The notes under the pieces were generated by a model that did no database searches, had not been told where the DNA came from, and saw only the letters and a list, made by a program, of their open reading frames with translations. 64,000 nucleotides of DNA from Suillus spraguei (taxonomy: Eukaryota; Basidiomycota; Agaricomycetes; Boletales; Suillaceae): the NCBI GenBank assembly GCA_016800925.1, contig JABCPU010000207.1, positions 1-64,000 of the forward strand, in the 5' to 3' direction. Positions 1 to 64,000 of the stretch are shown piece after piece. A program made the translations under genes and the position numbers. Positions within the stretch are counted from its first letter, which is position 1. Each line of letters starts with the position of its first letter.

Positions 1-661
1 TAATTCCCTGTTACCTGAACAATGCACACTGCGAAGGTTGCACAGTTTAGGCAAAGAGTTAATTAACATTCCTAGGAGGGATTGAGACATGGTAGCGTTG
101 AAGAATTAGCACAAACCAGTCTTAAACGCCAATATGTGTGACGCATCTGAAACAATAGCATATACGCTTAAGCTTCTGATATGCGAGGCAAAGACAGTGT
201 CTACAAGAATGCGGGTAAGAATATCCGCACTTCGCTGGTAGTGCCAAGCGTCGAGCTCCTGCTCATCATGGCCACCAAGGACATCCTTGTATCTGTTATT
301 GGGTCCCGGCGATGCCGTAAAATGTAGATCGATCTCGCGGAAATAAGCTGACTTGCGATGCGAGAAAGTGCATGCGGGACCAATAAAAGAGACTTTAGAT
401 CACGTTTAGGAAGATAGAGAGCGATTTTCCTCCAGACTTCGGCAGAAAAACGAGGAGGACCATCGGGTTCCTAATAAGCTTTGCAATATTTGTTAAAGGG
501 TCATCATAAAAGGGTTGCTCGACTTACCATCTCTCGTCGTAGATGTTCAGATTGTATTATGGCTTTGGCGTCTTGATTTGCGGGATCTGAAGATAAAACG
601 AATAGCAAATCTGAAAGATAGTGTCAGGACATTGCACGGCTAATGATATGCACGAATTTGA

Positions 662-841
662 CCTTGTTGTGCGGAAGTTCGGTACCCAGCTGCTAAACGG
701 GATTTAGCACGTAACAAAAGAGCTCTTGCCAATCTGCTGATGGAAGCCCGAGACTTGGAGAAACGACTGAATAGCATTCTCCATGACAATTCGGGACCTT
801 TACAATGCGCATCAAATGTAGATCTTATAAGTATAGAGTAA
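662..841 (+). other. Open fragment with coiled-coil character
   Basis: A 59-codon open stretch follows a TGA and ends at TAA. It has no ATG at its head. The middle is rich in K, R, L and E with a heptad-like pattern (for example RDLARNKRALANLL), as in many fungal coiled coils. Nothing around it completes a gene. It may be an exon scrap of a lost gene or chance. I do not recognise a family. Confidence 0.2.
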
Positions 842-1127
842 TATATAGGCAGAGACACATACCCTTCGAACGGCAAATACTGCAAGGCGTGGAGCAGAAC
901 ATCAGCTTTTTGAGTGTCAGTAGACACTCTGTAACATCGCGGATGCTGGCATCAAGAATACGGGGATTGAAAACATTCATGAAGATATTTCAGCTATTGT
1001 GAAAATGGGGGGGCCCAAAGGACTTTGTGTGGTGACTAACTATATCTTATACGCTCATTTTCGTGGTTCCTGAACCATGATTCGACCAGACATTTTAGGA
1101 AGTTCCCACTGGCTGCTCAATTCACTC

Positions 1128-1357
1128 AGTTCGCGTTCGCTTGGGAGCCGAGTTCGCTGCTAAGTTCGCCAACTTTGCCCTAACCGGGACTTGTATGTAC
1201 CTAAACCTTACGGCGCACTGGCAGCACTTTCAAGTGTTGTAGTAAAGCAGTCTTATGTAAAGCACGACTTGCTCAGCGAGACTCCGTAAGGTTTAGGTAC
1301 AAGTCCCAAACATTAGGAGCGAACTGGCAAACTCGGCTCCCAATTGAACGCGAATTT
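1128..1357. mobile_element. Inverted-repeat element, MITE-like
   Basis: The left arm (about 1128-1213) and the right arm (about 1284-1357) are imperfect reverse complements of one another. Shared blocks are TTCGCGTTC, TTGGGAGCCGAGTT and GTACCTAAACCTTACGG. About 70 bases lie between the arms. The size and foldback form fit a small non-autonomous DNA transposon. I see no clear target-site duplication and no coding capacity, so the family is open. Confidence 0.55.
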
Positions 1358-3348
1358 AGTATATATGTGTGAGTAAATAAAGTACCGCAGTACCTTGCCA
1401 TTGTTCAACTTCCGTCGGAAGTTGAGTTTCTAGTCATTGGCGTCAGTAGTCGTCTCTCATTGTCTTCTGTATCTCTTTCTGTCATTCTTTCCACCACCCG
1501 CCTCTCTGAGTCTCTGAGTCTGAGACATTGTGCAGAGTCTGGACAAGTGACTCGTTACGTCATCAATCTTTTGTCCGATGCTACTGCGTTCGCTCCCTAA
1601 GCTCAAGCGCTCAAGCCTCACGCAGGTGACCTGATCGGCGCCCTCCCGCCCATCACAGCTCACCGGGCCCGGAAAGCCCTGAGGGCTTTCCCCCCAAACC
1701 TGTTGAGTTGCACGCAAGTCTCGCACACGTTCTGCGAAGTAATACCAACTCAGGTTTTACAGTGAACCCGCTGACAAACGCATAGTGTACCTACAGAAAA
1801 ATACCTCCTTATATATGCCAGTTCAACGCTAAAACCATGCTGCCGACGCCCGGTAATTTATTGCGCCATTGATGCGCCATTTGATCCCGAAGATTCCCGA
1901 TAGTGTCGAGCTTGTACCTCGACCCTGATAATCCAACAAACCCTTCTTTTCCCCTGCTGCTAATCAACTACTACGAAGATCCTGCATTTCATTCCCCACC
2001 GAATAAATTCTGGTTTCACCCTTTCATCAAGTAGCCCCCACACATTCAAAAGCATAAACATATCACCACTCCTGCATGTTTCCTTCCTTATTCCTCTACC
2101 TTTTCAGCTTGTCGGTTCCTCCAGTATTTAGCTCTCCTTTCTTATAAACACTTTGTAACAATGACTATAATTGTAAGGTTTAATTCTCTAAGCAGGTTAG
2201 GGTGGGCTCGCAATACGCTCGCTGTGAACACCTGCTGACAGCTTCTAATCTATGGTCACCATATTAGGTTTGTCTTGGTGATTGATATAGAATACGAGTG
2301 AGAAGGCAAAGTTATTCAGGTGCCTATCACGGTCAGCATGTCCCTTGCGGGGCTTCAACTGACTGTGCAAGATTGCCACAACATCAGGCCTGATCGTCGC
2401 AAGCACGTACAACGGTGGTCTTTAGCGTAAAGGAATGGCGGACACCGCGTACAGATGGGGAGGATATCTACAAGGTGTTAGTAGATGTGCATGAATGAGA
2501 ATTAGGATGCTCACCGAGTAGCTCATCCTGCGATATCTGAAGTCTTGCAATGACTTATCCACCGCCTAATAGCATTCGATCGGTCTCATAGGATGCCCTG
2601 ATTTCTACCGATAATGCAGCTGAGCCATATAATAATATAAAAGCGAAGATCAGTTCACGAATCACATTCAGAAGTTCACGTAGGGTTATGACTTGGATAT
2701 CGCTCCACGCTATTGATGCCAATGATTTGTCAAACGATGGGACTTTGATGGATGAATTCCAGCATTTCCTCGAGTCGGCATTGATGGTCACGTAAGTGCC
2801 AGCGGGAATATACTTGGAAGGGTAGATAGAGTGTGTGGATCATGAAACGGATACGAAGGCCCAGGGCCGAGTGTGTTTCCTACTGTAATAGAAATGCAAA
2901 CCGCTGAATCGAACTGGTCTACACGACTCATCAGATTGACTCGGACTGACATACTTGGCATTGGGGGAGGATGATTGAGCTCGAAAGTGGACAGTTTGCG
3001 AGAATATGAACGTCGGACTCATCAAAGCAATGTTATATGCTGCATATATGATTCGTGAATGCGGTGGCAGCGGACGATACAATGAGTGACAAGAAGCTAA
3101 TGAGACTGCGGCTTAGAATAAGAGTCAGAAATGGCAACAATTACTGTAAGTCTTTACAATACCTGGCCATGGGCAGCAATATAAATATTACAGGAACCGT
3201 TAAACAAGCCAACGTGTCTTTTGTTGAGCAGCACTCCGAGTCGTCTGCCTTACGTCATCCAGTGCTTTGCAAGTTTGCTCACCATCCACCAGGTGGCACC
3301 TGGACTAAACACTTTTGCGCCGTCTTTTTTGAAGCTTCTGAAGATGCG
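1358..3348. other. Region without a recognisable gene
   Basis: Only short chance reading frames are seen on either strand. There is a perfect palindrome CAACTTCCGTCGGAAGTTG at about 1406-1424 and a run of CTCTGAGT repeats near 1503-1525. The last few hundred bases are presumably the promoter and leader of the Atg14-like gene that starts at 3349. Confidence 0.4.
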
Positions 3349-4893
3349 ATGGAGTGTAAGAATTGCGAGCTGAGACAACGTCAGTATTATTGCGTAAACT
3401 GTTTGAGAAACCAGTACGCAAAATACCTGTCATGAAGCGCAACCTCTGCTGACCTAGCTTGACACAGTCTACGCGATTTCCGCCTCCAAACCACCATTTT
3501 TCCTCGGACAGAAAAGAGCATGTTGCTCGTGCATCCAGGGCATTTAAATCTATTGAATCTGGTCGCCTCCTTCGTGCAGAGATTGCACGAGCAGACCACA
3601 GTCTCGACCAATTAGCTGATAACCTTGCCAAAGTGAGAAGAGACTGCGAGAGTAGTACGTGTCTTACTTTTGCTCGCATGTAATGTTCTAAAGGATCTAG
3701 AACGCGACCGCCTCCGTACTCTCCGAGAGACTCTTGCTCAGCGCAGACGCACACTTAACGCTGCACGACTCCTTCCACCCCAATCACAAACACTTACTAA
3801 GGAATCTCAGGAGCTCTCTGTGCTGAGCCAGACTATTGCTAGAGCACGCTCAGGCCTTGTTCAGGAGCTAGTGGAGGTTTTTCACGTTGTCGAAGTTGGC
3901 GGACGACCTGCAGTGGGAGGCGGGCGGGCGCAAGGGGAGAATGGACAGTTGGTGGACTGGTTCTTCCAGTACCAGGAGATGTTAGACGTACGTTACGATG
4001 GCTTACTGCGCCAAGAATCTGACCACACAGGACGTATCATAGGATACCCACCGGACCACATCAACGCCGTGATAACACATACCATTCACTTTTTGGGACT
4101 TCTTACTTTCTATCTCGGCATAAAACTGCCTTTTGAAGTTTCATGGTCTTGCAAAAGATTCGGCGTCGGTATGCCTTGGATCGGGGCGGGACGAGGGAGC
4201 GAGTCTTGGGCAAAGTGCGTCTACTGTTCTTACTGTATTTCCGGCTTGAATTTTCACCCATCATTATCTCCTTCCACGAAACGGATAGATGGACATCCAA
4301 ACACCCTCTACACCTCACCTCGAATCCTTCCTCTACTCCATCTTCTCCCTCCTCCTCGCCATCCCGCACACCATCCGCCTCACTAGCTGACTCAGAAGCT
4401 TCAGAACAGACACCAGCACACGGCCAAAACCAGTCGTTCACGACAGGCCTTGCAATGCTTCTCTATAACGTATGTTATCTCGCTCATAGCCAAGGTGTCG
4501 AGATTCCTTTATCCCAGCGGGTGATGCATTGAGTAATTTATGGGCTGTATGTTGCAGCGGGAGAGCTTGGGCGGTGAGTCTTTTGGGCCTTATTCCAGCT
4601 TCACCGTTTTATTCATTTTGTCGTCCGAAATGCACATTCTTATGTTGATCTCGCATTACAGTCGGTCGCACTCTACTACCCCGCTCCTCTTACCTCCAAC
4701 CCCTCCCTCGTTCACGCTCGACTTCGCACAGGTCCTGCAAGCCACTGCTGCTAGTCCTGCTCGGGCAGCACGAATACGGCCTGGACGATCAGCGCAAGAA
4801 GCCGGCATATCCAGAATGAGAAGTGAACGTATCGTAGAGGAGGAAGATGGTTGGGATGTGGTAGACCTTGGTGGAGAGGAGGGATTTGGATAA
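3349..4893 (+). CDS. ATG14: Atg14/UVRAG-type subunit of the Vps34 PI3-kinase complex
   Basis: Proteins of this family join the class III PI3-kinase Vps34 and direct it to autophagy or endosome sites. Exons read as 3349-3413, 3458-3654, 3701-4214, 4289-4573 and 4662-4893. The N-terminus has the two family CxxC pairs (CKNC, CVNC, residues 3-6 and 15-18). A coiled-coil stretch follows, then the block LVQELVEVF and the conserved core (YPPDHINAV, LLTFYLG, GVGMPWIGAGRG, LLYNVCYLA), and an acidic tail near DGWDVVDL. The start is the ATG just before the first CxxC. Two frame breaks sit in the best conserved part: one base short near 4517 and one extra near 4560. They cancel, so the frame is restored before the last intron. 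Atg14 against UVRAG/Vps38 cannot be settled from motifs alone. Confidence 0.82.
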
Positions 4894-6387
4894 CTACACG
4901 AGCTGGGAGAGACGGTCAATGAGTAGATGGTGGTGACTAGATGCCGGTGACAGTTGGATTTATGACACCACAGGAGACCATTAGATTCAAGTTTGCATTA
5001 ATTTTGGTGAGTACATGTGTATGTAAATAGTCGGCATTGGCCTGTATCTTATTCTGCTAGCTCTGTATCTATTTAGAAGCCCATGATGGCTCTGGCACAC
5101 ATGTAATTCGTATTTCATATATATATCTTGCATCTTGGGACGCGTGTTGGTTTGACTACTCACTGGGCCAGTCTGAAAAGCAAAACATCAGCGTGCCCAC
5201 CAAAGGCAGCAGCCCTAGATAAGTGTAGGCATGAGCACTGGCGACATAAGACCCTGTCTTTGAAATTTGGGCAGTTTCATCTCCTGACTGTTCGAAACCG
5301 CTTGGTACGCTCCGTCTCCTCCCACACCGAAACGACAGCTGCCATGTTATTAGCGCCCGCTGGAGCGCCGTTTCAGACGTTACGCCTGCGCTTGCTACTA
5401 GCTTCTCGGCTCATTCCTGTGCGAGGAGCTGATGCTCCGATAGACGAAAAATGGCGGGGATGATAACCAGGGGAGTAAGAAAAGGGAAAGTTGGTGGGAA
5501 TTGATAGCGGAGCGCATTGTTCTGGGAGCCTAGATTCAAATTTGGAACAATTAAATAAATGAGATGATTGAACGTAAGGTAAACCCTGGCAGAACTTGCC
5601 ATCTAATGATGATCATGTTTGACGTTAAGCCGAGGCCCGAACGTGGTCTACCAGATGTATCCATAAGGGATACGAGCTACCACATCGAGGATTTGTGCAG
5701 GAAGGCCCGAGAGGCTTTGAGGTGCTTTTGTTTAGCCCTCCTGTGCATGCAACTAGTGGGTTAATAGTGTGGCACTGCAACAGGCAGTAACGTGGTGCAC
5801 GGTAGAGAGTTTGATGAAAAGCGGAATCTGGATGTAAGTTTGTGTCATATACGCGGAAGCAAAGTAGCAAGCACTGATTCGCGTTGTTTCATGCGTTCGA
5901 AACCTTTATCATCAAGAAGCCGCAGGAAGTGCGGCGCATGTGATATGAATGAATTTGCACTATACTATCGCCGTGATGCCTGTGAGATGCACGAACGGGA
6001 AAATAAGTGGAATCCAGGGAAGTCGCCGGCAAGACCTTCCCGTAGAATGAAGAGTTTGGTGAGAACGAATTTACAAGCGCGAAACCAGAGTTAGGCTAGT
6101 CGATGATTGCATCATGGCTTTTAGCTACGCCCCCTTTGCGTGACTTACAGACACTTGAGCACCATTCAAGAAAGCGCACCTTGCCGTTTGCTCCTATACC
6201 AAAGGTCTGGCTATAATAATGCCATCATCGCCAATTCGGCTTTGCTCACAAATTGATCTCCCTGGTTCATTAAGATTTTCACGCCTATGCAATGACCGCA
6301 AAAATCGCGTAAGAATAAGTATTATCATATGACGTCGTACTTGCCGTATGCCTCTCACCGATAGCACAAACGTGGAATAAATCGAGG
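4894..6387. other. Intergenic region, no supported gene
   Basis: Short open frames occur on both strands (for example 5128-5463 and 5792-6094 on +), but none shows a domain, a sensible intron pattern or family likeness. It holds the 3' flanks of the Atg14-like gene and of ESF1, which converge here. Confidence 0.4.
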
Positions 6388-8732
6388 CTATAGCTTACGC
6401 CGCTTCCCAAATCCGTTCTGATCGGCCGCTGCACTTTTCCGTTTAACGCTTTCGACGAGGTTCTTGAGGCTAGCGTCATCCCCCTTTGTGGGGAGTCGTG
6501 CGCTTGTCTCATCTTCAGGGCGACTCCTCCTTTGGCGCTTAGTTCGTTCGTCGATAAGTGCCACCATACTTTTCGTCTTTTTGAAGCTGTGAACAAATCA
6601 GGGTCATTGGACAACGCAAAAGAGCAGGTACTGACTGAGGATTGCTGGGATCAATGGCGAATTGATAGTCCTCGTGGATTGCCTTGAATCGGTCATCTTT
6701 AACGTCGACAATGAAGTCGTCCTGGACTTCTTCATCATCATCGATCAATTTCTTTTTGCCCCTTTTCTTTTTGCCCTTCTTCTCTGCTTTGACGTCTGAC
6801 TTCGTCTCCTGGCGTGGCACCAGCTTGTCAACATCCCGTGTCCTTGACACCCGGTTCGCCGACCCTGATGCATTCTCTGTCCCACATTCTCCCTCACTGC
6901 CACTTACGCCCTCGAAGAAGTCGTCATCGAAAGAGACTTTTTTCCCAGGCTGCCCTCCACCTTCACCATTCGAGACTGTCGTAGCTTTCACATTGACCTC
7001 TTCCTTTCTCTTTTTACGCTTCTCCCTCATCTTTCTTTGATACGCCTCCATTGTCGTCTCGTCCTCAATATTTTTGGCCTCAGTCAGGCCGGGGGTGAAC
7101 ATGATCTCCATGTCCACATCATCATGTTTTCCTGTGTCGTCATCCCGGCCCCACCCTTCTGGAAGTTCATCGTCATCTCCGGCAAGAAGTAATGTGCGAA
7201 GCTTGTCTCTCTGGGCGTTCTTCTTGCTCCTCTTCTTCGACACAGGATCTTGATCATTATCGGACTCAGAGGATGATGATGCAATATACGCCTTGAAGTC
7301 AGCTTCTTCAATCTCTTTTTTGGTCAGCGATCGTCTGGTAATGTGATTTCGCTCTGGATCATCATCATCCCAAGTGAGCTTGACTTTTGAATGACGGAGA
7401 GCCTGAAAGTGCAAGATGGATGAGAAATAGAGAACGATGATAAAATCTCCTACATCTGTCACGAACTCTACTGCTCGATACCGTGTTCCAGGATCATCTA
7501 TCGCCTCGTCGCTGTATATAGTATCGGTTAGATAAATGTCGAGAGATAATGTCAAACTGGACTCACCGATACTCTTCGTCGAATGCCATTTCATCGGGTA
7601 CGAAACTGAGATCGAATACGTTTGCTGATCGCTCAAGCTCAGTGCCTTCTAATTCGTTGTAGATGTGAGCAGCAGCTTCGGCAGTGTCACATTCAACAAT
7701 TGCGTAATAGTACCTTTTAGCATTTCGTTGAACACTGCACCAAAAATATGTAAGGAGGCAACGCACCGTAATCTCTCCAACTGATACTTTCTCAAAGCGT
7801 CTTCATCATAGTCAGCTCCGTCTCCAGTTTCGTGAATCGTCCGTTCATTGACGTCCTCCTCGTTTTCCATCTTCTTTTTGAATACGTCTACAGGCGGTCC
7901 TTCCTTCTCCTCTCTTGCGATGCGCTCTTTTCCAAACTCACTTGGATAGACACGGACACTTAGTACCTTCCCTCTTGCGACCGTCGCCTTTGCGTTTTTC
8001 GTGTTCTTAAAATATTTTTCATCCTTGGATTGCATTGGAACAGACACCGGAAGGGTAGCAGGCGCAGCTGGCGAAATAACTGAGGAAAATATTTTGTAAA
8101 GATGCGCTGCGCGGACATGGTCCCAATCGAGATTGACAACAGCCAGTCTTCTGGTCTTCTCCGTAGCTTCTTTACTGTTGTCTTCCGGAGCTGTCCTCGC
8201 ATATGCAGCAGCCTGTGCATCAAGATCGGCAAATGTACTCTCGTCAAGATCGATCTCGCCTTCTTCATCGAGGTCTCTGCCTAATGTGACAAATCCGGGG
8301 CCATCACTCTCATTGTCAGAGTCAGTTGCACCCTGACTTTCCGCCTCCGATTCCGAAGAGGACTCCATAAGGACACCACCGCGAGCATAATCAGGTATCG
8401 TGGAAGTTGGAGTCTCTGCCTCCTCATCTACTTCATGTTCCAGCCGATAAAACCGCCTGAGGTTGTCCTTTTCATGAGTTTCAGAAATTTTACGACCAAA
8501 TTTATCTACTCGGCCTGTAGCCACGATGCGAGGTGAGAAGGAATGAAAGATAAAACTTGAAGCGCACCTAGTTTTTCTTTTCCTTTGCCATTTTGTTTCA
8601 ATTTCTTCTTTCCCACCTTGTCTCGTCAAAAATTCCTTTGAAACGCTCGTCGACTACAACTTTTGAATTGTGTTTCTTGGGACGCCGGAAACGGGGGTCA
8701 GTCTTCAACCGCGCAAACCGTGGGTCAGACAT
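6388..8732 (-). CDS. ESF1: ESF1, 18S pre-rRNA processing factor (NUC153 domain)
   Basis: ESF1 is an essential nucleolar protein of the small-subunit processome, needed for early cleavage of the 35S pre-rRNA. The start MSDPRFARLKTDPRF and the following KKHNSKVVVDERF are the family signature. Next come VDKFGRKIS, a long acidic stretch, the RRM-like core (LAVVNLDWDHVRA, VYPSEFG, YYYAIVECDTAEAA, GTELERSANVFDLSFVPD), then KVKLTWDDDDPER. The C-terminal NUC153 segment DDRFKAIHEDYQFAIDPSNPQF is followed by a lysine/arginine-rich tail ending KRRKL. At least five short introns are needed. A one-base shortage between ERFKGIFDE and VGKKKLK (near 8621) breaks the first exon, where GAGAC stands for an expected GAGGAC. 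The rest is intact, so I read the break as a sequence error. Confidence 0.9.
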
Positions 8733-8996
8733 GGTCCGCCGGTAACCAGACAAGCCAAAGATAATAGTCCAATGGTGCTATCAGAGTGCGCGAAATGAAA
8801 ATGTTACTCGGCAACTGTGCACGAACGCTACCATGAACACTCGAGTACTCACAAATTAGTGCTACTTATCGTCGCGGATGGAAGTCAACTTGAGCGTTTG
8901 CGTTTGACTAGTAGATCGAATGCGATGTGTCAATAATGCCACGTGATTCTTCTTTTAGTCTGACTGGGCTGTCTCCTGCCTTGCGACATTTCACGA
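8733..8996. promoter_or_regulatory. Shared divergent promoter region
   Basis: Only 264 bases separate the ATG of ESF1 (-) from the ATG of the TMEM242-like gene (+), so both 5' leaders and promoters must lie here. I see no clear TATA box. This is inference from layout. Confidence 0.5.
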
Positions 8997-9896
8997 ATGA
9001 CGCGACAAACGACGTCTTCCGACGATGCAAAGGAAGACGGTTTTGTTGGTCTACGAGCAAGTGTCTTTGGAACTAAAACTAATCACCAGGTTCCGAAATG
9101 GGTTCCAGTGACCTTGGTGAGTAGCCGGGTTGTATTCGATCAATTATATTGGACTGGCAATTCATATGTACCGCAGCTGGCCTTTTCATCCGTAGCACTT
9201 GTAGTGCCGATAGTCATGTTAAGACGGTATAGCGCAGTGTTATTCCCCAGAATTTTCAGGAAGCTGCTCCGCCCCCTCGGCGAGGGCAAGGACCATCAAC
9301 GCTACTTGCTTCATCGCCAATACGATCTCGACCTGCTCCACAAACAGTGCCGAAGGAGGTTCCAGTTCATTCATCGCCCCTGAAAATACCTGCGTCAAAC
9401 GAAGACAACGGTGAACAATTTTTCAACGGTCCTCTATACACCCTCAAAGCCTTCAGTATCGCTACTGCTCTTGTGACGCTGGGTGCAACAGCCTCTATTT
9501 GGGGAGTAATGAAAGCTCTCAATGCTCGTGATGTATGTCCTTACAATCTCATGACATTTCTTTCTGGAACTCAGGCAACTTTTTTAATAGACTAACGAAT
9601 TTGCGGAACGTCTGCGTCATGCGGTGCTGACCAAATTACCCGTCCTCTCTCACCGAATATATCATTCAGCTGAAACTCATCAAGATGATGGTGATGATTC
9701 CCCACTGACTGAAAACCCTACTGCTGAACATGCGGAATGGAATTGGCAAGAAGCAGAGGTCCGCCTTAGAGAAGCGTTTGACAAGGGAGGTTTTCATGGC
9801 TGGGCATCAGCTGCTCTAGTAGAGGTGGAGGCAGAAGCAACAGTCGAAAGAGCAAAAAGAGGAATTACTCAAATTGAGGAGAAGCCAACTAGTTGA
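8997..9896 (+). CDS. TMEM242-like mitochondrial membrane protein
   Basis: In animals TMEM242 helps assemble mitochondrial ATP synthase and complex I; the role in fungi is inferred. Exons read as 8997-9116, 9177 to about 9226, about 9260-9532 and 9591-9896. The first exon ends with a hydrophobic stretch that continues as LAFSSVALVVPIVMLRR, a first membrane span. A proline-rich linker follows, then the diagnostic core YTLKAFSIATALVTLGATAS with a second span, and TNEFAERLR. The 100-residue tail has WNWQEAEVRLREAFDKGG. The splice from exon 2 to exon 3 is one base out of phase: donor CGG|GTATAG would fit if one more G stood at 9227. Family assignment rests mainly on the second span and the residues after it. 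Confidence 0.6.
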
Positions 9897-10043
9897 GATC
9901 TTACATCGAGGTGAATGGTTAGCAATATAGCGCAAGCATGGTGCACGCATATCATGGTAGGCATAACAGATGTAAAGGAAGTGTGGATCATGCAGCGACG
10001 CGACATCCTACCAGGATGTCCAATATTTGTATCCATACATCCT

Positions 10044-10559
10044 CTATGCAGCCTTAGCCAGGGTCTTCCTGACGGCATCTCTCCGCTGCTTCTTTGCGAC
10101 CATCACGCTGAACCGCTCAAAGTCGTTTAGTGACCGTCTTTTTCCATGGCAGCACGCTTCTTAGCCCATGCTGAGGATTCCCACTTGGCAACGATACCCT
10201 CCTTTTCCGCTTGCTTCCGGATAACACCAGACCCTGCGCCGCGAGGAAGTTTTGTTAGAGAAATAGGAGTGAGGGTGAGGTGGCGGTAGGGGAATGATTG
10301 GCGTGGTACGCCGGTGGTTGGCCATCGATAATTGCCTATACATTAGTAGAACAATGAGATCAGCTGATTTTTCTGGCGCATAATATTATTGCACGCACCC
10401 GGTTTGTGGTCTATGATCTCGGCAATGACAGCAATCTTGCCTGCAGATGGGGCCGGACTTGAGAAGGACCACTGTCGATACTTTAGCTCGTTCAGCGTGA
10501 CACAAGTCATAAACAGTCGTACCTCGTCCAACCTCTACAAAACGTTTGAAAGTTGAGTC
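10044..10559 (-). CDS. RPL14: 60S ribosomal protein eL14
   Basis: eL14 is a core protein of the large ribosomal subunit. Seen in order on the minus strand are FKRFVEVGR, VLLKSGPSAGKIAVIAEIID, GPTTGVPRQSFPYRHLTLTP, KLPRGAGSGVIRK, KWESSAWAKKRAAMEK, SLNDFERFSVMVAKKQRRD and the end VRKTLAKAA. Two introns are clear (about 10320-10400 and 10470-10520), and a third must join a tiny first exon upstream of 10559 that holds the ATG, which I could not place. To read this protein the frame must be corrected three times, each in a short base run: one C too many near 10452, one C too few near 10321, one A too few near 10141. In an essential protein this points to sequence error or a processed-like dead copy; introns are kept, which favours error. 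Confidence 0.85.
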
Positions 10560-11168
10560 CTACAAGCGTTATAGCATCATCAGAATTCCATTCAATCGAG
10601 CATCCGAGAGACAATAATCGTTCTCCCATATGATATGAGTATTCCACCAATACATTGACATCGGATATGTGGCAACTCCATCCACCCTAAACTCGGCCAC
10701 TTTGAATCCAAATAACGCCAGAAGTGGTGCAACGCTCTATCAAGGGCTTCAGATATACAGAACAGCGACTTACAGTCATGGGGAATTACTTGATGGTGTC
10801 CGTCGACGTCGTTGGTACTGGTCGTGTAGTTGAGAATGATGTGTCGGAGTTTGGCACGGAATTTGCCGAGACACTTGTTACTTGCACCCCCCTTAGATCG
10901 ATTTAAATCGAATTCTTACCCGGAACACTGAGAATGCATACATGACAATATATTGCTATCGGCCCACAGAGGGCAGCCTAAGGAAATATGATCCAAACAC
11001 TAAGCACCGTGAGTTGTGGGACAACACTGCCACCGCCCATTGAAAGTCGACTTGGAGCGTTGGCGATCGCATCATGCAAAACGCAGTAAGGTGAGCTGCA
11101 AAAACATGGGCATTGCGAAAGCAGTGGACACAGTGGTACACGAATGGTACAGGTACAAGAAAGTAGAA
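10560..11168. other. Intergenic region upstream of eL14
   Basis: It should contain the first mini-exon and promoter of the eL14 gene and the 3' flank of the NF-YB gene. No separate gene is visible. Confidence 0.35.
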
Positions 11169-11711
11169 TCAATCTTCTCTATGCTCTTGTCGTGGGTTTG
11201 ATGAGGATCCTGCTTGGTGCTGACACAAGTTTTGATACAACCATAAAACATATCACGGAAGAAATACACACCTGTCTCAGTTTTGCCAGATGAATCTTCA
11301 GTGTTTCCGCATAGTTTCAAACCCTAGAGACACCATGGCGTACAGGATATCCTCGCCTCCGATTGTTTTCCGCTTCTCCATCTGACATTTCTCAGCAGCC
11401 TCAGAAGTAATGAAACTTATGAACTCTGAAACACATTCTTGAACACACTCCTTGGCATCCTTGGCGATCTTAGCAGTGTGTGGAACGGACTGCTTCATGA
11501 TGCGGGAGACATTTGCAATCTATCAGAAAGATAAGCAAGTAAATTAAACCAAATGAAAGATAGTGCGCACGGGTAGGAAACGATCCTGCTCCCGGTACTC
11601 TCCCACCTCTTGGTCTGTGATGGGCGTCGGTTGTGGTGGTTCGTGTGCTGTTTCTGGTACACTCCCAGAGCCGTCTTCCTGCGGCGCGATCATAGGTTGA
11701 ATCTCTGACAT
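11169..11711 (-). CDS. HAP3: CCAAT-binding factor subunit NF-YB / Hap3
   Basis: Hap3 pairs with Hap5 through a histone fold, and with Hap2 binds CCAAT boxes in promoters of respiratory, nitrogen and iron genes. Exons read as 11571-11711 (47 residues, MSEIQPM... to EQDRFLP), 11272-11519 and about 11169-11220. The histone fold is complete: [35 protein letters not shown], the family-specific [15 protein letters not shown] and MVSLGFE. After GFE one A is missing (GAAACTATG for GAAAACTATG, near 11318), which throws the reading off [14 protein letters not shown]. With that base the exon joins a short last exon ending at TGA. The protein would be small, about 147 residues, as in other basidiomycetes. 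The call is firm. Confidence 0.92.
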
Positions 11712-12564
11712 TTCGACTGTCAGTAGCCCTGAGTGTGTTCAGCGCTAGCTGAAGAGTGTAAGGGGTCATATCCGTCACCGCCAGAACGACTTGTTGACCT
11801 TCGAAGGCGATGGAATGCCGTGAATTTCCCACCGTCGGTGGCGGTAAATTTCCCCAAACAGTGTGCTCCGTAGTTCATATTCAAATTAGGAAAGATAATC
11901 GATTTTACTGTACAGTCACTGCGGAAACGAGATTTTAGTCAGACCCTAATCAGAGGAAGACGACGTGTGTAACCCGACTTTAAACGTAGGTACCCTTGTA
12001 ATCAGACGCAAATCCGATGGGTCGCAAAATTTGGTCGTTCGGCCCGACGCAACACATCTAAACAGACACTTTTCCGACTCGCCGACATGTCTTTTCAGAC
12101 CCCCGTTTCTTCTCTTCAAATACTCGCTATTCCACCACTAACCAGCCTCGCAAATTCAATCTTTTGACGTCTGTTTAGGTTATGCTTAAAGCAAAGTAAA
12201 TTTTCTCGTAAGCCCTGCGTTACAGCTTGTTCCTACTACTCACGCTATGGCAGTCCGCGATGCAATCAAGCTCGAGCTCCCCATGGGAGTGAAAACATTT
12301 AAATTCACTTTTGAGTGCAGAACGCCAGGGCCCATAGCAAGTCCCTTGTACAGCTAAACTGATGTCAACTGATTATCTATGTAGGACATTGAAATATCTA
12401 TCCGCAAGTCTCTCCGGTCGCCAAGCTCACCTGTTCATTAATAGTGTGCCTAGGGATGAATGGTGTGTCTGGTAGGTTGTTATTACCCGATGGTCTTCCT
12501 GTATTCTCATTCATACCGTCTCCCCCCAGCTAATAATATGTGAGTTTTCTGTGTTCACATTGAG
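11712..12564. other. Intergenic region
   Basis: It contains the upstream region of the NF-YB gene. No coding region is supported. Base composition is even and no repeat stands out. Confidence 0.35.
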
Positions 12565-12885
12565 TTAATTTACCATTGCAGGATTGGGCAGCCGTGGTCC
12601 GCTGAAGTATTCATCATGCTGCGGTAAGTCATTGTTGGGCAAGTTGAGCGGGGATGGCCCAGAATGAGGCTGGCCAAATTGGTGGGTAGCACTCATTTGA
12701 GACTAGTACTGGCGCTCTTGACTAATGCCCTGTTGGTTAGGATACACGGGGGCACCGCTTGGGCGTCTCTGTGAACTTTGGGACCCATACATCATGGATG
12801 TGTGGTGTAGAGAACGAAGGGAATGGCGAGCAAGAAGCCATGGGCCCCGAAGAAAATGGTGAACCCTAGGAAGCATACAGACCAC
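12565..12885 (-). pseudogene. Broken exon of an unidentified P/Q/S-rich protein
   Basis: On the minus strand the text runs MYGSQSSQRRPSGAPVYPNQ, then SQERQY, then TAG, then in the same frame SQMSATHQFGQPHSGPSPLN to a TAA at 12565. The TAG (about 12703) stands where CAG (Gln) would continue the phrase, so one C-to-T change would explain it. The composition fits the disordered tail of a fungal regulator. Upstream exons were not found and no domain is present. Confidence 0.4.
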
Positions 12886-13263
12886 ATGTATACTATTCTT
12901 TGCAGAGTCTAATCAGATCTGTTTTGTATATGTATGCAGACAGAATGCAGATGTACACAACGTGTTTTCAGATATGATACTGACGTCGGATTAGACTGTT
13001 GTGCACCTATACAGAGCCTGCAAATCAATTGTTTCCTGTGTCGAGTCTGTGTCCCGGCAAATGTACCTTTCCTGATCCTAACTCTTGGTGAAACATCTAT
13101 TTTCTTATATCGTGTTACTATCCTATTATAGGTTCTGTTCCATCTCTAATCTGACCTGATTATTTTGTCATTTCCGCAGTGAGTGGTAACCTAGATTACA
13201 GATATCATGTATCCTTCAAGTTTCAAGGATGGTCTGCAAGCAGAAGAGCAAAACAAACACATG

Positions 13264-15766
13264 TCAAGCTGCATCTATTCTGACCTCTTCGATCCTATCA
13301 GCCAACAGTTCTGCGGTTTCTCGAGGCATACCGCATCGCTTCGTGAGTTGACCGATAAGGTTCATCTTTCTGATATGCGAATTCTTTACAAGAAGCTTCT
13401 TCAGCGCACCCACCAACGACACGAACACATTGTTCAAGTTCCCCCTCATCCATACTTCGTCGTGCTCGCTGGCAATATTCTGCTTGACAAGCTTGCGGAT
13501 TGCGACACGCGATTTTTCATAGAGTTGTTGGTGTATGCCTTCCAATCCATTGGCGGCGGTTATGCACGCATGGTCAGCAACGTGAATCTGGTACCGAGCA
13601 AAGATGTTATGTTCTCGCTCCCACCAGTCCTCCATCCTCTGCTCTCTTTCGAGGTTCGTAATTGCGAGAACAATCGGAACCTTCTTCTCACAGAGGAATT
13701 CATAAAAGAATCTGTAATTGCTCTGGAGCGCAGCGGTGAATCGGCCGGCACGAATGCAGAACAGAAGCAGGTCCACGCCGCCTTCGTCATCCAACGCCTT
13801 GATGAACCTATAGGCATTTGCGACTGCTGCGAGGTACTCTTTCATTTCAAGTCCAGATTCCTCGATACCAATGGTATCGAACACCTTATAAGACTCTCCG
13901 TCGAAGTCGACGACATAGTCTTGCCAGTGCAGTGTGCAGCGTCGCATGCCAAGAGATGTGATAGCTACTTCCTTTCCTGCCATGAGGTTGACGACTGAGC
14001 TTTTGCCTGCACCTGCCTCGCCAAAAAGTACAATATTTTTGGTCTTCCTAATTTATCGATGTTGAGCAAATTACGGCACAAAGAGCATTTGGCGACCAAG
14101 TACGTACCTCACAGGAGGGGTGTAGTGACTCTGGAAATCCCCGTCCCATTCTGTGGGTACCGCTGCTCGATAAGTTTCCAGACGGTGTGGTATGACTGTT
14201 CGTGGCGCTGCCTAATCTCATCTGTATCATCTTCATTAATGGCCACCGCGGTAATACACGCGTGGCCAGCGAAGGTCATCCCGAGGTCTGAAATGGATTT
14301 CTCGTTATTCTTCCACCACTCTTCCATGTCTGGTTGTCGGGTTTCCAGACCTGTAGCGACAAGGACGATGGGAACCTTTCCCTTGACTTTGGAAGGTAAT
14401 AATTTATAGTTGCGTTGAAGCGTCGAGATGTCTTTTGTGCCCTGCACACAGTACATGACGAGATGAATGCCCCGGTTCTTCTTAAGAGTCCTGAGGAGGG
14501 TCCTCAAAGCTATCTGACCTTGCATAGTTGAAACCGTCCCATGAGGACCTTCATCAAGACCTGCAGCCTGGTTCAGTGACGCCCACGAAGAGTGGCAAAC
14601 TATACTGACCGGGTGTATCGAACAGTTGTACCTTCACGGTCTTGCCCTGAGTCACAACATCATGTTCGTGCAAGGTGATTTCGGTTGTACATCCCGTGGC
14701 ATCGGGAGACGTCTGCGCTGTTTGCCTGCCAGTGATTAAGTTCACCAAGGAACTTTTGCCCGAGCCTGTTTCTCCAAAAATCACAATATTGCATGTGTCT
14801 CTGCGACGTGAAGCTTCCTTTATTCGATGGAAGTTGTGGCCAGCTGCGCCCCGATCTGAGACGTGTGACTAAATTCTAGTTAAAGTCATGCTGAGGAAGA
14901 GCCAGCAACCACATACGGATACGGTGGATGTTACCCTCCCAAGAGGTGGCGGCGTTGTGTCGTGGGTCACCAGTGTCACTGCGTCGAGGAACATCAAGGA
15001 CATTTGGATACCAAACAACCATCTAATCCAGGAATTTTTACCAGTGCCTTGTTCTTCGACACCAGGGGCATTGTGTGCGCACGTGCGATGTTCCACTCGA
15101 TCTGAATCATGGCTAGCTGCACTCTGAACTGAGGTATTATGTAACTGACTTCAAGTTATTTTCAGCCTGGAATAGTCAGACATTACATACGGATCTCTCA
15201 GGAGACAGCAAAATTGCATCAAGTTGTGCTGGCGCCGTTTGCGTCTTAGTGTTCACATTGACCCAGGAACCTCGAGTAGCGCCCGTCTCAACAACAATGT
15301 CAGGCTGGACAATATCGCATGTGTCTGAACGATGTGGGGCATCCTCGACCGGATCTGAACTATGGCCAGCTATCCTGTGACCTGAGGGATGGAACTAACT
15401 TCAAGTTACTTTCATGCTGAGGAAGAGACAGACGCCACATACAGATACGGTAGGCGATGCTCTCGAGAGAGACGATGGTATTGCGTCGGGGGGCATCAGC
15501 GCTGTTTGTGTCACAGTGGCCGAATCGACTGAGGAAGTTTTATTATTGGCTATTTCTTCGACAAAATCACCATTCTTTGGACGGTGACTGTAGCCAGCTG
15601 TATTGTGTTCTGAGTTATGGGACTAGTGTCAAGTTAATTTCTTGCTGAGGAAAAGTCCGACATCACATACAGATACAGTCGACGATACTCTCCTAAGAGA
15701 CGGCGACATCGCAAAAATAAAAAATAACGAAAAGGATGTCTTGTTGTCGGTGTTTTTGAGTGCCAT
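13264..15766 (-). CDS. Double G-domain P-loop GTPase, copy A with three extra P-loop exons
   Basis: Two G domains lie in tandem, like AIG1/GIMAP-type small GTPases; the role is unknown. Exons on the minus strand are 15671-15766 (starts MALKNTDN), 15443-15622, 15191-15394, 14917-15144, 14610-14868, 14108-14560 and 13264-14047. Domain 1 has Walker A GETGSGKSS and switch motif FDTPG, then IHLVMYCVQGTKD and VLVATGLETR in place of NKxD. Domain 2 has GEAGAGKSS, FDTIG and LAITNLEREQR. Exons 2-4 (60, 68 and 76 residues) are diverged copies of the exon that carries domain 1's P-loop; all are open and bounded by phase-0 introns. The last codons of exon 6 are one C short in a run (near 14119), judged against copy B. 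The full product would be about 735 residues. Confidence 0.8.
14917..15622 (-). repeat. Tandem array of duplicated P-loop exon plus intron (three units)
   Basis: Units of about 230-270 bases each hold an intron (donor GTATGT, then a CTGAGGAA/TTCCTCAGC block and an acceptor after AACTTGAAGT) and an exon. The exons at 15443-15622, 15191-15394 and 14917-15144 align with the functional exon at 14610-14868: HRSDTCDIV in unit 2 matches RRRDTCNIV, and the P-loop is altered to ETGATRGSW in unit 2 and QGTGKNSW in unit 3. Unit 1 keeps only a trace (NNKTSS). All three can be translated through. Confidence 0.75.
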
Positions 15767-17335
15767 CAATCTTGCCTTCAGTCTTCAATTCATTATAAAC
15801 GTGGTGGGTCCAGCCAGCGCTGGAAATAGTTCCTGCCGCGTGGATTTAGCATGTTCCATGCATGCGAAGAAGGCATTGCGATAAGTGGCGTAGTTAGTAA
15901 GAGTTTTTGAATCAATTCTAAATGCAACCATTATGAATTACTAGGGTTTGAGGACCATCAAGGGACCATCCTAGTGTGACCCTCAGAAGTCGCGAATAAA
16001 GTCAGATCAATCGAAGAAAAGTAGTCGTCATTCTCTTATATTAGGATAAATCTCGCCGCATTGGCAGCTATAAATGATCAGATAGGTTGCCGGATCAAGC
16101 TCGAGCCTCGAGATGCTCGAGTAGTACGTTTGGCAGTCTGACTTGCTGTTGAGCGTCGTCATGGCGAGTCAGCGCGTCCCGCCTTAGAATCATTCTCTTG
16201 GAGGATTGGTTCCTATGGTACACAGGCGCTATATTTGAAAGCTGATCATTGAATGCATGGACTTAGCGCACGTACCATTTATATACAAGCATGCCAGCAA
16301 CTTGTACTCAAAAATGTTATGGGAAGTCTCGAAAGTGGAAGTGAATTTTAATGTGTATCCGGGTCCTATGCATGCACTTGCAAATGATTCGATGATCAAT
16401 GGCATCGGATGCATCGTAGTGTTTGAGCTTGTGTTTGGCTCTCTCCAATTATTATGTAATTCACTGTATAACCATAAGTTGAATGACAAATTACTACTAT
16501 GAATGCACGCTGTCGACACTTTTCTCCTGCCATTACGTAGAATCCTCACCCCCTCTCATTCAGGCTTCAGCAGCATCGGTCTTATAAGTTGGCCAAGACT
16601 CGGACATTTACAGTATGCTCTTCACATGCTGTCATGCCCCAGTACCTCCTTGCAATACCGTTCTTGCAGGGTTCATCGTTCCGGCAACTTCCCGAACTCG
16701 TAACAACCGATCTACACAAAGATCTGCCTACATGATCTCTTAAATCTCCTGGACAAAGACCTTCCTACACTGAAATGTACTCCAGGTCGCATATTGATAT
16801 GCGAGCCGAGTGCTCGCCGCTCGAGTACTATTAAAGTATATGAATCTCCCCAACAAATTAGCTAAACCAGGTTCCAGCTGAATTAGTCACTAGTATGACA
16901 GTAACGGTTGAGCCGAAGTTGAACCAAAGCTTCCAGCACAACTTTCTACTGTAGTGAACTATGAATGGCAAGGTATAGCTGATTGTCTGCATGTAAGAGG
17001 CACACCAATAGTTATATCTTGCCATTCACACATGTGTTGAGCATGCTATATCCAGGCGTCATGATTGATCTTCAAATCTGGCGCCTCAGACGCCTGGACT
17101 TGCCACGTTCAAACGACTTCCTTTGACTGGTCTACCTACTAGTACGGGAGACTGAAGGTCTGAGGGTTGAACCAGGGTCATCCGACCTTAATGCATTTAG
17201 AAATCAAGTACGTCACGCTAGCAATGCTTTTGACACATGCTTGGAACATGCTGAATCCAGGCGTCAGGATCAATCTTTAAATCTGTCCCTGGAACACGTC
17301 ACATTCTAACGAATCAGGGACTGAATGCGAGACTG
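15767..17335. other. Spacer between the head-to-head GTPase copies
   Basis: The outer edges are inverted copies of each other: the upstream flank of copy B (about 17250-17335, with GGAACATGCTGAATCCAGGC) is matched in reverse upstream of copy A (about 15770-15870, GGAACATGCTAAATCCACGC). A second, direct echo of the same text lies at 17037-17090 (GAGCATGCTATATCCAGGC). The centre (about 15900-17000) has only short open frames. Both promoters must be in this spacer. Confidence 0.5.
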
Positions 17336-19083
17336 ATGGCACTCAAAAACACCGACAACGCAAGTCGAGATGCCCTTTCATTGTCTTCAAGCTTTGTAAT
17401 GTCGCTGTCTCTTAGGAGAATACCTTCAACCGCATCCGTATGTGATGTTTGGTTCTTTCTCAGCTTGAAGTTAACTTGAAATCAGTTCCACACCTCGAAT
17501 CAGAGTGTAGCTGGCCCCAACTGCCGTGGAGTCAGTGATGCTTCACGTTGCACGAACACCTGCAATGTTGTCATTGTTGGGGACACAGGCGCCGGTAAAA
17601 GTTCCTTGGTCAACTTGATCACTGGGACGCAAACAGCGCCGACGTCCCCCGACGCCAAGGGATGTACAACTGACACCATCGTGTACGAGCATGATATTGT
17701 GACCCAGGACAAGATCTTAAAGGTACAACTGTTCGACACGGCCGGTCAGTGCAGTTCATCATCTTTCATGAGCGTCGCTGAACTAAACTGCAGGTCTTGA
17801 CGAGGGCTCTCAGGGGACAGTCCCCAACGCGCAAGCTCGGAAAGCTTTGAACAGTCTCTTTCAAACCCTTATGAAGAAAAAGGCTATCCATATCCTCGTG
17901 TACTGTGTGCAGGGCACGAAGGACGTCAGAACGTTGCAACGCAACTACAAGTTATTGCATCCCAAAGTCAAGGGAAAGGTTCCTATTGTTCTTGTTGTTA
18001 CAGGTCTGGAAACACGAAACCCAGACATGGAAGAGTGGTGGAGGAATAACGAGAAATCCATTTCAGACCTCGGGATGACCTTTGCGGGTCATGCGTGTAT
18101 TACCGCGGTGACTATTAATGAAGGTGATACAAGCGAGCTCAAGCAGCGCCGCCAACAGTCATACCAAGCCGTCTGCAATCTTATCGAGCATTTTCGCTCG
18201 CAGAATGGGACGGGTGTCCGCAGGGTTACTGCCATTCATCCGGTAAGGTACGTATTTCGTCGTCGGATGCGTACATTGCGTTATATTTTGCTAAACGTCA
18301 ATAATTAGAAAGGAGCATAAGAATATCGTACTCTTTGGGGCAAGTGGAGTAGGCAAAAGCTCAGTTGTGAACCTCATGGCGGGAATGAAGGTAGCGGCCA
18401 CATCTGCTAGCATGAATCGCTGTACAATGCGCTGGCAAGAATACACCATCGGATTTGGTGGCGAGTCATACAAGGTTTTCGATACCGTTGGACTCGAGGA
18501 ACCGCAACTTGGAATCAAAGAGTATCTCGACTCCGTTGAGAACGCCTACGCGCTGGTCAAGGAATTGGATAGGCAAGGCGGTATTGATCTGCTCCTGTTC
18601 TGCATTCGCGCCGGCAGAATGACTGCTACTCTTCAGAGCAATTACCGGCTCTTTCATGAATTCCTCTGCGAGAAGAAAGTTCCCATTGTCCTTGCGATTA
18701 CAAACCTCGAAAGAGAGCAGAGGATGGAGGACTGGTGGGATCAGGAACATAAAAACCTCCAAAGACATGAGATCCATGTCGCTGGTCACGCATGCATCAC
18801 TGCCGCTGACGGACTGCCAGCTGGCCCACAGGGAGACCGCTATGAGGAATCACGCCTCAAAATCCGCGAGCTCGTTAAGCGGTTTACTGCTCACGGGCAG
18901 CAGCAAGCATGGTCAGGAGGGGACACCCTGTTTGTCTCACTCATGCGTAAGCTGAAGAAGCTACTTGTAGGAGGTTCGCGTATGAAAAGTAAGGATCTTG
19001 TCCTTCATCTCACGAAGCGTTGTGGGATATCTAATGAAGTCGCAAAACAATTGGCTGACATGATCAAGCAAGATCCATCGTGA
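17336..19083 (+). CDS. Double G-domain P-loop GTPase, copy B (intact)
   Basis: Exons are 17336-17437, 17486-17744, 17794-18247 and 18309-19083. Phases fit exactly and give 529 residues without any break. Exon 1 (MALKNTDNAS...) equals exon 1 of copy A. Domain 1 has Walker A GDTGAGKSS, FDTAG, VYCVQGTKDVRTLQRNYKLL and VLVVTGLETR; domain 2 has GASGVGKSS, FDTVGLEE, LLFCIRAGRM, LAITNLEREQR and a basic C-terminal helix region. Exon 2 is 259 bases, the same length as the P-loop exon of copy A. A canonical NKxD motif for guanine choice is not seen; TGLE and TNLE stand in that place, so nucleotide choice is open. The family is common but uncharacterised in mushrooms. It faces away from copy A. Confidence 0.85.
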
Positions 19084-19330
19084 TTTTGATACTTACCTTA
19101 CACTTGTTTGCTTTGTCCTGGTCAATACGTTACACATGGCTACCGCGTGTAGTTTAACTGGCATGTCCACTACTTGCATAATAGAAGGACGATCCAGCTA
19201 ATTTATTATGTAGCCAGTATGGCATCCACCACGTGATGGCATAAACATTGAAGCTTGGCGATATCGATGATCGACTCTAGCAGCTATCGTCAATATTAAT
19301 GTCGAAAGCTGCGTCTTCATCGATGTATCG

Positions 19331-19830
19331 ATGACGCTTCCAAATGAACTCTGGCTTCCAATTTTCGAATATCTGTCTCCGCGGTCGCTTCGTAATGTTG
19401 TCTTGATGTCGAAGAGATTTCATGCAGTCGCCATCCGTATTCTTTACAACCCGACATCATTTGTAAAAATCAGATCAACGCAGGTCACGCGTGCATCGCC
19501 GCCGCAGATAATCTGGACGGCAGATACTAAACTCTGTATCAAGAATCGCGCGTCACGATCCGCGAAGTTGTCAAGATGACCGCCAGCGGCAAGCATGACC
19601 AGGAGGGAAAAACCTATTTGTTTCACTCATGCGTAAGCTGAAGGAGCTACTTGTGGGGGGTTTGCATGTGAGACGCAATGATCTTGTCCCATATATCACG
19701 AAGCTGCGGGTTGTCTTCAGATGTCGCAAAACAGTTGGCCGATATGACGAAGCAGCATGCTTATTTTGTCCTTGTCGATACGTTACACATGACTACTGTA
19801 TGCAGATCACTTACTACGTGATCAATATGA
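19331..19830 (+). pseudogene. Hybrid pseudogene: F-box start fused to a GTPase tail
   Basis: Bases 19331 to about 19475 match the start of the neighbouring F-box genes (MTLPNELWLPIFEYL, then RSLRNVV) with an internal deletion after FHAVAIRILY. From about 19482 the text switches to the end of the GTPase gene (GHACITAA as HARASPP in a shifted frame, then the GTPase C-terminal block up to VAKQLADM). The 3' flank (CGATACGTTACACATG) also matches that after copy B. Stops and shifts break it throughout. It is the scar of a recombination between the two families. Confidence 0.7.
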
Positions 19831-19992
19831 TAACACTGCGATACAGTGACTAGGGTACGGGTTAACGGAATAAAAAGAACCACCACGGTGGTGTCCATCA
19901 CGTGATGCTACTGAAAGGAGGGCTTGATTATTGCTTGATTATCACATCATAACTTGGATCGTACTACTAGTCTTCGTACGTGCACGGTCAGG

Positions 19993-22107
19993 ATGTCATC
20001 GATGTCAATGTCGACAGCTGAGTCCTCGTCGAAAGTGTTTTCTTCTAGTATGACACTTCCTAATGAACTCTGGCTTCCAATCTTCGAATATCTGCCTCCA
20101 CGGTCACTTCGTAACGTTGTCTTAACGTCGAAGAAATTTCATGCAGTCGCCATTCGTCTTCTTTACAAGCATCTGATTCTGACGTCGCCGACATCATTTG
20201 TAACAGTGTGCTCTGCGCTATCTTCCATCCAGCCTTCACCGCATGCTCTCCTTCTTAGTATTTCCCCGTTCGTACGCACCGTAGAGCAACTACAAGAAGC
20301 TGTCGCTGTTGTTTCCTTCGAAGGGGTGAAGCCAATTACTGTCAACTCTAATAACAACCGCCAATCAACAAGGTCTCTTTTTTCTGAAATCAGGGATGGT
20401 TACCAACCAAGACTGGTTGCGGATATGACCCTCTACAACACTCTTCTATCACAAGTGATTTCCTTTACATCTCTCAGACAGCTCGTCTTTCGCGGTATGA
20501 TTCTCCCAGGAAATTTCCACTCCATCGTGCACGACTTTCCGCACTTGCGTGACTTGGCGGTTGTGCACTGCACCGCTCCTTTCGTCCGTTCCCCTCCAGA
20601 TATTGACCACACTTCCCTGAAAATTGAAAATCTCACCCTCCTTGACATTCGCGCTTCTTCTCGATCCGACGACGACGACATGCATCTTCCCCGTACCCGT
20701 CTACGGTTGCTTGCAAAAGCCTCTACCCTCCGCACTCTCACATATGATCATACCATCTGGGTACACCGCGCTTTCACATCGTCCTCCCCATCTCCTCCAC
20801 TCACTTCTCTTGACGTCAAGTTCCCTATCCAGAAAGACCGTCCCAGAGTTCCTCATGGCTTCATTCCGTTCCTCGAGACTCTTCCCTCACTCCGCACTCT
20901 CATCCTGCGAAACCACGTTCCCGCACTCTTATTGTCGCCAAGCGCTCTTCCAGCCCTCTGTGCCATTTCTGCCCCCTTCTCTGCCATTACTTCTCTCTGT
21001 TCCGGCCGTAGCATTGCGAAACTCGACATCCGCGATGAAGCTGTGCTTGCGCCACTTTATAAGGCATTTGCAGAAGTACACTCTGACTTGTCGATGGTTC
21101 AAGAGCTTTCGTTGTTGTAGGGGACTGGGACGACGAGCTCATCCTGGCCATTGTCGCACACTTTCCTAATTTAACCAAGTTACAAATCAGGTATGCAAGG
21201 GGAGGGCCAAGCGAGGTGCGTTACATTTACCTTAGTTTCTGTTTCTTTTGCCGACGTTGACTCTCGTTTTCGTTTCCAGGATACCATTATCGGCATGGGT
21301 TCACGTACACTTTACGCCCTTCCACACCTTGTATCCGTACACATCTTCTGCATCCCTCTGCCCCCACCCCCTCAAAATTTCCTCGAGACGAACAACCTTG
21401 ATGACGACACCGCATATGGCGCCCCTGGCATCGACGATACTTATTTCCAGAGCATGCATGATATCGATCCGGACACAGACACCAGCCCGGAGCGGGATAA
21501 CAGTGACAATGATTATGGCGTACCCTACCAGCGCCATACTTGCAACTCTCACAACACACTTCCTGCCATCTATCAAGACATGGACTTGGACTTGGATGTG
21601 TGCATGGACGTGGATACGTACATCGTGTACTGCTGCCACGGGATTCCTGCAGGGTCGCCGTGCCACGAGTGTACGATTGCGGAGCAGCAGAAGTGTTTCG
21701 ATAATTTGGAGTATGATCATGACTTTCACACTGGATTCGAAGAGCCCAAGTTTCGGAGACGGAGCCGTTTGATGACTACACTCGTGAACTTGTCGTACGT
21801 TCTGCTATGTTGCATCTAGATTGCAGTTTTGGGATGTTCTGATTATGTCCTTTACGCGTAGGTCGCTTGGAACCGTGCCTGTCCTAGACTTCGCACTGTT
21901 CAGCTGCACCCGGGGTGGGTGTGGCGGCGTGCGGACCCTGCTGACTCTTGGGTTGCGAGGCCGTGCGACTCAGGCATTTTTGGCGATGTTTTCGAGTCGC
22001 CACCTTGCGATGTGAGGTTACTGGCAGATATCATAAAAAATGCTAAATTAAAAACACGTGACATTGACTCCATAATTTGGCCTCATACAATCATTGGAGA
22101 TCAGTGA
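19993..22107 (+). CDS. F-box protein, paralogue 1
   Basis: F-box proteins link targets to SCF ubiquitin ligases through Skp1. Exons are 19993-21215, 21280-21794 and 21862-22107. The F-box is near residue 20 (LPNELWLPIFEYLPPRSLRNVVLTSKKFHAVAIRLLYKH, written here only in outline). A leucine-rich region follows (SLRQLVFRGM, HLRDLAVVHC, TLRTLTYDHT, SLRTLILRNH), then an acidic insert and a last exon WNRACPRLRTVQLHPGWVWRR. Two single-base gaps are seen against paralogue 2: near 21113 (before GDWDDE) and near 21750 (before the TEPFDDYTREL block). The last exon reads about 35 residues past the stop of paralogue 2. The start is the first ATG upstream of the F-box in frame. Confidence 0.72.
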
Positions 22108-23607
22108 CTAGGGGACTGTTAGTTCATGTACGGAGCAGGACTGGTCATCGAGACGAAAAGGGTATAGGGAATGAAGGAAAGAACATGTGGAAACAGGTCG
22201 AACTTGGCGTGTAACTCGTCAGCAAATACATAAATATTGTGGGTTATACATTTACATTTTCTGTGTAGGTTAATTGTAGATGAAGTTTTATGTATGATTC
22301 ACTCTTCTGTACGTGTACAATATTAGTTATTTCATTTTACTGAATTCTAGCTCCTTACGTTAGCATTCGTGCCTAGCGAAGGAAATATTTGGAAGGTTGG
22401 CAGCCAAGGGAGTGAACGGGATCTGCCACGGCTTTTGCAAGCTCTAGGCTTGATCAGTTCGATGGTATGTGTTAACGAACGTCGATGCAGCTGTGAAAGA
22501 ATTTTCCACTGGGGTGGCTAAACAGGCGCGGCACGAGATGACAAAATGATAATATCATGATTAACATCGACGTTACAACTGGCCTGGCCTCACCTAGCAC
22601 CCAACCGCCCAGTTAAGCGTCAAATTGAGCATCAAGTGACCAGTAAGCTGACAAAAATGACACATTGCGCATAGAAGCCAGGCGAAGCACGATTGACACG
22701 CCATGACTGATATAACGCCAGTGGCACCCTTAGGATCGAAACGATGATACGATTGCTCGTTCTCCTGTTGCAAGTCAGAAAAATGTATAATACAAGTGCC
22801 TACCTGGTGGTACTGCCGAGATATGAATGAAAACGCGTCAGAAATTTTTACCACTACAACATCTGAAGTGTTGTCACATCGATGTATCATGCCGGGAACA
22901 GCCGCCACGTCCCTGACTCAGTGATGATACTGTGATCCTAAACAGCTCTTTTGTGGCCTCAACCGTCCTGCTAGGCCAGGCTGAGCGAACGATCGACTGA
23001 TAGTCCAAGTCAAATCGTCTCATTTTCTTCGGAAGACTTGCCAAGCAAATTCGGCAGCCCTAAATCACGACGAGCAGACGAGCAAGGACGTTTGCATAGT
23101 GGGCCTTGCTTGAATCAACAAACTTGGTGATGAAAGTCTTGTAGACCGCCCGCCTTGTGAAATACTAGTATAGTCCGTGACTCCTCTTGAGTCTTGGACG
23201 CGTCACCATAGCAAGGGTTGCACTGACACATCCTCTGGAAGGAACATGAAATCAACGAAAGCATGAGGACATTGCACATGGTACGTGACAGAGACGACTG
23301 CAGGCAATATTGTATTTGCATGTATTTTGACCAGTACCTCTCCGGCATTTTTGGCTTGCCTTTATCCTTTGACTTATCTCACCTTTGATAGGCCTTAGGT
23401 ATAAGTACTTCCCGTTTCTAATGCACATTAACAAGTCTAATCGATATACAACAAAATCCTGGTCTTGGATCTATTTGTATGCCCATCAAACTTGGAAACG
23501 CGTATCGGCATTAACAGTCTTTCAAGTCCGGAAGTCGGTCAGTCACGTGATAGGTAGTAGAACAACGACCTTTTAACTTGCTGAGTACTCGAGAGTCGAG
23601 ATCGTGC
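22108..23607. other. Intergenic region between F-box paralogues
   Basis: A minus-strand frame at 22594-22908 (104 codons, Cys-rich and hydrophobic at its end) can be read with a possible 40-base intron, but has no family likeness. The rest shows only short frames. The segment is probably flank of the duplicated F-box genes. Confidence 0.35.
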
Positions 23608-25479
23608 ATGAATATGAATATGTTGTCTACAGCTGCGTACGCGTCTCTTTCCACAGTCTTCTATTCAACAACACTTCCAAATGAACTCTGGCTTTCAATT
23701 TTCGAATATCTACCTTCACAGTCGCTACGTAACATTGTCTTGACCTCGAAGAGCTTTCATGCAATCGCCATTCGTCTTCTTTACAGGCATTTGATCCTGA
23801 CATCCCCGACATCATTTGTAACGGCTTCCTCAGCGTTGTCTTTGATCCAGCCCTTACCGCGCGCTCTTCTTCTTGGTATATCCCCCCTCGTAGAACGCAC
23901 CGTGGAGCAGCTAAGAGAAGCTGTCGCTATTGTTTCCTTCTCGGAACCTAACGACTGGACGCCTATTCCTCTCAACCGGCAAACAAACAGATATCGTTTC
24001 TTTCAAATCAAGGATGCCTACCAACCACGCCTCCTTGCGGACGCTACCGTCTACGACAATCTCCTTACTCAAATTACATCATTTACCTCTCTCAGACAGC
24101 TCGTCTTCCGCGGTATGCTTCTACCACGAGATATACACTCCATTTTGCGCGACCTTCCGCACTTGCGTGATTTAGCGGTTGTGCACTGTACTGTTCACTT
24201 CGCTAATATCCATATAGATGTTGATCACACTTCCCTGAAACTTCAATCCCTCACCCTCCTTGATATTCGCGCTGTATACTCATCTCATGACGAGGATACT
24301 AATCCTCGGAATCCACGTACCCGTCTTCGAATGCTTGCAAAAGTCCCAACCATCCGTAGCCTTACATATGATCATACTGTCTGGTTACATCGCATTTTCA
24401 CATCCTCCTCCCCATCTCCCCCACTCACTGCTCTCGATGTCAAGTTCCCCATTCATAAAGACCGCCCAAGAGCTCCGCTGGGCTTCATCTCGTTCCTCGA
24501 GACTCTTCCCTCACTCCGCACTCTCATCTTGCGAAACCACGTTCCCGCCCTTTCACTGTCACCAAACGCTCTTCCGGCCCTCTGTGCCATTTCTGCTCCT
24601 TTATCTGCTATTTCTTCTATTTGTTCCGGACGCAGCATCATCAAGCTCGATATTCGTGATGAGGCCGTGCTCACGTCACTCTACCAAGCATTTGTAGAGG
24701 TGCACTCTCAGTTATTAAGGGTGCAAGAGCTCTCCCTCTTCATAGGGGACTGGGATGACGAAGTCGTGCTGGCCATCGTCGCGCGTTTTCCCAATTTAAA
24801 AAAGTTACAAGTCAGGTATGCAAGGGGAGCACCAAGCGAGGTACGTTGCATTTTCCCCGTTTTCTGTCTCCCTCCCCGATCCCGACCCTCATTTTCAGGA
24901 TACTATACTTGGTATGGGTTCGCGTACACTATGTGCTCTTCCACACCTCGTATCTGCGCACATCTTCTGCATCCCTCTTCTTCCTCCCCCTCAAAGTATC
25001 CTTGAGGCAAGGACGCGTGATGACGATACTGTATATGGCGCCCCTGGTGTCGGCGATACTTACTTCGAGAGCATGCATGACATCGATACGGTCACAGATA
25101 CGCTAATAGATGGTGTTCGCAGCTTGCAGCACCTGCCTTTCTCTCAAGGCGTCAGTGTAGACTTCATCAGCGAACAGGGTAAGACCTCGAAATCTCATTC
25201 CCAGTCTAAACGCAAGTCTGATCCTGAGTCCGAAGAACCCCGAACGTCGGAGCCGTTTGACGATTACACACGCGAACTTATCGTACGTCTGCTGATTTTG
25301 ATTGTGGTTTCGAGGTGCTGATTATGTGCATCTACGCGTAGATCGCATGGAACCGTACTTGTCCTGGACTTCGCACTGTTCAGCTGCACCCAGGGTGGGT
25401 GTGGCGGCGCGCGGACCGTATTGATTACTGGGCTGCGAGGCCGTGTGAATCGGGCATTTGGGGCGATATCTTTGGGTAG
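23608..25479 (+). CDS. F-box protein, paralogue 2 (intact)
   Basis: Exons 23608-24840, 24899-25282 and 25342-25479 join in phase 0 and give 584 residues with no break. The F-box is LPNELWLSIFEYLPSQSLRN and onward. The leucine-rich part has SLRQLVFRGMLLPRD, HLRDLAVVHC, IRSLTYDHT, FLETLPSLRTLILRNH. A second part has FIGDWDDEVVLAIVARF, then GMGSRTLCALPHLVS, a low-complexity segment and EPFDDYTRELI. The last exon reads IAWNRTCPGLRTVQLHPGW and stops at DIFG. It is clearly a duplicate of paralogue 1; here the middle segment holds a serine/lysine-rich piece (KTSKSHSQSKRKSD) that differs from the Asp/Cys-rich piece in paralogue 1. The target protein is unknown. Confidence 0.85.
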
Positions 25480-26377
25480 ATCGTTGGTGCATAGCCGTCT
25501 AGGGGGCAGAACCAGTCCCCGAGGGTGTATGCGCACGCACGCACCGTAACAGAAGCATTTTGTGGAGCTTGTACTGTACTGTATTCTTTTTATTTTTTAT
25601 TTTATTATCCTTCGGGGTCGAAGACTCTGTCGGACATAGCCCTATTCAAGTCTGGGGGTTTATTCCTAGCTTCCAATCGTAAAGGTATATGGACTCGTGC
25701 TGATATGGAGCGAAACAGGTACTCGGTCTGCATACTGTCGGGCAGAGGCTCATTAGCAACATCGTACAAAGGAGATAACTGTGGGGAGAAGTGCGTGTGA
25801 GTGAGCAGAGGGGATTGAGCATACTGTATTCTTTTTTCATGACGTTTTCATTCTGGCTCTTTAGCCTCCTGTTCGTCTCAGATTTGATCCTTCGACGAAG
25901 ACCAACACTCTGGGCTTTTGATCGGTCATCGCCAGTGGAAGTTCGTGCTTGTGTATCACTATTCATTTGACGGTGTACGTCACCAAAGCACCTATGCATA
26001 CGTTCTATAACTCTTAGTATAAGCCCGGTGAAACAATGGGACCAATTCCAATGGTCATCAGACGCATAAACAGCGAACACGACGAACTAAGGTGTAATTT
26101 ACATTTATTCATGTATTGCTGCTACTTTCAGACACACCAGCATCAGGAACATAGTAAGCATACAGTGCAGCGGTATACAACATATCACACCAGTTTAATG
26201 TAAAACCTCGACTAGAGACCTTCTATAAACCTCACAGGAAATCATTGCTGTCCTCCCCTTCCGATTCCTCATCCCTCACTTCGTCCTCCCTACCAACTAA
26301 GGCTGTACTAGCTGCAATAGGATGTTTTGAAAGGCTGCCATGGCTGGAAACATTTCCAGATGCATCACCAGTTCTTC
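25480..26377. other. Intergenic region
   Basis: It lies between the tail of F-box paralogue 2 (+) and the tail of a third F-box gene (-). A 144-codon minus frame (25646-26080) shows no domain and is not supported as a gene. Confidence 0.35.
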
Positions 26378-27937
26378 CTATGCATTATTAAAATTGTGCC
26401 ACACTTGACTATTGGCCAAACCGAGTGGCGCACGATACCGGGTAAGATCAGCTAAATTTGGAAACACCAAAGCTAGGAAGACGTAAAAATGTGACGCTGC
26501 CGATACCTTCGAGCGTCCAACATGCAGCACGCGGAGGGCTGTTTGCGTGGTCCAAAGTTCTCGGTTTCCATCCGGCGCATAGGGAAGTGTCGGGAATGTG
26601 TGGCATCGGACGTTAACTGCAGGACACGCAGCAACTTGCACCTTGACGCTAATGAAAGCATTGACCTCACAGTCGTCAAGTACCTCGGCGGCGGACTTCA
26701 ATACACGAGGATGCGGCCAAGCAACTGGAACATCCTCGATGAACGCGTTATCAAGGGAGTATTACCCAATGTCAACGAACTCGACAGTCGGCAGCTTCTG
26801 AACGGGAGCAAAGGTCGGAAAATACAGGAATGGAGTTGGCTGCAAGAGTCGGATTCCCACTACTGGCTGGGCGAATAGTTGACCACAGAAATCTTTTCCA
26901 GGGATGTAAATGTTTGACAAGACGTTGATAGGGATTCGATGAACGCGGTGATTTCTCCTGGAATAGCAGCTGTATAGTAGTGGTATTGATGGCTGATAGT
27001 TGTGGTAACTTTAAGAAGGAAGAATGTGCACTTTTGCAAGCGAGCGCTAGAGAGAAAGAGGTGATTGAGAGCACTCAATCCAATTGGCATATTACCTGAT
27101 GGTTGGCTTTCCATATCAAATGCTCCGTGCAAACTGAATTTGGAGAGAGCACGAATGCTGGATATTGGTAATGTTCTGCCTCAGTAGGCTCACAACAATT
27201 CCGCACATATGCAGTCGGTTTAATTTTGGCAGCTTCGGTACTACAAAACGACAAGCCAAAACGCCATGGCCCGTCATTATTGTCAGTCGCCGCAGGCTGG
27301 ACGCTCTTGCGGGAAGAGCACGGAGCAATTGTTCTGACTCATACATAGGGACGCGTGACGGTATGTCAAATACGAGGGTATCCAATTCAGGCAAGAACTG
27401 GCGAGGTAGCAAGAAGTCTGAACGAAACTCCGGCAGGCGAGACACTGCGTCGAAATGCAATGTGCATAATTTAGGGAAGAGTAGGGCAGGCGGGAATAGC
27501 GTGAAAAGTTGCCGTAGGACCGGACCACTTGGTCTCGGGGGAATGTTAATATAGTTGCGTTTCTTGGCAACAATCCTGCGTATCCCTGACGCATTGATTC
27601 TAACACGGTCCCAATCCACAAGTGGTGACTCGCGGGAAATTTTTTTGCAAATTGGAGCACAGTGAGGATCGTCCTATCCAAGCTCAAATGGCGAACATCA
27701 CTCACAATGGTGAGATCTTCCGCTGCCGCCCAGGTGTCTTGTGGTAGACACATGATAAGGGGTGATAAACTCGTTCACGCCACAGCATACCGAGGGCGGG
27801 ACCTGATAACTAGACTGGTGAAGTCTACCTGATAACGTGAAACAGGTCATTGCCACATTTATCAAGTCCGATGTAAAGGACTTGACATGTTGTAGTATGG
27901 CGTAAATGATGTCGTCGATTGTAAGAGCGCTATGCAT
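26378..27937 (-). CDS. F-box/leucine-rich protein, third family member
   Basis: It belongs to the large basidiomycete family whose members begin MHSAL and carry PLI-CLPQDTW soon after the F-box. Here the start is MHSALTIDDIIYAILQHV with F-box text up to VAMTCFTLSG. Then ALGMLWRERVYHPL, LIMCLPQDTWAAAEDLTIV, DWDRVRINASGIRRIVAKK, LFPKLCTLHFDAV and PELDTLVFDIPSR follow. The C-terminus reads LRVLHVGRSKVSAASHFYVF with LVFPNLADLTRYR, the usual end of this family. The frame slips at several places: one C short in CCCC near 27763, one A off in a run of seven near 27642, and others near 27120 and 26880. Whether it is alive depends on those breaks. It is not a close copy of the two F-box genes upstream. 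Confidence 0.65.
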
Positions 27938-28550
27938 GATTACAACTTGCTGTTTGTGGCGCTCAATCATCTGGACGATCCTTCTTATATAACACATCCT
28001 ACAAGAATCCACAGACCGACAGGTTTTGTTCGTATGGGTGTCCACTTGCGGAGGTCATCGTTATCGACTCTGTTATGGACAAATTGTTCACCACCGTACA
28101 ATGGTATCCTTTAGTTGGATGTTCACAGTACGGTATTTACAGCAGTGTCGCTGAAAGCAAGATAAGTGTGCATAGCTGCCCATATCAAAATATGAAAGCC
28201 ACACGTCTATAGAGAATAACTTTAGGAGAGGGCTGGCAAGGACTAGATGATGAACACTTATTTTACTCAGCGCTTTTGATTGTACTTTGAACAGCAGTCG
28301 GAGAGGTCGATGCTAGCTATCAGAGGTCCCAGCATAGATTCGATGTAATGACAATCGGCTCTCGATTCAAGCACCGGTCAAGGCAACGCTCATGGTAAAC
28401 AACGATATCTTCATTTTTTTTATCATTTGTGAAATTCCTGATTGCGAATGCCTTACCAGCGCAGCGCAGAACTACAAAAAAATCTTGCACGGACCCCTCA
28501 TCACTGTTGATGATGCTGAGCGCTGAATGATGAGATCTTGAGAATTATAC
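27938..28550. other. Intergenic region
   Basis: Upstream region of the third F-box gene. No supported gene, RNA or repeat. Confidence 0.3.
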
Positions 28551-29191
28551 CTAAGATGCCAATAGGCCTTTCACTGACATCCGAACTTGCGCCGCGGTTG
28601 AAATCATGATTCTATTCGTGGACTTGCTACAACAAAATTCCGAAACTGAACGAACCGCAAAAGGAGCCTTAGCGTCAAGGACAAATCCGCGTTCTTCCGA
28701 GGTGGAGCCCGGTATCGACGTGAGACCCGCAGCAATTGCCAATGCTTTCAGGAGTACTAGCAGATAGAATTATGACTTCCATATCTTGCTTCAGGAGGCT
28801 ACAGCTGAACCTTGGGCCATAATATGATCCAGGAGACGTGGAACAAGAGAGAGAGAGAGAGAGAAACATTCATTAATCTCGAACCGTCCGAGGCCTGCCC
28901 TGTGGGAATCCAGAGAGTATCCAGAGCTTGATCCCAGCATGATGACGCATTGCAATAGCTTCTTGAATAGGGGTTCCTGCAATTTGCTGTCCTTCAAAGC
29001 TGTAGCTTCTGAGGCCTGAGCGCTATCGCATGCAACAAGAACTCCACAATTTCAATTGCGTTAATAAGAGTGGCCTGAGCGGCCGCTGCAAGAACCCATC
29101 CTCCTGGAGTAATTATTCTGTAGGCAATGCAGAGCGTGCGCAACCCACCATTATCAAAAGACATTCCATGCTTCTCGGATGCAGGGTCCAC
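28551..29191 (-). pseudogene. Relic of a P4-type ATPase (phospholipid flippase)
   Basis: Reading the minus strand in mixed frames gives the order of a P4-ATPase P domain: NGGLRTLCIAYRII, then IQEAIAMRHHAGIKLWILSG (the hinge before TGDK), then LLKQDMEVIILSASTPES, then SEERGFVLDAKAPFAV. These match the flippase blocks between the nucleotide-binding and hinge regions. Frames change and stops occur, the TGDK/MVTGD hinge is lost, a GA microsatellite interrupts it (28846-28864), and nothing of the membrane parts is nearby. It is a decayed fragment of about 640 bases. Confidence 0.65.
28846..28864. repeat. GA microsatellite
   Basis: About nine GA units in a row inside the P4-ATPase relic. Confidence 0.85.
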
Positions 29192-29829
29192 GTCCGCAAC
29201 CAGCTGCTCCTATATGACTAAGAAGTTCGCCCGCGGCATGGTACCTCGCAATATTCCATTGTCTGCAAGGTATAAGTTTTGGTGCGAATTTGGATGAGTC
29301 TAAATCGATGAGGGCTTTTCGCGAATGTCTTCTTCTGAACAGAGGGATGCGTGTGTATTGCCATTATTCTGTCTGGCGTTAAATGATTGACTAACATTCA
29401 CGGATCAGATAGAACAGTGTTTCGTAAATTAGGGTGCGTATAGCATCATGATTAGCACGCTGTAAGGGCCGCCTTCATGTGTTTGAGTTTGAAATGAAAA
29501 CAGCCACCAAGTGTGAAATGGCTTACTAATAAGACAACTCGCAAACTTGAGCACTCTATCTATTCCTCTCTATCTCGATCAGTCGCGAGATTATCTGCAT
29601 GACGTCGAAGGGTCTTGGTGTAAGTTACCGGTGAGTCACATTCCCCTATTATAGTACTTGGGTGGTGAGTAGTTACCAATAAGCTGTACGCAAGGACAAT
29701 TGCATAATAACAAGCTGGTTTGGAAGGAAAGACAAGTTTCATAACGTAGCAGTACTAGTGTAAGGACAGTGCGTGAATGTGTCAAAATCAAAAATCTACA
29801 AATACAAAAAATAATAGAATATTCATTGT
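29192..29829. other. Intergenic region
   Basis: Nothing beyond short frames is visible. It includes the 3' flank of the coiled-coil gene that ends at 29830. Confidence 0.3.
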
Positions 29830-32187
29830 TCACCCATCCTGGTCAGAAAAAAGTGATATCGGTCTCTGGAGAGGTGCCGGCGAGCTCGATCGTTCAGACT
29901 CAGACTCTTTCGGGCGACGATGTCCATGAGACGACGGAGCACGCAGCGGCGGTTCAGGGTACGTGATACCCTCAGGAATAGGCGACATCTGGTAAAGTTC
30001 ATCAGGTCCTCGACTTCTTGAGCGAGGAGGATATTGGGAGGTCGGTTCGGGTGGTTCCCCTGAGACGGGCATAAACCCTGCTGGCCATGCAGGCTGCGTA
30101 GGTGCAGTCGAGTGGTAAGCATCGTGGGAGTCTTGTGAATGTCTTTCGGATGTCCGGGAACGTTCTTCGTGAGACGGGGGAAGGGGCCGAAGTGCGGTGT
30201 CTGGACTTAGAAGTTCAAGGTGCGATTGTTGGGTATGTTCAGATGGAGTCGAAGCCTCATCGGACTATAAAACATGTAAACAGAAGATGCGTTTCATATC
30301 GGAGCACGTACCGGGGGTTCAACCGTTATATTTGGAACACTGGCGGCCGATTGTGTTCGTTGCTGGAAACGTTGCCTGATATTGAAGTAGTCGAGTGGAT
30401 TTCTTGATCGTGGTGGACTCCTTTTCTGGGAAGGGCCTTGCGATGGTTGGGACTCTACTCGACTTGATGGACGTGAATCAGTATATGGGGCGGGCATGTT
30501 TGATTCCCTAGAACGATGATGTCCAGGAGGTGGCACAGGTTGCTAAACGAAGAGAAAATTAGTGCCTTGACATAAAATACTGATTAAGATGTCGCACGAA
30601 ATCTCTTACGGCCGTCCCAGGAGTTGCTGTAGCAACAACTTCTGGGTCTACACGCCATTGTTCTACCAAATCTTCCTTCCGACTTTTCTCGGGGGGATAT
30701 CCACTGCGTGATGACGTATGTCGTTCAGTCTGACTTCCACTCCTTGTGTGCGCAGAGGATATCTCGTGACGAAACGAGGCTCCGTGTCGTTCGGCGGGGG
30801 CGCTTACAAGCTCGTATTGAGACATATGGGTCGACGTTGAGCGCGACATGAGAGATGGAGTATGTAGACTTGGGACTGGGATTGGGGTAGGTTGCGCATA
30901 CGCGAAATCGCGAGTTCTCACAAGAGCATAGTTTGAGTCCCCGGCATCATACGAAGGATTGTGACGTGAGTGGTTGTCTAAGTCGTGCGAGCGTGTGCTA
31001 GAGCTTTGGGGTACAGGATGAGAAAGTTCGTGTGACAATGGGATTGGAATGTAAGATGTCTGAGGGTCCGCGTGTGGTATCCAATTATCCCGAGGAACAT
31101 CCGCTGAGTGGCTAGGTACTGTGCGTATTTGCGCTGGGTAGACGTTCCCTTCTGGAGAACTCGTTGACGGAGAGGGCGTCCTGATTCTTCCTGTAGGAGA
31201 ATGGGACAGGACTGGGGTTATCTGTGGTGGTGGAACTGGTATGACAGTAGCTGGGTGGGGCACAGCACCATACTGCCCAACGGGTGGAGCAGACTCCGGG
31301 CGCACGCTGTTAATAGAAAATGAGCACAATTGCACATGTATATATCGTCACATACTGTCTTGAGACCGTGGCTGGACCCGATGCTGTGAGCGTATATGGT
31401 TACGTTCGGAGTGCACTGACTCTTCTTCCTCTCCTTCCTCATCATCTTCCCCTTCCGGTTGGACAGCAGACCGATGCACTCGTCGGGCCGGTTCATCATC
31501 ATATCTTATCGTGGTTCTTTCGTCGAAGCCGAGCCGACGTCCGATTGTTAGGCCCTCTTTGTAACCACGCCGCCTACCATCCTCATGGGCAATCATCATC
31601 ATCTTCTCTTCCTGCAACTTCCTTGCCTTCGTTCTGGCTCTAGCAGCATCCGCCTCGGCTTCACACTTCTGAGCAGAAACCTGGTTAATGATATCCTGTG
31701 CCCGAAAAATCTCCTTTTGTGCATTTTCAAGCTGGAGCTTATACAGCTTCAGCTCCTCACGAAGACGAGCTAAATCCTGTTCAGCGCGCTCACGATTTTC
31801 GGTTGCCTGACGCAATCGATTGAAATATTCGAGCGCACGGCGCTCTGAGCTGTTAGCCCGGTTAGACTCAGTCTCGAGACGTTCTGAAGTGACGACGAGG
31901 AGAGCATTGATTTCGCGAACCTCATCGTCGCGAGCGATGAGACGGGCGAGGAGATGGCTGCTTGAGCCTCCATCTGTGGTGGTATGTTGTGACCGATGGC
32001 GGGAATTTGATTTGCTCTGACGACGAGGACGGAGGTAGCTGGGTGGCGAGGACGGCGAGGATGGCCCAGATTCGAGATCATTGGGGTGTTCGTTGGCGAT
32101 GCTAATCCTACAGAGGATGAGAAGGACATCATGATATCTAGTTGTAACATACCTTTGTTCATCATCGAGGTCGTCGAAAGGACCCAT
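29830..32187 (-). CDS. Coiled-coil protein with long disordered tail, function unknown
   Basis: Five exons join cleanly with introns near 32112-32155, 31308-31357, 30545-30609 and 30265-30310. After MGPFDDLDDEQR and a Ser/Pro/Arg-rich stretch, a coiled coil of about 140 residues starts at LLARLIARDDEVREINALL and runs through RERAEQDLARLREELKLYKL to RKLQEEKMMMIAHEDGRRRG. Next is the motif YKEGLTIGRRLGFDERT, an acidic patch, and about 400 residues rich in P, S, H and R with no fold expected. The end is SLFSDQDG then TGA. Proteins of this layout recur in mushroom genomes as unnamed coiled-coil proteins; I cannot assign a task. No frame break is seen. It is divergent from the SRPK gene across 1.1 kb. 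Confidence 0.75.
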
Positions 32188-35609
<3,422 letters not shown>

Positions 35610-36094
35610 CCATTTTATGTTTTGTCCTGCACATAGACGTGTGCACTACCATACCGTAGTACTTTTTTTCCTCATCTCTTACCATCATATTGTGTTGCTA
35701 TCTCACAGTCTCTTGTCTGTACCCATAGACCGCGACGCGATGAACATTAGTACTTAGTTGCCCTGATGTCCTTGTTTGCGTAGAGTTCCTATACCAAGAA
35801 ATGTAGTAAGTAGAGTATGGTGTCGCAGTTCACAAAGTGGATGAAGGTTGACCTGTATGCTAATAAAGAAGTAGTTTGATTGTTCTTGGACTGTCGCAAA
35901 TTACTCGTTACATTCATTTTGGCAGCTTTAACGTTTTGTGGTTGTATACACCAAGTCGTCTGGTCATAACCCTAGTAGGCCAGTAATCAGGTATGTAAAC
36001 TCTCGGGAGTCAAACAACTTTTCTCGCTTTGAATGGCAAGACAATGTGCAAACTAAGTCCGAGTTGTCTTCCAGCAGAGAGCTCATAAACCACT

Positions 36095-37720
36095 AAATAT
36101 CAGTGACCTTGAATTCGGTAGAGACAGAAAAAGGAGGACTGACTGCTCTGTCTCCATTGCGCATTCCATCCACATCTATTGACCTGCCAAAATTGAACAC
36201 TGTCCAATATGGTCTTCACGTAAGGAAGGGACGTCAAGTTCTCCTCAGACGTGCCAGCATAGTTAATGGTGTCCATCGTAGATGGCTCTTTCACTACTCA
36301 TCCTAGACCACGGCTATTCGTCACAACTAGCGCTGAAGTCCGTGCAACCAAAGTCTAGCGCGCTGACCGCCAGACTCGATTCTAAGGTTAAATATTCTGC
36401 TTCTGGATACGAATATGTGAAGAGTCCCAGCGTTCCCACGGTATTGGCACAGCTACTGCCGTTCCGTGAAAATCCTTGTGGAAATGATATAGATGAGACT
36501 CTCGGTCAAGCACCTGGGAGTGTATATGGACGGTAGTCGGTTTTTAGGGTCTGAGTACATCGTTTGTTGGGTTTTATTCCGTAGTCGTGGGTGTCAACAT
36601 CTTCCATCAAGATAAGGCACAGTGCGTTCGTGTACAACAAATGGATAGGGTATCACAAAACACGCCAGCAATTGTGGCGTCTGGGATATCCTCGATCAAG
36701 CAAATCATTAAATCGCCGTTGACAACGAGCAATCCATTGTGTCCGATGAAACAAAAATCGCTCGTGGTGGCCATGCCGTGCCGTTTTTGAGCAAGCACTG
36801 AAATTAAATTGAGAGTCAACTGTCAGGTCTCCCAACTATTTCTGACCATGGCTCACATTGGACGTTGTTGAATGTTGCCAGTCTCAAATCTGCAGCTGCC
36901 ACATATATCCTGACACACACTGCCACCGCAAACCGATATGCCTTCCAAAATCCTTAGCATTGGCATCATCGGTCGTAGTGCCAATGGGAACAACAGCTTG
37001 AAGGTGAACACCACCATCCAGGGCTCTGAGATAAATGTAGAGTGTCCGTCATCAAGAATAACATCAACATACATGACAGTAATCAGGTTTTGTGCCGGGT
37101 CCATGACCACATTGAACTGGGGCGACTGAAGTTACTGAACTCAGCGTTTCCTCCTGTCTGTCGCGCTCGACTGTTTTCGGCAGGGCATTTCGTGGTGGAA
37201 CGACCATGGCTACATCTTCTTGTCACAAATAGACATTCCCGTCGGCGACTGATGTGCGCGCAAAAGGTAGTTCCTCCAGTATAGAGACCGCTTCGAAAGG
37301 ACGAGTGTTAAACTTGAGCCAAGATGTTGAGGACTTGTCCCTCAAGCGTTGGAGACACTCAGAAGCAGGTGTCTGATTGTCCCTCTTGGGACAGTGAGCA
37401 ACTGTTGGCCACTGAGTTCAACGATGTATTGGAGCTCGGATGAGGACATGTATGTCTGGCGAAAGTTACATATGTCATAATTTAGATACTTGCAAGATAA
37501 TCATCAGTATAAAAGTCCATCTAGAACAATAACTTCAAGTTGTAACTCACAGATGTACAAGTGACGAGAATTTCTCGGCAAGGAAGAAAACTCAGAATGT
37601 AAAACCGCAGTTCTTCGACGAGAGGAACCCTGGACGTCAATTTGGAGTTCATTATCTTCATGACCTGAAGCTGAGACAGGAAACTAGTTTCAACCAGATA
37701 TGATTGAAAGATCAAAATTC
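36095..37720 (-). pseudogene. F-box family gene, broken
   Basis: On the minus strand the order fits a basidiomycete F-box family with a propeller-like body: PLVEELRFYILSFLPCREIL with VTCTSV (F-box), LQYIVELSGQQLLTVPRG, LRDKSSTSWLKFNTRPFEAV, SVADGNVYL, MDPAQNLITV, ILDDGHSTF and GLLVVNGDLMICLIED. Each piece is in a different frame from the next, and stops fall between them. Some shifts sit in base runs, like those in the neighbours, but there are too many to repair with confidence. It may be a real pseudogene. The boundaries are approximate. Confidence 0.55.
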
Positions 37721-38360
37721 AAAATTAGTGGCCGAGACTCTAAGTAGTTGGGTGCTGAGCGAGCATGCCATGATACAGGCCGAGTGTCGGTGGAACTTGT
37801 GGAAGGTTGCAACCACTTTAACGACTAATTGGTACTGAACCAGGTATGCATCGATGAATAATTGAAGCCAAGTTGAATTGAGACTGCGAGTTTGTTTTTT
37901 GACATGCAGAAAACCTCAGAAGACTTGGTACTCGAGTCAGCCGGTTAGTACGGAAATTGTGGCCTTCCTTGAGGAAAGAAGACAGAGGGATCCACGATGT
38001 TATAGTATATCAAGTCTTTTGAGTGTACCAGAAAAGAATTTGATCATGCCGCTGCATGAAAAGTGGATTCGCAAAGCAAACTACCTTTCCGCGACTCAAA
38101 TAGGACTAGCCGATTTTTCATGCTTACATAGTCTAGAAATTTACATTGAGTCTTGCGACTCAGTAATATCTCGGACTTATGGAAAGGCTGATGGGCTCCA
38201 TTGGCGGGAGGTCTCAAGGAACGCAGCGCCTGCCTGACCGCCATTCGACTAGTCCTTTGACTCTTAAAACCTCCGATGTACTAGTAGGTAAGACTTGGAC
38301 GGTACCAATCAGCGAACAATCATGTTCCTGTATAATGTGCTCCACTCACGCGGCTTCTAG
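37721..38360. other. Intergenic region
   Basis: A plus-strand frame at 37878-38237 (119 codons) has no recognisable domain. The end of this stretch should hold the first exon of the BTB gene, which I could not place. Confidence 0.3.
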
Positions 38361-39484
38361 CCTCTGAAGTATCTACTACTTCAAGTGCCCAAGTAAAGAG
38401 TACGCAGCGCAAACGCCAATCATCTTTGGAGTCCAAAGACTTGAAATTGGCAAAGAAAAGGGCTAAGCTCGCACCAGCCGAGAACCTTGAACAATCTCGC
38501 AAGCATGAGCGGTTTTGGCTGGCAGATGGAAATGCTGTCATTGAACTTGACGGCATACGCTTCAGGGTACATCAATCATGGCTTGCTCACCATTCAAAAC
38601 GCATGGCAACCTTACTCTCCGACAACAATGCCAAAAATGGTGTTAAATTTGGACCACTCTATTTTTGTGGGGAACTCAAAGCAACGGATTTCGAGACGCT
38701 GCTGTTGCTTTATGACAATCCCGGGTAAGTCTCTACTGAAATTTGGATCTCGTATTTACCCCATGTAACTAATCGTCAGGAATTATCGCCATGCCATCGA
38801 GCCTCCCACCCTGATGTCCCTCATTCGCGCAGTGACAACCCTTGATTTTGACTCCGATCGTGTATGGCTCGTGAAGGAGTTGAGAGCACTCTGGCCCTCT
38901 GACCTGGAAGAGCTTGTTGCTAACCCAGAGCCGCACCTCGATGCTCCGGAGGTAGCTGCCCTCGCACGCATGTGCAACATTGATGAGTTGTTGAAGCCTG
39001 CATTCTATTATATGACAAGGATGCCTGGGTTTGGTCTGGACAAGCTTGAGGAATCAAAGCAAATCGGCCATGCGGATATCTTGCGTCTTATACGGATGAG
39101 AGAGTATCTGAGTGACATGTGGGTACAGGCAGCTGCACGCGAGGATCCTGACTTCTTTTGCCAAAATATATTTCATACGTTATGTGAAGCAACCTCAACT
39201 CGTTCTGAACAACCTGACGAGAAGCCTAGTTTCATCACCTCTGCTAATGTGGTTAACTTGTGCTCCTCGGACACCGCAAGACGCGAGGCATGGGTTCGGC
39301 TGGTGCACGATTCAGACATTTTCACTCGTATCGCTACGACCCACTGTGCGGACTAGCGGCATTGATAAACATCGAGTGGACGGACGACTGGTGCAAGTAT
39401 TGTAGGGAGAAAAGGAAGGCAGATTGGCATATAATGCAGAGGAGCATTTGGGAGAAGGTTGGCGAGTATTTGAGGGAAGATTGA
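38361..39484 (+). CDS. BTB/POZ-domain protein
   Basis: The BTB fold mediates dimerisation or Cullin-3 binding. The exon from 38361 follows an acceptor TTCTAG and reads SEVSTTSSAQVKSTQRKRQ and a lysine-rich stretch, then the BTB core: FWLADGNAVIELDGIRFRVH, SKRMATLLSD, PLYFCGELKATDFETLLLL and YDNP. The intron after NPG (about 38727-38779) leads to NYRHAIEPPTLMSLIRAVTT and an alpha-helical region (ALARMCNIDELLKPAFYYMT). The C-terminus has the cysteine pair of this family (WCKYCREKRKADWH). Near 39333 one T is missing (CGTATC for CGTTATC), which shifts the last 50 codons. The ATG lies in an upstream exon that I did not find, so the 5' end is partial. Confidence 0.78.
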
Positions 39485-39788
39485 CAAGTGGATGTTGCAG
39501 TGAATTACCTTGCTTGCCGAGTTTCTTACTCCCCGGTGATTCAAAGTTTTACTCACATACACTAGAGTTGCGCCAGAATTCACTGACTCTATATTAGAAC
39601 ATACATCAGAATATAAAAAGGTTTTGTACAAATGTTCAAGGCAGGCTTAGCAGGCCTGGCTGTGGTACTGGTCCAGCACACAGCTGTGTAGCCTGATTTC
39701 CTTTTTGTCACACTGTATCTGCTGACTAACAAGCGCTTGCAGAATATTCCGAATTCCCCAACTCACTGCCATCTACCTTGACGACAAC

Positions 39789-41059
39789 ATGGTCGACGCG
39801 AACAAGCCCCCGGCTCGAGATATTGTCCATGTGCATCTCACTCATCCAGACCGTGATAATCTTTTCCGTATCGCAGCAACTCCCAGTGATTTAATCAAAA
39901 AGAATGTGAAGACTTTCGGCGTACAATGTACGCAGTGTCAAAAAACATTGGATAAACTTTTGAAATGTTCAAAGGTGCTAGTGGCTGACATATCTAAACT
40001 TGTCACAGGTGCTTATCACATGTTTTTGTAGTGCAAGGGCGTCTGGTATTGCTCAAAAGAGGTAAAATCTGTGACTTGGACAACACAGAGGGGCTGATGT
40101 TACAATTTATGTGTTTTCTCATGACAGTGCCAAAAGAAACACTGGTAAGCGTTCTGCTTATGATCAACACACAGACCTCACTACAGACCTGGACTCGCAC
40201 TCCATGATAGGCCCGTTCACAAATCGGCATGTCATGACGTTGAACGCTCCTCGGGGGCCCTCAAATTCGTACGAGTGTTCTTCGCAAACATAACGCTCAT
40301 GATGTACCTTAAAGTCGCCATTATTTATGACTGTGGTTTGCTCGATAATCCTCGGCTCGGGTTCGATGTGCCTTTCATGGCCCGTGTTGATATCGCCATC
40401 GAACCAACTGACATTCTCGACTTTGCTGGACTATATCTCAATAACAGGCCTGCTGCGGAGAAGTCGAAGGGAATGGTGCAAGTCAATGCCGTCTCTGCGT
40501 GGGATCCGAATACGCATCCTCCCCTTACGCCTACACGGTTGCGCTTATGGCGCGATGCTCGAGCACAGTCTGCCGCATCAGGTTACGGCAAAGATCCCGT
40601 TGGACTCATCGAGTTTCTCAATTATACAGAGAACTCTACCACCTTTGCGGTTCATATTTCCAGCTCTATTCTTGACGTTGCCAGGAGACGCGAGCCCTTC
40701 CTATGTTCCTCTGTCATCACGGGCAAACAATTTGAGAAGTCCTTGAACTCTGCGACATGTATAGAGTGGGTTCTTTGACCCCATATTGTGAATTTCAACA
40801 AACGCAGCCCCTTACAATCGCCTTACATAGGTATATCAACTTGCATATTCGGGCTGATGAGCAGGATCAGTTACTTTTACGGACTGTTATGACAGAGCAA
40901 GACAAGGAAGTTATTTGCGCCGCAGGTCGCAATGAGGACTCGCTTCCCGTCTCTCTTCTCAATTTCAAGATGCAAAGAGAGCACCTCTATGCTAACATCA
41001 TGAAATTCATACATGCTCAGGGTGCGTTTTCGTTTTTCAGAGCGCCGAATGCTTTTTGA
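39789..41059 (+). CDS. MYND zinc-finger protein
   Basis: MYND fingers bind proline-rich partners; the role here is unknown. Exons are 39789-39974, 40032-40061, 40128-40144, 40211 to about 40765 and about 40831 on. The spliced finger is complete: CTQC, CSKC, YCSKEC, then HWPVHKSAC, with three introns inside it, one leaving a 17-base exon. After it come DVERSSGALKFVRVF, LMMYLKVAIIYDCGLLDNP and a long region typical of basidiomycete MYND proteins, ending in YINLHIRADEQDQLLLRT and FKMQREHLYANIMKFIHAQ. The stop at 41057 comes soon after. A further exon may exist: after the acceptor near 41071 an open stretch TEYIPAQGWIDLGMYAG follows, but the phase does not fit as read. Confidence 0.82.
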
Positions 41060-41589
41060 TTGTTGCATATAGACTGAGTACATTCCCGCACAAGGTTGGA
41101 TTGACTTGGGAATGTATGCAGGTATTCTTGCGTTGTGGGCTTTTAACTTTGCTACTGTATTACCGATCAGTTCAAGATATCATAAGTCATTTCTAGTGTA
41201 TCATTTGCAAGTATATTTCTTCCGTTTGTAAAGGCATTAACCTCCTGTTATTCGTACTGCACAACATGCCAACACGTCAATGAGTTCCAGGACCTAGAAT
41301 AGGTACTGGTCTAGAAGATTTAACTGTCTGTCTGCTCGATCACACAACGCGTTCCGGTCTTAGTCATCGTCGGGCAGTCAATTTTTTACCCCTCTCTAGT
41401 CTTTACGACGTTCATTCTCAATAACTTGGCTTCTAGTCTCAGTGGGACCTTTTCCCCCTGCCTTCCCCCCGCCTCTCTTGCTGTCTCGGATCAAGAACTC
41501 CCTAATGATGGGGTTCTGTAATGTCACCCTGCGTTCTAGGCAAGTATTTTGGGTTTGTTGAGATCTCTCGGGTGCGCCTATTAGCGCTG
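41060..41589. other. Intergenic region
   Basis: Pyrimidine-rich text with no gene. It may be the left part of the retroelement relic that follows. Confidence 0.3.
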
Positions 41590-42270
41590 AGACAGTATCC
41601 TGCGGGCTCTTTGTTGCCAGTGGTTGTTCCCAGCCTACGTCAACTTATCAACAATTTCTTGTTTTTACTGGGGATCAATATGCAGTGATCGCGCAGGCGC
41701 ATGTGATCCGCGGGTTGTTTATGCATCGTAAGGATCATCTTCGTATGGAAAGCCAGACTACCGTGCTCTACGTCCAAGGCTTCCACTTCTCAGAACTTTC
41801 CTAGTAAAGCAAGTGTTTCCATTGGCCTCCGAACACCCTGTGCGGCCATTTAATGTGTCTTGTAGATTTATTCCCGCTACCATAAGGGAGTGAGTTATAC
41901 CACTGGGACCTCATTCAAATCGGTCGTCTTCCTGCGTCTGTTGCTTTCGACCTTGAATCGTATCCTTTTCCCCTCTTCTTCGATTGCTCGTTCGCTCGGC
42001 CGTTTGTGCCCAAGTTCGCGTTTCGCTGAAATCCACATGGCCTCAGTAGTTTACTGCCGTACTCTCGCTACCGATGTTGAGTTCGAGGTCGCGTGTGGTC
42101 TCGATGTTATGCTTGGGATGAACTGGATTACTGCGTGGCCACCGTTTTGTGGGAAGATGAGACTCCCGTCTCCAATCCTCCATGTCTGGCCTTCAAAGTG
42201 GTGTCTCGTTGTCCTCGTTTTTCAGTATCTGCTGATTTCCTTCTGTGTTTCTAGAAACTCCACGTATACT
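41590..42270 (+). pseudogene. Relic with retropepsin-like segment
   Basis: Open scraps on the plus strand include TYQQFLVFTGDQYAVIAQAH and, at 42030-42150, CRTLATDVEFEVACGLDVML followed by GMNWITAW. The last part resembles the segment after the active site in retroelement aspartic proteases, where a D-x-x-L-G-x-D/N-W motif is usual. The catalytic DTG is not found. Stops break it. The call is tentative. Confidence 0.35.
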
Positions 42271-42476
42271 TAGTGGTATCGAACTTACTGCTAATGATGG
42301 TAAATTAGAATTATCTCAGTCTTCATCCCTCGTCGGGACAATTTTATTGTCTCGTAGACGTTCAGACTCAAACTTTATTGTCCACGTCATCTTTTTCGGG
42401 CCGTGTCAATCAGGGGCCCCATAATTTTTCAACTTAGGAAGTCTCGTGAGTCGTCAAGTGGAAGAGTGAAATACTT

Positions 42477-43093
42477 TAGCCTGGCTAGTGTGGTTACCAC
42501 AACAGAATCAAAATCTGTTTTCCTTGGACTACGCAGGTTCGAAACCTGTTGAACTACATCTTTTTTCTATCGGAACACACTTTGGCATTTCTTCATGGAT
42601 GGTTTCTTTAGAAGCTCATCATAACTGGTCTTAGCCAGGTGGTTAGCACAACAGAGTCAAAATCTGTGGACTGTGTAGGTTTGAAACCTGCCCCTTGATA
42701 TTCACTCATGGATGAATGCTTTAGAAGTTCACTGATCTTAGCCACGTTGGTTGCCACGACAGAATCAAAATCTGTTTCTCTTGGACTGTGCAGGTTCAAA
42801 ACCTGCCAACGACGTGGTTTTTTCCTATCGGAACACACTTGACATTCACTCATGGATGCTTTAGAAGTTCACCGTAGCTGGTCTTGGCCGGTGGTTGCCA
42901 GTGTGCCACAACAGAATCAAAATCTGTTTCTCTTGGACTGTACAGGTTCGAAACCTGCCGACAACAAGGTTTTTTCTATCGGAAGACACCTTGATATTCA
43001 CTCGTGATGGTTCACCGTAACTGATCTTAGCCTGGTAGTTACCACAACGTAATCAAAATCTGTTCATCTTAGACTGTGTAGGTTCGAAACCTG
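42477..43093 (+). repeat. Tandem array of five tRNA-like units
   Basis: Units start at 42477, 42632, 42739, 42884 and 43028 (spacing 155, 107, 145, 144). Each has an A-box-like TAGCC...GGTT, an anticodon-arm hairpin (ACAGA-ATCAAAA-TCTGT, 5+7+5), and a B-box/T-arm (CAGGTTCGAAACCTG). Units 1, 3 and 4 are followed by a T run of six or more within about 20 bases, as a polymerase III stop. Read as a tRNA the anticodon would be CAA (leucine). The acceptor stem is not clear, the D arm varies, and unit 5 has a damaged anticodon stem. The spacers share CTCATGGATG and TTAGAAGTTCAC. They are tRNA-derived repeats, perhaps SINE-like, rather than proven tRNA genes. Confidence 0.65.
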
Positions 43094-43507
43094 CAACGTA
43101 TTTTCTATCACTTGACATTCACTCATGGATGGTTTACTTAGAGATTCATCTTAACTTGTCAAGAAATTTTTCAAACGGTTGCGAGTTGCACAAGGTGTTC
43201 GCAGGCTAATAGAAGCTACTTACCTCACTAGGAAGGTTCTGAGAAGTAGAAGTCTTGAAAGTAGAGCGCGGTGGTCTGGCTTTCCATATCTTCGTGTTGT
43301 GTTGCGCACGCATGTTTGCGATGCCGATTGTACGTTTTCAAATTGCTAAAGACTCCCGACGTAATTCCTTGCATCAGATCCTACCGGAGCCTTTTCAATA
43401 CCAGTTCTTGTGAGGCTAATGTGGCTGCTCATCGTGTTGCACGTGCAGGGCTTTCGGGGCCACAGTGTCCTGAAATTTTGGTTCGTGATACTGACTGACA
43501 TCGCGAA

Positions 43508-43980
43508 AGCCGTCGCACACAAGCTCGATATCGTTGTTTGGATGCATTTGACTTCCCCTCAATCCTTACTTTTGAGGAAAAGCGAGACATCATTTCCGAG
43601 TTTCAGGAGAAAATGCGACCTGAAGCACTAAAACGTGGGGAATGTGCAGTCTGCGCTCATAATATTCTCGTGCGTGATCTTCTATGTATCAATGTGAAGA
43701 TGGTGCCTCTTGATCTTTTGCGCAATGACTGTTTGCCTGAACATACACTTCCACGCAGTTATGATCTCGAGTTGTATAGTATCCCAAAAGTCTGAAGACT
43801 TGCTGGGCTCTGTCTGACCTTTTTAGGTGTCGAACGTGATATGGTACATTAGTCTGCAGACGACCGAGGCAGCCCATGAATTCGTTGGCTAATTTTCAGT
43901 ATTATGCTCATGACAGATTGCCGGATGATGTTCGCGGAGCATTCCTTCGTGATGTTAGTAGTCTCTCGTGCTCGTGAGAC
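43508..43980 (+). pseudogene. Helitron-type relic (helicase-associated N-terminal part)
   Basis: The frame at 43538-43795 reads FEEKRDIISEFQEKMRPEAL, then GECAVCAHN and VPLDLLRNDCLPEHTLP. A later piece at about 43876-43960 reads NSLANFQYYAHDRLPDDVRG with AFLRDV. These resemble the cysteine-containing segment and the ALAN..YYxxDRLPxDV block upstream of the Rep domain in the proteins of fungal Helitrons. The Rep and helicase parts are absent. I judge it a decayed piece. Confidence 0.5.
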
Positions 43981-44178
43981 CGTAAACCTTCAGCCATAGT
44001 TATAAGCTAAACAATATAATCCAATGTAATGCTGAGCTTGTCAAAATGAATACAAGCTGCGAAACTGAAACAAAAGGTCCTGGAGTGCCCGGGTATGATA
44101 GTCACGTGATTGTATCGTTTCTAATTGCAAGTTAAGCGACATAGAGAACACAAACACTTGTTACCAGCTGCGTCCACC

Positions 44179-44582
44179 ATGGGTGGTCCAAATCTTGAGG
44201 TCTTCAAATTCGGTCTGTACTTGTTTGTACCTGTCGTGGCCTTGTTGCATTTCGGTGATCCTGCTTGGTACCATAACCATGTTCTTCCTGTGAGCTGTCA
44301 TCCTGTTTATGAGGAATTCATCATTGACTATTGCGACCAGTATAAGAGTCATCTATTCCCTCCTCCGGATAGGACGTACAGCGTGAGATTTTTAATATCA
44401 ATGTGCTGTTCATGTGTTCAATATACACGTAGAAAATACCAACAGATCAAACCGCCATCCGAGAAGAGCTGGCAAGGATAAAGGCGGACAAACTTGCACG
44501 ACGGATGCAGCGGGATAAAGAGCTTCAAACACAGTCGGAGGTGGTTGCACCGAGTTCAAAAGGGTGGTTCAAATGGTGGTAG
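44179..44582 (+). CDS. PET100: PET100, cytochrome c oxidase assembly factor
   Basis: Pet100 is a small inner-membrane protein of mitochondria that is needed for late assembly of complex IV. Exons 44179-44289, 44341-44382 and 44433-44582 join in phase 0 for 100 residues. The start MGGPNLEVFKFGLYLFVPV is the family signature and covers the single membrane span. HFGDPAWYHNHVLP and LFPPPD follow, then a charged helix EELARIKADKLARRMQRD. The end is GWFKWW. The length is usual for the family and no frame break is seen. It converges on the serine dehydratase gene with 129 bases between the stops. Confidence 0.92.
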
Positions 44583-44711
44583 TTCAGGGTAGCGGCGTGT
44601 CTGAGCCTGGCATTATGACGTGCGTAGTTGTTAGGTCTCCCTTACTTCCTTCGAAACGTGTTTACTTCGTCCAGGCTCAGTATTGTATCAATGTATTAAT
44701 ACTCCCTAGTA

Positions 44712-46086
44712 TTATTGCTTAGGCACCTGAGTTTCTTCGCCACCGATTTGCACACGCCAGTAGCTTTGCACCTGCGCTGCAGCAACAATCTCTTCGAATT
44801 CCCTCATCTCCTCAAAGGAAATTTTGACTCCACCGCACACCACAAAAACTAGGCACTTCTCCTTCCTCTCTTCTGGAGAAAGTGCTGAGAAAGCTGGCCC
44901 CAGAATGCGCGAGAGGAATTCGCGGTTGTATCCGGGAGTGAGAGTTGTCGAACAAGCGAGTTCCGTTAGTATTTTGTGGTCGTCTGGTAGCATGGTTATT
45001 GCCCAATTAATGTTTTTCGTCGCACAGGGACTCACTTCCAAATAATCTTGCAGTGTGCATAGCCATCTCGTCTGGGATACACGCGCACTTTATTCCTCCG
45101 GCACGATCGATTGCCATTCTGACTACCCCAGGAGCTGGCGAGGATGCGCCTAGCGAGGCTGCTCGTGATTTCAGCGCTTTCATGTACGGAATTGCGATAT
45201 TGAATTCTTCAACAATTTCAACAGTATACGGAGAACTGTCTCCTACTTCAGTAGAAGGCATAATGGGGACTTCAGAAGTAAAGTTCCGGGTATTGATGGC
45301 GATGGCATTGTAAAAGCAGTTCGAGCCGGTAGTTTCAAGTGCCACGATCGGCACTTTTGTTAGGCGCGAATTAGAGGTGTGAGTGCGGCAGTCCAAGATC
45401 TTGATTACCTTCATCCCATCCAACGTTCTTGCAGCCTTGTATAATGCCTCCGATGAGGCCTCCCCACCAACACTGCAAAATATAGCGTCCGGCTGCCTGG
45501 GAAGTTGTCTCTGCATCTCAGTCACCATCGATGAATGGCCATCCCAGAGGACAGGCGAATCATATGCGGGCACTAGAACACTAAGGTGCCGTTGGCTTAA
45601 TGCAAGTGATGGGTAAGCCTGTACTCACGCCTTCGGGTCTTTCTTCACGGCATCTCTGAGGGCAGCGAGTGTTTGGGAGTAGAACTCCCCAATTGTTACC
45701 ACCTCTGCGCCCTGCTTTCGGAGAGCCTGTTGCGTGTCGATACTTACGTTGATGGGAAGGAACACTGTGCATTTCACTCCCAAAACATGTGCTACGACTG
45801 CGGCAGCTAGACCTGCATTTCCGCCCGAAGCGATCATGAGGTGCACTGAAGGACCATGCTTTCCTTGCATTGCTGTGCGAATTTAGAGATGCCTCTATAT
45901 TTGAATGATTGAGAAGGTTGTAGATTCTGTATGTACGCCTGATTGATGAGTCGCACATGGTCCAAACCTGTATCGCACCTCCAACTTTAGGTAGGCGGAA
46001 CATCCGATGATATCAGAAATATGGCTGGAATATATCAAGGGTGTTTCCGTCCACAAGTTCTCGGATTGTGCCACCTCAAAGCTCAT
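44712..46086 (-). CDS. L-serine dehydratase (PLP-dependent)
   Basis: The enzyme turns L-serine into pyruvate and ammonia with pyridoxal phosphate. The start is ATG at 46086 (MSFEVAQSENLW); then TPLIYSSHIS, an intron, and QPSQSFKYRGISKFA with the PLP lysine in SFKYRG. The substrate loop is IASGGNAGLAAA. Further on are FLPINVSIDTQQALRKQGAE, VLWDGHSSMVTEM, the Gly-rich phosphate-binding stretch, VALETTGSNCFY and a C-terminal CGGVKISFEE. Two single-base losses break it: an A near 45868 (CAGCAATG for CAGCAAATG) and a G in the Gly-rich loop near 45468 (GGGG for GGGGG, turning GGGGLIGG into GGEASSE). With them the fold is complete. I take both as sequence errors. The family also has threonine dehydratases, which are longer. 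Confidence 0.88.
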
Positions 46087-49000
46087 ATCGCGTGGTGCTG
46101 GTTGTTGTTTATAAGCACTCGGGAACTTTGCTGCAGTCAAAGGTCTATGCTATATTTGGACAAGCTTAGCTCCGGTAAGATTGAATATTTCCACCCTTAC
46201 CCCGATGGTTCTATCGAGCAAACAAGCGGAGAAATCACAGCGGTTGAATCACTTGCGTCAATATCGGGTGAACAAGATGTTATGATATCAAGTCCAGTGG
46301 GCCACTTTACCCATCTTGTGGTACGATTTAGGTGGTGTTCCCATCACGGCCATTTCCTGGTGTCTAGGCCAACCAATGATCGCATGACATCCTGTGACAT
46401 TTTTGGATTCCATCAGAGCACACGGGTAAGACGCCACCTGACGCCACCTACCCTTCACCGCATGTATCGCTGGCAATGATCAAGAAGATGAAGATGAGCA
46501 TGAAGGGGATAGATAAGTCGAAAGGTTATTCGTCAATATCTCTCGGTTGAGATGATAATCACCTCCACGAATTGTCATTGTGCGATGCGGTGCCGTCGTG
46601 TTGCTGAGTAGTTCTGGCCCCCTAAATGCCGTTCGCGCATACGTATTAGCAGGAGAAAGAGCTATATCACATAATAGCTGAGCTGAGCTTACAGCCTGTA
46701 TCTATGTGCCATTAATAAAACGTTAATCGGACATGATCATTGATGCCCACAGGATACTAGGCGTATTATATCAACAAACATGCCTACTTCGACTCACTTA
46801 TGATACAGAGCAAGTTATTGACATAATACCGCACAGTGTCCCCAATTAATCATAATGCACGACCTAGGCTGATGCCGTGCGTGCTGTAAAATTGAGTAAG
46901 TAAGTAAGTAGTAGGCAATAATCTGGACAACGCATAGTATTAATGACAACTTACCGAAACAACTGGCTCGCCGTGATTCGTGGGTGGAATGGCGGAGCAA
47001 GGTCGGCTACTTGTTATTGATATCGGTTAGACCTGAGAATGTGTGTGGGGCAGGGCCTCGGGGAACGCCTCTCACTGCGACGAGCGGCATGTCACCGTAC
47101 GTGTACTAGTGCCGCGGATCATTTACAAATCACAGGAACCCTGATTGCGGCAATGTCTGGCGTGAAGTCCCGTCGAACCTGCAGTGGGCGCATTAGCGCC
47201 GACGCACTGGCGCGCGTTTCCTTCGTTTATTCGTCGACACTCGTTTCGGTGTTTGATTTCGGCGACAGTTAGACAGGACCGGTTATAGTCGTGTGGCCTA
47301 CGCCGAACAGCGTTGAACGTTCTGGCAGATGACATTGGTCGATGGCGACAGTACTCGCACCAGTGGCAAAGAGTTGTTTAAACGTGGTAAGCCATTAATG
47401 TATTGCGACTAGCCCATTGAAGGTGATTGGAATGATAACTTTTTCTTGGCAAATATACCTGTGCTACTCCTGTCAGCGGGAAGCCTCCGGATATCGCGTA
47501 GGCCAAGGTGGTTTACACCCGAAATTTTCTTTCATGCTCCGACGAGTTTTTTCATATACGACTCGTGTCGGCGCTGTGACATCAGACACAGCTCGTTGTG
47601 GACATCGAGTTCCGTGTGCTGGACGCACGGATGAAGCCGCAAATACGAAACCCCCCTTCGTTTTCGAATTCGAATTCAAAGGCGAAAACTAGTTGAGTGA
47701 AACTTCTACGCGGAAATTAACGAGCATGCTGTCTTGTAGACATAAGTCTTATGTGAGCTATTAAATCGCAGGTCGATACATTGCTCATACTCCAAGTGAT
47801 TGCCATGCAAGTAGCCTGTCAAATAATCCACAAAAGTGCCACGACGATCATTGATGATCGATGGGTGCAGGAGGAAGGCACGAAAGCGAGTTTTGGTGAA
47901 GGCACTGAGGCTCACTTTGGAAGAGTTCCTGATACTAGGACGAAAACGAAGATTTTCAGGCAACGAAACGACGGAGATCAGTACCGTCACCATTACTTCC
48001 CAAAACAACATATAACGAGAGTGGCGACCGCGCCAGCCACTGGGGCAGTGTCGTGTCGTCGATTTGACAGTTGAATGCGAATGGACGCGGTTAATGGGGC
48101 CAGTGGCGCGGAAAAGTAACACTGCCCGTTATGATACATATGATTTAAAATTTGGGCAGATTTTTTTCTGCCGTAGACAAAGGTGATGTCATAAAACATT
48201 GAAAGGACAGCCTGTGAATGGGATATGGGCGCGCGTATGCTTGGCTGTCTCGAATTTCAAAATCAACAGGGAGAGTGCGGGGCCAATTACTGTGCACTCC
48301 CGTCGGAAACATGATTTATTTGACAGCGACGGGAGGGTATTCTCCTTGTTTTTTAGCATTTAATACCCAATCACAAGACTCGACAAGTGAGATACTATTA
48401 GTTTGTTGTTCCCGGACGCGTCAATGATAGTTTCCGTCCCACACTCGGCCGCGCGGTACATCGTGTCTTCTTTTAACGCTAGAATGGTCCTTCCGTGCCA
48501 TACGTTGAATTACAACAATACCATACACGGTGCGAGGTTGTCAACAGTGTTACTTTCAGTTCTTTAGCAAGGATTGGGACAAGCCGGTTGATCGCATAGG
48601 CTGGGTATTGCAGTGACCGGGATGCGGAGGATCTTAACGCAGATAATCCCACAAATCAGCGGTCCGTGAAACATATAGAATTAGACCCAACCTGTCATGA
48701 GAGTGACGTTCGAGTTACGGTATTATGGGACTTTGACATTTTCTTGTGAATAGTCATGCCTGTAACACAGTTTTCTAGTTATTTGGCAGCCGCAGCCTTT
48801 TCACTGTGATAAGCTTTGAGTGAGTGCCTACTGTAAAAATATTGTTTGGAGGAGTGTCCGTATGGTTAATCACGCCTTGAACTTCTATTTTGAGAGGGTG
48901 GGGTACGTAAAGTTGATTGCCCAGGCACGTAAGCGTCGATCGTTAGTTGTCTCCGAGAGTCTTTGCACTTGCATTTGCCCCTTGTGGGTGGTCCCTGGGT

Positions 49001-50030
49001 TATGTGCCTAATGGAATGTTGAATGAACTATTGGCTGATCGGTATGAGCGTACTGCCCGACGTAAGTTGGCGGCACCCTGCGGCAGTGTTATCGGGTGCT
49101 TCGAGGGTCTGGGCCGGTCTTGGTCTAGACCCTCTTGGGTATGGGTAAATCCGTTATTATCGGCGCCATAATTTGCATTCGGATTAATTGTATTCGGCTC
49201 TGATTCAGCCAAAGCCAGCACTAGTGCGGCGCTGTGCAAGCTGATGGGTGGTATAGAGTACGGGACTGCATCAGGGAATTGTGAGAGCATGTCCATGAAT
49301 AAATTTATGTGATTTGATGCTACACGTGTATGTAAATGACCTCGTGCTCGGTGATAACATGGGGAGTTGCTCTAGGCTTTGAACCGGGACCAGTTCATCA
49401 TCTGACCGCCCATCCTGCAATTGGCGGAGAAATACAATTCGCCTGAAATGTCGGAGTAAGTAGATTGTGTTTGAAAGAAGCGGATCAGACGTTGTCTGAC
49501 AGGTGAATGGAAAAGCGCCAAACGGGACTGATGCGGCGAGACTTAAAAAAATGTCAATTCAAATTCCGTGGAAGAAGTCACGGATAAACAGATCGACCGT
49601 GTCGTCCCACGAGAATCCATTTCTTTATTTTTTTTTTCTGCATCTATGCGGAAGACTGAATTCTATGTATAATGCAAGCAAGGGTTGAGATGGTAATCGA
49701 TAAAGGTTCACAGCCACAAATATTTGAAACGGATACCGGGTCTAGACCTGGAAAGATGCGAAAACAGCGTGTTTTTCTTTTTTTTTTTTTCTTTTGAAAA
49801 TAATACAAATATTATGGGGGGGTCGGCATCGATTACGGCGTGACGTGTGTTATCAATGCAAAACGGTGCCGTGGCTCGGCGGGGCTGTTCCTGAACCAAA
49901 GTAACGGTTAGGTATTTAAAAGTCCGACGATTGCGGTGCCTTAATTGAGGTGTTGGGCTTAACTCTTTCCAGCGTCTGCAATCAGGCACCTTTTTTATAG
50001 AAGTTTGTTCCTCTTTTCCTAACCCGCTTC
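46087..50030. other. Gene-poor region, 3.9 kb
   Basis: No coding exon with family likeness or good intron pattern was found on either strand. Seen are a GTAA microsatellite (about 46894-46911), a T-rich tract with a run of at least 12 T (about 49777-49793), and a GC-rich patch near 47140-47280. The longest frames (46021-46479, 47417-47692, 47706-48122) look like chance. The last 200 bases are presumably the promoter of the C2H2 gene. Confidence 0.45.
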
Positions 50031-52097
50031 ATGGAGGACTCAAAATCTTCAACCATCGACAATCAAGTCGATTCAAAACTTTCACCTGCTTCACTCTCAA
50101 TCTCTTCTCGTTCCTCTGATATACACGATCTCAATCAATCATTATACGACGACCAGGGTGAACTCTCTCCCACAGGCTCATCTTCTGCCGAAATGGCTGC
50201 CCTAGTCGCACCAACAATCCTTCAATTTTATCTGCTTCAGCAGGCATACAAGGCGTTAATAAACGCTATCGTCCTGCCCCTGCAAAGACTTTTCAATGCA
50301 GAGGTTACGGCGAGTGTCGTATGGTTTTTAGTAGAAGTGAGCATCTTGCCAGGCACATTAGGTAGGTACCGAGGCACATACCCCCGTTCGATCTAATTTC
50401 CTATCAGGAAACATACTGGCGAGCGCCCTTTTACTTGCCATTGCAGCAAGCAATTTTCGCGTCTCGATAATCTACGTCAGCATGCTCAGACTGTTCACGC
50501 TGATAAGCAAGAACAGAATGAGCGCATGATGCGTGAACTTACCTCTCTTCATGCTTCTATGGCTGCCGCAAATAAAACCGGTCAACCAAGAGGCAAGAGA
50601 GGTCAAGCTTCCGTAAATGCCGCTGCCGTACTCGCCGCAAGCAATCATTCAATATCTCAAGATAGTTCAATGCATGGTCTCGATCAAGTCAAGGAGGAGG
50701 ACTTGTCTGCCTCTCTCCACCCCATGCACCAGCGTCCCGGTACGAGCACTGGTTACGAGGGTGGTGACAACATGATTTACGGTGACGGTTGGAATTCCGA
50801 TTTGGATCATCGTTCTGGCAATCCTCGACCTACAAACAACCATTCCTTTCGTGACTCCAGCCAGTCCTTTCGTGTCCCCCCCGCATCCTCTACTTCCTGG
50901 CAACAGCAATCGCAGTCCTTTCAGGCCTTCACCACCAACACATTCAACTTCAGTCTCTCCTCTAGGGACAATCTCTCACGGGATGGTCGGCCCGGATCTA
51001 GCAGCAGCAGGCCACCAACTGCAAGCGGTCCAGACGCACACACTAGAACACTCCCGCCACTCGCTGCCGTCGTCTCCGCGACAATCCCCCCTCCACCATC
51101 CCAGTCATTCGCCCAATCAGCACAACACGTACTTCCCTTACCCTTCAGAAGACCTACAACAGCCAATCGCCCAGGTACAGCTCCCGCATCAATCCTCTCC
51201 ACAAAACCTGCTTACGCTGGAGGGCCTGGATTGGTCACAGAATTATCCGTTCCAGTCTATGGGCGCAACGACATGGCAGCGCCATCCCTCTCATCCCCCT
51301 ACGGGAACCTCCCATACGATTCAGAACCAGCATCTCCAACAGGGGGTTCATATGACTCACCGTTTTCCTTCCACCCACCGGCGCTCGCCGACTCAGTCTC
51401 ATCTAGTGGGCCTTTCGCATATTCACCACCAAGCAACCCTCGCAAACGACCGCACCCGGGACCAGACGATGATGTCCCACGTCGAGAACCCAGCAGCGGG
51501 CTTTCAGGGCCTGGAGAGTACGAGTACGGATCAGAATCGCGTCCTCAATCTCGGAGACTCACCGTCCTGGAACTCTGCAACGACCCAGATGCAGATGCAG
51601 GAGTACGATCATTTCTACCCGGTGCAACAGGAACGGCTTCACGGCCGGGTACCGCATCAGGAATCATCTCATCAGCATCATCCCTCACACTCGTCGATAG
51701 AACACCCGTCTCAAGCTACTCACTACTCCCAGGAGCTCAGACGCCAACAACACCAGCAGCTCCAGCAGCAGCGTATAGCACAGGCGCGGCGTCGCTCGGG
51801 GGAGGCCGAGTTTCTCCACAATTTCGGCACGACATATCATCGGCATCAGCAGCAGGGGCCATACTTTCCGCTAACAGAGGAAGCTTCGCATCTTCACCCT
51901 TATCAGACACATCACGCAGCCCACGATCCCAATCACACAGCGTTGCCTTCGCCGCCGTTGCTCGATCCGTCAGCATACAATCAAACTCGTCATCCCCATC
52001 ATCCAATGGGGCAACCCCTCCAGCATTATCAAGGCGAGGAGGGGAATCTCCAGTTGCATCTCCGTACTCCTCCACTGCAGTTGGAATGAAAGTGTGA
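50031..52097 (+). CDS. C2H2 zinc-finger transcription factor
   Basis: The first exon (50031 to about 50361) starts [20 protein letters not shown] and ends in the first finger, [20 protein letters not shown]. After an intron of about 47 bases comes the second finger, [20 protein letters not shown] with [10 protein letters not shown]. This tandem pair is that of the Msn2/Mig-type fungal regulators. A basic stretch and about 500 disordered residues follow, with [11 protein letters not shown] and [13 protein letters not shown], the latter known from mushroom paralogues. The tail ends VGMKV. Upstream of the fingers one C is missing (CACCAAC for CACCCAAC near 50208), otherwise finger 1 is out of frame. 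The targets are unknown. The tail is also open in the +2 frame for 435 codons. Confidence 0.85.
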
Positions 52098-53030
52098 CAG
52101 TTGTGGGCGATTAAAACTTCATCTTTATATCCTTGGTAATTGTGGGTACGAACATTGGCGTTTGTTGGCAACGCGATTACCTACCTATCTTGTCTTTCCT
52201 GCGTGCTCGGTCGGTGCGACTCAAACCCTTTTCAGTACCAGTATTTCATCGTTATATCTTCGCACTCACCTATACCATTTTCTTTTTAATCTCAGGTGTC
52301 CGCGTAGTGTTGTTTATACCTTTTGGTGGGGTTTCGTTGAGGTTGTATGTACTGCTACAGTAGTGCCTCGTTTTCCTAATCTTTTGTCGCATATCCCCAA
52401 GTAAAAATACACCCCCTTTGAAACCGCCATAGGGCTTGCCAAGCTCTGCATGGACTTGCTACCTACCACAATCAAACATTTTGGTGTCATGTGCAAATCC
52501 CCCTTGAATGTGAGCATCGGGCCGTCCCGTTGTTATTTTCTTTGTATTTGGTTGATTGACAGATTGTTGATCCCTTGAAGACATGCCTATCACGGACAAT
52601 CCTTCCCAGCAAACCAAAAGGCTTAATACTAATAGTACGATATTTGGTCAGTCATCTACACGCTTCTAGTCATCGCTGACCATGGATTTGGCGGAATATC
52701 GGCGTCTTTCTCTGTTGTGAGAAAGCATGTGGAGAACGGAGACGCCACTTGATATATATGATACATGCCTGTGAACCCTTTTCACCAGTACGATGTTCCG
52801 TAAAGTCATCCGGGGGGGGTCCATACGTATACTATCAGGATGTGCACTATTTATTATGAAAAGGCACATTGCGCGCAGACCTGCCGCATTCAGCTCCGGC
52901 CGAATGTTCGCGGGAGAGGAACATACAGATGTAGATAAAACATAAACATGGCACAACAACTGTGCCTAGAATGGAAGGTCGAAAATTCCATTGTGACTGA
53001 CGTCCGTTAGCAGATTGGTCCTTGGCAAGT
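52098..53030. other. Intergenic region
   Basis: 3' flank of the C2H2 gene and promoter of RPF2. No gene or repeat is supported. Confidence 0.35.
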
Positions 53031-54197
53031 ATGCTGAGAACGGTGTAAGTCCCTGTGATTTTAAAGGGCTGTGCGCTTGCTGAAGGTGTGTGGTAGTAAA
53101 CCACGCAATGCTAGGTCAAAACGGGCTTTGGAGGCTCGTGAAGCCAAAGAGGTCGAAGATGTTCGGACAGCGATATTCGTAAAGGGAACTCATACAGGAG
53201 AGATTGTGAATGGAGTGATGAAAGAGTTGGTAGGTATCATCCGAAAGTCCTCGAGATTGGAGATTTATCATCGATTAGATGGCACTTAAACGACCAGATG
53301 CAATATCGTTCTCGAAGAAAAACACCGTCCATCCCTTCGAGGATGCTTCGTCCCTTGAATTTTGGGCAGCCAAAAATGATGCGTCCATGTTCCTCGTGGG
53401 CCACTCTACGAAAAAGAGACCTGCAGGTCTTATCATTGCACGTACATTCGATTCGAGACTACTAGATATGTGCGAACTTGGAGTAGACAAGTTCGTTAGC
53501 ATGGCAGAGTTCAAAGTGAGTCTTTTTTTCTTTGTCGTATAATCTAAACTTATATGCGCGGTAGACACCAAAATCAACACCGGGGCACAAGCCGATGATG
53601 CACTTCGCATCGGAACTATTCGATACCCATCCACGATTTATTCAAGTAAAATCCTTGCTCATGGATTTCTTCAATGGAGAAGTCATCGATTCAATATGTT
53701 TACCGGGATTGGAGCATGTAATCAGCGTTAGCATCGCGCCTGCTCCCTTGCTACAAACAGCAAATCCTATTCTGGGCGACTCCCAGGAAGAGGACGTCCA
53801 AAATCTACCCAAAATCCATGTACGGACGTACACGGTGAAACTACTTCCGTCAGGAACGCGTGTACCACGAGTCGAGCTGACAGAGATGGGCCCTTTCCTT
53901 GACCTATCGTTGAGGCGTCATCAGGCCGCCGATCCAGAGATGTGGAAAGCTGCAATGAGACGACCAAAATTGAAGAAGCAAGACGTGGAGAAGGGTCTTG
54001 GAAAGAAGAAGAAAAACATGGAAGTGGACGAAATGGGCGACTTGAGGGGACGGGTGCATATCGCCAAGCAGGATCTCAACAAGCTCCAAACACGGAAGAT
54101 GAAAGGCTTAAAGAGTATGCCGGTGGAAGACGATGGGAGTTCAGAAGATAGTGAGCCTGAGGATGAACCTCGACAGAAAAAGCGAAGGCGGGCTTAA
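53031..54197 (+). CDS. RPF2: RPF2, Brix-domain 60S assembly factor
   Basis: Rpf2 with Rrs1 brings the 5S RNP (5S rRNA, uL18, uL5) into the pre-60S particle in the nucleolus. Exons 53031-53044, 53097-53229, 53279-53515 and 53565-54197 give 338 residues without a break. The 14-base first exon encodes MLRT plus two bases, then V-KPRNARSKRALEAREAKEVE. The Brix domain shows FVKGTHTGEIVNGVMKEL, ALKRPDAISFSKKN, HPFEDASSLEFWAAKNDAS, HSTKKRPAGLIIARTFDS, and further SICLPGLEHVISVS with EMGPFLDLSLRRHQ. The tail is lysine-rich and ends KKRRRA. The length is usual for the family. Confidence 0.93.
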
Positions 54198-54534
54198 GGG
54201 TAATTGTATTGATAGTCTGATTCATGCATGTTCGAGTTCGCCGTGTGGTCTGTATTCCACGTTCTTTAATGGAAATACTCTCGCCTCGTGCTACGTGACG
54301 GTCTTCCCACTTAACACCGTGCCCGCTTACATAAGGATATGAACAACAAAGGCGTGGTATTGGCTGCTTAACCGCTCTCTATACCCAAAGTAAAACTTCT
54401 CATGTACACGAATCGTGTTGTTCGTTGACCACAACGTTCTGCCTCCCCGATCTTGCTGGTCCAGTCAGCAGTTCGATACCTGAATTATTGAAGTCTTAAT
54501 CTTTTCAAAAGATCCACTCATTTAGGTTCAGATA
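54198..54534. other. Intergenic region
   Basis: Short gap between RPF2 and the membrane-protein gene; presumably terminator and promoter. Nothing specific is seen. Confidence 0.3.
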
Positions 54535-56175
54535 ATGGCCAGTTCTCGTAAGTCCATGATACGCTTGTGATTTGTATACTTCACCAGACAACCCTATGTA
54601 GCGACAACAGCATCCTCCACACCGACTGTTACTGGGTGAGTTTTTTGATTTATCAACATAGATCCAGTTCGCTGGAACTCTAGCGCAGCACTTCCGCAGC
54701 GCCAGTGACTACGCCACCTACTACGTCGTCGACTCCGACTCCGACGACTACACCTACCAGTACTACTCCTTCCACTTCTCCTACTACTTCTTCGTCGAAC
54801 CCAACGACCACTAGTAGTACGACCTCAGATTCGTCTGCGACCCCATCAACCAGTTCGACTTCGTTGAGTACTTCATCTTCATCCACCCAGACTAGTAGCT
54901 CTGCCTCGACTACTACTACCACAAGTCCGACAACGTCGACAACGCCTACCCTTACTCCGTCACTTTACACATCAACTAGTGGCGGTGTTGTAGTTACCAG
55001 CTATACCTATGTAACTGCAAGTCCCACTCCTACATCTGATGATAATACCACCACTTCATCCAAGTCGTAAGTTCGATCATTAAAAATACTAATACTCTCA
55101 CGAAATTCACATCACCGCTATCGCGATAGGTTCTTCTCAAACACTGGGGCTGTTGCCGGTGTTTTCACCGTAGTTGGTCTCGTCGCTGTTGCGATTTTCA
55201 TCGCACTTGTGACGAACGCCGTTCGCCGCCGCCGTGCTCAGAAGTTTGATAGGGACGTTGCGGAAGCGGCTGCGGAGGCAGCTGCCTCTTCGCGTTCGCC
55301 ATTCGATGATTACACATATAACAATGGCGGTGGAGGCGGAGGTGGCGCCGGATATACTTACTCCGATACCACTCATGGGACTTTGAACCAGGCTCCGATG
55401 GGTCTTTCCAGTGATGCATATGGTGAGATGACGCAATATGATCCATACGCAGCGGGGGCAGTATCTCTCTCTACCGCTAACGTGGGAAGGGCTCGGACCA
55501 GGCATGACAGCGAAACTCAACGTACACCAGGCATTGCTGGTGTTGGTGCAGGCAACATTGCTCGTGAGCCAAGTCGCAGGACCCCATACCATGCTTTCGC
55601 TGGTCCTGGCGCCCCACAGCCCCATGAAACGTTGAGTCACACCCCCGCTGGGCGACAGAGATCTCGCGGTATCGAGTTGCTTGAAGGCGCTGGTCTGGCT
55701 GGCACTGGAGTTGCTGCTATGACTGCCGCGAACAACGGAGCATATATTAACCGCCGACCTTCGCAGTATACCCACCAGACACATGGAAGTATGCGTTCAC
55801 GGGGGCACTCGCAGGGTCACTCGTCGAACGAGAACTACCCCACGCCCCCTCAGCCTGTATACCAGTCACCCCCGCGCAATGATACCCAGCCCGCAGGTGC
55901 ATACACCGGCTTTGTTAGCACCCCATCTCCTCAACCTCTGCTGAGTTCTGGCTTTGCTAATCCTCACGAGACTTCTCCGTCGCCACCCCCTGCTCAGTCT
56001 CACAGTCCTGCGGGTGAAATCGAGGGAGAAGATTACCAGGATGATGGCCCTCAGCGTCTGAGTTATGCTGATGATGAAGATTACGGTCAACACAACCGTG
56101 TACTCAGGGTACGCATCCCCCATAACGCATATTCTTCTTCGCTCACATGCTTATAAACAGGTTGCAAATGAGTAA
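54535..56175 (+). CDS. One-pass surface protein with Ser/Thr-rich ectodomain (Mid2-like layout)
   Basis: Exons are 54535 to about 54548, about 54587-54635, about 54690-55068, about 55132-56109 and 56161-56175. After a short start (MASS) and QPYVATTASSTPTVTG, the outer part is about 120 residues of S, T and P in repeated TTSS/TPTPTT text, likely O-glycosylated. One membrane span follows, GAVAGVFTVVGLVAVAIFIALV, and basic residues RRRRAQKFDRD mark the inner side. The inner tail has about 300 residues with FDDYTY, a Gly run, and SYADDEDYGQHNRVLRVANE at the end. This tail end is shared by a family found across mushrooms. The layout is like the yeast wall sensors, but no sequence match to them is claimed. 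The join of exon 1 to 2 is one base out of phase as read. Confidence 0.7.
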
Positions 56176-57814
56176 TAAATCTCACCACAGAGATTTGCCG
56201 TATTTTTTTGTTGCGGGCTTGTGTGCGTATTGTGTCCGCTCTGTCGTCGCTCTTTTCTTTTTATTACTATGTCGAATATGTTTTTGTGATGGGAATGCAG
56301 GGAAAGGTATTGAACTCTGGCTTGTATTTTTCAGGCGCTGCTTGCCCGTAATACGTTATTTTCCTGTGTCTTGTTTTTGGACTACATACGCCGCTCGGCT
56401 AGCACGAACTGTTGAGTGTAGTGTCCATCATATACTTGCGATTTACCCGAAGAAATGAATGATAGAATTTCTGTCGGTGCCTCTTTTGTTGCGCGATATG
56501 GTCTAGACTGTATAGAACCCGATGGATGATGATCCGTTTCAACATTATGGCTGATACTTACAATAGATGCACAGGAAGATCATTGTATTCCCAAAGGCAC
56601 ATTGTCGAATGGGGTACCGTCCGTGGTCGATCAGGCCCACGGCAAAGACAAGCACTTGAAGATTGACAAGCCCAGAGTTGCGCCGTCATAAATAGACCAG
56701 CACATACTTAATTCTCCCGGAAAACTTCCGATAGATGGAGACAAGGATGTCCTATAAAATACAACTCGGGCTGCGCGCTACCGCCACTTGAGTAATTTCG
56801 GATCCAAGAGACATATGGCAATCTCAGACGATACATGACATGAGAAATCAAGCATCCGCTTGAGACTGACATGAACACCTCGTCTTGATCGATGTACTCT
56901 TGGCAAACTAGCGATAGCATCCCGATAGAGAAGCTACGCTTATGGAATTGCCCATGCAGAACTCCTGTCAATCAATGGCTGTTGTATTACGAGGACCGGA
57001 TGCGCAAGTCTGTTGCGATACGCTATCTTGTTGAGGGGAAAAGTCGGACATCAACTGCAAGAAAAACTGGTTCAGTAATCGCTAGTACATGATTGGCTCT
57101 CAGAACAGTTCCATGATGATTTCTGACAGCTCTTACCAAGCTTCGGCGCCTCCATGATTATTACACTCACCAGATTAACCGCCCAAAGACCACATAGACA
57201 CCTGATTGACAAGAAGAGCACGTTTGCTACATCAAGAACGCACGTGTTCTAATCTCTAACTCCAAGGGGAAGGGCAGACGGTGGAATCTAGGACTTGCTT
57301 CTTTGCGCAGCTCCTGTACGTAGGGTCATAAGAATCGTAAATCCGATATGATAGTAGATGGACTCGGACCGCACTAAGTACCGGAAAGCTGTTAGTAAAT
57401 CAGAAATGGGATAAATTGCCTACGTATATTTCAATGGTCTCAGCGGGGGGTGCTCGGTGATACAATCAGTGTCCCTGCCGTATGTGCTTCGGCCGCAGCA
57501 GTACAAATACGGGGACGTCGTGTATACCATATGGCACAAAGAATCACCAATTCGGGGATCACGATGAGGGCCCTGGAAATGATGATGGGGAATTGATTCC
57601 TCTAGTGCCGCGGGGTTCCTGTAGTGCGGCTTGCATTCTAGAAACCTAATCAGTGAAATTCCGCAGCAGCCTACCGTACTCTGTCAATCTTTTCTGTAAT
57701 TTATTGCTCTCAAAGTACGATTGGTTGCGACGACAGGCGCGCTGTAGCTTATTAATGATAGGTATTGAGACTGAATGATAGCAACGGACTATCATTATCG
57801 AATGATCAGAACTC
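56176..57814. other. Intergenic region, 1.6 kb
   Basis: No coding region is supported. Several short frames (56708-56971 on -, 56892-57092 on +, 57646-57939 on -) lack domains. Bases after about 57640 resemble the start of the repeat block that follows. Confidence 0.35.
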
Positions 57815-58280
57815 CCATTAATAATGTCGTGGTTGGGCTTTGAGCGATCATGACTTTGAGCAAATTCCTTGAGATCAAACCATGACAACAAAGTGTACTG
57901 TCGTCCTTCCGCTGTCATGGTCAGTGCGACAAACTCCAAACGTACCCCCAGTGGACCATTTATGTCTATTTCATCATGAAAGAAATTTGATTCATGTATC
58001 TATAGTGATGTAATGCGGCCTCACCATTTCAAGGACTCCTCCGGTCATTGATGAGTCCGGAGGTTGGTACATTCATCGATAACGGACCTCCGAGTCCCAC
58101 ACGATGCATGTAATCGGCCGAAAGCACAAAATTGTAGCATCAGAAAAGATCGGAAAGCAGCGGTGAGTTGATAGAGAGGAGAAGAACAGCGGGCTTGCGG
58201 CGGGCGGGCGTTACACGCCGGTCACGGTACCCGGGTCGGGCTGTTCAACCGTCAGTCTATCGGCAATGTCAAACTGTTGC
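57815..58280. repeat. Segmental duplicate, first copy
   Basis: This stretch matches 59820-60290 closely in order: GGTTGGGCTTTGAGC, the ACCATTTCAAGGACTCCTC box, a GGACCTCCGAG(T/A)CCCAC block, GATAGAGAGGAGAAG and GTCTATCGGCAATGTCAAAC. It carries no gene. It is the head unit of a tandem duplication that goes on with GH3 and crinkler-like scraps. Confidence 0.7.
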
Positions 58281-58487
58281 AACCGTGACATCGCGAAAAT
58301 TTCTGGGATTAGTTTGCTGACCGATGCCGCAGGTTGAAGTATTATTTGTCAAATGTCAGTCTGGCGGCTTGGCCCGGGATTCTGAATTCGACAGCTAAAG
58401 CGAGTCTGTTTTCCATTCTGCCAGGCCGCCATTTCATTCACCGAGCTAGAGGACAGTCAGCAGCATGCAAACGATACTGTGTTGACT

Positions 58488-58570
58488 GTGCGCGTCATTA
58501 TAACCCGTTCCACTCAAACCCAAATTTGTTGATCATGAAACTGCCAACTAACAGGAGTTCATCACGGCCT
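58488..58570 (-). pseudogene. GH3 beta-glucosidase C-terminus, relic 1
   Basis: The minus strand reads DELLLVGSFMINKFGFEWNGL then TAA, the same end as the real GH3 gene (DELPLIGSFVLKKGFEWNGL). The codons upstream are lost or scrambled. Confidence 0.65.
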
Positions 58571-59056
58571 TCACACCCGGCGAGCTGCACAACTTCCGAG
58601 TTGCTTTATGATGGAAATACTTGTAACCCTGCTAGACGACATCAAATTCCCTGAATGGATACAACTCGGGACGGGCAGATCCTCATAACGAAGAACGCCA
58701 TTGAGTTAGTGAAGGTGTCATGGGCAGACGGATATCTCAACAAGGTCACAATTTTGACATCGGTCTTGAGCGGCACATGGGCCTTTCTTCCATGGAATTG
58801 CTACTGAAAAGGATTGGTCGCGGCGATAGCGTGCTAAGTCACCAATGACAAGTTTAACGTCGACGTGGAGCTTCGGATGTCAGCATTCAGTCAAAAGATA
58901 ACAACTTGAAGCAGTCAATGTCCTAGCGAAGCTCGGATTTTGGGATCAGATTGACCGATTGAGCATCCGTGTCACAGCCTCACCCCCGGCGATTCCTGGT
59001 ATTCGAGTCACGGCGAGCTCTATACACCATCACGTGCTGAGCCATACGCGCGTCTG

Positions 59057-59245
59057 TTGACCGCTGATATACTCATCCTCGTCGGACCACCAGTGTCCTA
59101 CCCTATCGTGGAATACAACCTCAACTACGTGATCAGGGACGATGATTGCAGCCATATTCTTACTGCCAAGATATCATGCACGAACGTCGTCGATAGGCTG
59201 AGACATGCGATCAAATCTCAAAAAGCGATGCATGTTCTATGACGC
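59057..59245 (+). pseudogene. Crinkler-like header domain, fragment 1
   Basis: The frame reads VEYNLNYVIRDDDCSHILTA, then KISCTNVVDRLRHAIK. The pattern hydrophobic-x-LNxVxxGDDxSHI-hydrophobic-VxI, then VD.L..AIK, fits the ubiquitin-like header of crinkler (CRN) proteins, which are multi-domain proteins also found in mushrooms. The frame ends soon after the lysines. A second copy is at 61784-62068. Confidence 0.45.
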
Positions 59246-59469
59246 AGACGCTAAGGATACCCTGGGAAGAATACTCTAAAAGAAACGGACTCTTGTCCCA
59301 GCTACAACTCTTGTGCAAAACATGGGCACTTTTCGAGGATGCGAAGCAAAACTACAGTGAATAGTCCTCGAGATCTGCTAGCTCGGTGTTCCTTGGAATC
59401 GTGGGTTGCTCTTGGGACGTTTTCTTCGCCTTCGTGTGAGATCAGTGGTATGCAAACGAACATATTCAC

Positions 59470-59790
59470 CTTGACGCCATACACACCCTTCTGGACCACT
59501 CACCTCTGGACCCTCTCCTCCCCGAACGACACCACATACTTGTCCAGCGTCAACGCCACCTGCTCTGGTTGAAGGTCCTTGGCTTTGCGGAAGGCGCGAA
59601 GGAGTAACGGCGGGTGCGTCACGTCAGACGTAGTGGGCATTGCGACGTACAATTGCACAACTTCGGAACCTGCAAGCTTGCCAGTTTTTGTGATAGTGAT
59701 TCAAGCTGAATTTGCCGTTCGAGACAGCTGCCTCGGAGTTTCAAGTCTGAGCGAGAGAAGGTTGGAGAGACCGTGACTGTCGACGCAAAA
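59470..59790 (-). pseudogene. GH3 beta-glucosidase C-terminal (FnIII-like) relic 2
   Basis: The minus strand follows the real gene at 62950-63300: NTGKLAGSEVVQLYVAMP (with small gaps), TSDVTHPPLLLRAFRKAKDL, LTLDKYVVSF and KGVYGVKV. It has a TGA in place of a Trp codon (VQR-TGA-VVQ) and several gaps, so it is dead. Confidence 0.75.
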
Positions 59791-59819
59791 TCAATTAATC
59801 TTGATTCAGAACTTGGATG

Positions 59820-60290
59820 AATATTGTCATGGTTGGGCTTTGAGCAACGTGTTCAGATCGTGATGCCAGTCTGGACGCGATTTCTCGAAGCCAAACCAAT
59901 GATGACAACAAGATGAAGACAAGTCATGTACTACTGTCCTTTCGCAGTCATCATAATGCATGGGTGACAAACTCCAAATGCACTCCTGGACCATTATATC
60001 GTTGGAGAAGTTTGATTGTGTCCGTAGTGTTGTAGTGCGGTAGCAATATGCTTGATTACAATGGCAGTCCCCACCATTTCAAGGACTCCTCGGTTCTCTG
60101 ATGCCTCCGGCGTTACATTGAGCGGACCTCCGAGACCCACATGGTGCATGTAATGATCGGCTGAAAGTGAAAAATGGTGCATCAGAAAAGATAAGAAAAC
60201 GGCGTTGGGCTGATAGAGAGGAGAAGTCAGCGGGCGTTACATGCCGGTTGCATCCGGGCTGGTTCAACAGTCTATCGGCAATGTCAAACC
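59820..60290. repeat. Segmental duplicate, second copy
   Basis: Copy of 57815-58280 with many base changes; it ends at GTCTATCGGCAATGTCAAAC just before the inserted element at 60298. After the element the text goes on as in the first copy (GTTGCAACC.TGACATC), which dates the insertion after the duplication. Confidence 0.7.
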
Positions 60291-60297
60291 ATTAATA

Positions 60298-60961
60298 GGG
60301 AAGTTCACAGTTGCGTTGGCGAGGCGTTTTTTGCCGAATTTGTCGCTTTGTTGTTCACCTCTGTTTGTCACCTTGGTGGCCGTTGAACGGTTTGGAAATC
60401 GCAACTTCGGCATGCTCTGTCGGAGTCTGAATTCCACTCAATCCCCAATTGGACTGCTCGTTCTAGTCGAACGCTGCAGCGACGCGCTTCAAGGTTATGG
60501 CGCCCATCTGCACTCAATCGGGGCGCAGGAAGGACACCGATTCTCCACCGCCTTCGCCCTCTCGAGGTTTTCATCAGTGTCAGGAGTGATCAGAATTAGA
60601 TCCATTGGATGAGTCATAAAGCTCGTTGTTGATCATAGACTGAGTTTGGGTGATAAGATTTAAGACATAAGCATCATATACAGCTTGAATAGCTTGTCCC
60701 CGTGGTGTGCTGCGAGGCATGGTGAAGTGGTACAGTAAATCGAGCTCAATGACAATCTTGCTGTACCTGCATGGATTATATAATGTTTGTTGCCGTGTCG
60801 GCAGACTCGGAAACCCTTTCAAGAGATCCGACAAATTTGGTGACCAGCGCGTGAACAACGGGGTTATCACAGTCGACCAACGTTTTTCAGCGTTTTTCAG
60901 ACCTCAAAACTTTTCTGAACAACGGGCGAAAAACGCCTTGCCAACGCAACTGTGAACTCCC
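60298..60961 (-). mobile_element. Harbinger-like non-autonomous DNA element
   Basis: It is 664 bases long with inverted ends: the left starts GGGAAGTTCACAGTTGCGTT, and the right read in reverse starts GGGAGTTCACAGTTGCGTTG; the likeness runs about 37 bases. TTAATA stands directly on both sides (60292-60297 and 60962-60967), a likely target duplication. Inside, a minus frame (60580-60870) reads MPRSTPRGQAIQAVYDAYVL and ends with a Ser/Asp-rich piece; this resembles the start of DDE transposases of Harbinger type in basidiomycetes. The catalytic part is missing. Harbinger elements usually duplicate three bases (TTA/TAA), so the family is not proven. Confidence 0.7.
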
Positions 60962-61124
60962 TTAATAGATTGCAACCATGACATCCTGAAGATTTTTGGT
61001 GATGCTGTTGAAGTATTTGTTAAATATCAGTCTGGTCCGGGATTACAAGGCAGGAGCGAGTCCGTTTTCCATTCTGGTCGCCATTTGCTGATAGAGGACA
61101 TTCAAGCGGCATGCACACGATACT

Positions 61125-61205
61125 GTGTTAACTGCGCGCATCCCTCTAACCCGTTTCACTCAAATCTGGCCATAAAACTGCCGAGTATCAGGAGTTCATC
61201 ACACC
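61125..61205 (-). pseudogene. GH3 beta-glucosidase C-terminus, relic 3
   Basis: Reading the minus strand gives DELLILGSFMA and FEWNGL-like text next to a stop, parallel to relic 1. It belongs to the second unit of the tandem block. Confidence 0.5.
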
Positions 61206-61783
61206 TTCTTGACGACCCGGCGAGCTGCACGACTTCCGAACTGGAGCCTTATGAAAATGCTTGTAACCATATCAAATTCCCTGAATGGATTGAACGCGAA
61301 TCCTCATAACGAAGGACCCCATTTTTCGGAGTGGAGCCTCGGAACTTCGGAAGTGTCAATGGGCAGCCTGAGAGAATATCTCCAGGATGCGATATTTGAC
61401 ACCGGCCTTGAGCGGCCCACGGGCCACGGGCTTTTCTTCGCTGATGAAAAAAGGATTGGTCGCGACGGTGGCATACGAATGACAAGTTTAACGTTAATGT
61501 GGAGCTTCGGATGTCCATGTCAGCACTCAAGTCAGAAGATAGCAACCTGAAGCGGTCAATGTCCTAACGTCTAGCGAAGTCCGGCTTTGGGGTTCAGATC
61601 GACACCCATGTCACAGCCTTACCTCCGGCGACACTACTGGCATAACTCGTCGTATCATAAGGCAGGTATACGGAAGAACGACCGGGGAACTGGAAGAACC
61701 CCTGGTATTCGATATCACTCGGCCTGCACACCATCAGGTGCAACCTTCTCCTGGAGGTGAGCCATACGCGCGTCTGTTGACTG

Positions 61784-62068
61784 TTGATATACTCATCCTT
61801 GTCGGACTGCCAGTATCCTGTGGAATTCAACCTCAACTACGTGATCAGGGGCGATGACCGCAGCCATATTGTCACTGTCAAGATTTCATGCGCGAATGCC
61901 GTCGATAGGCCGAGACATGCGATTAAAATCAAAAAGGGATGCATGTTCTGTGATGCAGACATTCCCCTGGAGCAAGGTCATTGTCATGTGGCGTCAGCGA
62001 TTGCCTGGAAGACAGACAATACGTTAGATGCCATCGAGGATTTCTCGTGTAAGGTACATTTATGTTAA
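61784..62068 (+). pseudogene. Crinkler-like header domain, fragment 2
   Basis: It reads VEFNLNYVIRGDDRSHIVTV, then KISCANAVDRPRHAIKIKK and CDAD, and stays open to a stop at 62066. It keeps the GDD and AIK marks better than fragment 1. An in-frame start that fits the header is not evident, and the usual LWKVSI end is only faint (AIAWK). Family call by pattern only. Confidence 0.45.
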
Positions 62069-62879
62069 AAAGGTCTTGAAATTCTCATGCAAACACTCGC
62101 GCAGTGGAAACTCAACACCGAAACCAAATACAGGTTCCTGTTTCCCGCAGGAGTGATCCGTACCCAATAATCCGGGTAGGGCGATGGGCGATTTCGAATA
62201 CACAGTCCTCTTTTTCATGCTCTCTCCGACATCGAATGCCATAGAACCTTATCCGTCATAAATGCAGGACCCAAGTGGGCAGGCCAGGATCCCATAGAAA
62301 TCGCACGTGTCTACCGCCAATCTGAGAAGAACACTATAAAGGAAACGAGCTCCTGTCCCACCTACAACTCTTATGCAAAATGTGGACACTTTTCGAGGAC
62401 GCGAAGCACGCAGCTAAGGCTTGGGCAACCTGACTGAGAAAAGAGCTGCTAACGAGACAAATGCAGATAGAGAGTCGGCCACAACACAACAAACCACCCT
62501 ATTTCAATCGCGCTTCGAGACTGCTGGTAAACGGCAGCCAAAAGTGCAGTCTGTTGATGACAGAGGGTGGTTATGGGTGGAGATTCTAGACATGGAAACT
62601 AAATCATTTTCAATGTCTACAGTATCTCAGTATGTAAAAAATGGCTTGTAACGTCAATATTCTTGATGATAATGTTCTTTCAAACCAAACTGCAAGTGAG
62701 ATCAAGTACAACCATGGGGAATGCAAGTCACACCGAAATGTCCTGAGCTTGGTGTTCCTTGGAATCATGGTTTGCTCTTGGGACGCTCTGTCCGACTTCG
62801 TACAAGATCGGTGGCTGCAAACGAACATACTGCGTTGACTGTGATTTTACAAAAAAAAAGCTTCCGCATCACTACAAGC
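62069..62879. other. Flank of the GH3 gene
   Basis: Bases about 62310-62410 and 62738-62825 repeat text found at 59270-59350 and 59388-59460 (GTTCCTTGGAATC, GCTCTTGGGACG, GCAAACGAACATA), while 62410-62640 is not in the first unit. It is the 3' flank of the GH3 gene, duplicated with it. No gene of its own is seen. Confidence 0.45.
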
Positions 62880-64000
62880 TTACAAGCCGTTCCACTCGAA
62901 CCCTTTCTTAAGTACAAAGCTGCCAATCAATGGCAGCTCATCACAACTGCTGCCCACCTTGACGCCATACACGCCCTTCTCGACCACCCATCTCTCAATC
63001 CTCTCCTCCCAGAACGACACAGCATACTTGTCCAGCGTCAACGTCACCTTCTCGCTCTGCCCCGGTCCGAGGTCTTTGGCTTTGCGGAAGGCGCGAAGGA
63101 GCAATGGCGGGTGCGTCACGTCGGACGTGGCGGGCATTGCGACGTACAATTGCACAACTTCGGAACCTGCGAGCTTGCCGGTGTTTGTGATAGTGACGGT
63201 AGCGTTCAGGCTGAATTCGCCGTTCGAGACAGTTGCCTCGGAGAGTTTCAAGTCTGAATAAGAGAAGGTTGTGTAGGAGAGACCGTGACTGTCGACGCGA
63301 AATCAGTTAATCTCCTGTTTTCCATCTACTTGAGACTGAGCTGCTCACCCGAACGGGAACTGTGGTTTAACGCCTCTATGGTGGAAGTGTTTGTAGCCCT
63401 GCGAAAGGACTTGAGCGCAAAATAACATCTATGGATGAATCGGACTCACGACGAACAAATCCTCGCCGTAACGGACAACACCATTCTCAGAGTGGAAGTG
63501 TCCGTGAGCAGAGACATCTTCCAATTTCTTGGGGAATGTCAAGGACAACTTGCCCGATGGGTTCTTCTTGCCGAACAGAACGTCCGCAATCGCGTCGCCC
63601 GTCGCGTTACCCAAGTACCACGAATGAAGGATAGCAGGAACTGAATCCGCCCACGGAAGCGTAATGGATGAACCCTAGCGTAAACACGAGGTCAATTCAA
63701 TTGGAACCAAAAACCTCCTCTAGATTGGACTCACAGATTGGGTCACGACAACAGTGTTTGGGTTCACTGCTAGCACCTTCTCAATCAACTCATCCGTACG
63801 CCCAGGCAGCGCCAGGGTCTTCCGATCATACCCTTCCGTCTCCCAATCCGCATTCAGGCCGACAATAGCAAGAACTACATCAGCTTGCTTCGCGATCTCC
63901 ACAGCCTCGGCCATCTTTACATCTTCATTGATGACCTCTGCACCACCAAGACGAACACCGGGGTTGCTGTCCATCACCATCTCGTCTTCATCACCATCTG
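62880..64000 (-). CDS. GH3 beta-glucosidase, C-terminal half (runs off the right edge)
   Basis: GH3 beta-glucosidases split terminal glucose from cello-oligomers and other beta-glucosides. The visible part starts in the second alpha/beta domain: EIAKQADVVLAIVGLNADWE, TEGYDRKTLALPG, LIEKVLAVNPNTVVVTQS, then SSITLPWADSVPAILHSWYL, GNATGDAIADVLFGKKNPSG and KLSLTFPKKLED, RYGEDLFVGYKHF, HHRGVKPQFPFGHGLSYTTF. The FnIII-like domain follows (NTGKLAGSEVVQLYV) and ends at EWNGL and TAA (62880). Introns are at about 63668-63736, 63411-63448 and 63294-63350, and all joins are in phase. The nucleophile domain is beyond the window. This is the intact source of the relics between 58.4 and 61.3 kb. Confidence 0.9.

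Follow-up and report, generated by a model that had tools for sequence, protein, structure and literature searches.

Tandem copies of an intron-centred P-loop segment and the likely growth of an N-terminal tail in a double GTPase of Suillus spraguei

Suillus spraguei is a bolete that lives with pines. We analysed a window of 64,000 nucleotides of its DNA, which is part of a contig (C378) of 118629 bases in an 86-Mb assembly. On the minus strand of this window, a gene with two G domains (gene A, 15766-13264, seven exons, 732 aa) contains three exons that resemble its first P-loop exon and have lost the P-loop motif. Based on their composition, their open frames and the occurrence of similar units in other Suillus proteins, we consider it likely that a copied, intron-centred segment has become a spliced, translated and drifting N-terminal tail before the double GTPase, a tail that would bind no nucleotide and vary in length.

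Structure of gene A and its unexpanded sister

The features referred to in the text are as follows, with positions given in the window.

15671..15766, minus strand: gene A exon 1, 96 nt, with a second in-frame ATG at codon 20
15623..15670, minus strand: gene A intron 1, 48 nt, phase 0
15443..15622, minus strand: gene A unit 1 exon, 180 nt, NNKTSS in place of the P-loop
15395..15442, minus strand: gene A intron 2, 48 nt, phase 0
15191..15394, minus strand: gene A unit 2 exon, 204 nt, GATRGSW
15145..15190, minus strand: gene A intron 3, 46 nt, phase 0, 2 nt less than introns 1, 2 and 4
14917..15144, minus strand: gene A unit 3 exon, 228 nt, GTGKNSW
14869..14916, minus strand: gene A intron 4, 48 nt, phase 0
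14610..14868, minus strand: gene A exon 5, the working first P-loop exon, GETGSGKSS
14113..14560, minus strand: gene A exon 6, remainder of the first G domain
13264..14047, minus strand: gene A exon 7, second G domain
17336..19083, plus strand: gene B, divergent unexpanded sister, 529 aa, two G domains, exons 17336-17437, 17486-17744, 17794-18247 and 18309-19083

The initial annotation had placed, after exon 1 and ahead of the working P-loop exon, three additional exons measuring 180, 204 and 228 nt, and the letters of the window agree: these exons are open, are multiples of three, have phase-0 borders, add 204 residues in frame and carry the altered P-loops that had been claimed (NNKTSS, GATRGSW and GTGKNSW). 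Introns 1 to 4 are all GT...AG and of phase 0, and adjacent exons are homologous with like intron borders and phase, as expected of tandem exon duplication. Unit acceptors lying 13-16 nt further downstream were also considered and rejected, as they break the frame that the originally proposed acceptors preserve. A regular expression for the branch site matched in introns 1 and 4 and in neither 2 nor 3; by eye, TAACTTGA or TAACTAGA stands just ahead of the acceptor in all four.

Gene A has two intact P-loops, GETGSGKSS and GEAGAGKSS, and a strict G1 P-loop is absent from the three units. Since each unit covers no more than the beginning of a G domain and its P-loop is broken, nucleotide binding by the units should be impossible, in support of the loss that had been suggested for them. 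Gene B has a single P-loop exon and four exons in all, and thus stands as the unexpanded sister it had been taken for. By eye, exon 1 of the paralogues starts level with the codon-20 ATG of gene A.

Composition of the copied unit

Measured over intron plus exon, identity is 59.5-65.8% among the units; units 1 and 2 fall in the same range when set against the intact P-loop exons, and unit 3 reaches 54.2-56.1% against them. The two intact P-loop exons of genes A and B are 77.9% identical to each other. In alignments running from the intron to the exon end, the units follow the P-loop exon up to a GAYGCA stretch. Past this stretch, units 1 and 2 are unlike its continuation (11/39 identities, P 0.37, and 8/24, P 0.16), and unit 3 shares 16/40 positions with it (P 0.03). 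The exon tails of units 1 to 3 instead match the end of exon 1, with 25/33, 24/33 and 13/18 identities that were equalled by at most 2 of 20,000 shuffles. Because the tails match exon 1, the copied piece reached from exon 1 across intron 1 into exon 2. The idea that the unit is a copy of the P-loop exon alone is therefore not right. Each new exon is the front of exon 2 joined to the end of exon 1; what was copied, head to tail, is intron 1 with the adjoining ends of both exons.

Exon arrays of the Dscam type are mutually exclusive. The array of gene A is like them in its related tandem exons of equal phase and differs in that the copies end in exon-1 sequence and lack the rest of exon 2; a unit therefore cannot stand in for the P-loop exon, and we rejected mutual exclusion. 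Another likeness is with tandem exon duplication, or intron gain through tandem genomic duplication (for example PMC4974935), where head-to-tail copying likewise adds exons and introns. In contrast to that process, the unit here has an existing intron at its centre, which is recopied together with half of the exon on each side, repeatedly and at two sites of one family.

In the sequence of events that we favour, the segment comprising the end of exon 1, the phase-0 intron 1 and exon 2 to just beyond the P-loop would have undergone head-to-tail copying, probably in an ancestor shared by several Suillus species. As the segment has an intron inside and a coding part that is a multiple of three, every copy would bring splice sites of its own and form a further symmetric 0-0 exon. 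We infer that the three units of gene A are themselves spliced in and translated as an N-terminal tail; the copies would then drift in sequence with the frame kept, and their number would vary between genes and species.

Among the matches listed in searches of the species' own genome, whose counts are lower bounds, those to units lie at the gene A locus and its twin contig, and the rest are ordinary P-loop exons. A region search with the gene A unit stretch returned nothing at E 10 among 1025 candidates, and it also missed relatives that bear units.

Frame retention and selection in the units

The coding frame of the unit exons contains no stops, compared with 2-6 in each of the other two frames of the same strand and 1-3 per frame on the opposite strand. 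The P-loop parts of units 1 to 3 measure 141, 180 and 165 nt, and those of the intact exons of genes A and B 171 nt; all gaps in this part are multiples of three (3, 9, 9 and 30-39 nt), and the sole intron gap is of 2 nt. Tail gaps of 34 and 10 nt were left uncounted, the tail parts being of different origin. In neutral simulations, which start from the present-day units and allow substitutions only, none of the 204 codons became a stop in 19% of runs at 0.1 changes per site, a share that fell to 4.7% at 0.2, 1.8% at 0.3 and 0.8% at 0.4. The fitted unit branches are 0.77-1.28 per codon, or about 0.26-0.43 per site, which matches the simulated 0.3 and 0.4; if the divergence were as low as 0.1 changes per site, the absence of stops would be weak evidence.

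Pairwise dN/dS ranges from 0.40 to 1.74. In a branch model of 61 codon columns, five sequences and a fixed topology, omega is 1.37 on the unit branches and 0.46 in the background; the unit value differs from the background (2dlnL 5.33) and does not differ from 1 (2dlnL 1.29). Our reading of these values is that the frame is probably preserved and the residues are free to change. The initial annotation had supposed that the modules serve another purpose. A function at the level of residues is unsupported, since omega is indistinguishable from 1, and with no measurable purifying selection on the residues any new purpose would be at most a loose one, such as tail length.

The elevated omega could also be read as the mark of decoy or interaction modules under positive selection, forming an arms-race tail. 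The separate omega of the unit branches (2dlnL 5.3) is compatible with this, as is the naming of P-loop GTPases among host-specific Suillus genes in the accessible text of PMC5065116, but omega is not significantly above 1 and gene A is not named in that text, and we hold this explanation to be quite improbable.

Units in other Suillus proteins

The initial annotation treated the array as a feature of one gene, and this has to be widened, since units are present in other Suillus proteins and a second array in another S. spraguei gene. Our set of relatives has 134 members (132 listed proteins plus genes A and B), 94 of which have two strict P-loops. Among these 94, the tail ahead of the first P-loop has a median of 41 aa and exceeds 75 aa in 14, and the spacing between the P-loops has a median of 215 aa and exceeds 240 aa in 17. 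An HMM assigns one module to 9 of the 134 proteins, two to 109, three to 11, four to 3, six to 1 and ten to 1. Some of the counts of three and four are too high because of truncated proteins, and the HMM overlooks decayed units, detecting one of the three in gene A.

Gene A is one of the 14 with long tails; in five others, P0004, P0012, P0014 and P0032 from named Suillus species and P0015, the HMM detects an additional N-terminal module. Unit-like N-terminal stretches were seen by eye only in P0026, P0028, P0039 and P0044, and long tails with no clear units, also by eye, in P0016 and P0018. The two remaining long-tailed proteins, P0084 and P0108 of Suillus lakei, have about three tandem copies of an S/T-rich stretch like exon 1 (STPAGTPSSSSSTLYQTA), seemingly a separate repeat expansion.

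P0015 has four N-terminal units, read from an upstream Met in an intron-free frame of 792 aa on a 2716-bp contig. Its source is labelled 'lgn', which we take to be an assembly of public reads. By eye, the intron-derived peptide of the models P0012, P0028 and P0039 is absent from it, so that P0015 is most likely an assembled message. It bears directly on whether such units are transcribed and for the most part left untranslated or optional, with translation starting inside the last unit (at an in-frame ATG, in a GIQMSLMF stretch) or with the units as skippable 0-0 cassette exons. The annotated proteins P0009, P0012, P0014, P0019 and P0024 start, by eye, within an apparent unit tail, and an omega near 1 would suit untranslated units too; against this, P0015 reads through all four units, exon 1 of gene A has two earlier in-frame ATGs, and the frames are clean. 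We consider it rather unlikely that the units are mostly untranslated or optional. The findings also suggest that automatic gene models may clip such tails.

A tree of 19 exons, rooted for drawing only, joins the working exon of gene A to those of P0012, P0014 and P0015 (93/94) and gathers nine of the ten units in one group, distinct from the intact exons (85/88), from which only the second unit of P0015 (P15_U2), on a long branch, is missing. Unit 3 lies beside units of P0012, P0014 and P0015 (82/69); the larger group around them takes in P15_U1 as well (93/92). The three units of gene A do not form one clade, and only one of the 16 inner branches has strong support. Shuffle z-scores agree in part: unit 3 is closest, among the units compared, to that of P0012 (10.1, against 4.9-6.2 for other exons of gene A); for unit 2 the values are 12.5-15.4 against the unit of P0004 and 11.2-11.4 against the working exon; and unit 1 has no clear counterpart (best 6.2). 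From the tree grouping and these partly agreeing scores, the array probably, though not certainly, predates the split of the unit-bearing Suillus species. A one-to-one pairing of the gene A units with units 2-4 of P0015 held poorly and was dropped (z 9.5 for unit 2, 6.5 for unit 3 and 1.6 for unit 1).

A second array between the G domains

A second S. spraguei gene, at G000:C501:9757-13689 (L017 4758-8690), has eight decayed P-loop modules between its G domains. Its counterpart P0121, also of source 'lgn', is an intron-free frame of 1145 aa on a 3860-bp contig, with eight decayed modules between two working G domains; the HMM matches seven of them best as second P-loop and one as first, and eight are likewise visible in the C501 DNA. 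Outside exon 8, where the assembly is shifted by 1 nt relative to P0121, five of 1062 aligned residues differ, so that P0121 very likely comes from S. spraguei. Its alignment to C501 spans ten introns, for which GT-AG borders alone were sought, and the eight in the array are of phase 2 and 45-54 nt long; some C501 introns show, by eye, a motif similar to those of gene A (TAACTTGA/TAACTAGA). Exon 3 holds the first module. The seven exons lying between it and the last exon measure 240, 432, 93, 237, 224, 234 and 237 nt, six of the seven being multiples of three.

This array appears to be the product of the same process at a different intron, before the second G domain. Its modules look to be part of a message, which is the strongest support in S. 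spraguei for the splicing-in of such modules; as the intron-free frames of both P0015 and P0121 carry modules, these would be spliced in with the frame kept. The proposal that the protein grew by in-phase copying is supported by the open frames, the gaps in multiples of three, the units in other Suillus proteins and the two intron-free frames. Another S. spraguei paralogue (L016 on C486, P0119) has, by eye, one decayed second-P-loop module.

Twin contig and base calls

A contig of the same assembly, C775, is a twin of the locus, 99.4-99.5% identical. Over the unit region (14917-15766) it does not differ from the window at all and hence cannot count as separate evidence on the units. The two contigs are set apart by a single-base indel in exon 5 and another in exon 6 of gene A, so that the reading frame depends on base calls, and by indels and substitutions in gene B. 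Many of the indels fall in short single-base runs and look like base-call errors in one contig or the other. At 14113-14116, ahead of the last intron, gene A is one base short of gene B, and the window letters require another donor, GTGAGG; C775 has one extra G at 14116, in exon 6. Between genes A and B, at 16435 (L015), C775 has 277 bases that are missing from the window.

These indels and the missing base would fit a gene A that is a dying pseudogene or an assembly relic, with units open by luck. In the same direction, neither a transcript nor an annotated protein of gene A was among the matches listed in three protein searches, two of which gave the best 120 of 587 and of 206 matches, with lengths limited. 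Yet both G domains of gene A retain strict P-loops and Pfam matches above cut-off, the units lack stops and have P-loop-part gaps in multiples of three, and similar units occur in relatives; we give a decaying gene little credence.

Protein family and predicted fold

Genes A and B match the Pfam model AIG1 with 63 and 59.3 bits (cut-off 27) and MMR_HSR1 with 81.8 and 89.1 bits (cut-off 21.9), above the AIG1 score. Dynamin_N, RsgA_GTPase, Roc, Ras and ABC_tran also pass their cut-offs, so that the AIG1 match is not exclusive. In Foldseek, the model of the gene B protein P0001 (mean pLDDT 76.8) matches GIMAP2/5/7 and Toc33/34 with probability 1.00 and a target TM of 0.5-0.7; unlike those proteins, genes A and B carry two G domains per chain. 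We know of no GIMAP with a tail of copied P-loop modules. The top Foldseek E-values for this model go to EngA/Der, which also has tandem double G domains, but the TM across the full chain is only 0.2-0.3 and kinship over the whole chain was rejected; P0015 and P0121, the two relatives scanned with the NCBIfam EngA model, score far under the cut-off of that model.

An AlphaFold2 model from a five-sequence alignment gives the units pLDDT values below 32 in ten-residue blocks, from which we infer that they may be disordered. A flexible tail of variable length before a GIMAP/AIG1-like double GTPase would most likely tune assembly or partners and not catalysis.

Possible role in symbiosis

Liao et al. 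2016 (PMC5065116) studied four Suillus species, S. spraguei included, and according to the accessible text more than two thirds of the unique Suillus genes in pine pairings were tied to G-protein signalling, GTPase P-loop genes included. Among the titles and abstract openings of the best 8-15 papers per literature search, none describes such an exon array, and the main text of the S. bovinus genome paper, as available (PMC10971629), has 0 occurrences of P-loop, GTPase, AIG1 and exon.

As a tentative proposal that we would not yet favour, in Suillus the intron-centred P-loop segment may have been duplicated time and again at two separate introns of one GTPase family, printing decayed modules that keep the frame and supply fast-changing, species-specific tails and linkers to host-specific symbiosis proteins. 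Such tails may matter in this family, which is of a type already linked by expression to host-specific pine symbiosis. With zero to eight units, these genes offer a natural series of proteins enlarged as segments with an intron were duplicated repeatedly, at two positions in one family, and in which the copied catalytic motif is discarded and the frame retained, so that selection on length and openness can be weighed against selection on residues.

Gene B and neighbouring loci

The NCBI model of gene B (P0001) opens with MHLEIKRIPSTAS, a different first exon near 17190-17437. A third contig (L020, C235) has a copy of gene B that is 100% identical over the 906 bases searched. Downstream, 19331-19704 is a chimeric relic in which a stretch 90% like the start of an F-box-like gene at 20050 (F-box by eye) adjoins one with 81% likeness to 18893-19018, in the 3' part of gene B. 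The regions 19939-21120 and 23554-25005 form a tandem pair that is F-box-like by eye, 77-85% alike in six blocks of 145-300 nt.
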